A DNA stretch of 64,000 nucleotides from Arsenophonus endosymbiont of Aleurodicus dispersus. Lineage in GTDB: Bacteria > Pseudomonadota > Gammaproteobacteria > Enterobacterales > Enterobacteriaceae. The position numbers and the translations under genes were made by a program. Below, piece after piece: positions 1 to 64,000 of the stretch; the first letter of the stretch is position 1; every line of letters begins with the position of its first letter. The notes below the pieces were generated by a model. It made no database searches. It had not been told where the DNA came from and was given only the letters and a program-made list of their open reading frames with translations. The stretch is from assembly GCF_900343015.1 (NCBI RefSeq), contig NZ_LR025108.1:558001-622000 (forward strand). The letters are read 5' to 3'.

Positions 1-863
1 ATTTTACCGTATTAAATTATAACTTCATCATCCCCAAAACAATTGTTAATTTTGGTAAAATAGCACTTTAATGAGTATATATACATATACTGATGAGTAA
101 CAATGACATCTTGAAGTAAATTGGTAATATTTATTTAGTTAAACAATTAACTAGTGATATGGTATATCGAATTATTGATCAATATGGTCTTATTTATCAA
201 ATTTAGTTCTTAGAATAGAGTTAATTGTCGCTTGTTTTGTTAGCATAACTAAAAAAAACTTCCATAGTGTGTAGCTTAATTGAAAAGTCGCCCAACAAGC
301 GTTTACCGGTGGTAGACTACAAATTTACATTATTGTTGAACATTATGTTTTTATAGCATTGATGTGAGATTATACTTTAACTACTGCTACATTAGCACTT
401 TAATCCTTAAACAGTAAAATGCTCGCTGAAGCATATTCACTCATCACGTAAACTGATCCAAAAAGTAGAAAATAATTTAATTATAGTATAGCCATGAACA
501 TTTAATTAAAACAGATTATAGAAAAATTATTCTTAATCGTTATGAAGTAGCAGTCTAGAGATAGAGATACAATATTTTGCGCTAATTGTTTTACTTTTTC
601 CTATTAGCAAATAGGTTGATAACCAATTGCATTTTACTGCAATAAACTAATAAGATGATTTTAAATTATTACGTTTTTTTTAAAACAGCATCATTCGTTG
701 CATTAGCAAGAATAGCTTAACTTAATTAACTTATATATTGAATATATAAAGCTATTATTATTTGATTATAACTCCGTTATTTTGGGTTGATTTTATCGAC
801 AAAATAATTTCAACCCAAACAAACAGATACGATACTTTTCTGCATAAATTGTAAAAAAATCAG
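1..863. other. AT-rich stretch without a recognisable gene
   Basis: I see no open frame of useful length and no recognisable protein remnant on either strand. In E. coli asnB lies upstream of this tRNA cluster, so the stretch may be the erased asnB locus, but that is inference from synteny only. Confidence 0.5.
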
Positions 864-892
864 TTGACGACTCAGGTTGATATACGCATAAT
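864..892 (+). promoter_or_regulatory. Sigma-70 promoter of the Met-Leu-Gln tRNA cluster
   Basis: TTGACG (864-869), a 17-base spacer and CATAAT (887-892) are followed directly by a GC-rich GCGCCCC discriminator, the hallmark of stringently controlled stable-RNA promoters. The first tRNA starts 36 bases downstream of the -10 box. It is one of the few GC-rich spots in the region, which suggests it is still selected. Confidence 0.75.
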
Positions 893-928
893 GCGCCCCG
901 CAACTTCGATAAAGTTTGCTCAAAAGAT

Positions 929-1005
929 GGCTGCGTAGCTCAGCTGGTTAGAGCACATCACTCATAATGATGAGGTCACAGGTTCGATTCCCGTCGTAGC
1001 CACCA
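929..1005 (+). tRNA. metT: tRNA-Met (CAT, elongator)
   Basis: Full cloverleaf of 77 bases with encoded CCA. The acceptor arms GGCTGCG/CGTAGCC pair with one G-T wobble, and the anticodon CAT sits in the loop CTCATAA. The sequence is close to E. coli metT, the elongator type. It is first in a metT-leuW-glnU cluster in E. coli order, upstream of the miaB/ybeZ/ybeY/corC locus. Confidence 0.95.
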
Positions 1006-1011
1006 TATTTT

Positions 1012-1096
1012 GCGGGAGTGGTGAAATTGGTAGACGCACTAGATTTAGGTTCTGGCGCCGAAAGGTATGCGAGTTCAAGTCTCGCCTCCCGCACCA
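1012..1096 (+). tRNA. leuW: tRNA-Leu (TAG)
   Basis: 85-base class II tRNA with a long variable arm and encoded CCA. The acceptor stem GCGGGAG/CTCCCGC is perfect. Anticodon TAG lies in the loop TTTAGGT. It follows tRNA-Met after 6 bases, so the two are surely processed from one transcript. Confidence 0.95.
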
Positions 1097-1125
1097 TTCT
1101 TTATAAAAATTATTCATATTCTCGT

Positions 1126-1199
1126 TGGGGTATAGCCAAGCGGTAAGGCACCAGGTTTTGATCCTGGTATCCCAGGTTCGAATCCTGGTGCCCCAGCCA
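1126..1199 (+). tRNA. glnU: tRNA-Gln (TTG)
   Basis: Acceptor TGGGGTA pairs with the 3' arm, CCA is encoded, and the anticodon TTG sits in TTTTGAT. The anticodon stem (CCAGG/CCTGG) and T stem (CCAGG/CCTGG) are fully paired. E. coli carries four further tRNA genes here (glnW, metU, glnV, glnX); none is visible, so the cluster has shrunk to three. Confidence 0.93.
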
Positions 1200-1976
1200 T
1201 TAAGTTTAATAAACTATAAAAATCAAAAATACTGAGCTTCATTTAAAAAGAATAAGTTACATGTAAAAAAATATTTTTATTAACAATAATTTTGCTAGTT
1301 TATTTCTAGCATGTTTTAGTTAAATATTGCTAATAGTAAAAGGTAGCCGAAAAATACAGTAATTGTTTGATAATTTATTCAAATAATGCCATTTTATTAT
1401 AAATTTGTCGGCAATTAATTTTATTTTTGATCTTAATATAATTTGGTGTTACTAATACTTAGCTTTAATAAATAGATCATATTACTTATATATATAACGA
1501 TCTATTTAAAAAAACAAACAGCTATATATATTATGTAGCTAATGAATTATAAAAAAATAATAAATCTAATTGGTTTTTTATCTAAAGTACCTATGCTCAT
1601 ATTTATAATGTTATTCCACCGCCATCTCCCAAAGTACAAGTACAACTGAGTGCTAAAACTAGTAAATAAGGCTGTTTTAACGGAATAAAAGGTGCAGGTT
1701 AACAGGAGCAAACTTTTTTTACTAAGCAGCCAATTGCTATGGCTGCACCCAAAACCATTACAATGGTATAATTTTTATCTGTTCTATTCATATCAACTTA
1801 GTGATTAATAGTCATCAATCTAATATTAGGCCTAGTTTTTATTAAGTAATAATCTATCAACATCAACCATACTGGTTACCAATGCTATAACCGAATAAAA
1901 CACGGATTAAAATTTTCTAATTTAATACATATCTCAGTACGACTGATTTTGCTATTTAAAACTTTGATTATACAAA
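1200..1976. other. Decayed spacer between tRNA cluster and miaB remnant
   Basis: No open frame and no recognisable homology. E. coli has further tRNAs and ubiF here. I cannot see either. Confidence 0.5.
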
Positions 1977-2150
1977 ATGTTGACAAATAAAAAACTCTAT
2001 ATTAGAACATGGTATGAATATGATTTATTTAAAATAGTTAACCTGCTCAACAGCATCCACGGATGTTAATTAACAGATATTGCTGAAGAAGCTAATATTA
2101 TACTGATAAATACTTGCTTAATTTGTTAAAAAGCTCAATGAGGTAGTAAG
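1977..2150 (+). pseudogene. miaB: miaB 5' remnant (tRNA methylthiotransferase)
   Basis: MiaB is the radical-SAM enzyme that methylthiolates i6A37 of tRNA. From the ATG at 1977 the translation resembles the MiaB N-terminus: KLYIRTW, then EYDLFKIVNLLNSIHGC, a stop, and LTDIAEEANIILINTC, against E. coli [23 protein letters not shown]...LTDVAEEADVLLLNTCSI. The GCQMN motif with the first cluster cysteine is deleted and at least two stops interrupt the frame. Only about 55 of some 470 codons remain, and the ybeZ remnant begins within 40 bases, so a single large deletion probably removed the rest. Confidence 0.75.
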
Positions 2151-2189
2151 ATAATATTGTGATTATGTTTTATTTGAATCGTATAATTA

Positions 2190-2735
2190 ACCGCGCAATG
2201 AGGTGAATTAGGCAGCTCAATATATTACTTTCGGTATTGGTCTAACCTAACCTATTTTTTAAAAATGCGGCCCTTGATGCCTAATAACGTCAATAAATAC
2301 TTGGTATTATACTAACTAACTCGACTATTGGGGCTGGTAAAAACAAGCTTTCTGCCAGTTGATATCAGTTAAAAAATTGATCTTTATTTACTGCCTCTTT
2401 ATGATTTATTGTTCTAAATGACTGATTTTTAAAATAGTAGAAAAATTGATTGATAGCAATGTGATTGAAGTAGCACTATATAGCCTATATATGAGGTTAT
2501 ACAGTAAATGGTGTGTTTATTACTCTTTATGAAATCTAGAATATCATGATTGAACATATAAAAACATTGATAATCAGTATCTGCTTTAACTATAAAATCG
2601 TGATCAAAGTAGACATAACTAAAATTTTTCTACTTTATGGCCATACATTAGGTTTATACCACGCGATTGAAGTCCTTTCTAAAATTAAAGAAATTAGAAT
2701 TAATTAATAGTGATTATGTAGTCCGTAATTTTAAG
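2190..2735 (+). pseudogene. ybeZ: ybeZ remnant (PhoH-like ATPase)
   Basis: YbeZ is the PhoH-like P-loop ATPase encoded next to YbeY. Fragments in order match it: AAQYI/TFGIG (E. coli AQYIANILDHDITFGVG), ALDA..RQ.ILGIILTNSTIGAGKNKL (VDALERQEIRRILLTRPAVEAGEKLG), VEKLIDSNVIEVA (VEKLIERNVIEVA), and near the end GLYHAIEVLSKIKEI (GLRHAIEVLADVDEI) followed by DYVVRN. Many stops and frame changes separate them and the Walker A loop is lost. It sits directly upstream of intact ybeY, as in E. coli. Confidence 0.8.
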
Positions 2736-2753
2736 CAAAGGTGGTGATTGCCT

Positions 2754-3254
2754 ATGAAAAATAGGAAATTTGAAGTAGATACTTGCTTGCAATCAGTTAT
2801 TCTTGATCTCCAGCTTGCCTGTAGTGTTCATGATAAACTACCCAGTGAAAATACATTTCAACATTGGCTTAAAACTTTTCTGCCAATATTTAAATCTAAA
2901 AGTGAAATTACAATTCGTATTGTCGATATACCAGAAAGTCAATATTTAAATATGAAGTACCTAGGAAAAGATAAACCAACAAATGTGCTCTCCTTCCCAT
3001 TTAAAGCACCACATAATATTAAATTACCCTTCCTCGGTGATCTGATTATTTGTTGTAAAGTTGTTGAAAAAGAAGCAATTGAACAACAAAAAGAACTGGA
3101 TGCTCACTGGGCGCATATGGTAATACATGGTTGTCTTCATCTATTAGGGTATGATCATATAAATGACTATGAAGCAGAAGTAATGGAAATAATAGAAACT
3201 GAAATTATGCAAAAATTGGGTTATCTAGATCCTTATCAGCATGAAAAAGTGTAA
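2754..3254 (+). CDS. ybeY: Endoribonuclease YbeY (16S rRNA maturation)
   Basis: YbeY is a zinc endoribonuclease that helps mature the 3' end of 16S rRNA and supports ribosome quality control. The metal triad is intact in [11 protein letters not shown], and the family hallmark [13 protein letters not shown] is present. At 166 residues it is slightly longer than E. coli YbeY (155); the extra residues are N-terminal. I chose ATG 2754 because AAGGTGGTG lies about 8 bases upstream, although E. coli homology begins only near residue 14. It is followed by corC after 70 bases. Its usual partner ybeZ is destroyed just upstream, so this gene was kept on its own merits. Confidence 0.92.
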
Positions 3255-3324
3255 CTATAATGCGCCGTTTGTACTAACCGATTACGATACGATAAACTAC
3301 TTAGAGAAGTTTTAATAAAACGTC

Positions 3325-4203
3325 ATGAGCGAAGACCATCCATCAAACAATGATAATCATCACTCTAAAAAGAGTTTTTTCTGGCGACTAAACCAATTTT
3401 TTCACGGTGAACCCCAAAATCGTGATGATTTAGTTGAACTAATTCGTGATTCAGAGCAAAAAGACGTTATTGATCCTGATACTAGAGAAATGCTTGAAGG
3501 GGTAATAAATATTACCGGTGAGCATGTTCGGGATATCATGATACCTCGCTCTCAAATAGTAACTTTAAAATTAAATCAGTCGTTAGATGAATGTCTTGAT
3601 GTGATTATCAACTCAGCCCATTCTCGTTTTCCAGTAATTGGTGAAGATAAAGATCATATAGAAGGTCTATTGATTGCTAAAGATTTACTGTTATTTATGC
3701 GTACTGATGCTGAACCATTCAATATTGATAAAGTATTACGTTCAGCTGTTGTTGTGCCTGAAAGTAAACGAGTTGATCTGTTATTAAAAGAGTTCCGTTC
3801 ACAACGTTATCATATAGCAATTGTAATAGATGAATTTGGTGGTGTTTCTGGCTTAGTCACAATCGAAGATATTCTTGAATTAATTGTTGGTGATATTGAA
3901 GACGAATATGATGATGAAAAAGATATTAATATCCGACAACTAAGTAAATATACTTACTCTATTTGTGCACTAACTCAGATTAATGATTTCAATAAAGCAT
4001 TTAGCACGCGCTTTAACGATGAAGAAGTTGATACTATTGGTGGCTTGGTGATTAAAGCATTCGGACATTTACCTGCCAGAGGAGAGATCATAAAAATTGA
4101 TGGTTATATATTTAAAATTAACAGAGTTGATAGCCGTAAAATTATTCAAGTGCAGGTAGAAATTCCGGCTCAAGCACCCATCCCAACTTTTGTAGAAAAA
4201 TAG
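3325..4203 (+). CDS. corC: CorC/YbeX-type CBS-domain protein (Mg/Co efflux)
   Basis: CorC belongs to the CBS-pair plus transporter-associated (CorC_HlyC) family, linked to magnesium and cobalt efflux and, as YbeX, to ribosome maturation. At 292 residues it equals E. coli length. Order: acidic N-terminus (residues 1-60), the MIPRSQIVTL start of the first CBS unit near residue 72, a second CBS unit around 135-195 with HIAIVIDEFGGVSGLVTIED, and the C-terminal domain with DTIGGLVIKAFGHLPARGE. No membrane segment. It keeps its E. coli position after ybeY, but lnt, which follows in E. coli, is not recognisable. Confidence 0.92.
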   Translation: MSEDHPSNNDNHHSKKSFFWRLNQFFHGEPQNRDDLVELIRDSEQKDVIDPDTREMLEGVINITGEHVRDIMIPRSQIVTLKLNQSLDECLDVIINSAHSRFPVIGEDKDHIEGLLIAKDLLLFMRTDAEPFNIDKVLRSAVVVPESKRVDLLLKEFRSQRYHIAIVIDEFGGVSGLVTIEDILELIVGDIEDEYDDEKDINIRQLSKYTYSICALTQINDFNKAFSTRFNDEEVDTIGGLVIKAFGHLPARGEIIKIDGYIFKINRVDSRKIIQVQVEIPAQAPIPTFVEK

Positions 4204-5317
4204 CATTAATGAATAAAATGATACTATATCAATATCAGTGGTAAAATTATTGGTCCTATCATTATTTTAAAATCACGGGGTTAAAAGTTTATTTTTATCA
4301 GCCAGATTTTTTCTACTTGTGTCGTTTACTAAAGAATATTTTTATTAGTTTTTATAAAAATAAAGGTAAAAATCCCAATAAGTTTGTCTAAAATAAAAAT
4401 AATTTTATTTAACCATAAGCCTATTAGTAAACGCTGCATTTTGCACCGCAAACCAACCTATTAAACTAACGGCTGTTGTAATTAATATTATTGTAGATGA
4501 TTATATTTTTATAATTTGTTATGTTCTTTAAATTAATTAAAGAATTTACTACAAGTAGTTTAAACCGTTTCATTTATTTTACTTTTATAAATACGCTCTG
4601 ATTTTATACTTTTAATTCCCAACAGGTTATTATGAACTTCTATTATAGTAATAATTTAATTGATAATATTATATTGAACTTGATAAGGTTAAATGATGGA
4701 TAATGATTTTTTTACAAAAAATATCATTATTTTTTGTAAAAATCTGTACTACAGATGTAGACTTCTATTAGACAAACTTTTAACTAACCACAGGTTTGAT
4801 AGTTAATACCGAATTTTAATTTGATTAATATCATATTCAATATCAGTGAAATTGCCTAAACTTTGAAATAAATGCCGCTGTAATAATATACCTAATAGTA
4901 AACTTTGTAATATAATCACCGATAATTATCGATTCTCATCTAATCTAGAAAATAAATATATGATAAGAGTTATTGCCAATTTTAGTATACTGATAAATAC
5001 AAACCAATGGCGGTAGCTTATTGTGTTGTACATATTCTTTGTTACTAGTAACAAAGAATTACCTATAATTTATATTATTCAAAACATAATAATATTCCAA
5101 ATTACACTTAATGATAAACTACCTTTAGGTACGAAATCCGATTTATGAATGGAATTTAATAAACACTTTTATATTGAGAAATATTTTAATCTAGCGCTAA
5201 TTATAATTAGCAAAATTACTAGATAAAATAGTATCTAAAATTTTATTCTTTTAAAAGTAGAAAAAATAATTTTAATAATGAAAATTTAGAATTTCAAATA
5301 AAAAAAGGATAAAAAAC
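4204..5317. other. Long AT-rich gap where lnt is expected
   Basis: About 1.1 kb without a supported gene. E. coli has apolipoprotein N-acyltransferase (lnt) directly after corC. I looked for its conserved segments and found none, so any remnant is too decayed to call by eye. Confidence 0.5.
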
Positions 5318-5815
5318 ATGGAAAAGTCGATTGAAAAAATAATTTACGCATCAAGATGGCTACTATTTCCTGTTTATATAGGACTGTCATTTGGATTTAT
5401 TTTACTTACTTTAAAATTTTTTCAGCAGATAATTCATATTATTCCTGAACTTTTCACTATCACTGAATCAGGATTAATATTAACTGTTTTATCACTAGTT
5501 GATATTACGCTGGTTGGCGGGCTTTTGGTTATGGTGATGTTTTCAGGTTATGAAAATTTTATTTTAAAAATGACTATTGATGATAAACATCAAAAATTAA
5601 GCTGGATGGGGAAAATGGACGTTAATTCTATTAAAAATAAAGTTGCCTCATCAATAGTTGCTATTTCTTCAGTTCATCTTTTACGACTTTTTATGGAAGC
5701 TGAAAAAGTACCAGATAATAAAATAATGTGGAGTGTTATTATCCATTTAGCTTTTGTTTTATCTGCTTTTGGGATGGCTTATATTGATAGGATGAGTAAA
5801 AATACTAAAAGTTAG
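5318..5815 (+). CDS. yqhA: YqhA family inner-membrane protein (UPF0114)
   Basis: A 165-residue protein matching E. coli YqhA along its length, for example [27 protein letters not shown] and [12 protein letters not shown]. Three or four hydrophobic segments are visible (about residues 14-34, 52-76, 103-121 and 137-156), so it is an integral membrane protein. Its biochemical role is unknown. The start has AAGGAT about 8 bases upstream. It is not next to mutS in E. coli, so the junction is rearranged. An intact frame in an eroding genome suggests it is still used. Confidence 0.9.
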
Positions 5816-5975
5816 TGAATTTATTTAAATTATTTTATTCGTTGCTAAATAACAATAGGGAGAAAATTATATTATTATAAATTATTTCCTTATAAATTTT
5901 AAGTTATTTAATTTAAGTAGTGCTGAAGCAAGTCAGTATTACCAGCAATATTGCAAACTAAAACAGTTAAAAAAT

Positions 5976-8537
5976 ATGACTAATTATCAAAATTTAGCTT
6001 CCCATACCCCAATGATGCAGCAGTATTTACTGCTTAAGGCACAACATGCTGATATTTTGTTATTTTATAGAATGGGTGATTTTTATGAATTATTCTTTGA
6101 TGATGCTAAAAAAGCAGCACAATTACTTGATATTTCATTAACTAGGCGTGGGCAATCGGCCGGGCAACCGATTCTTATGGCTGGCGTACCTCATCATGCA
6201 GTAGAGAGTTATTTAGCCAAATTAATTCAATTAGGCGAGTCGGTTGCTATCTGTGAACAAATCGGTGATCCAGCTACCAGCAAAGGCCCCGTCGAACGTA
6301 AAGTTGTTCGCATCGTAACGCCAGGAACCGTTACTGATGAAGCATTACTACAAGATCGTCAAGACAATCTATTAGCTGCTATTTGGCAAGAAGATAATCG
6401 TTATGGTTATGCCACTTTAGATATCACTTCCGGCCGCTTTATTATTAGTGAAATGGCTAATTTAAACACCATAAGCTCTGAATTACAACGTACCCGACCG
6501 GCCGAACTACTTTACCCAGAAAATTTTGTTGATGTTACGCTATTTGAAAATAATAAAGTACTACGTCGTCGTCCGTTATGGGAGTTCGAATTAGATACCA
6601 CTAGACAACAATTAAATATGCAATTTGGTACCCAGGATTTGATGGGTTTTGGAGTTGAAAACGCGACATTAGCATTGCGAGCAGCTGGTTGCTTATTGCA
6701 ATATGTCAAAGATACTCAACGTACAGCATTACCCCACATTCATAGTATTATCATGGAGCAGCAAAAAGATACTATTATCCTTGATACAGCTACGCGTCGT
6801 AATCTTGAATTGACACAAAATTTATCTGGTGGTATCGAGAATACAGTTGTTTCTATATTTGATCACTGTGTAACGCCGATGGGTAGCCGTATGCTAAAAC
6901 GTTGGTTACATAATCCGTTACGTAATCTAAATAGATTATTAAATCGACAACAAGCGATAGCAGGGCTTCAAGGTTATAATTTCGAATTACAACCTTTTCT
7001 ACGCCAAATAGGTGACTTAGAACGGATACTTTCTCGTTTAGCACTACGTTCAGCAAGGCCTCGTGATTTTGTACGCATGCGTAATGCTTTTCAACAATTG
7101 GCTGATATTCACACTATCTTAGATAAGATTGAATTTCCTTATTTGAAAAATTTACAGTCACGCATTAGTTCCTTTCCATCGTTGCAAACCTTATTGGAAG
7201 AATCCATTGTTAATAACCCTCCGGTGTTATTACGGGACGGAGGGGTGATAGCAGCCGGATATCATAAAGAACTTGATGAATGGCGCGCATTGACTGATGG
7301 TGCTAATGATTATCTGGAAAAACTTGAATTACGAGAAAAAGATAAATTAGGCATCGATAGCTTAAAAGTCGGTTTTAATTCTGTATATGGCTATTATCTG
7401 CAAGTTAGCCGAGGACAAAGTCATTTAGTACCTATTCATTATATTCGTCGCCAAACCCTAAAAAATGCCGAACGGTATATTATACCTGAATTGAAAGAAT
7501 ATGAAGACAAGGTGTTAACTTCTAAAAGTAGAGCATTAGCGCTTGAGAAAAAACTATATGAAGAACTTTTTGATCTATTATTGCCACATCTGTCAGCGTT
7601 GCAAACTAGTGCTGAAGCATTAGCTGAATTAGATGTACTCAATAATTTGGCTGAACGCGCCGATACTTTAGACTATCGTTGCCCAATTTTAAATGATAAA
7701 CCTGGCATAAAAATTATTGCGGGGCGCCATCCAGTAGTTGAACAGGTACTTAGTGAGCCATTTATTTCTAATCCATTAGATCTGTCGCCACAACGTCGTT
7801 TGATAATTATTACCGGACCCAATATGGGCGGGAAAAGTACTTATATGCGTCAAGCAGCACTAATTACATTGCTTGCTTATATAGGTAGCTTTGTTCCAGC
7901 AGAAAAAGCCATTATTGGCCCAATTGATCGGATCTTTACGCGAGTTGGTGCAACTGATGATCTTTCTGCTGGTCGGTCAACTTTTATGGTGGAAATGATA
8001 GAAACAGCTAATATCCTGCATAATGCAACAGAACAAAGTCTAGTATTAATGGATGAAATTGGTCGTGGCACATCAACCTATGATGGTCTTTCACTTGCCT
8101 GGGCCTGCGCAGAAAATCTAGTTAGCCAGATTAAAGCTATGACTTTGTTTGCTACGCATTATTTTGAATTAACCCATTTGACAGATAAGCAGGAAGGTGT
8201 GGTTAATATTCATCTGGATGCCATAGAGTATGACGACACGATCGTATTTATGCATAATGTTCAAGAAGGTGCAGCTAGTAGAAGTTATGGCTTAGCAGTG
8301 GCTTCACTGGCTGGTGTCCCCGCTAAGGTTATTCAACGAGCAAAACAGAAATTAATCAAGCTAGAAATGCTATCCACGTTGCCAGCAAATAAATCTATTG
8401 ATAATTCCCTACTAGTAAAAGTAGTGGAAAAACCAGTTTTACCGGTCATTACAACACTAGAAAATTTAAATCCTGATGCATTAACACCTCGCGAGGCGAT
8501 AGAATTGATTTATCGTTTAAAGGAAATGGTGAAGTAA
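5976..8537 (+). CDS. mutS: DNA mismatch repair protein MutS
   Basis: MutS recognises mismatches as a dimer and starts methyl-directed repair with MutL and MutH. The 853-residue protein equals E. coli MutS in length. The mismatch-reading Phe-X-Glu is present as F36-Y37-E38 in GDFYELF. The Walker A loop GPNMGGKST lies near residue 615, followed by the Walker B region [15 protein letters not shown] and the signature [10 protein letters not shown]. The C-terminal tail ends with [13 protein letters not shown], the tetramerisation helix region. Dam, which marks the parental strand, is intact at 44946-45779, so strand-directed mismatch repair is plausibly kept. MutL and MutH are outside this window. 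Confidence 0.97.
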
Positions 8538-9876
8538 TTATGTTATATGATGCAAAATAACTTGATCTAATTCACCGGGTTTTAGCCTGTAAAACTCCGC
8601 AATCGTGGGGAGATAAAGTTAGTCATATATAATTATTATTTTATGTGATCATATGTTGTGTGAACTAACAGCTACACAAAGTAGCTTTGCTATTGTTGCT
8701 AAAATATGTTGTTGATGAATATAGCGGTGATACACTATTACAATGGTTATAACCTTTCTAAGATTTTCTTTATAAGAAAATTGTTAATAAGAACTACTCC
8801 ATTTTTATTAAGTGCTGGAAATTATGGTTAAAAAAAATATCAAATATTTTAGCTAAACTTAATGTTCTAATTTTTTGTAACCGTATTTATAATCCTTATT
8901 TATAATCCTTTATAATGACTAATATGTCGAATAGTTATATCAAAATAGTTGGCTTTCAATAAGCCAATATGATCACTATCAAGATTATTATCTATATATT
9001 TAACCACATATTAACTATGTATGCGTAATAATTGAGCAATAGTTAGAAGATCAGCCCCTTGCCAAATCTGTTCTTGACAGGCTGCTAACTTTAACCTTTC
9101 TTAAATTCAGATTAAGATCTAAAAGTAAAAATAATCCCAAATTAAACATGGTTCTACAGAAAAATAGACTATTGCCAGAAAATTAATCTACAGTTTAAAA
9201 GAATGCGTCTACTTAATTTAATTAAATTTCTAATAATTGATTGTGGATCATCAATAAACAATAGCACTTTTAATTTTCCCGAGAAGCGATAAATATTAAT
9301 CAAGAAGTGCAGGTTATTAACGTAAATTAAATAAGCTGAGTTTATTAGAATCATCATTAATATATAATCCAGCGATATTAACCTATTTTTTGATGAAAAT
9401 TTTTTCGTCCAAGCTAATTGATATGATTATGCACTAAATTTACATTGCTCTTGCAATGCCGTTGTACTCTATGGCTTATTTATCTTTACTACTAAAATAG
9501 TAAGCTATAAACAGGATTTTAGCATATCGTTATTAAGATAAAAACCATTCAGCGGATTTACCTAAATTAGTTAATACAGTACAGATGGAAAAATGATATT
9601 TAACATCTTTTTATTGTCACTTCTAAAATACTTTATAAAAAGCGTTATTAATAACGTAAAACTGTTAAAATCAACAACAGAGATAAGCCTAGCCTAGAGC
9701 TCATAATTTTAAAAGCTTCTTAACGAGAGTTACTTACTGATTTTTTTAACTGGACACTTTTTACAAACCTTGCTGATAACGTAAAAGTTATCAACTATAG
9801 TTTATATTTCTAAAAATATACCACCATCTAATCACGGAGCTTAAAAATGGAAATTTTTTAAAAACTCTATTGTTTT
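8538..9876. other. Decayed region between mutS and ssb
   Basis: About 1.3 kb with no supported gene. On the minus strand near 9010-9110 a frame reads RLKLAACQEQIWQGADLLTIAQLL, which has the composition of real protein and may be a remnant, but I cannot name its family. A 62-residue minus-strand frame at 9169-9357 may belong to the same dead gene. Confidence 0.35.
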
Positions 9877-10416
9877 TTAAAACGGAATATCATCATCGAA
9901 ATTTATTGGGAGCTCAGCTGGTGTAGCTGGAGTAGTTTTACCGGAATGGTAGTCATGCGGTAATAAGTTACCACTTAACTGCTGAGTTTGTTGTGATTGT
10001 TGCGGCTGTTGTGGTTGTCCCCAGCTCCCTGCTAGATTATTTTGTGATAAACTTTCTTGTGAGCCACCACGCGCGCCTAACATTTGCATGTTACCACCAA
10101 TATTTACTACCACTTGGGTAAAATAGCGATCTTGATCATTTTGGTCTTGCCATTTACGAGTTTGTAGTGATCCTTCTATATAAACTTGTGAACCTTTACG
10201 TAAATATTCACCTGCTACTTCTGCCATCTTACCAAAGATCACAACTCGGTGCCATTCTGTTTTTTCCCGCATTTCACCACTTTGCTTATCGCGCCAACTT
10301 TCAGAGGTTGCAATAGTAAGATTCGCAACTACACCACCATTTGGCATATAACGAATTTCAGGATCTTGTCCCAAGTTGCCGATAAGTATGACTTTGTTAA
10401 TACCTCTACTGGCCAT
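9877..10416 (-). CDS. ssb: Single-stranded DNA-binding protein
   Basis: SSB coats single-stranded DNA during replication, repair and recombination. The 179-residue protein has the N-terminal OB fold ([20 protein letters not shown], then [12 protein letters not shown] and [19 protein letters not shown]), a glutamine-rich linker from about residue 115 to 150, and the acidic tip FDDDIPF that recruits partner proteins. E. coli has the same layout with 178 residues. In E. coli uvrA is divergent from ssb; here the uvrA fragment is still found in that position and orientation. Confidence 0.97.
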
Positions 10417-10653
10417 GCTCTATTCCTGATGAATTAGTTTTAATACTGTTAGTTTAACACGCTAACACGTTCTTGAATATGAAAATAAAACCTTTGTAAT
10501 TATGATTTTGCCAAACTATTTAAGAAATTATACTGTAATTTTGTTAATTTTTTAAAAGTTTAGTTATTAAATTGTATAATATTACATTTATCTAAAATTA
10601 TGTAATAACAAATTGTTTTATTTCCTATTATGTTCTTATCCATAATTTAGTAT

Positions 10654-10925
10654 ATGGATGCCATTTAAGTTAGAGGTGCACGCACTCATAATGTTAAAAA
10701 TATAAATTTAATTATTCTTAGCGATAAATTAATTGTTATTACTGGGTTAATTTAATAGGTTCGTTCAATCTTTTTAAAGGGTATAGGCCGTTATGTTGAG
10801 TCACTATCTGACTATGGTCAGCAGTTTTTATCTTTAATGGTATTATGTTGATCATATTGAAGGGCTTTCAATCGCCATCAATTTGCTCGTATTGGTGAGC
10901 CTGTACTTATCACGATTTAACCAGA
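10654..10925 (+). pseudogene. uvrA: uvrA 5' remnant (excision repair ATPase)
   Basis: UvrA is the damage-sensing ABC ATPase of nucleotide excision repair. From ATG 10654 the translation reads MDAI, stop, VRGARTHN, then NINLIILSDKLIVITGL and RYVESLSDYGQQFLSLM, then FARIGEPVL, against E. coli MDKIEVRGARTHNLKNINL...KLIVVTGL...RYVESLSAYARQFLSLM...FARVGEPRC. The Walker A loop (GLSGSGKSS) is gone, several stops and shifts interrupt the frame, and fewer than 100 of some 940 codons remain. Position and divergent orientation next to ssb match E. coli. Confidence 0.85.
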
Positions 10926-11147
10926 ATGTTCTAACATTTACGAAAGGTAACTGATTCATGGTGTTAGTACCTCCTATTCACTAACGAAAACTTCTTTCCT
11001 GCTTTATATTATAGTAATTAAATTAAATTTAAGGGTTATTTCCGGTAGCAAACTAAACCCTTTGCCTTATTTATCTTCTATGTTATGAAGTCCCATGCAT
11101 CATGATACTAGTGCGTATCCAATCAAAGTATGATGTGGTGGATTCCT

Positions 11148-11276
11148 AATTTTATCAGAGATAATGCTATTTTCATGTAATGTTATTGGTTTTCTAATAC
11201 GAGAAACATCAAAACTATCAGCCAGATATTTAATTTTTGTGCGATTTTTTAATAACCAATACTTATTTTAGCTTTA
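11148..11276 (-). pseudogene. alr: alr remnant (alanine racemase)
   Basis: In E. coli alr follows dnaB in the same direction. Here, within ten bases of the dnaB stop, the minus strand reads KAKISIGY, stop, KIAQKLNIW and, after a shift, LADSFDVSRI. This resembles E. coli KANAYGHGLLETARTL and ADAFGVARL, the region of the pyridoxal-phosphate lysine. The first 35 or so codons and everything after about residue 80 are missing. The match is short and rests partly on synteny. Confidence 0.5.
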
Positions 11277-11284
11277 TAGATATA

Positions 11285-12694
11285 TTATTCGTTGTGGTAG
11301 ATTGGTCTAGCATAGTTATCAAACCGTGACCATTGTCCATTGAAAGTCAAACGTATTGTTCCAATCGGCCCATTACGCTGCTTACCGATAATGATTTCAG
11401 CTACCCCTTTAAGATCTGAATTATCGTTATAAACTTCATCTCGATAAATAAAAATAATTAAATCTGCATCCTGTTCAATTGAGCCGGATTCTCGCAAATC
11501 TGAATTAACCGGTTTTTTATCTGCTCTTTGTTCTAGACTACGGTTAAGTTGTGATAATGCGATAACTGGTACTTGTAACTCTTTCGCTAATGATTTAAGT
11601 GAACGGGAAATTTCTGCAATCTCAAGTGTACGATTATCAGATAGATAAGTAACACGCATAAGCTGAAGATAATCAATCATAATTAAACTTAAACCACCAT
11701 GTTCACGGTAAACCCGGCGAGCACGTGAACGAACTTCTGTCGGTGTTAATTCAGCAGAGTCATCAATGTACATATTACGTTTTTCCATCAACAAACTCAT
11801 GGTACTGGAAATACGCGCCCAATCTTCGTCATCAAGTTGCCCAGTACGAATACGAGTTTGATCAACACGCGATAAGGAAGCTAACATACGCATCATTATT
11901 TGATTGGAAGGCATTTCTAGACTAAAAATCAAAACTGGTTTTTCTTCTGTCATTGCCGCATGTTCACATAAATTCATCGCAAAGGTCGTTTTGCCCATGG
12001 AAGGACGAGCTGCTACTATAATCAGATCTGAGTTTTGTAATCCTGCTGTTTTTCGATCTAGATCTTGGTAACCAGTAGAGATACCTGTGATGCCATCATG
12101 AGGTTTCTGATATAAATGTTCAATTTTTTCTACTGTTTCCAAAAGTATCTCTTCAATACCTTTTGGACCGTCATCTTTATTAGCGCGATTTTCTGCAATT
12201 TGGAAAACCAGTGATTCAGCTAAATCTAGTAACTCTTCGCTGGTTCGCCCTTTAGGATCATAACCAGCATCAGCGATCTCATTTGCCACCACAATCATGT
12301 TACGAACAACAGCACGTTCGCGTACAATATCTGCATAAGCGTTAATATTGGCAGCACTTGGAGTATTTTTAGCTAATTCAGCTAAATATGCAAAGCCACC
12401 GACACTATCTAATTCACCTTGTTGCTCTAATGATTCAGATAAAGTAATTAAATCAATTGGTCTACTCTGCTCAAGCTGACGTTGTATTTCACTAAAAATA
12501 GTGCGATGTGGTCTACTAAAAAAATCTGCATTAGTTACTCTTTCTGAGACATGATCCCAACGTTCGTTATCTAACATTAATCCACCTAGTACCGATTGTT
12601 CAGCTTCTAAGGAGTGAGGTGGCATTTTTAGTCCCTCTATTTGAGGGTCTTTCTGACCAATAAATACTGTTTCTGTGGAATACTTTTTTACCAT
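11285..12694 (-). CDS. dnaB: Replicative DNA helicase DnaB
   Basis: DnaB is the hexameric 5'-3' helicase of the replication fork. The 469-residue protein aligns with E. coli DnaB (471) throughout. The N-terminal domain begins PPHSLEAEQSVLGGLMLDN, the Walker A motif is RPSMGKTT near residue 230, the Walker B region is LIMIDYLQLM, and SQLNRSLEQRADKKP and DLRESGSIEQDADLI follow; the end is close to E. coli. No catalytic residue appears changed. Between it and ssb the expected uvrA, tyrB and alr are dead or gone. Confidence 0.97.
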   Translation of the reverse strand: MVKKYSTETVFIGQKDPQIEGLKMPPHSLEAEQSVLGGLMLDNERWDHVSERVTNADFFSRPHRTIFSEIQRQLEQSRPIDLITLSESLEQQGELDSVGGFAYLAELAKNTPSAANINAYADIVRERAVVRNMIVVANEIADAGYDPKGRTSEELLDLAESLVFQIAENRANKDDGPKGIEEILLETVEKIEHLYQKPHDGITGISTGYQDLDRKTAGLQNSDLIIVAARPSMGKTTFAMNLCEHAAMTEEKPVLIFSLEMPSNQIMMRMLASLSRVDQTRIRTGQLDDEDWARISSTMSLLMEKRNMYIDDSAELTPTEVRSRARRVYREHGGLSLIMIDYLQLMRVTYLSDNRTLEIAEISRSLKSLAKELQVPVIALSQLNRSLEQRADKKPVNSDLRESGSIEQDADLIIFIYRDEVYNDNSDLKGVAEIIIGKQRNGPIGTIRLTFNGQWSRFDNYARPIYHNE

Positions 12695-13789
12695 AGCACT
12701 TTTTTACCGATTAATCAATTGAGTAGCTCATTAGTATATGCTATTTACTGCTATTTCGTGATAATTAGATCATTTAATTTGATATCCAACCTAAACTATT
12801 CTGCCTTGTTTTATTTTATAGAAAATAGGAAAATATTTTCATATTCCTTAATCAAACATAGCAAAATATTTCAATAAATCTGCACTGTCAAAAAAATAGT
12901 TAGATTATGGCTAATGATAGTCTAGTTAAACATAATCATTAAGATACTGTATTTTTAGATTATTTTATTTGTGAATATTTATATAAATACTTTTAAATTA
13001 AACTTAGTTTAAGTGCGATTAATGGTTATCAAGATATCAATATATTTATTGATCATGTTTATGTTGTAAACCAGTGATCAAGTGATGAGTTGTAAAATAT
13101 TTGTCAGTATGTTAATCAACAATTAAACACTATTCTTACATAATTTTATAAATATGATGAATTAGCTTACTTTCAGCAATTAATTAATCATACCGTATAT
13201 TTAATATTAAATAGTCTGTAAAAAATTGGTTAACCAGTGGAAATAAAAAGCTAATAAAAAATTTTTTTATTATTTAATTCTCTGTTTGTTGGTTAATTTT
13301 GACTGATTGAAGTGATAAAAGATCAAAAGAAAAGATTAACACTTTTACTAAAATTTAATAGCATCCGTTATTTGCCGTAAAAGGTGAGGATAAATTAATC
13401 TATTTATAATTATAAAAAACTTAACCTATGTAATAAGCTAGTAGCTAGAATACTAGAGGTATTGATTCTAATACAATAGAATAGTATGATCATCATTTTT
13501 AGCATTTGTTTGTTGAAATTGTTTTGCTGTATTCGTTCGTGATAGACATCAATGTAATAAATGGCAATTACTTTATATATTATGCATGAAATGAACATGT
13601 GTAATATAGATAGAAGGTTTACTGTTAGATTTTTTATTTCTATTGGTATATATCTTAATTTAGCCATACTTTGGTCATATTTATTAGAAATAATTACTGC
13701 TTGTCTGATCATAGTTTTGCTATTTTTCAAATTTTCGGTTAGCTAGCGCCAGGTGCGGCTTTCTTCACGTCGTTAGTTTGTTGAGTTAG
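12695..13789. other. Decayed region upstream of dnaB
   Basis: About 1.1 kb of AT-rich sequence. Short frames near 12641-12877, 13410-13730 and 13561-13746 have no conserved motif and overlap on opposite strands, so I regard them as chance. The missing N-terminal part of kefB should lie at the right end of this stretch, but I cannot recognise it. Confidence 0.5.
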
Positions 13790-14500
13790 GTCGGTGATTT
13801 TGCATTGATGTATCTTTTCAAGATTAATGCTAAAGCAATGCAAATATTTCTGTTATTAGTTATAATTACTTTATCTATGATGACAACGCCATAGATAATG
13901 CAGCTAATTAATAAATTATTAACTTACTGGTATAATTATACGTAATGAGCAGATTGAAAAATTTTAGGATAACGATCTAAAAAGTTATTTTGGTAGGGTG
14001 GAGGTATTGGTAAAGTTGTTAGTTGTTTATTAATGTCCAATCAAATTAGTATTACGGTATTTAATTACAGTATTTATATGATGTAAGGTATAGTGATGCT
14101 TAATATTTGCAATTATTACAATCAGTAGAAGTGACGAAAGCTAGCGTGATTATACTAGCGATAATTAAGAAGAAGTGATGGTAATAGTTTATTTATGTCA
14201 GGTTAATTTAATCTTAATATTATAGCAAGAGCAATATTATTTTTGGAAGCACATCAATTACTAAAAAATGGTAAATTTTTCTCTAGATATATTTATCAGT
14301 GCTTTTGAGATGGTTAAAAGAACATTGATAAATTTTAATATATATTCTCATGAGTTTTATATAGCAGAAAAGTATTTTCGTCTACTAGATGTTAAAATAA
14401 AGGCAGTAAGGGGTAAGATTGGTCAAGTGAGTTAAATCAAAGAAGCATATAGCTTAGAGAATTATTTAAAATATAAATAACGCAAGAGCGTGAACAACCC
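13790..14500 (+). pseudogene. kefB: kefB C-terminal remnant (K+/H+ antiporter)
   Basis: KefB is a glutathione-gated potassium efflux antiporter. Readable pieces in order are GDFALMYLF and LLLVIITLSMMTTP (E. coli GEFAFVLF and LLLVTVTLSMMTTP), IMQLINKLL, GKVVSCLLMSNQISITVF (GQVIGRLLMANKMRITVL), YGDA..LQLLQS (YGDATQLELLRA), then AFEMVKRTL and EKYFRLLDVKIKAV near the tail. Stops and frame shifts are frequent and the N-terminal transport domain is not recognisable. In E. coli kefB lies upstream of fkpA and tusDCB in the same direction, matching this place. Confidence 0.75.
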
Positions 14501-14884
14501 AAAAGTGGTAATTAAATAAATTAACATAAGATTAATTAGCTAGAGATGGTATATATTTAATACGTAAAATATTTATTGTTAGCCCAGTTTTGGCCTAAGT
14601 ACTTATATTTAGATAAGCTGATGCTTTGGTAAAAAAATTAATTTAATACTTTTGATGTAATGAAAAAATAGCTAAAGATTTAGTGGTTAGATTAGCTTTT
14701 CAAGTAAGAACAAAATATAATGGCTTAATTTGTCATTTTATTATTTATATAGTCTATAATACATGAGGTACTTAGCTTGGTTATTACATGTATAATTCTT
14801 TATTATAGCAATGCGTTTATGATTTTTTATTAAAAAAAATTAATTTCAAAAAATAGAAATAATCTTAAGATATTTTTAAAAATA
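14501..14884. other. Spacer between kefB and fkpA remnants
   Basis: Expected site of yheV, slyD, slyX and the fkpA start. I see no convincing piece of any of them. Confidence 0.4.
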
Positions 14885-15080
14885 GATAATCTAAAGCTAA
14901 GCTAAAATTTAATAAAAGAGTAAAAAAATAGTAAATTAGGTTATTAATATCGTGCTAAAGATCTTAAAGAAAAGGGGTAATAAAAAGAAAAGTTAATCAA
15001 TTTATAAAATATAAAATTCAGGTCAAGGAGCAAATACAATTGATAAAGATATTATATTTATATTAATTTATGATTAGTGG
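14885..15080 (+). pseudogene. fkpA: fkpA remnant (periplasmic FKBP-type prolyl isomerase)
   Basis: FkpA is a periplasmic prolyl isomerase and chaperone. Pieces match the linker and the start of the FKBP domain: SKAKLKFNKRVKK (E. coli SSAQAKMEKDAADN), YRAKDLKEKG (YREKFAKEKG), then in another frame NSGQGANTIDKDIIFIL (EAGKGEAPKDSDTVVVN). Stops separate them and the rest of the isomerase domain is lost. It sits upstream of tusD as in E. coli; yheO, which lies between, is gone. Confidence 0.6.
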
Positions 15081-15244
15081 CAATATAAATGCAGTAATAT
15101 ACATTAAGCATTTAATCAAACTTAAATTATTTCTATAAAAATTAATATTATTAAGGTATGATTAGGAGTTTTTTTATTATTTTGTTTAACTAAAATGATT
15201 AAGTTATCTTTCTAAACAGTAATTTATAATTGTTGATTAAATAA

Positions 15245-15658
15245 ATGGTGGCTTCTACTTTGAATAATCCATTGACTTATTGCCTATTAGTGACGGAGTC
15301 TGCTTATGGAACTCAAGCGGCCACCAATGCTTGGCAATTTGCTAATACTTTAATTATGGAAGGATATATATTAAATAAGGTTTTTTTTTCTCAAGACGGT
15401 GTTTATAACGGTAATCAATTAATTTCACCAGCTAGTGATGAATTTAATTTACTTATAGGATGGAAAACATTAGCACAGCAGACGGGATGTAAATTAAATA
15501 TCTGTGTTGCTGCTGCATTGCGGCGGGGTATTATTGATGCTAGTGAAGCTAAAAATAATGGCTTACCTTGTGCTAATTTAGATGAAGATTTTGTATTGAG
15601 TGGGTTAGCTAGTCTAGCTGAGGCCATGTTGCTCTGTGATCGCACAGTACAATTTTAA
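15245..15658 (+). CDS. tusD: Sulfur relay protein TusD
   Basis: TusD is part of the TusBCD complex, which passes persulfide sulfur from TusA to TusE and MnmA for 2-thiolation of U34 in Glu, Gln and Lys tRNAs. The DsrE-type fold is clear: [38 protein letters not shown], and the active-site cysteine in [12 protein letters not shown] (Cys87 here, Cys78 in E. coli). The ATG start gives 137 residues. A TTG at 15272 would give 128, exactly the E. coli length, and neither has a strong ribosome site. It overlaps or abuts tusC. Confidence 0.93.
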
Positions 15659-15668
15659 TATAAAAAAT

Positions 15669-16028
15669 ATGAAAAAAATAGCATTTGTATTTATGAAAAT
15701 AACTCATGGAACTTCAAGTGGACGTGAAGGATTAGATACATTACTTGCTACTTCTGCATTAACTGAAAATATTGGTGTTTTCTTTATTTCTGATGGCGTT
15801 TGCCAATTATTAGCCCAACAAAATTCTAAGAAATTGCTTGCGCGTGATTATATTTCAACATATAAATTACTATCGTTATATGATATTAATACTTGTTATA
15901 TTTGTAAAGAAGATCTTGAAGCAAGGGGATTATCTACTGATAGTACCTTTGTCCTACCAGCAACAATTATTCCTGCTAACAGGCTTAGACGTAACTTAGC
16001 AAAGTATGATATAATTCTAACTTTCTAG
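15669..16028 (+). CDS. tusC: Sulfur relay protein TusC
   Basis: TusC (DsrF-type) is a structural subunit of the TusBCD hexamer. Starting at ATG 15669 gives 119 residues, the same as E. coli, beginning [20 protein letters not shown]. Conserved stretches are [36 protein letters not shown] and [14 protein letters not shown]. An in-frame upstream start at 15636 would lie inside tusD and lacks homology. The gene begins 10 bases after tusD ends. Confidence 0.93.
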
Positions 16029-16046
16029 TTCAACAGAAAGTTAAAT

Positions 16047-16352
16047 ATGCTATATACAATTTCTACTTCACCATATTATAGTGATTTTAATTCACTAATT
16101 AGCCTATTAACAGAGCAGGATGAAGTATTATTATTACAAGATGGTGTTTTGCTGGGACATAAAATATCATTTGGTAATAAAGATAATAATTTTTTAATAC
16201 AATTAAAAGACAAAGGAATTCGTATTTTTGTTTTACAAAATGATGTAGAGGCAAGAGGGTTAATCTCATATATGTCGTCTTATGTATGTCATATATCTTA
16301 TATTGATTTTGTGCAATTAACGGTAAAACATACACAACATTTTGCTTGGTAA
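16047..16352 (+). CDS. tusB: Sulfur relay protein TusB
   Basis: TusB (DsrH-type) completes the TusBCD complex. The 101-residue frame matches E. coli TusB (95): MLYTISTSPYYSDFNSLISL, DEVLLLQDGVL, DVEARGL and the end DFVQLTVKHTQHFAW. It starts 18 bases after tusC, and the str operon promoter begins 22 bases after its stop. Keeping all three tus genes means thiolated wobble uridine is probably still made. Confidence 0.93.
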   Translation: MLYTISTSPYYSDFNSLISLLTEQDEVLLLQDGVLLGHKISFGNKDNNFLIQLKDKGIRIFVLQNDVEARGLISYMSSYVCHISYIDFVQLTVKHTQHFAW

Positions 16353-16374
16353 TGGATTATCCGTTGTATATTTC

Positions 16375-16403
16375 TTGACACCTGTCTCTTTCAGCAATAA
16401 AAT
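16375..16403 (+). promoter_or_regulatory. Promoter of the str operon
   Basis: Consensus TTGACA (16375-16380), a 17-base spacer, then TAAAAT (16398-16403), 80 bases ahead of rpsL. It fits the place of the str promoter and stands out in the AT-rich background by its exact -35 box and spacing. Confidence 0.75.
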
Positions 16404-16434
16404 TTTGCGTTCTCGTGTTTTATCATGGTGATAA

Positions 16435-16857
<423 letters not shown>

Positions 16858-16951
16858 TGGTTGTTAAGTAAGGCCAAACATTTAATTGTTTAATGTTAAA
16901 ATAAACTCATATAGCTTTGGAAAACCCTGAATTTAAAAACGGAGTATATCC

Positions 16952-17422
16952 ATGCCACGTCGTCGTGTAATTGGTCAACGTAAAATTCTGCCAGATCCAA
17001 AGTTTGGATCTGAATTATTAGCTAAATTTATTAATATTTTGATGGTAAATGGAAAAAAATCTACTGCAGAAGCAATTGTATATAGTGCGCTTAAGGCCAT
17101 CGCTCAACGTACTGGAAAATATAATTTAGAAGTCTTTGAAAGAGCTCTGGATAATGTTCGTCCAACAGTGGAAGTTAAATCACACCGTGTTGGCGGTTCA
17201 ACTTACCAGGTACCTGTTGAAGTTCGTCCTGTCCGTCGTCATGCATTAGCAATGCGCTGGATTGTTGAAGCAGCTCGTAAACGTGGTGATAAATCTATGG
17301 TTTTGCGCTTAGCAAGCGAATTATCTGATGCTGCTGAAAATAAAGGCACTGCTGTTAAAAAACGTGAAGACGTTCATCGTATGGCAGAAGCTAACAAGGC
17401 GTTTGCGCACTATCGTTGGTAA
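16952..17422 (+). CDS. rpsG: 30S ribosomal protein S7
   Basis: S7 nucleates assembly of the 3' major domain of 16S rRNA and touches the exit-site tRNA. The 156-residue form begins [20 protein letters not shown] and ends [11 protein letters not shown]. coli K-12 has a longer C-terminal extension, while 156 is the common length. GGAG lies 10 bases before the start. In E. coli S7 also represses the str mRNA at the rpsL-rpsG junction; the 94-base spacer here could serve this, but I did not identify the structure. Confidence 0.97.
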
Positions 17423-17498
17423 CTTTTACTAGTTATGTTTCGCAAGGATAACATGGATTTATCTTTGTACAAACTGAACGGTCACGAGAGAGGGGAAA

Positions 17499-19610
17499 AT
17501 GGTTCGTAAAACTCCCATTACGCGTTATTGTAACATAGGTATTAGTGCCCATATTGATGCTGGTAAGACCACCACAACTGAACGTATCCTATTTTATACT
17601 GGTGTGAGCCATAAAATAGGTGAAGTTCATGATGGCTCTGCAACAATGGACTGGATGGAGCAGGAGCAGGAGCGTGGGATTACTATCACTTCCGCTGCAA
17701 CTACTGCCTTTTGGTCTGGTATGGGTAAACAGTTTGATGAACACCGTATCAACATTATTGATACACCAGGACACGTTGATTTCACTATTGAAGTAGAGCG
17801 TTCTATGCGTGTTATTGATGGTGCGGTAATGATTTATTGTGCAGTTGGTGGTGTTCAACCACAATCTGAAACAGTTTGGCGTCAAGCAAACAAGTATCAA
17901 ATACCCCGTATTGCATTTGTTAATAAAATGGATCGCACAGGTGCTAATTTTTTACGTGTTGTTGAGCAGATTGAAACACGTCTAGCAGCAATACCAATTC
18001 CACTTCAGTTACCTATTGGTGCTGAAGAATCTTTCACTGGCGTTATTGATTTAGTTAAAATGAAAGCAATTCAGTGGAATGATAGTGATCAAGGAGTCAC
18101 TTTTTTTTATGAAGAAATTCCAGCTAGCTTACAAGCTCAAGCTGAAGAGTGGCATGGTAAGCTGATTGAAGCTGCTGCTGAAGCATCAGATGATTTGATG
18201 GAAAAATATTTTGGTAGCGAAGAACTTTCTGAAGAAGATATCAAGCAAGCATTACGTAAGCGCGTATTGAATAATGAAATTATTCTGGTAACGTGCGGTT
18301 CAGCCTTTAAAAATAAAGGTGTGCAAGCAATGCTGGATGCGGTTATTGAATATTTACCTGCACCTACTGATATTCCAGCAATTAACGGTGTTTTAACTGA
18401 TGGTAAAAATACACCAGCAGAACGTCATGCTAGTGATGATGAGCCTTTTTCAGCATTGGTTTTCAAAATTGCGACTGACCCATTTGTTGGTAATTTAACT
18501 TTTTTCCGGGTTTACTCTGGTGTAGTTAATTCAGGGGATATCGTTCTTAACCCAGTTAAAGAAAAAAAAGAACGGTTTGGTCGTATTGTTCAGATGCATG
18601 CTAATAAACGTGAAGAAATTAAAGAAGTACGAGCAGGTGATATTGCTGCCGCTATCGGCCTCAAAGAGGTTACGACTGGTGATACACTATGTGCTATGGA
18701 TGCTCCAATTATTTTGGAGCGTATGGAATTTCCAAAGCCGGTGATATCGGTTTCCATTGAACCTAAAACTAAAGCCGACCAAGAAAAAATGGGTATTGCT
18801 TTAGGTCGTTTAGCTCAAGAAGATCCATCTTTCTGTGTATCAACAGATGAAGAATCTGGTCAGACAATTATTGCTGGTATGGGTGAGTTACATCTAGAAG
18901 TTTTAGTTGACCGTATGCGTCGTGAATTTAAAGTTGAAGTGAACGTTGGTAAACCACAAGTAGCATACCGTGAGACTATTTGTAAGTCTGTTGAGCAGGA
19001 AGGTAAGTTTGTTCGTCAGTCTGGTGGGCGTGGTCAATTTGGTCATGTATGGATACGTGTGGAACCTTTAGAAGCAGGCCATGAAATTGGTTATGAATTC
19101 CACAACGAAATAGTTGGTGGCGTTGTACCTAAAGAGTATATACCTGCTGTGGATAAAGGCCTTCAAGAACAGATGAAAAATGGTGTTCTGGCTGGCTACC
19201 CTATTGTTGATGTTAAAGTTGCATTGTATGATGGTTCCTATCATGAGGTTGATTCCTCGGAAATGGCATTTAAAATTGCAGGTTCTATAGCTTTTAAAGA
19301 AGGTTTCATGAAAGCAAGTCCAGTTTTACTGGAGCCAATCATGAAAGTTGAGGTTGAAACGCCTGAAGACTATATGGGTGACGTAATTGGTGACCTGAAC
19401 CGTCGTCGTGGTATAATTGAAGGTATGGAAGATATAGCAACTGGTAAGACAGTTCGTGCTCAAGTACCATTGTCAGAAATGTTTGGTTATGCTACAGATC
19501 TGCGTTCACAAACTCAAGGTCGTGCTTCTTACTCAATGGAATTTTTGAAGTATAATGAAGCACCAACTAATATTACTCAAGCCATTATTGAAGCTCGTAA
19601 AGCTAAGTAA
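17499..19610 (+). CDS. fusA: Translation elongation factor G
   Basis: EF-G is the GTPase that moves tRNAs and mRNA on the ribosome and, with RRF, recycles it. The 703-residue protein matches E. coli (704). G1 is [10 protein letters not shown]2 lies in [12 protein letters not shown]3 is DTPGHVDF, G4 is NKMD. Domain IV has the usual [15 protein letters not shown]. The strong ribosome site AGGGGAAA precedes the ATG. It lies 76 bases after rpsG and 73 before tuf. Confidence 0.98.
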
Positions 19611-19683
19611 TTAGCTTTTGGTTTAACTATTTAATCTGGTTCTCTCCTATTGTTTGAGAGAACTCTATAAAGGAATAGAGTTA

Positions 19684-20868
19684 GTGTCTAAAGAAAAATT
19701 TGAACGTAAAAAACCGCATGTTAACGTTGGCACAATCGGCCACGTTGACCATGGTAAAACTACTTTAACTGCAGCAATCACTACCGTATTAGCGAAAAAA
19801 TATGGTGGAAGTGCGCGTGCATTTGATCAAATAGATAATGCACCGGAAGAAAAAGCGCGGGGTATCACCATTTCTACTTCTCACGTAGAATATGATACAT
19901 CTACCCGCCATTATGCCCACGTTGATTGCCCAGGCCACGCGGATTATGTAAAAAATATGATTACTGGTGCAGCGCAAATGGATTGTGCAATTTTAGTAGT
20001 AGCGGCCACAGATGGCCCAATGCCGCAAACGCGTGAGCATATCCTATTAGGTCGTCAAGTAGGTGTTCCTTACATCATCGTTTTCGTGAATAAATGTGAT
20101 ATGGTTGATGATGAAGAGTTGCTAGAACTGGTTGAAATGGAAGTACGTGAACTACTTTCTCAATATGATTTCCCAGGAGACATCACGCCGATAATTAAAG
20201 GTTCAGCGTTGAAGGCGCTGGAAGGCGTACCAGAGTGGGAAGAGAAAATTATACAGTTAGCAGATGTATTAGATAGCTATATACCAGTGCCAGAGCGTGC
20301 TATAGATAAACCGTTCTTGTTACCAATCGAAGATGTTTTTTCGATCTCAGGTCGTGGAACCGTAGTAACAGGCCGTGTAGAGCAAGGAATTATTAAAGTT
20401 GGTGAAGAAGTAGAAATAGTTGGAATTAAAGATACAACGAAAACGACGTGTACGGGCGTAGAGATGTTTCGTAAATTGTTGGATGAAGGTCGTGCGGGTG
20501 AGAACGTAGGCATTTTATTACGTGGTACTAAGCGTGAAGATGTAGAGCGTGGTCAAGTATTAGCAAAACCAGGTTCAATTAATCCGTATACTCAATTTGA
20601 TTCAGAAGTTTATATTTTAAACAAAGATGAGGGCGGGCGCCACACGCCTTTCTTTAAAGGTTATCGTCCGCAGTTCTATTTTAGAACGACAGATGTTACT
20701 GGTACATTTGAATTAACAGAAGGTGTAGAGATGGTAATGCCAGGAGATAATATTAACATGAAAGTGACGTTGATAGCTCCAATTGCCATGGATGAAGGAT
20801 TACGGTTTGCCATTCGTGAAGGTGGTCGTACAGTCGGGGCAGGTGTTGTTGCTAACATTATTGCTTGA
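19684..20868 (+). CDS. tuf: Translation elongation factor Tu
   Basis: EF-Tu carries aminoacyl-tRNA to the ribosome. The start is GTG 19684 with AAGGAAT upstream, giving 394 residues beginning [20 protein letters not shown]. coli tufA also starts with GTG. GTPase motifs [13 protein letters not shown] and NKCD are intact, and the end is [13 protein letters not shown]. Residue 101 in the helix after DCPGH is Cys (MDCAILVV) where E. coli has Gly, a small oddity. A clear terminator follows, and secE lies downstream, so this copy combines the tufA left flank (fusA) with the tufB right flank (secE). Confidence 0.98.
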
Positions 20869-20885
20869 TTTTAAGAGCAATAATG

Positions 20886-20917
20886 TATAAAAGGGCATCA
20901 TATGATGCCCTTTTATA
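20886..20917 (+). terminator. Rho-independent terminator after tuf
   Basis: Perfect inverted repeat with 15-base arms (TATAAAAGGGCATCA and its complement) around a TA loop; the T-rich end of the right arm serves as the U tract. It separates the str operon from secE-nusG. Its symmetry means it could act on both strands. Confidence 0.85.
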
Positions 20918-21043
20918 CTAGTTTAGATAAGAAGCTATCTCATAAATAGTTTATATGGCGAATTATGGGTGAGATTGTATCTAATATAAAGAATTATTTG
21001 ATATCTTAAAATATTTAAAGATCATGTTATTTTATAGCATAAA

Positions 21044-21071
21044 TTGAGAGATAGTGGTATACTGTTATATT
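21044..21071 (+). promoter_or_regulatory. Probable promoter of secE-nusG
   Basis: TTGAGA (21044-21049), a 16-base spacer and TATATT (21066-21071) lie about 65 bases before secE, after the tuf terminator. In an AT-rich background this could arise by chance, but a promoter is expected here. Confidence 0.4.
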
Positions 21072-21135
21072 TTATTTTGGTCAAATTTAAATTGTTTTAC
21101 GAAAATTTTTTTCTTATAAAGTAATAGGTTAATTT

Positions 21136-21528
21136 ATGAGTTTAAATAACAATGCCCAAGAAAGAAGATCTATTTTTGATATTGTAAAATGGGTATTAGT
21201 CTCTATTCTTTTAGTTATTACTATTGTTGGTAATTATTATTTCCGACAATGTAATTTTGCATTACGTGTCATAGCAGTTGTTTCTATTATCGCGCTAGCT
21301 GGTAGCATTGCATTATGGACATCAAAGGGAAAAGCAACTTTAGTATTTGCTCGCGAAGCGCGTATTGAAATTGGTAAAGTCATTTGGCCAACGCGCAAGG
21401 AAACATTACAGACAACATTAATTGTTGCGGTAGTTACTGCTGTTGTGGCTCTAATTCTTTGGGGATTAGATGGTATACTGGTGCGTTTAGTTTCATTTAT
21501 TACAGGCCTAAGGTTCCAAGATGTTTGA
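21136..21528 (+). CDS. secE: Protein translocase subunit SecE
   Basis: SecE clamps SecY in the SecYEG channel of the inner membrane. The 130-residue protein has the enterobacterial three-span form: hydrophobic segments near residues 20-38, 42-62 and 92-117, with the amphipathic hinge [20 protein letters not shown] before the last, essential span. It overlaps nusG by 8 bases, so the two are translationally coupled, as in E. coli. Confidence 0.95.
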
Positions 21529-22066
21529 ATACCCTAAAAAACGCTGGTATGTTATTCAAGCATTTTCTGGTTTTGAAGCTAGAGTTGCCCAGTCATTACG
21601 TGAGCATATCAAGTTACATGCTATGGAAGATAAGTTTGGTGAAGTAATTGTGCCGACGGAAGAAGTGATGGAAATTAGAAGTGGCCAACGTCGTAAAAGT
21701 GAACGTAAATTCTTTCCCGGTTATGTTTTAGTTCAAATGACTATGGATGATGATAGCTGGCATTTAGTACGTAGTGTACCACGAGTTATGGGTTTTATTG
21801 GTGGTACACTAGATCGACCAGCTCCTGTTAGCGATAAAGAAGTTGATGCGATTATGAATCGCGTTCAGCAATTAGGAGATAAACCACGACCAAAAACATT
21901 GTTTGAGCCAGGAGAAATAGTTCGTGTTAGTGATGGTCCATTTGCAGATTTCAATGGTGTGGTTGAAGAAGTTGACTATGAAAAGAGTCGTCTCAAAGTA
22001 TCGGTTTCTATTTTCAGTCGCTCAACACCAGTTGAGTTAGATTTTAGTCAAGTAGAAAAATTCTAA
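21521..22066 (+). CDS. nusG: Transcription termination/antitermination factor NusG
   Basis: NusG binds RNA polymerase, suppresses pausing, and links it to Rho or to S10 on the ribosome. The 181 residues match E. coli: the NGN domain starts [20 protein letters not shown] and includes [10 protein letters not shown], a short linker follows, and the KOW domain has [19 protein letters not shown]. The ATG lies inside the secE 3' end. Confidence 0.97.
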
Positions 22067-22083
22067 TATTTTTTATAATTTGC

Positions 22084-22112
22084 TTGTAAAAGGTAGTAAA
22101 TTTAGCTATAAT
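22084..22112 (+). promoter_or_regulatory. Promoter of rplK-rplA
   Basis: TTGTAA (22084-22089), a 17-base spacer and a consensus TATAAT (22107-22112) lie about 82 bases before rplK, matching the known place of the L11 promoter in E. coli. Confidence 0.65.
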
Positions 22113-22194
22113 TAGGCCCTTTTTTTTATAGCCTAAACTTGTCAAGTTATTAATATATGCGCAAGCAACATTACCTAACTTAGAGGAAATATGT

Positions 22195-22623
22195 ATGGCT
22201 AAGAAAGTACAGGCCTATGTTAAATTACAAGTTGCAGCAGGCATGGCTAACCCTAGCCCTCCGGTTGGACCTGCTTTGGGTCAGCAAGGAATGAATATAA
22301 TGGAATTTTGTAAAGCCTTTAATGTTAAGACAGATAGCTTAGAAAAAGGTTTGCCAATCCCAGTTGTAATTACTGTTTATTCAGACCGGTCATTTACATT
22401 TATAACAAAGACACCACCAGCCGCCATTTTACTGAAAAAAGCATCAGGTGTTAAGTCAGGTTCAAGTACGCCAAATAAAGAAAAAGTTGGTAAAGTAACT
22501 AGCGCCCAAATTCGTGAAATTGCAGAAACGAAAGCTATTGATATGACAGGTGCAAATATTAAAGCGATGATATCTTCAATTGAAGGTACTGCTCGTTCTA
22601 TGGGATTGATAGTCGAGGGTTAA
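22195..22623 (+). CDS. rplK: 50S ribosomal protein L11
   Basis: L11 forms the stalk base of the GTPase centre and is needed for RelA activation. The 142-residue protein equals E. coli length. The proline-rich N-terminal domain ([20 protein letters not shown]) and C-terminal rRNA-binding domain ([20 protein letters not shown]) are intact. rplA follows after 3 bases. Confidence 0.98.
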
Positions 22624-22626
22624 TAA

Positions 22627-23328
22627 ATGGCTAAATTAACCAAGCGTATGCGCAATATTCGTGAAAAAATTAATGTAACTAAACAGTATGATATTAATGA
22701 AGCAATTTCACTATTGAAAGAGTTAGCTACTGCTAAATTTGTAGAAAGCGTTGACGTTGCAGTTAATCTTGGTATTGATGCACGCAAATCAGATCAAAAT
22801 GTTCGTGGTACAACTGTTTTACCTCATGGTACAGGTCGTTCTGTTCGTGTTGCTGTATTTACTCAAGGAGAGAATGCTAAAGCTGCAATAGCAGCTAGAG
22901 CTGAATTAGTTGGCATGGAAGATCTAGCTGATAAAATTAAAGTTGGTGAAATGAACTTTGATATTGTTATTGCTTCGCCAGACGCAATGCGTATTGTTGG
23001 TCAGTTAGGTCAAATTTTAGGACCTCGTGGCTTAATGCCAAACCCTAGAGTTGGTACAGTAACGGATAATATTACTGAAGCAGTTCAAAATGCCAAAAAC
23101 GGTCAAATCCTTTACCATAATGATAAAAACGGTATCATTCATACTACTATTGGTAAAGTTGATTTTGATGATAATAAACTAAAAGAAAATCTTGAAGCAT
23201 TATTATTTGCCTTGAAAAAAGCAAAACCAGCTTCTGCTAAAGGGGTTTATATTAAGAAAATTAGCTTATCTACTACGATAGGAGCAGGAGTTGTTGTTGA
23301 TCAAGCTGGATTATCTGTTTCAGCATAA
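22627..23328 (+). CDS. rplA: 50S ribosomal protein L1
   Basis: L1 forms the mobile stalk near the exit site and, in E. coli, represses its own L11-L1 mRNA. The 233 residues include the conserved [15 protein letters not shown] and the C-terminal [13 protein letters not shown]. It is coupled to rplK (stop and start 3 bases apart). After it a new promoter drives rplJ. Confidence 0.98.
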
Positions 23329-23350
23329 TTTTTTGAATATCATTTTTATC

Positions 23351-23379
23351 TTGACATTTGTGTTAAATTTATATAGTAT
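23351..23379 (+). promoter_or_regulatory. Promoter of rplJL-rpoBC
   Basis: Consensus TTGACA (23351-23356), a 17-base spacer and TAGTAT (23374-23379). The leader of about 145 bases before rplJ is where E. coli L10 binds its own mRNA. I did not resolve that fold here, although ATGTGAGTCCTGTGATAACC near 23484 looks like retained leader sequence. Confidence 0.65.
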
Positions 23380-23528
23380 ATTATTTTTTATGTTTGTTAT
23401 TTCTGTAGTAGATATAAAATGCTTAATTTTAGTTGGTGTCTAGTTTTATCAGTTCTACATTTAAATATATGGGATTTTGAGTGATGTGAGTCCTGTGATA
23501 ACCAGGTTAATGCAGGAGCAAGAAGCTA

Positions 23529-24026
23529 ATGGCACTAAATCTTCAAGACAAACAATTTATTATTGCTGAAGTTAGCGCAGCAATGAAAGGTGCGTTGTCT
23601 GCAGTTGTCGCTGATTATCGTGGTGTAGCTGTAGATAAAATGACTGAACTGCGTAAAGCAGGTCGCGAAGCAGGTGTTTATATTCGTGTTGTTCGTAATA
23701 CGTTGATGTGCCGTGTTGTTGAAGGTACTACTTACAAGTGTCTAAAAGAGGTGTTTATTGGTCCAACTTTGATTGCTTTTTCTAAAAAAAATCCTGGCGC
23801 AGCAGCTCGTTTGTTTAAAGAATTCATGAAAGAAAATCCAACATTCAAGATTAAGGCAGCCTATTTTGAAGGAGAGTTTATTCCAGCGAATCAGATTGAT
23901 CGTTTAGTAACTATTCCAACTTACCAAGAAGCAATTGCGCGTCTGATGTCAACCATGAAAGAAGCTTCTGCAGGTAAATTAGTTCGTATTATGGCGGCAG
24001 TACTCGATCATAAAGGAGCTAATTAA
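23529..24026 (+). CDS. rplJ: 50S ribosomal protein L10
   Basis: L10 anchors the L7/L12 dimers to the stalk base. The 165 residues match E. coli, starting [20 protein letters not shown] and including [17 protein letters not shown] and the C-terminal helix with [14 protein letters not shown] that binds L7/L12. AGGAG lies 10 bases before the start. rplL follows after 61 bases. Confidence 0.98.
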
Positions 24027-24087
24027 AGCTATTTTATCGTCGCTGTTTAAGCTTATAAATTATTTCTGAATTTTAGGAAACATTGTT

Positions 24088-24456
24088 ATGTTTATAACTA
24101 AAGAACAAATTCTTGATTCAGTTGCAGAGATGTCTGTAATGGAAGTTGTTGCACTGATCACTATGATGGAAGATAAGTTTGGTGTTTCTGCTGCTGCAGC
24201 AGTCGGTGTTGCTGCGCCAGTAGCAGATGAAGTAGTTGAAGAAAAAACTGAATTTGATATTATCCTGTCTGCTATTGGTGCTAACAAAGTGGCGGTTATT
24301 AAGGCCGTTCGTACGGCAACTGGTTTAGGTCTAAAAGAAGCCAAAGAGATAGTAGAATCAGCGCCAGTAACAATTAAAGAAGCTGTAAGTAAAGAAGAAT
24401 CTGAAACATTGAAGAAATTACTGGAAGATACGGGTGCTTTTGTTGAGCTTAAATAA
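24088..24456 (+). CDS. rplL: 50S ribosomal protein L7/L12
   Basis: The stalk protein that recruits translation GTPases. The 122 residues have the N-terminal dimerisation part ([20 protein letters not shown]), an Ala/Val-rich hinge ([15 protein letters not shown]), and the C-terminal domain with [20 protein letters not shown]. The N-terminus begins MFITKEQ where E. coli has MSITKDQ. Confidence 0.97.
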
Positions 24457-24801
24457 GCTTTGCTTTAAGTTGGTAGCTATAATTTTATAGGCTGATGTTT
24501 TATTTTTTTAGTTATCAACTTTTTTGCGCTATAAAGCGCATAAGGATATCAGGAATATTTCACACTGTTTAGTTGCTGAATTATCCTTTTAATGTTTTTT
24601 GCTATTGACGATTTTGATAAACTGCGTTTATTACTCTGACAATTAAACGCTTGGTAGTTATATGATGAAATGAAATAATTTAAGAGTAATAGCAATAAGT
24701 ATTATGGAAAATAATCTGTTTTCCGTTCTAAAAAATAGTGTGTCAGATGCCGTCCTTTAGGATGGACGGGCTACTGATCGATCAGCAAGCTGAGGAACCC
24801 T
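24457..24801 (+). other. rplL-rpoB intergenic region
   Basis: In E. coli this spacer holds a partial terminator and an RNase III processing site. Here I see a small hairpin TGCGCT/AGCGCA at 24525-24540 with no U tract and a second, CCGTCC/GGACGG, around 24750-24769. The 20 bases before rpoB (GCAAGCTGAGGAACCCT then ATG) closely match E. coli, so the rpoB ribosome site is conserved. Confidence 0.45.
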
Positions 24802-27800
24802 ATGGTTTACTCCTATACCGAGAAAAAACGTATTCGTAAGGATTTTGGCAAACGTCCGCAAGTTTTGGATGTTCCTTATCTTTTATCTATTCAACTTGAC
24901 TCGTTCGCTAAGTTTATTGAGCAAGATTTAGAAGGTCAGAATGGGTTGGAAGCAGCATTCCGTTCTGTATTTCCTATTCAAAGCTACAGTGGTAATGCTG
25001 AATTGCAATATTTTAGCTATCGTCTTGGTGAGACTGTATTTGATGTTAAAGAATGTCAAATCCGTGGTGTTACTTATTCTGCTCCTTTAAGGGTTAAGCT
25101 TCGCCTTGTTATTTACGAGCGTGAAGCACTAGAAGGTACAGTAAAGGATATAAAAGAGCAAGAAGTTTACATGGGTGAAATTCCGCTCATAACAAAAAAT
25201 GGTACTTTTATTATCAATGGTATAGAGCGTGTTATTGTCTCTCAATTACATCGCAGTCCTGGTGTATTTTTTGATAGTGATAAAGGTAAAACCCATTCTT
25301 CAGGTAAGGTCTTGTATAATGCACGCATTATACCTTCTCGTGGTTCTTGGTTAGATTTTGAATTTGATCTTAAAGATCATCTTTTCGTTCGTATTGATCG
25401 CCGTCGTAAATTACCGGCTACTATTATTTTACGTGCGATGGATTATAGTACTGAAGAAATCCTTAATTTATTTTTTGAGAAGACGATTTTTCAAATCAGT
25501 GATAATAAACTATTGATGTTGTTAATATCTGAACATTTGCGTGGTGAAACTGCTTCTTTTGATATTCAAGCTAATGGTAAAGTCTATATCGAAAAGGGCC
25601 GTCGTATTACTTCGCGTCACATCCGTCAGTTAGAACAAGATAAAATAACTAATATTGAAGTACCTGTTGAGTATATTGTTTGTAAAGTAGCTGCTAAAGA
25701 TTATATTGATGAAAGTACTGGTGAATTAATATGTGCAGCTAATACAGAGCTTTCTATGGATATGTTGGCACGTATAAGTCAAGGTGGTCATAAAACCATT
25801 GAAACATTATTTACTAATGACTTAGATCATGGAGCATATATTTCAGAAACATTGCGTAGTTTTCCAATAAATGATCGTTTAAGTGCATTAGTTGAAATTT
25901 ACTGTATGATGCGTCCTGGCGAACCGCCTACTCGCGAAGCTGCTGAAAATATGTTTGAGAACTTGTTCTTTTCTGAAGAACGGTATGATCTTTCCGCTGT
26001 AGGACGAATGAAATTTAATCGATCATTAGATCGTGAAGATATTAAAGGTCCAAGTATATTAAGCAAACAAGATATCATTGATGTGATGAAAAAACTCATT
26101 GGTATTCGTAACGGTAAAGGTGAAGTTGATGATATTGACCATTTAGGTAACCGCCGTATTCGTTCGGTTGGCGAAATGGCGGAAAATCAGTTCCGAGTTG
26201 GTTTATTGCGAGTTGAGCGAGCAGTTAAAGAGCGTTTATCATTAGGTGATTTAGATGCATTAATGCCTCAGGACATTATTAATGCGAAGCCGATTTCTGC
26301 TGCCGTTAAAGAGTTTTTTGGTTCAAGTCAATTATCCCAGTTTATGGATCAGAATAACCCACTATCTGAAATTACACATAAACGACGTATTTCAGCATTG
26401 GGACCTGGTGGATTAACACGTGAGCGAGCTGGCTTTGAAGTACGTGACGTACACCCAACTCATTACGGGCGTGTATGTCCAATTGAGACGCCTGAAGGGC
26501 CTAATATAGGTTTGATTAACTCATTGTCCGTCTATGCACAAACAAATGAGTATGGTTTTTTAGAAACACCTTATCGTTTAGTCCGAGATGGTATAGTTAC
26601 AGATGAAATTAATTATTTGTCAGCAATTGAAGAAGGTAACTACGTCATTGCTCAGGCAAATACTGTTTTAGATGATGATGGTCGGTTTGTTGAAGAGTTA
26701 ATAACTTGTCGTAATAAAGGTGAATCAAGTTTATTTATTAAAGATCAAGTAGAATATATGGATGTTTCAACCCAGCAAGTTGTTTCTGTTGGTGCCTCAT
26801 TAATTCCATTCCTTGAGCATGATGATGCAAATCGTGCATTAATGGGCGCGAATATGCAACGTCAAGCAGTACCGACGTTACGCTCAGATAAACCATTGGT
26901 TGGAACTGGGATGGAACTTGCTGTTGCTGTTGACTCTGGGGTAACAGCTGTTGCTAAACGTGGTGGTACCGTTCAGTATGTTGATGCTTCACGTATTGTT
27001 ATTAAAGTTAATGAAGCTGAGATGTATCCTGGTGAAGCCGGCATTGATATTTACAATCTTACTAAATATACACGTTCTAATCAGAACACTTGTATTAATC
27101 AGATACCGTGTGTTTCGCTCGGTGAGCCGATTGAACGCGGCGATGTCTTGGCAGATGGACCATCTACAGATTTAGGTGAATTGGCGCTTGGTCAAAATAT
27201 GCGCGTTGCGTTTATGCCCTGGAATGGTTATAACTTTGAAGATTCTATTTTAGTCTCGGAACGAGTAGTACAGGAAGATCGTTTTACCACCATTCATATT
27301 CAGGAATTAGCTTGTGTATCGCGTGATACTAAGCTAGGACCAGAAGAGATTACTGCAGATATTCCTAACGTAGGTGAAGCTGCATTATCTAAATTGGATG
27401 AATCAGGTATTGTTTATATCGGTGCAGAAGTAACTGGTGGCGACATTCTGGTTGGTAAGGTAACACCGAAAGGTGAAACGCAATTAACTCCAGAAGAAAA
27501 GTTATTGCGCGCAATTTTTGGTGAAAAAGCTTCTGACGTCAAAGATTCTTCGCTACGGGTACCAAATGGAGTATCAGGAACTGTTATTGATGTACAAGTA
27601 TTTACGCGGGATGGTGTAGAGAAAGATAAACGGGCATTAGAAGTTGAAGAAATGCATCTTCGTGATGCGAAGAAAGACTTAACTGAAGAGTTGTGTATCT
27701 TTGAAGCAGGTTTATTTGCCCGTATACGAGCAATGCTAACTAATGGCGGTATTGAAGGCGAGAAGTTGGATAAATTACCGCGTGAACGTTGGTTAGAATT

Positions 27801-28830
27801 ATGTGTTAAAAATGAAGAAAAACAAAATCAGTTAGAGCAATTAGCTGAGCAGTATGATGAACTTAAAGCTGAATTTGAGAAGAAGCTAGAGACTAAACGT
27901 CGTAAGATCACTCAGGGTTATGATTTAGCACCAGGCGTATTGAAAATCGTTAAAGTTTATTTGGCAGTAAAACGTCAAATTCAACCAGGCGATAAAATTG
28001 CTGGCCGGCATGGTAACAAAGGGGTAATTTCAAAAATTAACCCTGTTGAGGATATGCCTTATGATGAAAGTGGCACCCCTGTTGATATTGTTTTGAACCC
28101 ATTGGGTGTACCATCACGTATGAATATTGGGCAAATTCTGGAAACCCATTTAGGGATGGCTGCTAAAGGTATTGGCGATAAGATCAATGTCATGTTAAAA
28201 CAAAATCGTGAAGTAGCTAGATTGAGAGAATTTATTCAGAAAGCTTATGATTTAGGAGATTATCCTCGGCAAAAAGTTGATATCAGTACCTTTTCTGATG
28301 AAGAGGTTTTGCGGTTAGCATATAACTTGAGGAAAGGTATGCCAATTGCAACACCGGTATTTGACGGAGCAAAAGAAAAAGAAATCAAAGAACTATTGAT
28401 TTTAGCTGATTTACCTACTTCTGGTCAGATTACATTGTATGATGGTCGTACAGGTGAGAAATTTGAACGGCAGGTGACAGTTGGATATATGTATATGCTG
28501 AAACTTAATCATCTTGTTGATGATAAAATGCATGCACGTTCAACAGGCTCTTATAGTCTAGTTACTCAACAACCATTGGGTGGGAAAGCACAGTTTGGTG
28601 GTCAGCGTTTTGGTGAGATGGAAGTTTGGGCTTTGGAAGCATATGGTGCTGCTTATACTTTGCAAGAAATGCTTACTGTTAAGTCCGATGATGTGAACGG
28701 ACGTACTAAAATGTATAAAAACATCGTAGACGGCAATCATCAGATGGAACCAGGGATGCCAGAGTCTTTCAATGTGTTATTAAAAGAGATCCGCTCTTTG
28801 GGTATTAATATTGAACTGGAAGATGAGTAA
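24802..28830 (+). CDS. rpoB: RNA polymerase beta subunit
   Basis: Beta forms one pincer of RNA polymerase and much of the catalytic channel. At 1342 residues it equals E. coli. The rifampicin region reads [21 protein letters not shown] followed by RISALGPGG, the wild-type sequence, so no resistance change is visible. [15 protein letters not shown] and the C-terminal [19 protein letters not shown] are intact. GAGGAACCCT precedes the ATG. rpoC follows after 119 bases. Confidence 0.99.
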
Positions 28831-28949
28831 TAAATCATGTTGTAAAGCTTACTTTATACTTGGTTTTATAAATTGTTACACTGGGTGGGTTTAGGAGTAA
28901 ATGAGTAAACCCGATTCCTCGCAGGTTTAACTCCGACAGGAGCCATTCC

Positions 28950-31900
28950 GTGAAAGACTTATTAAAGTTTGTGAAAGCACAAACTAAAATAGAAGAGTTT
29001 GATGCAATAAAGATTGCTCTGGCCTCTCCAGAAATGATCCGTTCATGGTCATTTGGTGAAGTGAAAAAGCCAGAAACTATTAACTACCGTACATTCAAGC
29101 CTGAGCGTGATGGTCTTTTTTGTGCACGTATTTTCGGTCCTGTTAAAGATTATGAATGTTTGTGTGGTAAATATAAACGATTAAAACACCGAGGTGTGAT
29201 TTGTGAGAAATGTGGTGTTGAGGTCACTCAGACTAAAGTGCGTCGTGAGCGTATGGGTCATATTGATTTAGCTTCACCGACAGCACATATCTGGTTTTTA
29301 AAATCATTACCGTCGCGTATTGGTTTGTTACTTGATATGCCTTTGCGTGATATTGAGAGGGTACTTTATTTTGAATCTTATGTTGTAATCGAAGGGGGTA
29401 TGACAAGCTTAGAGCGTAGTCAAATATTAACTGAAGAGCAATATCTTGATGTTTTAGAAGAGTTTGGTGATGAATTTGATGCTAAAATGGGTGCAGAAGC
29501 GATCCAATATTTGTTAAAAAATCTAGATTTGGAGCAAGAGTGTGAAGTGCTACGTGAAGAGTTAAATACCACTAACTCTGAAACTAAACGGAAGAAATTG
29601 ACTAAGCGTATCAAACTTTTAGAAGCCTTTATTCAGTCTGGTAATAAACCAGAATGGATGATCCTGAATGTACTACCGGTATTACCGCCGGATTTGCGTC
29701 CCCTTGTTCCTCTAGATGGTGGTCGCTTTGCAACTTCTGATTTAAATGATTTATATCGTCGTGTTATTAACCGTAACAATCGTTTAAAGCGTTTATTGGA
29801 TTTAGCTGCGCCTGATATCATTGTTCGTAACGAAAAACGAATGCTACAAGAAGCGGTTGACGCACTATTAGATAATGGACGTCGTGGACGTGCGATTACT
29901 GGTTCTAATAAACGTCCGCTGAAATCTTTGGCTGATATGATCAAAGGTAAGCAAGGTCGTTTTCGTCAGAACTTGCTGGGTAAGCGTGTTGATTATTCAG
30001 GTCGTTCTGTTATTACGGTTGGTCCTTATCTTCGCTTGCACCAATGTGGTTTGCCTAAGATAATGGCATTAGAATTATTTAAGCCATTTATTTATGGTAA
30101 ATTAGAATTACGTGGATTAGCGACAACGATAAAAGCAGCCAAGAAGATGGTTGAGCGTGAAGAAGCTGTCGTCTGGGATATTCTAGATGAAGTAATTCGT
30201 GAACATCCGGTGATGTTAAACCGTGCTCCAACGCTGCATCGTCTTGGTATCCAGGCGTTTGAGCCTATTTTGATTGAAGGTAAAGCAATCCAATTACACC
30301 CATTAGTGTGTGCTGCATATAACGCTGACTTTGACGGTGATCAGATAGCTGTTCACGTTCCGTTAACTTTAGAAGCGCAGTTAGAAGCGCGTGCCTTAAT
30401 GATGTCGACAAATAATATTTTGTCGCCAGCCAGTGGTGAACCAATCATCGTACCATCTCAAGATGTGGTACTTGGGTTATACTATATGACACGTGACTGT
30501 GTCAATGCTGAAGGTGAAGGCATGGTATTGTCTGGACCTAAAGAAGCTGAGCTGGTTTACCGTGCAGGTTTAGCGTCATTACATGCTCGCGTTAAAGTCA
30601 GTATTACAGAAGAAGTCCGTGATGGTGAAGGTAATGTTGAGTTTACCACTCAGTTAGTTGATACTACAATTGGTCGCGCTATCTTATGGATGATCGTACC
30701 TAAAGGTCTGCAATACTCGTTAGTCAATCAGCTGTTAGGGAAAAAAGCAATTTCTAAAATGCTTAATACTTGTTACCGTGTTTTAGGCTTAAAACCAACC
30801 GTTATCTTTGCTGACCAGATCATGTACACCGGTTTTGCTTATGCTGCTCGTTCTGGAGCTTCTGTTGGTATTGACGATATGGTAATACCAGAGAATAAAG
30901 CGAGTATTATTGCTGAAGCTGAAGCTGAAGTTGCTGAAATTCAAGAACAGTTTCAATCAGGTTTGGTTACTGCAGGTGAACGTTATAACAAAGTGATTGA
31001 CATTTGGGCTGCAGCTAATGAGCGTGTTGCAAAAGCGATGATGGAAAATTTATCCACTGAAACGGTTGTTAATCGTGATGGCAAAGATGAGCAACAAGTT
31101 TCGTTTAACAGTATTTTTATGATGGCTGACTCTGGAGCACGTGGTTCTGCAGCACAGATTCGTCAGTTAGCTGGTATGCGTGGTTTGATGGCGAAGCCGG
31201 ATGGTTCGATTATTGAGACTCCGATCACCGCTAATTTTCGTGAAGGTCTGAACGTATTACAATACTTTATTTCCACTCACGGTGCTCGTAAAGGTCTAGC
31301 TGATACGGCCTTGAAGACAGCAAACTCAGGCTATTTAACCCGTCGTTTAGTTGATGTTGCACAAGATGTAGTTGTTACTGAGGATGACTGTGGTACTCAC
31401 GATGGTATCTTAATGACACCGGTTATTGAAGGTGGTGATGTTAAAGAAACTTTACGTGAACGTGTATTAGGCCGAGTCATTGCTGAAGATATATTAGTAC
31501 CTGGTACAGCAGATGTTTTAATACCTCGTAATGCCTTATTAAGTGAAAAATGGTGTGATGAACTGGAAGCTAACTCTATTGATAGCGTAATAGTGCGCTC
31601 TGTTGTAAGTTGTGAAACTGATTTTGGTGTTTGTGCAAAATGTTATGGACGTGATTTGGCACGGGGTCATATCATTAATAAAGGTGAAGCTGTTGGTGTT
31701 ATTGCTGCTCAATCAATCGGTGAGCCAGGGACACAGTTGACAATGCGTACATTCCACATTGGTGGTGCAGCATCACGAGCTGCTGCGGAATCTAGTATTC
31801 AGGTACGTAATAAAGGTAATATCAAATTGGTTAATACTAAGTTTGTAAAAAACTCTGAAGGTCATTTAGTTATAACTTCTCGTAATACAGAATTACTAGT

Positions 31901-33176
31901 GGTAGATGAATTTGGTAGAACTAAAGAAAATTATAAAGTTCCTTATGGAGCGCACCTTAATAAGGGTGATGGTGATGGAGTTAATGGTGGTGAAACGGTT
32001 GCTAACTGGGATCCACATACAATGCCGGTTATCAGTGAAGTTGCAGGTATTATTCGTTTCTCTGATATGGTAGATGGACAATCTATTATACGTCAGACAG
32101 ATGAACTAACAGGATTATCATCAATTGTTGTGCTCGATACAGCTGAGCGTACGGCTGGTAGTAAAGATTTGCGTCCTGCGTTGCGTGTTGTTTATGCTAA
32201 AGGTAATGATGTATTAATTCCTGGTACTGATATGCCAGCACAATATTTCTTGCCTGGTAAAGCTATTGTTCAATTAGATGATGGTGTGGTAATTAGTATT
32301 GGTGATACCTTAGCTCGTATTCCACAAGAATCTGGTGGTACCAAGGATATTACTGGTGGTTTACCTCGGGTTGCTGATCTATTTGAAGCACGTAGACCAA
32401 AAGAGCCTGCTATTCTAGCTGAAATTAGTGGTATTATTTCTTTTGGGAAGGAAACTAAAGGTAAATGTCGCCTAGTGATCACACCGATCGATGGTGATGA
32501 TCCATATGAAGAGATGATCCCTAAGTGGCGTCAGCTTAATGTCTTTGAAGGTGAGCAAGTTGAACGTGGTGATGTGATTTCTGATGGTCCGGAATCACCG
32601 CATGATATTTTACGGTTACGTGGAGCGCATGCTGTTGCTCGTTATATCACGAATGAAGTCCAAGAAGTTTATCGCCTACAAGGTGTTGGAATAAATGATA
32701 AACATATTGAAGTTATAGTAAGACAAATGTTACGTAAAGTAACAATTGTTGATGCTGGCAGCTCTAAATTTTTAGAAGGGGAACAAGTAGAATACGCAAG
32801 CGTTAAAGTAGCTAACCGTAAATTAGAACAAGAAGGTAACGTGCCAGTTACTTTTAGTCGTGATTTACTAGGTATTACTAAAGCGTCTCTAGCGACAGAA
32901 TCCTTTATCTCAGCAGCGTCATTCCAGGAAACAACACGTGTGCTTACTGAAGCTGCGGTTGCTGGAAAACGTGATGAACTTCGTGGTTTGAAGGAGAACG
33001 TTATTGTTGGTCGTCTAATTCCTGCCGGTACAGGTTATGTATATCATCAAGATCGTATGCATCGTCGTTATATGGTTAATGAAATTGTTGCGACATCACA
33101 AGTGAGCGCTGATGAGGCAACAGCTAATTTAGCGGAATTGCTAAATGCTGGTTTTGGTAATCGAGACTATGAATAA
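28950..33176 (+). CDS. rpoC: RNA polymerase beta' subunit
   Basis: Beta' carries the catalytic magnesium. The 1408-residue protein starts at GTG 28950 with ACAGGAG upstream, the same start codon as E. coli. The N-terminal zinc site [20 protein letters not shown] and the active-site NADFDGD near residue 460 are present, as are the bridge-helix region GLMAKPDG and the second zinc site with [10 protein letters not shown]. Last gene of the block. No clear terminator follows. Confidence 0.99.
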
Positions 33177-34095
33177 CACAGCTAGACTAGCTCTGTAAAA
33201 AAATGCGATTTAAAATTTATATAGCTAGAGCTATATTCTGGAGAATATTCATCTGATGACACGCTTTTTATTACTTTATATATATTGAGTATATTTATTT
33301 CTTGTTTTCTTAGTTTTCTACTTTAGACCGAAAAATGGTAATAGTTAGTTATCTTGTTAAGAAGAACATCTTAATACTGATTTAAGTAACGCAATAAAAA
33401 TTATCCAGGATAGTATTATTTATAGAATATGTTTAGCTGGTTTGTTTTTGATAAATTAAGTTTTATTGATTCATCAGTCTAAAAATAATTTTTACTTTTT
33501 TTTAGCAAAAGTGTTGTTTATATTATTCAGCAATAAGCTTTTTACCGATGAAAAAAGTACGTTATCTAGTGTTTGTTCGAATATCAAATAAAGTTAAGCA
33601 AAATTGATTATCTATGAGTTATTGGGGTATTATAAATTTTAGTGATAGACTAGCTTTTACTGATAAATAAACCAAGATTCTTACCTGTCATAATTTACTA
33701 CCTGATAATTAAAATTAATTATTTCATCATAGTTCAACAACCATATAGTAGCCTTTAAAGCACAAAGAAAGATTAAGCTAAGTATCGTCAAATTACCTTA
33801 GATGAGGTTGATTGTTATTTAAAGAACAAATTAATTTTATGAGTAGACGTGAGTTGAAAAACAGTCGTGATATATTTTAGATACAATCTAACTTACATTT
33901 TTTGCCTCTCTTAGTTAGATAAGAAGAATTAACCTAATTTAAAATCTTATTTTTCCTATTTGTACTAGGGGATAATAGGTAACTATTATTATTGCATAAT
34001 AATCTAATGGAAAAATTTACGTAAATATTAGGTAATATGGAGCACCAAATTATTAATTAATAATTGGTAGGTGTAAATAATAAAGTGGTGTTTTA
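33177..34095. other. Gap between rpoC and thiH
   Basis: About 0.9 kb with no supported gene. The only structure seen is AGCTAG/CTAGCT at about 33180-33192 just after the rpoC stop, a short stem with no U tract, so a weak terminator candidate at best. In E. coli the thi operon also converges on rpoC here. Confidence 0.5.
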
Positions 34096-35195
34096 TTAAC
34101 GTCCTAAATGATTATCCCAATCTTTCCAAACTGGTTGTAGTCCAGCGTTAATAATAACGTTAGCCATGGTTTCTGCGCTGCGATCATCATATACGGTAAA
34201 TTGCTCCAGTGCTTTATGATTGTCAGCATAACCACCGGGTTGAGTCTTTGAACCAGCGCTAATGGTATTTATAACCAGTGGAATAATATTATCGCGGAAA
34301 AAAGGAGATTCCCTGGTTGATAATGACAACTCAACTTCAGGTGCCAATAAACGGAAGGCACAAATTAATTGAACTAATTCTGATTCATGGATGTTTGATG
34401 TCGGCTGTATACCACCGATACAATCGCGTATTCGGGGGAAAGAAATAGAGTAACGGCTTTTCCAATATTTTTTTTGCAGGTAAAACAAATGATTGGCTAT
34501 CAATTGTTAGATAATCCTATTAGTGCACCTAACCCGATTTTATCAATACCTGCCTGACCAAGGCGATCTGGTGTTTCTAAGCGCCAAAAAAAATCTTGTT
34601 TTTTACCTCGTAAATGTTGTTGCTGATAAGTTGGTTGATGATAAGTTTCCTGGTAAACTAATACACCATCTAAGCCAATTTTTTTTAGTTCCTTATATTC
34701 TGTTATTGCTAATGGCTGAATTTCCATCAATAGCGAACTAAAATATTTTTTTATTAATGGAATATATTGCCGAAAATATTTCATCCCCACTTTGCCAGGA
34801 TGTTCACCGGTTACAAGCAATATATTATTGTATCCAATGGAACGTATCGCTTCGCATTCTGCAATAATCTCTTTTTCATTAAGGACTTTTCGTTTTATCT
34901 GGTTGTTCATGGAAAAACCACAATAAACACAATCATTAGCACATAGATTAGACAGATATAGTGGCACATAAAGTCCAACAGTATTGCCAAAACGTTGTCT
35001 GGTTAATTTTTGCGCTTTTTGGGTTATAACTTCTAGATATGGATAGGCATCAGGTGAAATAAGAGCCATAAAATCCTGTAGTGATGGTCTATCTGAGCAA
35101 ATAGCTTTTTCAATATCTTTAGCTGATTTACTATTAATTTGTATTATCAGTTGATGCCAATCAAGTTGCTGATAAATTTCAGTAAAAGTTGTCAT
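34096..35195 (-). pseudogene. thiH: thiH, frameshifted (tyrosine lyase, radical SAM)
   Basis: ThiH cleaves tyrosine to dehydroglycine for the thiazole ring of thiamine. Residues 1-231 are open with the radical-SAM cluster CANDCVYCGFS, then stop just after GALIGLSNN. The rest, from IANHLFYLQKKYW to QPVWKDWDNHLGR, is open in another frame from about 34503. Against E. coli, about seven codons (WRVDSYM) are missing with a net frame change, so a small deletion of about 20 bases explains the break. Both halves are well conserved, which makes the loss recent. The start overlaps the thiG stop. A split but functional protein is possible but unlikely, because the break lies inside the barrel. Confidence 0.85.
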
Positions 35196-35965
35196 TATTG
35201 AAATGCCTCTAGGAATTGTGTTAAAGGGCTAGCAGATGCTGCTAGATGCTGCTGCGCTGCCAGCCCAGCTGTTTGTACTATCTCACCAGCATCAATAGCC
35301 ATACGAAAGGCATGAGCCATTGCGACAGGATCTTTAGCAACGGCAATAGCGGTATTTACCAGTACAGCATCGGCTCCCATTTCCAAAGCGGTTAATGCAT
35401 GACTGGGGGCACCTAGTCCTGCATCGATAACCACTGGGATCGTGGCTTGTTCAATAATTATTTGTAGAAAATTATAGGTAATTAATCCTTTATTAGTCCC
35501 GATAGGTGCGCCAAGCGGCATCACGGCAGCGCAACCTACCTCCTCTAAACGCCGGCACAATACAGGATCGGCACTACAATAAGGTAAAACAATAAAACCT
35601 TCTTTTACTAATAATTCAGCTGCTTTTAAAGTCTCAATTAGATCTGGTAGCAAATATTTTGTGTCCGGGTGGATCTCAAGTTTTATCCAGTTTGTAGCTA
35701 GGGCATCACGAGCTAACCGAGCAGCAAATAAAGCTTCTTGTGCATTTTTAGCACCAGAAGTATTGGGTAGCAATTTGACGCCTATTTTTTGTAATGGAGC
35801 TAAAATATCATCATTTTTATTGATTAAATCAAGTCGTTTCATCGCCATAGTAACTAACTGACTGCCAGAAACTTTAATGGCTTTGGTCATTAATGATGAA
35901 TTAGCGAATTTTCCGCTACCAATAAATAAACGTGATTGAAAATCAGTATTAGCAATTTTAAACAT
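35195..35965 (-). CDS. thiG: Thiazole synthase ThiG
   Basis: ThiG condenses deoxyxylulose phosphate, dehydroglycine and ThiS thiocarboxylate into thiazole phosphate. The 256-residue barrel is open and matches E. coli along its length: [33 protein letters not shown] with the Schiff-base lysine, [13 protein letters not shown], and [20 protein letters not shown]. It starts 3 bases after the thiS stop. With thiH broken it lacks its normal substrate unless another enzyme supplies dehydroglycine. Confidence 0.95.
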
Positions 35966-35968
35966 AAA

Positions 35969-36169
35969 TCAGCCTCCTGCAATGGCCTGGAATAAAAGTA
36001 TTTTATCTTGGTGGTTAATATAGTGATGGTTCCAATCTTCACGGGCAATAATGATCTGATTAATCGCTATTGCAATACCTAATTTGTTAATTTTCAGATG
36101 ATCAAATAACTGGGCTATTGTGATCGTACCGTTAAGTGCCATCTGTTGATCATTTAGCGTAATGTGCAT
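35969..36169 (-). CDS. thiS: Sulfur carrier protein ThiS
   Basis: ThiS is the ubiquitin-like carrier whose C-terminal Gly-Gly is adenylated by ThiF and thiocarboxylated to donate sulfur to thiazole. Starting at ATG 36169 gives 66 residues, the E. coli length, ending ILLFQAIAGG with the essential diglycine intact. An upstream in-frame start at 36232 would extend into thiF and is not needed. It begins 2 bases after the thiF stop. Confidence 0.94.
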   Translation of the reverse strand: MHITLNDQQMALNGTITIAQLFDHLKINKLGIAIAINQIIIAREDWNHHYINHQDKILLFQAIAGG

Positions 36170-36171
36170 AT

Positions 36172-36913
36172 TTATCTCCTTGTTCCACAAACTAAGCAGC
36201 TTTTTGCTTTGTTCAGTTGTAAGGTATGCCAACTATGTTTTTTACCATCGAATAATTTCAGTTTTCCATTAAGAGAAGAGGGTAAATTGATTAATAATTT
36301 AACCGCCTCTAAGGCTTGCAGAGTACCGATAACACCAACAATCGGTCCTACAACTCCTGCTGTGCGGCAATTTTGATTGGGTTCATTGGTATCAGGATAA
36401 AGGCAAGCGTAGCATCCTTGATTATAGGGTGGTTCAAGAACCAGCAGTTGACCATTGAAACCAATTGCACTACCACTAATGAGGGATTTATTTTCTGCTA
36501 CACAAGCCGCATTAATTACCTGGCGAGTTGACATATTATCTGTACAATCTAATACCAGATCCGTATTACGGACAAGTGGTAGAAGAGAATGATAATGTTG
36601 TTTGTTATTAAATGTTTTTACCTTTATTTGTGGATTTAGCTTATTAAGTTGTTTTGCTGCTAATGTCACTTTAAGCTGAGAAACATCTTGTGTATGGTAA
36701 AGAATTTGTCGCTGTAGGTTAGAAATATGTAGTTTATCGTTATCGGCTAACCAGAGTTCACCGATACCGGCTGCAGCTAAATAAAGTGCCGCAGGTGAAC
36801 CAAGGCCACCCAATCCCACAATCAGAACTTTGCTCAGTATTAATTTTTGTTGTCCTTTATTACCTATTTCTTCAAGTAAGAGCTGTCGGCTATAGCGCAT
36901 AAAAATAGCATCA

Positions 36914-36924
<11 letters not shown>
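36172..36924 (-). CDS. thiF: ThiS adenylyltransferase ThiF
   Basis: ThiF is an E1-like enzyme that adenylates ThiS. At 250 residues it matches E. coli (251). [20 protein letters not shown] leads into the nucleotide loop [19 protein letters not shown]; the Arg finger and TD motif region reads [13 protein letters not shown]. Zinc cysteine pairs are in GCYACLYPD and CLVCG. The start overlaps the thiE end by 11 bases. The frame is fully open. Confidence 0.94.
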
Positions 36925-39459
<2,535 letters not shown>

Positions 39460-40812
39460 AGCAAAATCCTATAATCTTTACAAATAGTTTATGTAAAGAG
39501 AAAATTTTTTGAAAAATAGCTTGTCTGGAGTTCGTTGATAGCAATAGTAATACTGATTACAGTATTTGGGTTTCGTAGATCTGAAATTAATTACCTAAGC
39601 CTATTGTTAAACAGGCACTAAAACATGATGACTCAGACAAGATGATGTAGTCTAGAATAGAAATAAGGAAAAATGCAATAGATAATTTTTTTATAAAAGA
39701 TCTGTTAATCAGAATAGATACTAGATATTAATGAAAATTAGTTAGTCTATATTTACTGTGTTCAAGTAATGTATATTTAACAAATTTAGTAATCAATCAG
39801 ATATAGAATAATGAAGCTAGAAGCTATAAAATAGTTGGATGTGGGTGGTGTTCACCTGAAAGTATGTATTTTATCATTATTGCAGCTATTTCGGCAATAA
39901 AATGCCCCTATGCCTGTATGCTCATTGTATTATCCGTAAATTGCTACATGCATTATTTTTGCTATCTAGCATGCTGCTATATTGGCGTAATAAAAAAGCC
40001 AATATTTAAAGAAAGCCAATATTAAAAGTATGAGTAAGATTTATTGAAGTAGTTAAAACTATTGAAGAGGCGGTTAAAAGATAATTTAAAGAATAAATTA
40101 ATATTGTTATTAACTAACAATATTCGTTATATTCTAGTGGTGAAATTATGCTGATGAGTTAATTAGTGCGTACTAATCTCATAACGATAAATTACCGTTT
40201 ATAGCTACTGCTGATACCATTACTCACCATTTAATTTACTAGCTTTATGTAGAAAGTAAGAAAATGATAATTTAATTTTTTTTCTATCTCCTAGTTATAT
40301 TAATAATAATATTAATTAAGTTGCTCGCTGAGCTAAGCAACAATAAAAAAGAAAATACACAATGATAATTTGCCATTTATCATTGTACAAAAATACTGAG
40401 TTAGCCGCCTTATAACTGCAAAATAGTTTTCCATTAGATGCGCAGATCCTGTTTAAGATATTATTATTATTTTAAATGTAAAGTGTTTAGGTTTTTTATT
40501 TTACAGTCGGAGATGTAATTCAGTTTCAACGTCATATTTATTGTTTGGATGATATAAAACAATACTATATGATCTTCAGTATCAATTATGTTATGTGATA
40601 TAGTTTTCTGGTCATAGTAATTTATATGGTTAAAGTAGAAAGTAGTAAGGCTTTTCCCCCTCTAAGAGGTATACCTAGCCGAAAGCGTTACATCTATAGT
40701 TAGCCTGTCATTCTCTCTCTAATTGCTTAGGTTCATGCTGGCGCTCAATTGGTGTTTTGATACGTTGGGTAGTGTATTAACAACCTGGTATTATTACCAT
40801 CTTATTAGTTTA
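39460..40812. other. Upstream region of thiC; no riboswitch seen
   Basis: Enterobacterial thiC normally has a TPP riboswitch in its leader. I searched the minus strand upstream of the thiC start for the conserved CTGAGA and ACCTGATCTGGATAATGCCAGC elements and found neither. The rest (expected rsd, nudC, hemE, nfi, yjaG, hupA, purD) shows no gene I can recognise. Confidence 0.45.
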
Positions 40813-40846
40813 GCTGCTAGAATCTCTTCTAGAGAGCGCTTTTTTT
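40813..40846 (+). terminator. Orphan rho-independent terminator
   Basis: CTAGAA (40817-40822), loop TCTC, TTCTAG (40827-40832), with an outer GCT/AGC pair and a run of seven T at 40840-40846. No gene precedes it on this strand. The roughly 180 bases upstream are less AT-rich than the surroundings but match no RNA or protein I recognise. It may be the tail of a deleted gene. Confidence 0.45.
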
Positions 40847-40959
40847 ATTTGAGATTACTTAAACAGGTAAATATATTTCTGACAAATAACTTTTAAAATT
40901 GGTTACCCCTTCAGGAGAATAGTATATTTAATATAATGGGATATTTACTGTTTATTGGC

Positions 40960-41487
40960 CTCCTATAAATATACTGTGTAAGGATAACTTATGAATTAGA
41001 CTATAAAAACGAAATATATCAGTTAAAGAGTTTTGCTGATTATCCATTTCTTCGAAGATATAATCTTGGCTATTAACCACGACGGCCACATATTTATTAT
41101 TTTTGGCTGCAGAACGGATCATGGTTTGCCCACCTCAATATTTTCAATTGCATTTTCTAGCGTACAATCTAGCTTGGATACAATTTCCACAAGATTAACA
41201 ACAACTATATCAATTGGAGTTATTTGATGTTGTTTCATGATTTTATCATCTTGCCAGCGGAGAATACTGCCATGTACTTTGGTATGAAGCGTTTTAACAC
41301 GACCAGCCATCATTTCTGGCCATTATGTATAATCATAAACCGCTATAAGAGTTAACCCGGCGGCTAGTAATAATTTACCTACTGGTACATATAAGTTCCA
41401 CTTTACGTTGAGATAAAGCTTTAGCAAATTAAACAATACCTTCTTTGTCATAAACACTCAGTAGAGCACGCGGCGGAGTTGTGCCAT
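40960..41487 (-). pseudogene. purH: purH 5' remnant (AICAR transformylase/IMP cyclohydrolase)
   Basis: PurH makes the last two steps of IMP synthesis. From the ATG at 41487 and after an early shift, readable pieces are [97 protein letters not shown] and [10 protein letters not shown], matching E. coli residues 8 to about 170. Stops and shifts break the frame and the cyclohydrolase-to-transformylase remainder is gone. It is upstream of and divergent from the rRNA operon, exactly as purH lies next to rrnE in E. coli. Confidence 0.88.
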
Positions 41488-41671
41488 GAAATAGATCTAT
41501 AAATATTTCCTAAAATATTAATTAAATTTTATAGCTATTTGCTATTATAAATAATATTCTCGATTGAAATAAAAATTGTTTGTTTAAACCTTAATTTAAG
41601 ATCACTAAAAGAGATAAGATAATATCTTGCTGTTTAATTAATGAATTAAATAAAATTATACAGATGATTGC

Positions 41672-41699
41672 TTGCAAGACGTATAAAACTTTCTATAAT
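41672..41699 (+). promoter_or_regulatory. rrn P1-type promoter of the collapsed rRNA operon
   Basis: TTGCAA (41672-41677), a 16-base spacer and consensus TATAAT (41694-41699) followed directly by GCGCCC. The 16-base spacing and GCGCC discriminator are the signature of E. coli rrn P1 promoters. The promoter survives although the 16S and 23S genes do not, so it may still drive tRNA-Glu. Confidence 0.8.
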
Positions 41700-41949
41700 G
41701 CGCCCTGACTGAGTAAGTAGTGAAATAATTGATTAAATTTAATTACGTAGACTCAGGATAATGAGACAATCTGTGTGGCGCTGATATATCATCAAAAAAT
41801 ATTTGATTTAAAAGTCTTGAATAGTGACAAAAAAATTAATTAATATATGAATTAATTAGTAGGTAACGACGAAGGCGATAAAATTACGATAACGTAAGCT
41901 AAACAAAAGCGCGTTACGGTTAGTAAGATATTATTTGAGCTTTCAACTT

Positions 41950-42007
41950 TTAATTGAAAAGTTTGATCATGGTTAATATTTAGCTCTGGCGGTAGGCCTA
42001 TTATCTG
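41950..42007 (+). pseudogene. 16S rRNA 5' remnant
   Basis: The stretch AATTGAAAAGTTTGATCATG, then GCTCTGGCGGTAGGCCTA, is the conserved 5' end of bacterial 16S rRNA (E. coli AAATTGAAGAGTTTGATCATGGCTC...GCTGGCGGCAGGCCTA) with several substitutions in positions that are otherwise invariant. Homology ends after about 55 bases, and tRNA-Glu starts 42 bases further on. About 1.5 kb of 16S has therefore been deleted and the remaining piece is diverging. Confidence 0.9.
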
Positions 42008-42048
42008 ATAAATATAAAGGCAAGCTAAGATTAGCTGAATAACTTGTA

Positions 42049-42123
42049 GTCCCATTCGTCTAGTGGTTAGGACATCACCCTTTCACGGTGGTAACAGGGG
42101 TTCAAATCCCCTAGGGGACACCA
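42049..42123 (+). tRNA. gltV: tRNA-Glu (TTC)
   Basis: 75-base tRNA with encoded CCA, anticodon TTC in CTTTCAC, closely matching the spacer tRNA-Glu of E. coli rrnE. The anticodon and T stems (CAGGGG/CCCCTA) are well paired. In the acceptor stem the sixth base is A where E. coli has C, giving an A-G mismatch in GTCCCAT/AGGGGAC. It sits between 16S and 23S remnants of a dead rRNA operon. Its good state suggests it is still the needed tRNA-Glu. Confidence 0.93.
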
Positions 42124-42435
42124 CTAAGATAATTAGAAGTTGTTATATTAATTTTGCAGGTGTTTTTTAGATAGGCCTTTATTAGGTAAAGAAAGGTTGA
42201 AGCTAATTCAACTATTTGGTTTAACTATTTCTTTAACAATCTGGAACAAGCTAAAAATTGAACCACACATTTTGAAAAAATGATAATGATGAGGATAATT
42301 CTCAAAACTTCCACCATAAGTGTTTTAAAAGATAGAATTTTAGTTGGTTTTAAGATTAAATTAGTTAGTATTTAGTTTAGTAACGTGTTATACGTGTTAG
42401 CAAGGCAGCTAAATGAAGCAGGATGAATAAAAAAT
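42124..42435 (+). other. rRNA spacer remnant with boxA; 23S deleted
   Basis: TCTTTAACAATCTGGAACAA at about 42229-42248, continuing AGCTAAAAATTGAA, is the end of the E. coli 16S-23S spacer, including the boxA antitermination core. In E. coli 23S follows about 100 bases later. Here only about 190 bases separate it from 5S. A possible 23S 5' trace (ATTAAATTAGTTAG, then GGCAGCTAAATGAAGCAGG at about 42402) is too weak to be sure. Confidence 0.7.
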
Positions 42436-42546
42436 TGTCTGGCGGTAATAGCGCGGTGGTCCCACCTGACTCCATACCGAACTCAGAAGTGAAATGCCGT
42501 AACGCCGAGGGGTCTACCCCATGTGAGAGTAGGGCGCTGCCAGACT
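42436..42546 (+). pseudogene. 5S rRNA with internal deletion
   Basis: Clear 5S rRNA: GGCGGTAATAGCGCGGTGG, CCGAACTCAGAAGTGAAAT and GAGAGTAGGGCGCTGCCAGA. After GCCGTAACGCCGA the nine bases TGGTAGTGT of E. coli are absent and GGGGTCTACCCC follows directly, removing one strand of loop E with its flanking pairs. Helix I is still paired and carries a compensatory change (GTCTGGC/GCCAGAC for GCCTGGC/GCCAGGC), so it was under selection until recently. The length is about 111 instead of 120. I call it a probable pseudogene; a functional variant cannot be excluded. Confidence 0.7.
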
Positions 42547-42559
42547 TTTATTATATTAA

Positions 42560-42583
42560 TAAAGCCACCCAAGGGTGGCTTTA
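42560..42583 (+). terminator. rrn operon terminator
   Basis: TAAAGCCACCC, loop AA, GGGTGGCTTTA: a perfect 11-base-pair hairpin followed by a T-rich tail, directly after the 5S remnant. Confidence 0.85.
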
Positions 42584-42977
42584 TAGTTTTTATTGTTTAA
42601 TTTTGTAACTCTTATCTATTCTATATTATCTTAAACACTAAAATCGTTGTTTCGAATATACTAAGGTTTTTTTTTCAGTTATTAACTGGGATGAAGGGGT
42701 GAAACTTCTTGTAGATAAGTCAAATAACATTGACTTTATCTATGTTATTCAGAGTCTTTAACTAGCCATCTAATGTTTTTTAGATAACTAATTAAAGTAA
42801 TAAACAATTTTTACTATTGTTAGTGTGTAAACAAAGAAAAATAAATTTTTGATTTCCCTGAACGGGATTTAATTATTTATATCATCCTGCTAATAAATAT
42901 TTTAATAAAATTAAGATTCATTTTTATGATCTCTATTTACTTGTAAATCTTACTAGTAGTTCCGGGGGATAAAAAAA
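42584..42977. other. Gap between rrn terminator and trpS
   Basis: No gene or remnant seen. This is a rearrangement point: in E. coli rrnE is followed by the metA region, not by trpS. Confidence 0.5.
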
Positions 42978-44021
42978 TTATTTTTTTATAGGATTAATAA
43001 AACCAATAGCTTCATAAACCTTACTAAGGGTTTTTTGAGCGCGTGCCTCTGCTTTGCTAGCACCTTCTGACATAATATCATTTAATAATATTTTGTTATT
43101 ACGAAATTCATCTAAACGACTTTGGATATTTGTTAACATAGCTGAAACAGCTTCAGCAACTGTGTTTTTTAGATCTCCGTACATTTTTCCAGCAAATTGT
43201 TTTTCTATTTCCGAGTTAGATGTACCTGTGACGCCAGAAAGGATATCTATCAGATTAGAAATACCAGGTTTTTTTTCTAAATCATAATAAATTCGTGGTG
43301 GCTTGTCAGAATCAGTAAGGGCACGTTTTATTTTTTTAGCCGCTAAGTTTGGGTTTTCTAATAAAGTTATTACATTATTTCGGTTATAATCTGATTTTGA
43401 CATCTTTTTTTGTGGTTCTTGTAGAGACATAACCCGTGCTCCTTTTTTAGGAATAAAGGGATCTGGTATAGTAAATATTTGACCATATAGCGAATTAAAA
43501 CGTTGAGCAATATCGCGGCTTAATTCTAAATGTTGCTTTTGATCAATACCAATCGGTACTTGGTTTGCCTGGTAAAGTAAAATATCAGCAGCCATTAATA
43601 CCGGATAATCAAATAATCCAGCATTAATATTTTCAGTATAACGGGTTGATTTTTCTTTAAATTGTGTCATGCGGTTTAATTCACCAAAATAGGTATAACA
43701 GTTAAGTGCCCAACTGAGTTGAGTATGTTGAGGAACATGTGATTGAACAAAAATAGTATTTTTTTGGGTATCAATACCACAAGCAAGGTATAAGGCTAAT
43801 GTATCAAGTGTATTTTTTTTTAATTCTTTGGGGTCTTGACGGACTGTAATTGCATGTTGATCAACAATACAATATATACAGTCATAATTATCTTGCATGT
43901 GGCTCCATTGGAGTAATGCGCCAATATAGTTGCCGATAGTTAACTCCCCAGAAGGTTGAGCTCCACTGAATACAATCGGCTTTTTGTGGGTATTATTAGA
44001 TTTTATAGGGGGTATATTCAT
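42978..44021 (-). CDS. trpS: Tryptophanyl-tRNA synthetase
   Basis: Class I synthetase that charges tRNA-Trp. The 347-residue protein begins with an N-terminal stretch slightly longer than E. coli (334), then [20 protein letters not shown] (the HIGH equivalent is TIGN), [14 protein letters not shown]-like segments, [20 protein letters not shown], and KMSKS in [10 protein letters not shown]. All catalytic motifs are present. It is the last survivor of the aroK-aroB-damX-dam-rpe-gph-trpS operon, with only a gph fragment separating it from rpe. Confidence 0.96.
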
Positions 44022-44035
44022 ATTACAATTCCTGA

Positions 44036-44150
44036 ATTATCAAAGGTCGCTGTCCTAATGTAGAAAGTAGATCTACAAATCTATCTATACATAATCTGGG
44101 TTACTTAATGAAATATATTCACCATACTTTACTTTTATCTAAGACATCAG
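44036..44150 (-). pseudogene. gph: gph 3' remnant (phosphoglycolate phosphatase)
   Basis: Between rpe and trpS, where E. coli has gph, the minus strand reads YGEYISLSNPDYV, stop, IDL, then in another frame VDLLSTLGQRPL. E. coli Gph ends [27 protein letters not shown]. Only about 35 of 252 codons remain. Phosphoglycolate from DNA repair would need another phosphatase. Confidence 0.75.
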
Positions 44151-44244
44151 CTAATCAGCAGCACTGTAGACTAATGTACCTTAATTTTTTAAAGATAGCC
44201 TTGATAAGATGTTATAGTTTAAATACCAGTTAATTTTAAACATA

Positions 44245-44919
44245 TCATAAAATGGCTTCAGCTAACTTTTTACGCATAGCATTAATTACAGATTTGTAAT
44301 CCGGTTGATTAAAAATTGCTGACCCTGCGACAAAAGTGTCAGCACCTGCACTTGCAACATTAATAATGTTATTAACATTGATCCCGCCATCAACTTCTAA
44401 GCGAATATTATAACCGTTATTATCTATTATTTTACGAACTTGAAGCAATTTATTTATGGTTTGTGGAATAAAAGATTGTCCACCAAACCCAGGATTTACC
44501 GACATGATTAGGATCATGTCTAATTTATCTATCAAGTAATCTAAATAGTTTAATGGTGTAGCAGGATTAAAAGCTAAACCAGCTTTACATCCGTTATTTT
44601 TAATTAATTGTAATGTGCGATCAATATGTTCACTTGTTTCAGGATGAAAGGTAATATAAGCTGCCCCAGCTTTAGCAAATTCATAAATCAGTCGATCTAC
44701 TGGTTTTGCCATCAAATGCACATCAATGGGTGCCTTAATACCATAATCGAGCAATGCTTGACATATTATTGGGCCGAAAGTTAAATTTGGAACATAATGG
44801 TTATCCATAACGTCAAAATGGATAATATCAGCGCCTGCTTTAATAATTTTACCAGTATCTTCACCTAAACATGCGAAATTTGCTGATAAAATAGAGGGGG
44901 CAATTAGAAAATCTTTCAT
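44245..44919 (-). CDS. rpe: Ribulose-phosphate 3-epimerase
   Basis: Rpe interconverts ribulose 5-phosphate and xylulose 5-phosphate in the pentose phosphate pathway. The 224-residue barrel matches E. coli: [14 protein letters not shown], the metal and catalytic [37 protein letters not shown] and LEVDGGIN. It lies 26 bases from dam, with which it is surely co-transcribed. Confidence 0.97.
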
Positions 44920-44945
44920 TATTGTCTCCGATTTGTTTTTTTATT

Positions 44946-45779
44946 TTATGCATTTTTTTTATAAGTTGGATTATAAAATGCTAAAAGTTCATCAACTTTT
45001 CTACGAGTAATGTTATTAGTACTAATTGTTCTACGTACTTTAACAACATTTAGCTTGGCGTGATGATACCATTCTCTAGTTGCTGGTGTATCATGATTGG
45101 AGATTAATACTGGTATTCCGCGTGTTGATGATAAGTGATAAGCAATTTGAGCGAGATTGTATTGTTCTTTGTTACCAAAATTAGTTGTATGATATGCGGT
45201 AAAATTAGCTGTATCAGAAAGAGGTGTATAGGGTGGATCGCAGTAAACAACAGCACTTTTGTTTACTGATAGCAATGTTTCTTGATATGTTTGGCAGACA
45301 AAGATAGCTTTCTGTGCTTTTTCAGCAAACCAATAGAGTTCATTTTCTGGAAAATAAGGTTTTTTATAACGCCCAAATGGAACGTTAAATTCTCCTTTTG
45401 AGTTATAGCGACAAAGACCATTGTAACAATGACGATTAAGATATAAAAACAGTTCACTACGTTGTTTAGAATTATTACATAAGTTAAACTCAGTACGTAA
45501 GCGGTAGTATTGTTCAGGAGTATTTAACTCACTGTTAAACAGCTGACGTGAATGGTGCATAAATTTATCAGGATGATATTTTACAGTATTATATAAATTA
45601 ATCAGATCATTATTAATGTCAGCCAGGATGTAACCATTATAGTTAGTATTCAAAAATACAGAACCAGACCCAACAAATGGCTCTACCAGACAATCACCTT
45701 TGGGTAGGTATTTAAAAATTTCTTCTATTAGAAGAAATTTGCCGCCAGCCCATTTTAAAAAAGCTCTTTTTTTCTTCAT
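44946..45779 (-). CDS. dam: DNA adenine methylase Dam (GATC)
   Basis: Dam methylates adenine in GATC, directing mismatch repair and timing replication. The 277 residues match E. coli (278). N-terminal FLKWAGGKFLL and LVEPFVGSGSVFLNT form the AdoMet site, the catalytic motif is DPPYTPLS near residue 180, and the target-recognition part keeps NRHCYNGLCRYNSKGEFNVP. It has been kept together with MutS. damX, normally upstream, survives only as a tail fragment. Confidence 0.97.
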   Translation of the reverse strand: MKKKRAFLKWAGGKFLLIEEIFKYLPKGDCLVEPFVGSGSVFLNTNYNGYILADINNDLINLYNTVKYHPDKFMHHSRQLFNSELNTPEQYYRLRTEFNLCNNSKQRSELFLYLNRHCYNGLCRYNSKGEFNVPFGRYKKPYFPENELYWFAEKAQKAIFVCQTYQETLLSVNKSAVVYCDPPYTPLSDTANFTAYHTTNFGNKEQYNLAQIAYHLSSTRGIPVLISNHDTPATREWYHHAKLNVVKVRRTISTNNITRRKVDELLAFYNPTYKKNA

Positions 45780-45889
45780 ACCGTTATATTTTATCTAAGT
45801 TTTCCAGAGTTTTTGATATATCTCTGTTTAGGACAGCATATTTGCGCCTAATCATTTTTTATTTTTGATCTTGCTTCATTTGTTGGAAT

Positions 45890-46075
45890 CTTTTAACCCT
45901 GTTTTTCTGAACAGAAGCTGGCGAAGTTTAAATTGCGTTTTTTTCATTGACTGAGCAGTAATTACCATGGATAATAACATACCACGGTTGCCCATTAAGA
46001 TTACTAGCTAACAATAAATCACCACTTTGTATATGTTCGAACGATTTATTTTTTCATGATTAATGTTAATGGTTA
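45890..46075 (-). pseudogene. damX: damX C-terminal remnant (SPOR division protein)
   Basis: DamX is an inner-membrane division protein with a C-terminal SPOR domain. The minus strand upstream of dam reads ASNLNGQPWYVIIHGNYCSV, then NEKNAI, stop, TSPASVQKNRVKRFQQMKQD, against E. coli [34 protein letters not shown]...LRQVQAD. The rest of the gene is unreadable. Confidence 0.8.
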
Positions 46076-46499
46076 GGTAGTTTAGTAGATTGCTGTTTTG
46101 TTGATGATGGCGTTTATGTTTTATTTTCAACAAGTTGTGGCTTTATATTAGGTAATGTTTGTTCTTATATATATAATCCAAATAGCAATAACAGTATATT
46201 TTTTAGAGAAAAAATATACTGTTATGTGCTAAGTTTAATAATGTACTTTGCGCATTTATAGCTAAGATTGAATGTAATAAGTTATTTTCTTTTAATTAAA
46301 TTTTAATAATTCATTAAAATTTTTCTAATCAATAAAAAAATAATTATCTAAAATAATGCAAAAATTAATCATTTATTCTAAGTATAAATTTTATTTATAC
46401 CCTGATAATGTTTTATACTATCTAAATCAATAATAACGTATATTTGCTGAGAGAAAATACTAGTCAGGTTTTTACCTAATATATATTTGAGATAAAAGT

Positions 46500-46585
46500 G
46501 AGTTTGGTGCTTTGACGCCTATTTTTATTATTATAGAATAAAGGTAATGTAGCGTTACACCGGGTGTAACGGTTAACTTTTTCAT
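46500..46585 (-). pseudogene. aroB: aroB start remnant (3-dehydroquinate synthase)
   Basis: Just downstream of aroK, where aroB belongs, an ATG at 46585 begins MKKLTVTPGVTLHYLYSI, similar to E. coli MERITVTLGERSYPITI. Nothing else of AroB is recognisable, and the space to the damX remnant (about 500 bases) is half the gene length. The call relies on position plus this short match. Confidence 0.5.
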
Positions 46586-46598
46586 ATTTATTTTACCT

Positions 46599-47111
46599 TT
46601 ATAATAATTCAATAATTTGGTTAGCAACCATTTTTGCACTTTTATCGTCAGTATTAATAGTCATATCTGCTATTTTTTCATAAAGCGGATTGCGCTCATT
46701 AGCAAGTTTTTCTAAAACTTCACTACCAGTATGATCTAATTGCAGTAAAGGTCTTTTTTTATCTCGTTGAGTTCGTGCCATTTGTTTTTCAATTGTAGTG
46801 GCAAGATAAACTACTAACCCGCGAGCAGAAAGACGGTTGCGTGTTTCTTTTGATTTTATAGATCCGCCTCCTGTTGCCAGGACAATACCTTTTTTTTCTG
46901 TAAGCTCATTAATAATTTTTTCTTCACGTTCTCGAAAGCCTTCCTCGCCTTCTAAATCAAATACCCAACTCACATCAGCACCAGTACGTCTTTCAATTTC
47001 TTGATCGGAATCAAAAAACTCCATACTCAGTTGCTGAGATAGCTGGCGACCTATAGTACTTTTCCCGGCGCCCATAGGCCCAATCAGAAATATATTACGT
47101 TTCTCTGCCAT
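46599..47111 (-). CDS. aroK: Shikimate kinase I
   Basis: AroK phosphorylates shikimate in aromatic synthesis. The 170 residues match E. coli (173): P-loop GPMGAGKST at residues 11-19, [20 protein letters not shown] with the shikimate-binding Asp, ATGGGS, and the lid [10 protein letters not shown]. The frame is intact although aroB, two steps earlier, is destroyed. It may be retained because of imported shikimate, because of a second role, or because it has not yet decayed. Confidence 0.96.
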
Positions 47112-48600
47112 GTTTTGGTATTACTAAGATTGTTCGTTAATGATAACACGCCCCATCAAATTAGCAATGGGACCTATAATTGAAACCTCAATGAGTATTG
47201 ACATACTTTATTGTATATAAAAGCAAAAAAACAAATACCTTTAGTTTTTTTGAATTATATAGAATAGTCCTGTTTTTGGAACATAACTGATAGTTTTATT
47301 TTTTTACAGGTTTAAAATTACGAATGTCTAGTCTTACTAGAGAGTATTACGAAACTCAAGTATTCATCTTTAAATTTGTTTGCGCCATAAGTTTAAGATC
47401 AATAAATTGTTAAACAACGGCGATATATATACGTAAAATTGATTATTGATTGCACATTATGATTTATCTTAAATTAGATATAAAAATTATTACACATATA
47501 AACGCCTGATTATTGAGTGTCTTTGTTAGCTAAATCTTTCTTATAGTCAAATTTATAAGCTACTATTCACAATTATCTCATAATCATCAGATTATTTTTG
47601 TTCCTTTTAGAGTTGTTTAGTATGAGGTTATATTATATAAATATAATTATTAGTTACTATATTTCTTTAAATATTAATTAATTTTGGTATTAAATGGTAT
47701 TAAAAATATGAATAATGCTTTATGATAAGTTTATTTTATCATCTTTGGCGAATAAATTACTAAAAAATGAATTTTTATCATGTGAGGCATTTTGGGTTAT
47801 TGATTGTTTTTCTACTTAAAATTCTACACTTTAAATAAGTGTTTTCCCATTATTAATCATAATTTTCGGAGAGATTTCTTTTCTTGTTTATTAATTGCCA
47901 TGTGTTGGTAAGTATTTGTTCAGTGGGTATTTTAACTAATTTTTAGAAATATACGAACTTTACTTCTTAGTAAAATAGTATAAGTTACTTCCATTCCTAA
48001 TATTGCTTCTTTAAATTCTATCTGATTTTTTATTACTTTGAATGATATAAGTAATTTCTGTACCTTGTTTAAGGCTGGTGGACTGATTATGAGAGTACAT
48101 TAATCTGTTGTTAGCAATTATATATAGCTAATTTTGGGGTTTTAAATTACTTAATTATATAATCAGTACCTTAAAATTTTATTAATATTAAAAGCGATAT
48201 TATGTAGAATGGAAGATTAGGTTGGGTAATTAATATTAAGTTGATCTACTATTGATAATAGATGATGTCGTCTTGTTGTTTAGGTATATCAATTTTTTAG
48301 CCTGGATTTAATAAGCTCAATGTATCTCTTATATTAAGTTATTTAATTTGTTTGTCAGCGACATTTTTTCCTTTTTTGATAGTAAATTAGGTATTTTTTT
48401 ATGAAAGCTGAGATGCGATTAATTTTGCTAAGCATATTGAAGTGGATAACATATATGGCTGCTTACGTATATCAAATATAAGAAAAAATTAATAGTAAAC
48501 TATAAATTTATATATAAAATAGTACGCTTTAATTTTTTGTTGAAATTATGGTTACTATATAGAATTCATTTTAGTCTAAAAAAAGAGCACTTAATGAAAA
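47112..48600. other. Long decayed region between aroK and nudE
   Basis: About 1.5 kb without a gene. E. coli has the hofMNOPQ genes and mrcA here. I looked for PBP1a motifs and could not find any. Confidence 0.5.
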
Positions 48601-49152
48601 TTAACAAATATTTTTTAGATAGCGTTGAGTATAAAATAGTGCGCTGATATTTCTTGCTTCATTAAAATCTTTAACATCAAGTAGTTGCATCATATTTGCC
48701 AGTGGCCAACGAATTTGCTCTAGTGGTTCTGGTTCATCGCCTTCTAGTTTTTCTTCATATAGATTTTGTGCAATAAATATATTCATTTTGCTGGAAAAAT
48801 AGGCTGGTGATATTGTTAGTTTAGCTAGTAATTCAACATGTTTTGCGCCATAACCAATTTCTTCTTTTAATTCTCTTATAGCAGCTTGTATGGAAGTTTC
48901 TTCTTTATTAATTGCCCCTTTGGGAAAACCTAGTTCATATTCTTCAATACCAACAGCATATTCACGAATTAAAATTAGTTCATTATTAATTACAGGAACG
49001 ATTAATACGGCTTCATTTATTGTTGGCTGCATTCTTTCATAAATACGTTTAGTGCCATTGCTAAATTTAATATCAACAGACTGAATACGAAAAAGTTTAG
49101 ATTCAGCAATATTTTTTATATTTAATATTTGGGGTTTTTTGATTTGTTTCAT
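48601..49152 (-). CDS. nudE: ADP compounds hydrolase NudE (Nudix)
   Basis: NudE hydrolyses ADP-ribose, NADH and related ADP compounds. From ATG 49152 it has 183 residues, against 186 in E. coli; a TTG five codons earlier is not needed, and AGGAC lies upstream of the ATG. The Nudix box is GAINKEETSIQAAIRELKEE followed by IGYG, with GX5EX7REXXEE intact. FPKGAI, SSKMNIFIAQNLY and EGDEPEPLEQIRWPL match E. coli. Kept in E. coli relative order to aroK and divergent from igaA. Confidence 0.93.
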   Translation of the reverse strand: MKQIKKPQILNIKNIAESKLFRIQSVDIKFSNGTKRIYERMQPTINEAVLIVPVINNELILIREYAVGIEEYELGFPKGAINKEETSIQAAIRELKEEIGYGAKHVELLAKLTISPAYFSSKMNIFIAQNLYEEKLEGDEPEPLEQIRWPLANMMQLLDVKDFNEARNISALFYTQRYLKNIC

Positions 49153-49170
49153 ATGCTGTGTCCTAGACAA

Positions 49171-49456
49171 AATTTGTTGAATAGATAATAACTTTTTATA
49201 TTAATAAAAAGGATATGATTTTAATTTTTTGCTGAAATCAATTGTCATTAAATATATTTTTTTAGTGATAATATATCAATAAATTTAGCCATAGGTGATG
49301 ATTATCATTAGTATAATTTTATTATATTAATAATTAATTGAACTACTATGTTATTCACATGGATAATGAATAAATCGTAACTCATTCTTATTAAGATGAA
49401 AATAAGAAAACATAGTAGTAACTATTTTATTTAGGGCTAGTGAAATAGTAGTTTTT
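49171..49456. other. Intergenic region upstream of nudE
   Basis: Divergent spacer between nudE and the igaA-like remnant; no clear promoter stands out from the AT-rich background. Confidence 0.4.
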
Positions 49457-50010
49457 ATGCACAGGAATGATTATTTATATCATGGGTGTAAAGAAGCTTA
49501 CCTTTTTAATATTGTTTATTTTAATTATTTGCTTGTTTATATTGGTGGTTATGAAAGTAAAAATGATCTACATAGATTACTATTCTTAATACAAGCTAAT
49601 TTTCTTACGTCTGATGAATATCAGATAATTTGTCGCTATAGATGAAATTTAATAAAGATAAAACAAAAACCACTTGGTCAGATGAATAAATAAATGTTTT
49701 AGCAACTGAAAATAATATTTACTTATGTGCTACTAAGTCCAGCATTAGTTATTACGACTGGTAAAAATAAATCTGAAATGATAATTGCTATTTTTTTCTT
49801 GGTTAATATTATTTTGCGGATAAACTTTTATTATTGGGGTTTATCTTCTTTATCGATTATAGGTTATTGCATATCTTGGGGGGCGATGATTGCATTAATA
49901 TCAAGTAAATCGTTAATTAGCATCTGGTATATCTTACTTGGTAGGTTTTTTAAAAAGTACAGTACCTATAGAACAATAAAAGTGGCTGCTGTTAAAGCAG
50001 TTTACTGATT
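49457..50010 (+). pseudogene. igaA: Probable igaA/umoB N-terminal remnant
   Basis: IgaA is the inner-membrane brake on the Rcs stress phosphorelay. Two frames (49457-49645 and 49727-50008) fit its start. The first has a hydrophobic segment, then ANFLTSDEYQIICRY, similar to E. coli ADAQTRKLTPEERSAVENY. The second holds two or three hydrophobic segments (IIAIFFLVNIILRINF, LSIIGYCISWGAMIALI) like the IgaA membrane hairpin. Position and direction, divergent from nudE, match E. coli. The match is modest, and the remaining 500 codons are absent. Confidence 0.5.
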
Positions 50011-50256
50011 TTATCATTTCCCAAATGGGAAATATATTCAGCAATTTGTTTTGCGCGGTAGTAAAAAGCCTAATTATAGTAACAAGCTGTTAAAGATAGT
50101 TTGCAAAAATCTGGGTTATCTATTTTTTAGCTAAATATATTCAAAGACGAGCTTTTTAAGCGCGTATAATTAATACTTCATTAGAAGGCCGAATACATAT
50201 AATTTAATTATTTTGCTTTGCCTTGATTAACAACAGACGCATCTTTTGCTGCTATT

Positions 50257-50964
50257 TCAGTTTGATCGATCCCCAAGATAGTAGTGCTTACTAGGTTTCA
50301 TATTTTTATCAAATTCATATACCAGTGGAACGGCGGTTGGAATATTAAGTTCTAGTATCTCTTCTTCACTTATGTTATCTAGATGTTTTACTAATGCACG
50401 TAATGAATTACCGTGAGCAACAATAATGACTTTTTTACCTTTAGCAACTCCAGGTTTAATAACCTCTTCCCAATAAGGTACAACACGTTCAATTGTGGTA
50501 GCTAGACTTTCAGTGACAGGCAGCTCTGATGGTTTTAAATTTGCATAACGAGGATCTTTACCTGGATAACGAGGATCACTTTGAGTTAATTTTGGTGGTG
50601 TAATTTTCAAGCTACGACGCCATAGTTTCACTTGATTTTCACCATATTTTGCCGTAGTTTCTGCTTTATCTAACCCTTGTAGTGCACCATAATGACGTTC
50701 ATTTAGCCTCCAATTTTTTTCAACTGTTAGCCACTGTTGATCTATTTGATCTAAAATATTCCACAATGTGTGAATAGTACGTTTTAAAACTGATGTATAA
50801 GCATAGTCAAAAACAAAACCTTCTCTTTTTAAGAGAAGACCTGCGTCTGTTGCTTCTTCGCGGCCCTTATCGGAAAGTTCAATATCAGTCCAACCAGTGA
50901 ATCTGTTTTCTTTATTCCATTCGCTTTCGCCGTGTCTTATCATAACCAGCTTAGTTACTGCCAT
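50257..50964 (-). CDS. gpmA: 2,3-bisphosphoglycerate-dependent phosphoglycerate mutase, tail truncated
   Basis: GpmA interconverts 3- and 2-phosphoglycerate in glycolysis. The catalytic RHGESEWN (phospho-histidine near residue 11), [25 protein letters not shown] and [14 protein letters not shown] are intact. The frame stops at 235 residues after YYLGDRSN; E. coli has 250. Just downstream, in another frame, [17 protein letters not shown] followed by TAA (ending at 50208) is the normal C-terminal tail, so a small insertion or deletion near 50260 cut it off. In this family the flexible tail closes over the active site and aids mutase activity, so the enzyme may be weakened rather than dead. Confidence 0.93.
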
Positions 50965-51744
50965 AATTTAAATTCCTATTAGGACATTCATTAAAATCGA
51001 TTTGCATTATTATATTATTCGTGTAACTTAACAACTAACTGATAGTAGTTTTTACCCTGTTTAGTAAGAATAAGAACAACAATGATTTAACCTGCTCATC
51101 ATTAAATTAGTTGCTCAATACCGAAAATTTACTATTTTGCTATATTTATAAATAAATATTATTTAAGCATCTTTAGCTTGCTCTTGCTAGTGCTAGATCA
51201 AGCTCTTTTGTTAAATAATTTAAGTTATTAAAATATCCTAAATAGGATATTTAGGTTGCCTAGACGATAAAATATTAAGTTATAACGATGATTATTTTGC
51301 TCGAAAAATACTTTAATAGGTTATATGATATATGTATAAATATTTTTGAAAAATAGAGCCATTGAGCTTCTTTTTTTTTACTAGTAAACCCTATCTATAT
51401 CTGGTGGCCTTTACTTCACTATAGCAGTAAAAAAACATAGAGTACCCACATTCTTTAATTGATAAGCCTTATCGTGTTGCTCCAGCTTATATTGATGCTT
51501 TTTTGCAGTAAAATACCCATAAATTTATCTTACCTCCCTTCAACACCAGTTTTATTAGAAAATAACCAATCAAACTTCTCCTATAAATTTTTATCCAAAA
51601 TAGATACAAGTAGATTTAAAATCTGTATTCATACAATTTCATTTAGTTTTCACTTACTGTAATAAAAAAGTTTTTATATATTATATCTTCTGTATAGAAT
51701 CAATGATTGATAATTTATTACTTGTTAATATATATAAATAATAT
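50965..51744. other. Decayed spacer upstream of gpmA
   Basis: About 0.8 kb with no supported gene. A 67-residue plus-strand frame at 51459-51662 has no conserved feature and is probably chance. Confidence 0.5.
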
Positions 51745-53010
51745 ATTTCATGGTTACTGATATCCAGTAAAATAAACAAGAAAGTATAATATAAATCGGC
51801 AATGTAAATAACCAAGCCAGTAATATATTTTAAAATTTTTTAACTTGTATACCACCATCAAGAACCATTGTACCTCTTCTAGCAGAAGATAGAACTTGTG
51901 TTGTTGATACCGGCATACAAAACTGGCAACACCAATGGAAACTACAGCAGTAACTTGGGCAGAAACACCTTGATGAGCATAACCAGTAAAGTGCAATAAT
52001 AATCAACAGTGGTGCATATTCTACTGTATTAAGTAAATCATTACTTAAGTTACGCAAAAAAAAAACGTGCATCAGAATAGAATGTCTCTGGTAGTTTAGC
52101 TACATTGTATCGGATAAGCACATTAATAATCTACGCATTTGATTACGTTGCTCATGGTTTAGTGCTGAATAACTTTGAATATCCGTCAACATCAGTGATA
52201 TCTGTTTTATTAATAGGACGTGAATTATCACAATGGAATTTATCATCTAAAATTTCTCACCCAGACTCTGGTTATCACTTATTAACAATATGGTTTACCG
52301 CTGACTGATGTTCTTCATAATAATGTTGAAGATGCACTATCGCGTCATGAGTACGAGTTATATCATATTAAGCACAAACCAAGCTAGCTGGTGCCACTCC
52401 AATTAACACCATACCCTTCTTCATTAGCGCCATGGAAAAAACTGACGCAGCAGATAAAATCAATAAGTTGGTGTCCTTTTACCATCTTTCTTCTCTCGCT
52501 CTGCTGTAAATGAATATGATGATGTTTTTGTGTACCACTACAATAAAAGCATAAAAAGAAAATTAGCCATTATGCGATAACAAAACCAATAGCAGGAGAA
52601 AGAATGATGGAAAGAAATTATTTTGGGAATGTTTAATGCATTCACTCACTATAGAGGAGTAAGTTACTAATGCATTGGTTAAACTAACCCCAATAATGGG
52701 GCCTATTAATGTATGGGAACTTAATTCTAAATACCAGGTACCTCAATTCAAAATAATAGCCGCCAATAACCTGGAAAACCCCATTGCTCGGCTATGAGCG
52801 AGCAGAGCTTACATTAAAGAGAAAATCTATTGGTTGGTAATAAATGTACAATCGCATAAGCAACAGTCAAGCCACCTAAAATAACTCAAAAAAAGTAAAA
52901 AAAACTAGCCATAAAAACGGCAAATTTAGCTCCACCGTTGCATTTGTGGATGGAACGAACCCATTAATTGCGCTAGTATTCTGTGTAAAAATCTAACCCA
53001 GTAAATAATC
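51745..53010 (-). pseudogene. pitA: pitA remnant (low-affinity phosphate transporter)
   Basis: PitA is the proton-coupled metal-phosphate transporter of the inner membrane. Pieces in order from the right are AINGFVPSTNATV (E. coli AINGFHDTANAVATV), GGLTVAYAIVHLLPTN, ALNIPKII, FHGANEEGYGV, ITRTHDAI, NDLLNTVEYAPLLIIIAL, HQGVSAQVTAVVSIGVASF, PVSTTQVLSSARRGTMVLDGG and NILLAWLFTLPIYIILS. Many stops and shifts intervene, and parts are missing, but the whole gene can be traced end to end. It is the best preserved dead gene here. Confidence 0.9.
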
Positions 53011-53473
53011 GTATCGGCTATTTTGTCTAGCCAATTTAGGCCCAAAATGGTTAAAAGTACTGATATTGGATGGATCATGGTAAACGTGGGTAGAAAATTT
53101 TTATGGTATCGGACTATTTTGTGATGCTAGCAGTAGTCACTATCAGTGCATGCCACTCATGTAAAGATGATATGCTACCTTACCTTTGCACCACTTAGTG
53201 TTGGTTGGTTTGCACGAGGTATTGATTCACTCTGTAGTTAATGATGTTATGTACGTTTATATAATATGTTGGTATGGTCAGTGGTTTTATACCCTAGAGT
53301 GGTTAAGGTAAGAACAATTAATTATTTTTACCTGTATTTTGATTTTTAATGAAAATTAATTAAGCATTGATCCAATGTAGTGAAGATTAAAATATAAATG
53401 TAAGTTAGTAGACTTTTGATAAGTATATTTATCGGCTAGATCCTACTGATGACTAAATAGAACCTGGTTTTAA
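53011..53473. other. Spacer between pitA remnant and tpiA
   Basis: No gene recognised. It probably contains the former pitA promoter region and decayed neighbours. Confidence 0.4.
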
Positions 53474-54253
53474 TTACGATAGGTAAACAGTTTTTTTCGC
53501 TGTCACAGCGGCGTTAATAATAGTCGCAAAGTCATCTGCTTTTAGCGATGCTCCGCCAACTAATGCGCCATCAATGTCTGGTTGACTGAAAAGCTCAGCA
53601 GCATTGCTGGTAGTAACAGATCCGCCATACTGAATAATGACTTGTTCGGCAATGGCTGAATCTTGCTTAGCAAGATGGTAACGAATATATTTATGCACCG
53701 CTTGCGCCTGGGTGGGGGTAGCTGATTTACCGGTGCCAATTGCCCAAATCGGTTCATAAGCAATAACACTGTTTTCAAATGCTGAGGCACCTAAAGTATT
53801 TAATACCGCATCGATTTGATGAGTGCAGACTTGTTTAGTTTTGCCAGTGCTATTTTCTTCTTTAGATTCACCAATACAAAGTACTGGTGTTAATCCTTGC
53901 GATTTTAACACTGCAAATTTCTTGGCGATAAATTCATCGCTTTCTTTATGATAAGTTCTATGGTCAGAGTGACCGATAATAATATATTTTGCGCCAATAT
54001 CTTTCAGCATCTCTGCTGAAGTATAACCTGTAAAAGCGCCAGATAGATTGACGTCAACATCTTGGGCGCCCAGTGCTATCTTGCTACCAGTTAAAGCTTG
54101 TTTTGCTTGTGCAAGGTAAAGCGCTGGTGGTGCAATGGCAACATTACAGCCCGAGACGCTATTTAATTTATTACGTAAATTTCTAATCAGTTCTTTAACC
54201 ATTTTTGTACTACCATTGAGTTTCCAGTTACCCATAACTAATGGATGCCGCAT
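53474..54253 (-). CDS. tpiA: Triosephosphate isomerase
   Basis: TpiA interconverts dihydroxyacetone phosphate and glyceraldehyde 3-phosphate. ATG 54253 has GGAGGG upstream and gives 259 residues (E. coli 255). Catalytic Lys11 (GNWKLNG), His95 and Glu167 ([13 protein letters not shown]) are present, as is [13 protein letters not shown]. The near-universal motif GHSERR around His95 reads GHSDHR: Glu97 is Asp (codon at 53963-53965) and Arg98 is His. Both positions are strongly conserved in the family, so reduced activity or a compensated active site is likely. Downstream of fpr as in E. coli. Confidence 0.96.
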
Positions 54254-54754
54254 GTTTCCCTCCAACTAAAAAATATTTATTAATAAATGAGATAAAGACA
54301 ATTTATCCTTATTTTTTTTATGTAAAAGCATAGTATTATGTGTTATGTTATCATTATTGAGTGAAAGTAAAACCTGTTCACTAGCGCAAGTAATCATGTT
54401 ATTTTTGCTTTTTAATAAAATATCACGGATGGCGTCTACTATGAAAAAACCAGCATCAAATACTAAGGCTAATGTTAACTCAAATTTTAGCTTCTAAATT
54501 TTCATCATTGTTACTCATCAGTATTAATTTCATCGATATTAAGTTTGTCAATTTTTTGCTATTTTCTTTTTGGGGTTATTGGCCGCAATTTTTGCTAACC
54601 ATCTTGGTGGAGGAAGATTTATAACTTTGTTTATTGTTAATTTTTTTAAGATGGTGGTAGTTTTAAAGGGTTAAATAAATCAAAAATTTATGGTAAAAAC
54701 TAAGCAAGCTGACTATCTAACTATCTCAGCTAATTACGTTTTGGTTACTGTTTT
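54254..54754. other. Spacer between fpr and tpiA
   Basis: E. coli has yiiQ and yiiR here. I see no convincing piece of either. A plus-strand frame near 54440 (MKKPASNTKANVNSNFSF) is short and unassigned. Confidence 0.4.
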
Positions 54755-55501
54755 TTACCAATATTGTTCACTAGTAATTTGACCAACTTTACGGTGTAAG
54801 TGTTTATTCATTCCTCTTTGTGTTTTTAGTAGCTGTTGAGTATCTTTAACCATTTGTGGATTACCACAAAGCATGATATGGCTAGTTAAGGGATCAATTT
54901 TTGCCTTTACTGTCTGTTCTAGTTGCCCGCTTTCAATTAGTGCTGGAATGCGACCGGTAAGTGAGTCAGTTTTTTTTTCTCGACTTACAATGGTTTGTAT
55001 CTTCAATTTTCCACGATATTTTTTCTCAAGTTTTTTCATTAATAGTAAGTAACTTAGATCTTCAGCGTAACGTACCGCATGTACCAGGATCATGTTTTTA
55101 AATCGATTTAAGTTTTCGCCAAATTGTAAAATGGATAAGAAAGGACCAATTGCGGTACCTGTCGCTAGCATCCAAAGTGTTTTACAATCAGGCAGTTTTT
55201 CTAATATAAAACACCCGGCGGCCTCTTCAGAGACATAGATAGTATCCCCAGGTTTTAATGCTTCAAGATGTGGACTAATTTTTCCTTCTTGTACAGTGAC
55301 AATATAGAATTCTAATTGGTTATCATTGGGTGCATTAACATAAGAATAGGCGCGTTGAATACGCTGGCCATTTATTTCTAACGCAAGTTTAGAATATTGC
55401 CCGGCAATAAATTGTTTAATTGGCGCTTCGATGATTAAACTAAATAATGAGTCTGTCCATTTGTGGTTTTTAATAATTATTCCTGTTACCCAATTTGCCA
55501 T
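54755..55501 (-). CDS. fpr: Ferredoxin/flavodoxin-NADP+ reductase
   Basis: Fpr is the FAD enzyme that reduces flavodoxin and ferredoxin with NADPH, supplying radical-SAM enzymes and redox repair. From ATG 55501 (GGGAGC upstream) it has 248 residues, the E. coli length. FAD binding RAYSYVNAP, the NADP part LATGTAIGPFLSILQ, ARYAEDLSYL-like segment VRYAEDLSYL, and the C-terminal MLCGNPQMVKDTQ are all present. The protein ends SEQYW, close to E. coli AEHYW, with the terminal aromatic stacking on FAD. Confidence 0.96.
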   Translation of the reverse strand: MANWVTGIIIKNHKWTDSLFSLIIEAPIKQFIAGQYSKLALEINGQRIQRAYSYVNAPNDNQLEFYIVTVQEGKISPHLEALKPGDTIYVSEEAAGCFILEKLPDCKTLWMLATGTAIGPFLSILQFGENLNRFKNMILVHAVRYAEDLSYLLLMKKLEKKYRGKLKIQTIVSREKKTDSLTGRIPALIESGQLEQTVKAKIDPLTSHIMLCGNPQMVKDTQQLLKTQRGMNKHLHRKVGQITSEQYW

Positions 55502-57894
55502 ACTACTTGCTCCCAATATATAAAATAAATGGTTAATTTTTAGTTATATTATGCCAAATATAGGCATAATAATTATTAAGTTAAATTATGACTATTTCAT
55601 TATGTCAGTTATGTTTATAACATAGGTTAATTGAATTTAATTATTTTTCTATATAATTAAATTCATTAACAAGAACTTTTTTATAATTTGTTCTATTAAT
55701 TGATATTAACGTATAATTTGATGTGGTAATGAATAATATATTCACTAGTTTTATATAAACTATATTACAGACAGTATCCTTTATTGCTGTATATACCGTA
55801 AAAATTTATACTAATTGTTATAGATATCAGGAAGCATTTGTTATATTCACTACCAGTGATAAATAGGTTAAGGTACTTGAAAAAATTGACTAAACTTAGT
55901 TCTTCACAGTTTAGGCGCCTGTTTATTGATTGATGCATAATCAATAAATGAAGCTGCCTCTGTTATTTATTAGAACAAATACTGAAACACAATAGGCTAT
56001 ACTACATAAAATTAGAGTCTCTTTATCATAGATAAGATAAAAAAACTAACTAAATGCAAGCCTTTCTGTAAAAAATAGGTCTTAGGATGCCTATTATATT
56101 ATCGGAGAATCATTTTTTTTTAGCTTTTAAGCTCCCCGTTACATACCACTATTATAAGTGCGTGTTTATCACTGATGCAAAAAACTGATTATAGATACTT
56201 ATTTTAGCTCTAGTTCTCGATATTACCAAAATGTTGCCAATTAATTCTTTTACTGTTCTTAGTCTAAGATAACTCATTTTTTGCTCTTCCGTCAATTTTT
56301 ATATTTGTTTATGCCTAAATTACGTTCATGTAAACAGTGTGCCTATAGGTTATTCTGGTTAGTCATATTTTGTTAAACTTAAAGCGATAACATTTTTTAT
56401 TTATCCCTGCTCAGTATAAGCAATTGCTGCTGTTGATAATCATAGCTCGGATGGGTTTCACTGCTGGTGCATAGCCGCCTGTCCTTTTCATCAGCTATTG
56501 CTGTCTTTTCAGAATCATGAAATTGTTACTCCTTGAGCCGATGGTATTGGTTCAATTGTTCTTCTGGCGCAAAGAAGGGTTTATAGAAAATAAAGCTAAG
56601 GCAATTTTTCTCCGCATCCGCAAATAATACGAGGTTGCAGAACTTGCTACTAAACACGAATTTGAATATTTACTTAAATACAGAGAGTCTCATTTTGAGA
56701 AAGTTTAAGTTCAGATTTACGATTTTCATAAGTACTTATCAACCGGAATAGTCAATGTGATACATAATATTAATAATTTTCATCAAGATATTTAAAATGG
56801 CTTTTATGAACTAATTTGAAAATTAACCGTCATATTAGGTGGTTAATACGCGCAGTAGCAGTAGACTGGCGAGCTTACAGCTATTATTAAACTTGTTAAC
56901 AGATTAAATCTGCGTTGGTATAACGATACTTGATAATTCATTTTCTTTTAACTAAACCATTGATACATTGTAATTACAGTTAGGTTTAATTCTTATTGAT
57001 TGGTGTTTGTGGTTATAAATTTTTGCGATCTTCTAGCTCTTGCAAAATATCTTGAATTTTTGCCAGTGGTACAGTCACCGATTGATAACAAATATTTAGG
57101 TGTTTATTGTCATTATTTTGACTTATTTATGTATTCCAATCAACTTTTTGCTATAACGTCATAGATAGTGGTAATTAGATTAAGAATTGACTAAATTCAT
57201 TCTCGTGCAATCAAAGTTGCCTATCAGTTGCCATTTGTCCGCTGGGTATAAAATAGACAGCGTAGCTAACTTTGCAATATCACCATTATTTATCTATCAC
57301 TAATCAGTCTGGACTGAGATTAACTATAATCAAAAAATCCGCTATTAATTACGTCAATAAAATTTATTTTTTGATATACCTTTCTTGCTATTGGTTCTAT
57401 CTAGTGTCCGCGTAAAAATTGCAATCTGCAGTGTAGTGTTCCAAAGTTTTTGGTAAAGGAACAAAAGTGGCGTTAAGTTTAGCAAGGTAGATAGTAATAT
57501 GCTAACTACTCAGAAATGATAGGTAATTTTATCATGAAGTTGTAAAGTATATTTTTAGTGATAATACCATTCACTAATAATATTTTTGGCCTTATTACCA
57601 AGTTGCTTATAAGTGATAGTTTAAAATTTAGGGCATAATTTTATAAAATTATGATTAGTTTTAGGTTCAATGATGTAGTGCTTAACGCGCTCGTATAGTA
57701 GGATAATTATAATATTATCAATGATATACACTAAACGCATAAAATTTTATTATTATTTTTTATACTAAATAAAAATAGCTTAATTATATAAGATAGCTTC
57801 ACGCATGTTCAATAATATAATTAGAGTATAAGTTTATGTAGGATAGTGATTGCTCTCAACTATCTGTTGATTAATGTTATGAGTTTGTTAATTA
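55502..57894. other. Long decayed region, 2.4 kb
   Basis: No supported gene. E. coli has glpX, glpK and glpF next to fpr; I could not recognise them. A minus-strand frame at about 57015-57085 reads SVTVPLAKIQDILQELEDRKNL and ends in a stop, which looks like the end of a once-real protein, but I cannot assign it. Confidence 0.4.
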
Positions 57895-57966
57895 CATCCC
57901 CTGCAGGAATCGAACCTACAATTAGCCCTTAGGAGTGGCTTGTTATATCCATTTAACTAAGAGGAT
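57895..57966 (-). tRNA. argW: tRNA-Arg (CCT), possibly decaying
   Basis: Anticodon CCT in CTCCTAA; it reads the AGG codon. The sequence is close to E. coli argW. The acceptor stem ATCCTCT/AGGGGAT pairs with one wobble and has swapped the first G-C pair for A-T. The anticodon stem AGCCA/GGGCT has one A-G mismatch. No CCA is encoded (the next bases are TAA), unlike the other tRNAs here, so the CCA enzyme would be needed. Confidence 0.85.
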
Positions 57967-58959
57967 ATAGATTTTTTAGTTTAAATTATTTTAACATATT
58001 ATTACTATTTAATTTTTATTAAAACAATTTATTTAATGTAATTAGTTTAATTTTATTGCTGATTACTGTCTTTGTGTTTAATTGATTTTATTTTTAGTGG
58101 TGTTATTTTAGAGATAATAATCGTTAAATTATTATTTAATAAAATATTGTTTCGTGCATTCTTTAATAATTTTTATTATTTAATTTATTTTTATATTTTA
58201 TATTACTTTCTTCTCTTTGAGAAGAATTTTTCTTGTTTATTTTAAACAATTTTTCATATAACTTGGCATTATTTATTTGTTTTTTTATTGTTAACCTATC
58301 TACTATAAGTATCTACGCCGACATTTATTTTAATTATTTTTTACCTATGATCTTAATCATCTAGTTAATTTTGGGCTAGAATAGGCTCTAAGTATGGTGA
58401 ATAATTTTCTACGCATTGATATTTATTAAGTAGGGATAGTCGGATATTCCATATCCAGCTACCAGCTATATCTAACCTTTGTAGATACGATATCTTTTTA
58501 GTTGCCGCAGGGTTTTGGTCTACGATAGATAAATATAGCCCAAGCAGCTATCGTGCGTGCTATGGAATAGGTGTGAAAATGCCATTATCATCAGCCAAAC
58601 CAGCACCAGCGATTTGTTTTCAATTCAAATAAGGTGCGTGCTAGCACTTTAGCACTGTATGTTGGTGATAAGCATAATCATAGTGTGGTGATGCAAGAAC
58701 TTGTACGCAAACTTATTTAAATTACTTTGTGCAAGTAAATATAGGTGTAATAGTGGTTAATAATTATAGATTATGAAGTCTGCCTGCATTGAATATGTCT
58801 ACTATTAGCAACACAATGAGGACGGTTGTTCAGAAATTAAATCTAAATATTAATCAAACAATGATATAGCAATTGGTACTGTGACTTCGTTGAACTGGTT
58901 GGTAAAAAAAAATATATTTTCGCTTTATGGTTATAAACCTGTAACTACTGGTTTTAATT
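57967..58959. other. Decayed region between two tRNA genes
   Basis: About 1 kb without a supported gene. A plus-strand frame at about 58630-58719 reads NKVRASTLALYVGDKHNHSV then VMQELVRKLI and a stop, which looks like a real protein C-terminus, but I cannot name the family. Confidence 0.35.
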
Positions 58960-59035
58960 TGGTGGGTCGTGCAGGATTTGAACCTGCGACCAATTGATTA
59001 AAAGTCAACTGCTCTACCGATTGAGCTAACGACCC
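58960..59035 (-). tRNA. lysT: tRNA-Lys (TTT)
   Basis: 76 bases with encoded CCA, anticodon TTT in CTTTTAA. The acceptor GGGTCGT/ACGACCC is perfect, and D, anticodon and T stems match E. coli tRNA-Lys almost base for base. Its wobble uridine is a target of the Tus relay encoded at 15.2-16.4 kb. The allele number is a guess because E. coli has several identical copies. Confidence 0.95.
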
Positions 59036-60027
59036 ATCTTCAGTTAACTTAGGTAATGGCCGAGTATATTACTTATTTTTGCTAAGGGTGCAATTGTTTT
59101 TTACTAAAAAAATTTAAATGCTTTTCTAGCAGACTAATTTCCCCGAATTAGATTGACAATAATTTATTATTTGCCAATTATGCCCTCTGGCTACCAGGAT
59201 CAACTTTTGATAAATAACATGTGCTTTATCATTTTAATAAGTATATTATGCACATTTGGGTTAATTAAGTTATTGTTAAACTACATAAAAAGCAGAATAA
59301 TCTTATTATTAGTTATTTAATCCTGAATCAATCAAAATGCATATCAATATCTTTTTATCGCTTAATAACTTAATTTAATTGATATTTTTTTCCTTAATTC
59401 CATAAATAAGGGTTGAGTGCTTTTCCCGTTAGCTTATCCAGCGCAGCGTACAGCTTCTTTAAGCTATATAAGGTACCATGGTTTCTGTACTTTAGCAACA
59501 AATGCACTGCTGGCAGCAAGCAGGTAAAAGGTTGCTTTAAAATTTTAGCGCCAATCTACATATATTTAAATGGCGAACAATTAATATGCTATTATCTAGT
59601 TATTACCTAAATATCAATTTATTTTTAGTACAATCAACAATTATTCTAATAACGAAATTAAATATTATTAATATTAGTTAAATTGAACATATGTGGTAAG
59701 TAATTAAAATAATTTAAATTAGTAGTACGAATGAGTAAATATCCAATTATTGGTATTTATAAATTTAATTTAAATAAAGGTATCTAACAGTAATTAGCGC
59801 AATCTTATCAAAAAAAAAAGATATCTATCTGCCAGATTATTTGCTCAATTCGTTGATATTTTGATAGTGGTTCATTTACTTTTCATAAAAATATCTTAGT
59901 TAATTTTTCTAAAATAGAATTACGTATAATGTGAGTCCTTACTTTCGTAGTGCTGGTTATTATTTCTAGTTAATATCGTTTGGTCTGTTGTTTATGTTTT
60001 ATGTTAATTTATTAATATAAATATCAT
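59036..60027. other. Gap between tRNA-Lys and plsB
   Basis: About 1 kb with no recognisable gene. The 65-residue frame at 59413-59610 has no conserved motif and is not supported. Confidence 0.5.
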
Positions 60028-62442
60028 TTATTCTGGCAATTGCTTATCAGTAACGTGTTTAAAACTTTCAATGGTTAAGCAAAATTCAGGAGATATTAAC
60101 TGAGAGATAATATGATAAAGTTGTTGTACATTGGCGATGATAATCGCATCTTCTTCTCGATTAATATAACCTTCCTGCTTTAATGTGTTTAACAATGTTA
60201 AGAAAACCGTTTTATCAAAAAATTCAGTAGCGGTGATACCGTGTAGTACAGATAGACGTTGAGCAAGAATCCGGCTCTCTTTTTCAAGTATTCCTCGTCT
60301 AATTTCAGGTATTGTACTCAGCAACGAAAGTGTAATCGCATAACGCTGTAGCATTTCTTTAATGCTAGCAGCTAAAAGCTGAAGAGGGTGAATACGAGCT
60401 GGATTGATAGTTACAAAATTATTTATGGTTAATAATATTAACTGTTGATGAGCTAATTCATTCAGCAGAATATCGATAGATTCAGGTAAGTCTTCTATTC
60501 TATATCGCATGAATAGTTCTGCTTTTAGGAAAGGATAAATGAGTGCAACTTGATAACCAATTTCCTGACGTTTAACACTTTCATTATGTAATACGATAGT
60601 GGCTACCAAAGAAGGCAAAACAAATAAATGCATAATATTATTTCGATAATAAGTCATCAATCCGGCATATTCTCCTGGAATATAGCCCAGGCTGTCATGC
60701 TTGACTAATTGCAATGCTTCTTCTAACAGTTGCTCAGCAGTTTTGTTAGGTGTTGTGCTATCATCACTATAAGGCACATTTCTTAATAGTTGGAGGTAAC
60801 ATTCAATTTGTTCAATTAATTGTTCACGGGTTAATGCACGCTGTCGTGAAGATAATGAAACTATTGAAAATAAATTTACTGCATTAGCAGCAGCGGCGTT
60901 GTTAATTCTAATCATAATTTTATGAGCTAGCCGCGTTACGGCTGAGTTTAACCATATTGGACGTTGGCGATCAATTATATCTATAGATTGACGCCAATCT
61001 GGAATGTTTTTATTTAAATATTGGATGAGTGCAATCGGTTGGCCAAAATTAACATAAACTTGTCCTAGGTTACGCAATTTACGTATACCTCTTAACATTG
61101 AAAAAAATCCTTCTTTCTCTTTTGCGGCGCCTTTTAGTTCCTTAGCGTAGGTAGCAACTTCTAATACATGTTCATAACCTATGTAGATAGGGACAATTGT
61201 AATTGGACGTGAATCGCATCTTAGCATTGCTTGTAGGGTCATTGACAGCGTACCAGTCTTTGGTTCTAGCAGCCGACCGGTTCTCGAGCGACCCCCTTCA
61301 ACAAAATATTCAATCGAATAGCCACGCGCAAATAATTCACTGAGATATTCACGAAATATAGTGGAGTAAAGTTTATTACCTTTAAAAGAGCGGCGAATGA
61401 AAAAAGCACCTAAATGACGAAAAATTGGCCCAGCCGGCCAGAAATTCAGATTGATACCTGCAGCAATATGTGGGGGAACTAAACCTTGATGGTAAAGTAC
61501 GTAAGATAATAATATATAATCCATGTGACTACGATGAGAAGGAATATAGACAATTTCATGTCCATATTGTGCTAATTGGCGCACACGTTCAACATGTTGT
61601 ACATTAATTTCTTGATAGAGTAGATTCCATGACCAACTAAGTACGCGATCAGTAATACGGATTGCTTCATAGGAAAAATTAGCGGCAATTTCTTCCATCA
61701 TGTCAATCGCATTATGTTTTGCCTTATCAATAGATATTTTTTTTACCTTAGCTTCATCTTCAACTACTTTCTCAATCGCTTTTGAAGTTAACAGTTTATT
61801 AAATAGATCGTGGCGTACAGGGAGCTTGGGACCAACTGCCGCTAATCGTTGCCGTGAATAGTAAATTCTAGCTACTCTGGCAAGTTTGTTGGCAATAATT
61901 TTATCAGTACCATATTCGCCAGCTATTTGTCTCAAAGAAACAGTGGGAGAAAAACGAATAAAACTATCACGTCCTAACCAGATAACAGCAAATAATTTTT
62001 GGATACCATTAAGTAAACGTAACGATGCTGGCGAGTGGCTTTCTCGACCAGGCGCCCGACCTAACATCACTAATACGGGTAGTATTTTAATGTTTAGTTC
62101 TGGATTATGGCAATGAAGATCAAGATAAGCAGTAAATGTTTTCACTGAATCTTTACGTAGATCTTGAGATCCACGTGGGCAATTATCGATAAATACATAG
62201 GCAGGTAATTTAATTTCGTCTATTTCAATTGGATCGAGTGGATCAGGTAATCCAATATAGTAACATTGTTGACGTAACGTCAATAAATCTATTTTAGAAA
62301 AATAAGGTAATACATATAAAAAAGGGCATGTTGTATCAAGCTGCAATTCTTTAATTGGATCTGCTGGTATGAGTTTACTTTTTACCAAAACTTTCATTGG
62401 TAAATCTAATATATTATAGTAAATTTTACGCCAAAATGACAT
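60028..62442 (-). CDS. plsB: Glycerol-3-phosphate acyltransferase PlsB
   Basis: PlsB transfers an acyl chain from acyl-ACP or acyl-CoA to sn-1 of glycerol 3-phosphate, starting phospholipid synthesis at the inner membrane. The 804-residue protein equals E. coli (807). The catalytic HX4D motif is HRSHMDY near residue 305, followed by [53 protein letters not shown] and [15 protein letters not shown], the other acyltransferase blocks. It is divergent from lexA, as in E. coli, with dgkA between now destroyed. Confidence 0.97.
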
Positions 62443-62584
62443 AGATTAGCTATAGCCTCTGGTTTGAACCTAGCCAGAAGCATATCAAAAATAGTCATTA
62501 ATGTCTGTTTAAAAGATAATAATTTCTCGATCTAAATATATAGATTTAATTTTATGTGAAATAAAACAATCAATATGCCTAACT

Positions 62585-62733
62585 CTCATTATTAAAGCAA
62601 CCGGGTATTGAATTAAAAGGTTAAGCACTACTTGGAATAGTTAAGCAGCTTTTAGAAAAAATGCTGGTAGTTATGGCTGTTGAATTATTCAATAGTGCGA
62701 TGAAATCATTAGTTGATATTAGTATTAAAGTTT
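62585..62733 (+). pseudogene. dgkA: dgkA remnant (diacylglycerol kinase)
   Basis: DgkA recycles diacylglycerol to phosphatidic acid. Between plsB and lexA, its E. coli position, the plus strand reads TLIIKATGY, stop, IKRLSTTWNS, stop, AAFRKNAG, then in another frame MLVVMAVELFNSAMKSLVDI, against E. coli TRIIKAAGYSWKGLRAAWINEAAFRQEG and MLVMIVEILNSAIEAVVD. The first membrane helix and the tail are deleted. Confidence 0.82.
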
Positions 62734-62740
62734 AACATAA

Positions 62741-62756
62741 CTGGATATAATTACAG
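62741..62756 (+). promoter_or_regulatory. Degenerate SOS (LexA) box upstream of lexA
   Basis: CTGG-ATATAATT-ACAG lies 36 bases before the lexA start, against the consensus CTGT-N8-ACAG. One half-site base is changed. E. coli lexA has two boxes; I see only this one. Binding is probably weakened but not abolished. Confidence 0.5.
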
Positions 62757-62791
62757 TTATCATGTATGAATGCGAATAAATAGAGAAAGAA

Positions 62792-63412
62792 ATGAAAAAA
62801 TTAACTTTGAGGCAGAAGCAGGTCTATGACATAGTGCGTGAACACATTTCTAAAACAGGCATACCTCCTACCCGCGCTGAAATTGCATCAATTTTAGGTT
62901 TTCGTTCATCAAATGCAGCAGAGGAACATTTGAAAGCTTTAGCGCGTAAAGGTGTTATAGAAATTATTTCTGGCGCTTCTCGCGGTATCCGGTTACTGCA
63001 AAAAGAAAATAAGAATGCTGGATTACCACTTATTGGTTGTATGGTGGCAGGAGAACCCTTACTGGCTCAAGAGCATATAGAAAGCTATTATCAAATTGAT
63101 GCGACTACTTTTATACCTAGCGCCGATTTTTTATTGCGACTTAATGGTATTGCAATGACAAATATTGGTATTATAGATGGAGATTTACTTGCTGTACATA
63201 AAACTAAGAAGGTAAAGAATGGACAAATTGTTGTTGCGCGTCTTGATGACGAAGTAATTATTAAACGCTTTAAACAAGTGGGCAGTAAAGTAGAATTAAT
63301 TGCTGAAAATTTTGAATTGAAGCCAATTATTGTCGATTTGCGGACAGAAAGCTTAATTATTGAAGGACTAGCTGTTGGTATTATTCGCAATTTTAAATTT
63401 AATTCAGTTTAA
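62792..63412 (+). CDS. lexA: LexA repressor with catalytic Ser replaced by Ala
   Basis: LexA represses SOS genes and, in normal form, cuts itself at Ala-Gly when RecA filaments form. The 206-residue protein has the winged helix-turn-helix ([20 protein letters not shown], residues 25-44) and the C-terminal dimer/latent protease domain. The cleavage site is kept (VAGEP, Ala86-Gly87) and so is the catalytic lysine (Lys158 in VIIKRF, E. coli Lys156). The serine nucleophile of GMSM (E. coli Ser119) is Ala121 in GIAM, codon GCA at 63152-63154. The same change made in E. coli LexA blocks self-cleavage. The fold is otherwise conserved, so it is predicted to repress permanently. Confidence 0.96.
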
Positions 63413-63539
63413 TTTATTTAGTAAAATATTTATTTGATTTTTAACTAATAGATAATGCCGGTTGTATGAGCTGTCTACTCTTATATTCCAATTTAACTAG
63501 CAAAATTATTAGTTTTAATATTATTCTTTCTCGATTTTA
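63413..63539. other. lexA-zur spacer; dinF absent
   Basis: E. coli has dinF and yjbJ between lexA and zur. Only 130 bases separate them here, so dinF has been cleanly deleted. Confidence 0.5.
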
Positions 63540-63941
63540 TCGCATGGTAAGCACAATCCATAGCATTCAATAATGGATAGCAGTTTCTACTTATTGGCAA
63601 TTGTTTTCAGCAACGCTGCCGCAACTGTCACAAATTAGCATAACATAAGTATGGTTGAGATCTGAAAAGAATGACAAATAACATAGCTATTAATTAATTA
63701 TATCTTGTGAATGAATAAACCCTGGTTCTAAGATAAATACCAGACCAGGATAAATAGTTGGCGGTTTGGCTTTAGGTTCTTGTTCTGTTCTTTCTTCTAA
63801 GTAGATCATAAGCGGTAATAGTTGGGCTGCTATAAGGCGCAATATTACTTCTCTTTGTGTAGTTAAAGTTAAACGTACATGACGCGCTAGGCACATTTTC
63901 TTTGCCTGGAACAGGATTTTATCCTTATTTTGCTTTGTCAT
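63540..63941 (-). pseudogene. zur: zur remnant (zinc uptake repressor)
   Basis: Zur is the Fur-family repressor of zinc import. From the ATG at 63941 the first 83 codons read ILFQAKKMCLARHVRLTLTT, REVILRLIAAQ, and KAKPPTIYPGLVFILEPGFI (E. coli QAKPPTVYRALDFLLEQGFV), then stop. Downstream and in other frames ICDSCGSVAENNC, stop, VETAIHY matches E. coli ICDRCGAVKEECAEGVEDIMH, the zinc-binding part. Frame breaks plus the Tyr-Arg to Tyr-Pro change in the recognition helix show it is dead. The position near lexA fits E. coli. Confidence 0.88.
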
Positions 63942-64000
63942 TAATTATCCTAATTTATAATAATAATCTTATCATATTTATACTTTTTGATATCTACAAT

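Follow-up and report, generated by a model that had tools for sequence, protein, structure and literature searches.

What is left of the SOS switch when its repressor no longer has the residue with which it cuts itself? The question is raised by lexA in ARAD, a genome-reduced Arsenophonus that is a symbiont in the whitefly Aleurodicus dispersus (663,125 bp, one contig). The word 'lexA' is absent from the main text of PMC6167482. A sequence-only reading of the window, the whole stretch of 64,000 nucleotides that was analysed and to which coordinates refer unless the genome is named, held that LexA has lost its catalytic serine and kept everything else, and that the SOS switch is thereby fixed in the off state. 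The gene and the parts of it that bear on this are:

62792..63412, + strand: lexA, an intact ORF of 206 aa, predicted to be unable to self-cleave
62792..62998, + strand: DNA-binding domain, codons 1-69 (Pfam PF01726, 90.9 bits)
63038..63052, + strand: scissile loop, codons 83-87, Cys-Met-Val-Ala-Gly (Arg/Gln-Val-Ala-Ala-Gly in the 29 relatives)
63152..63154, + strand: codon 121, GCA (Ala), aligned to the catalytic serine, E. coli Ser119
63257..63265, + strand: codons 156-158, Ile-Ile-Lys, with the two residues ahead of Lys altered (Thr154-Val155-Lys156 in E. coli)

The protein is a full-length match to TIGR00498 (242.6 bits over residues 1-201, cut-off 110.95), with the Pfam domains LexA_DNA_bind and Peptidase_S24, and its best PDB match, 1jhh, also has alanine at position 119. 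A LexA match is present in 43 of the 59 relative genomes searched, and the best 30 places, ARAD included, were aligned. All 29 other proteins have serine at the position of codon 121 and ARAD alone has alanine, so that the loss of the catalytic serine is upheld. The nearest codon to the ARAD GCA is the TCA of the Arsenophonus genome G003, one base different. A DNA pattern for serine-to-alanine in LexA context, which covers Ala only and was run without a parallel Ser control pattern, occurs in one of the 394 genomes of the order, namely ARAD itself. The Ser-Lys dyad of self-cleaving S24 LexA is thus reduced to its lysine (codon 63263-63265). E. coli LexA S119A undergoes neither base-mediated nor RecA-mediated self-cleavage and keeps SOS constitutively repressed (PMC4980697). 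Because the nucleophile is gone, and by analogy with the E. coli mutant, ARAD LexA would be unable to cut itself, as had been anticipated. Supply of the cleavage activity by another S24 protease was considered and rejected: the LexA query matches a single place in the ARAD genome, so that this search gave no further protease of the LexA or UmuD type.

The serine is not the only part of the cleavage machinery to have changed. ARAD breaks six of the 88 columns that are invariant in the 29 other LexAs (V82M, A83V, V115L, S119A, V155I and M24I, in E. coli numbering), where six relatives treated likewise break none or one. Five of the six (V82, A83, V115, S119 and V155) belong to the cleavage machinery, and the cleavage region has the further changes R81C, M118I and T154I, the last of which is also present in the relatives L022, L236 and L237. 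The cleavage loop reads GCMVAG where relatives have GRVAAG: the scissile Ala-Gly (63047-63052) is retained and the three residues preceding it are altered, two of which, V82 and A83, do not vary among the 29 relatives. In E. coli LexA, cleavage is prevented by substitutions at V82, A84 or G85. Within the cleavage-loop and active-site segments, 5 of the 20 invariant positions are altered, compared with 1 of 68 in the rest of the protein (Fisher p = 0.002), these segments having been fixed after the changes had been seen and drawn from the cleavage-site region and pocket residues given in PMC10020695. When the reference is conservation among four Arsenophonus alone, the protease site shows no significant excess (9/34 vs 25/152, p = 0.22). 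The scissile loop of ARAD is eroding. The assertion that all but the serine is kept therefore holds for Ala-Gly, for the lysine and for five DNA contacts, and fails for the cleavage machinery, where five of the six changes at invariant positions lie.

Those five contacts, S39, N41, A42, E44 and E45 of the recognition helix (LexA DNA-contact residues as named in PMC3091678), are all unchanged in ARAD. When the ARAD branch is given its own omega in a codon model, lexA has a value of 0.227 (background 0.063) with omega = 1 rejected (p = 4.7e-8); under the other topology it is 0.261 (p = 0.0024 against omega = 1). The 95% intervals, from a likelihood grid, are about 0.14-0.38 and about 0.15-0.54, respectively. 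ARAD-branch values for intact genes are 0.216 for plsB (background 0.077), 0.231 for ruvA (0.093) and 0.053 for recA (0.008). At 0.158, the ARAD branch is longer for lexA than for plsB (0.096), ruvA (0.085) or recA (0.067). Selection on ARAD lexA is purifying on average, not neutral, and relaxed about as much as in other retained genes, omega being a branch average to which a late loss of function would give the same value. Judging from its conservation, the protein is expected to fold, dimerise and bind its own operator, and, because selection has kept it intact on average, its most likely role is still that of a plain repressor.

What there is for it to repress depends on the operators, for which the relevant features are:

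62741..62756, + strand: lexA operator CTGGATATAATTACAG, 14.6 bits, the best LexA site in the window and the highest of the five places that model R1 gives in the genome
9877..10416, - strand: ssb, intact, 179 aa, with the protein start as in the ssb beside the G003 operator
10417..10653, no strand assigned: ssb-uvrA intergenic region, with an 18-base gap relative to G003
10654..10925, + strand: uvrA remnant with a stop at the fifth codon (MDAI*), its extent as in the sequence-only reading

Operator model R1 was built from 43 LexA operators of relatives and run on four genomes. In G003, G004 and G005 pooled, its sites precede lexA, recA, recN, uvrB, ruvA, ssb/uvrA, umuD, sulA and a YdjM-like gene (apart from LexA and RecA, these names come from reading the proteins), and there are R1 sites in these genomes at no SOS gene as well, including L193, L207, L212, L214 and L216. 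In ARAD, R1 gives five places, of 14.6 (lexA), 12.6, 11.9, 9.6 and 8.6 bits; scoring there covered 150 of the 711 first-look candidates, and a weak site in another part of the genome could have escaped notice. Among the candidates scored, the one good operator is that of lexA itself.

The lexA operator has a PWM score of 21.5, against 10.3 for the runner-up among 127,962 window positions. Compared with CTGTATATAATTACAG in G003 it has fallen only from 23.3, and its core has a single change, CTGT to CTGG, a form also seen in lexA or recA operators of relatives. Because it shares bases with a -10-like TATAAT, conservation of the promoter may be what has preserved it. (Upstream of lexA, the four Arsenophonus sequences L002-L005 have one strong operator, and most other aligned relatives have two.) The fate of the other operators is different. 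That of recA, CTGGATGGTTATACAG in four Arsenophonus and ATGTATATTTATACAG before the recA pseudogene of G003, is ATGGATACTTATCCAG in ARAD (PWM 20.0 to 1.0), and that of ruvA, CTGGATATAAATCCAG in G005, is CTTAATATAAATTAAG (21.1 to -2.9), the CTG/CAG cores of both being lost. Taken alone, the recA operator has not diverged significantly more than its flanks (4/16 vs 12/112, p = 0.12, in a comparison with three of the four relatives having that operator). Between ssb and uvrA the gap relative to G003 takes one half of the operator, and the other half is altered. Among the canonical regulon operators (lexA, recA, ruvA and uvrA/ssb) ARAD keeps that of lexA only. Both recA and ruvA are intact, and together with ssb they are predicted from the state of these sites to be uncoupled from LexA and expressed without SOS control. 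The idea of a switch fixed in the off state is then not supported, since with the recA and ruvA operators destroyed and that of ssb/uvrA cut, the genes would not be held off.

The accompanying proposal of stepwise SOS dismantling survives in part. The uvrA remnant is confirmed, and for uvrB nothing in ARAD exceeds the family cut-off, two weak partial matches being all there is. No Y-family polymerase was found in ARAD and the same is true of six of nine Arsenophonus genomes; its lack is a weak sign of anything particular to ARAD, as G005, with lexA and recA intact, has none either. The part that fails concerns dinF, whose absence had been counted as a further step. In the three Arsenophonus regions examined (G003, G005 and G006) zur directly follows lexA without dinF, and the missing dinF is rejected as a sign peculiar to ARAD. 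Decay beside ARAD lexA consists instead of:

62567..62665, + strand: dgkA remnant with stop codons (tblastn), between plsB and lexA
63576..63941, - strand: zur, broken, an 83-aa open frame followed by stops, downstream of lexA

The open frame of dgkA is 124 aa in G006 and 87 aa in G005.

The account we consider probable is that ARAD LexA is an uncleavable self-repressor whose regulon has been detached in cis, and that it belongs to a seemingly recurrent pattern. LexA would no longer be inactivated by DNA damage, making SOS induction impossible; the regulon would have been detached through loss of the recA and ruvA operator cores and the deletion that cuts the ssb/uvrA operator; and what remained would be a one-gene loop, an uncleavable repressor on its own promoter. 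Against this account, a repressor that recognisably targets only itself has no obvious use.

An alternative is that LexA and its regulon both lost their function recently and that the ORF has simply not had time to break, the serine-to-alanine change being one hit of several in a decaying protein. On such a view the lack of any recognisable regulon beyond lexA, the length of the ARAD lexA branch (0.158) and the broken state of the adjoining dgkA and zur would be as expected, as would the lexA pseudogenes of the reduced genomes G530 and G442 and the frameshifted lexA of G006. However, omega = 1 is rejected, and selection is relaxed to a degree comparable with that in clearly retained genes; the DNA contacts and the lexA operator are kept while the changes at invariant positions cluster at the protease site; and a similar pattern is present in two other genomes with omega well under 1. 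We regard recent loss of function as unlikely, if deserving of serious attention.

Less likely again, and in our judgement improbable, is that the uncleavable LexA controls other genes through divergent operators and is itself controlled in some other way, as proposed for Synechocystis (PMC3091678, PMC7567884). Purifying selection in spite of an invisible SOS regulon would be accounted for, and the second-best R1 place, with 12.6 bits, lies at genome 622092-622107, just past the window. Nothing but pseudogene remnants, next to the broken zur, follows that site, and a regulon gene there is rejected; the 11.9-bit site at genome position 324974 is within an ORF read as folC. The exact motif CTGTN8ACAG occurs five times in the ARAD genome among the matches listed, four times within ORFs and once with a score below zero; with at most one mismatch there are, among the matches listed, 136 as against 91 for the backward control. 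No convincing operator other than that of lexA was found among the 150 of 711 candidates scored, and with the recognition-helix contacts unaltered, a new specificity is not expected. A sequencing or assembly error at codon 121 is hardly credible, for although the difference from G003 is a single base (TCA to GCA) in a metagenome-assembled genome, the published coverage is 1,698x (PMC6167482, Table 1) and the four further changes at invariant protease positions, plus the operator changes elsewhere, fit a real change.

The account of an uncleavable self-repressor can be set beside the state of the circuit in other Arsenophonus. Both lexA and recA are present in G001, G004 and G005. In G003 (taken as ARAF, from a related whitefly) the LexA serine is intact and several SOS operators remain, and recA is a pseudogene with four stops within the main match (L071, L072; G003:C7:233104-234050), in agreement with the listing of recA as an ARAD-specific cluster in PMC6167482. 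SOS in G003 is therefore broken on the RecA side, unlike in ARAD. In G006 lexA is frameshifted and a recA match was not found; neither gene was found in G002 and G008 (0.8-0.9 Mb); G007 (72% complete) has recA and gave no lexA match. The Arsenophonus of Ceratovacuna japonica is reported to be without recA, lexA, umuCD and uvrABC (PMC9672956). Since Arsenophonus genomes differ in their lexA/recA state, the circuit has been broken at different points, and one genus displays several ways to disable one circuit: at the LexA active site, in recA, by a frameshift in lexA and by loss of both genes.

A lexA match is present in 275 of the 392 family genomes searched, and six of those with a match are smaller than 1.7 Mb. 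Of these six, G530 and G442 have pseudogenes, and ARAD, G512, G480 and G465 have full-length ORFs. The LexA of G465 (1.6 Mb) keeps A84, G85, S119 and K156. That of G512 (834,734-bp contig; L239) keeps the serine and has Thr-Asn for Ala-Gly with a 5-residue deletion in the loop, and that of G480 (1.2 Mb; L237) keeps the serine and has Thr-Asp-Lys-Gly for Val-Ala-Ala-Gly. A cleavage-essential residue is therefore lost in three of the four full-length ORFs below 1.7 Mb, by three different lesions. When six further full-length family proteins are added to the 30 already aligned, A84, G85, S119 and K156 are all present in 33 of the 36, and the proteins without the full set come from the three smallest genomes, a link between genome size and lesion that was drawn after the fact. 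The five DNA contacts are complete in 35 of the 36 (G512 5/5, G480 4/5). The omega values, 0.11 for G512 and 0.15 for G480, both differ from 1 and are rough, coming from long branches and hand-set trees. The lexA operator of G512 is still strong (26.1); in G480 no operator is left, the best score in its locus being 1.0.

The LexAs of G512 and G480 would be expected to be uncleavable as well. In the LexA tree G512 groups with L022, L023 and L236, away from Arsenophonus; G480 is near Arsenophonus with modest support (0.754), and its lesion is unlike that of ARAD, whose closest relatives are intact. Loss of LexA cleavage in reduced genomes looks like a repeated event. Whether it is a recurrent, selectively tolerated or favoured stage of genome reduction is a broader matter, which we put forward tentatively as somewhat short of an even chance. 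The sequence of steps proposed with it is equally provisional: the switch may first become uninducible (by loss of the serine, of Ala-Gly or of recA), with selection retaining the protein as a permanent repressor, after which the repair operators would be lost and lexA would go last. Should a wider sample bear out the convergence, regulatory circuits in shrinking genomes would be dismantled in order, the inducible step before repressor binding, and this is testable from sequence.

One of the closest known systems is E. coli LexA S119A, which has the same domain architecture, and ARAD provides its natural counterpart in an Enterobacterales insect symbiont. E. coli with this LexA has no fitness defect in the absence of antibiotics (PMC4980697), so that the ARAD change could have been fixed cheaply in a protected host environment. 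Unlike the engineered mutant, the ARAD change is natural, is accompanied by extra changes in the scissile loop and stands in a genome where those surviving SOS genes that were examined have lost their operators. Natural absence of the catalytic serine has a precedent in the LexA of Synechocystis sp. PCC 6803, which is considered uncleavable (PMC3091678, PMC7567884). There serine is replaced by Asp and Ala-Gly by Gly-Gly, the genes controlled are not SOS genes and the host is free-living. ARAD differs in that Ala-Gly is retained, the contact residues are unaltered and the recognisable regulon is down to lexA.

A pattern scan of species genomes gave at least 116 stretches, among them eight full-length LexA-like proteins with serine-to-alanine; 90 match the C-terminal part only (mostly UmuD-like by reading) and 18 have no match. 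ARAD LexA is accordingly not unique among bacteria, Synechocystis and the eight listed proteins also being without the catalytic serine. The eight, full-length like ARAD LexA, are from Weissella confusa, Oxalobacter, Treponema, Clostridiales, Oscillospiraceae and gammaproteobacterial MAGs. By reading, seven of them are also without Ala-Gly, and the Treponema protein seems to keep it. [In three assemblies of Weissella confusa (L120, L170 and L177) the LexA-like protein has alanine as nucleophile and no Ala-Gly. UmuD-like proteins with a natural serine-to-alanine change recur in Chitinophagaceae, relatives of Arthrobacter and Synechococcus/Cyanobium (within L073-L188), and at L125:3023, L144:3096 and L113:4587 a UmuC-like polymerase gene, as read from its sequence, follows soon after.] In the open-licence literature searched, no insect symbiont was described as having an uncleavable LexA. 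A natural uncleavable LexA is known from Synechocystis, and what is new is the loss of cleavage-essential residues through three different lesions in small genomes of one family.
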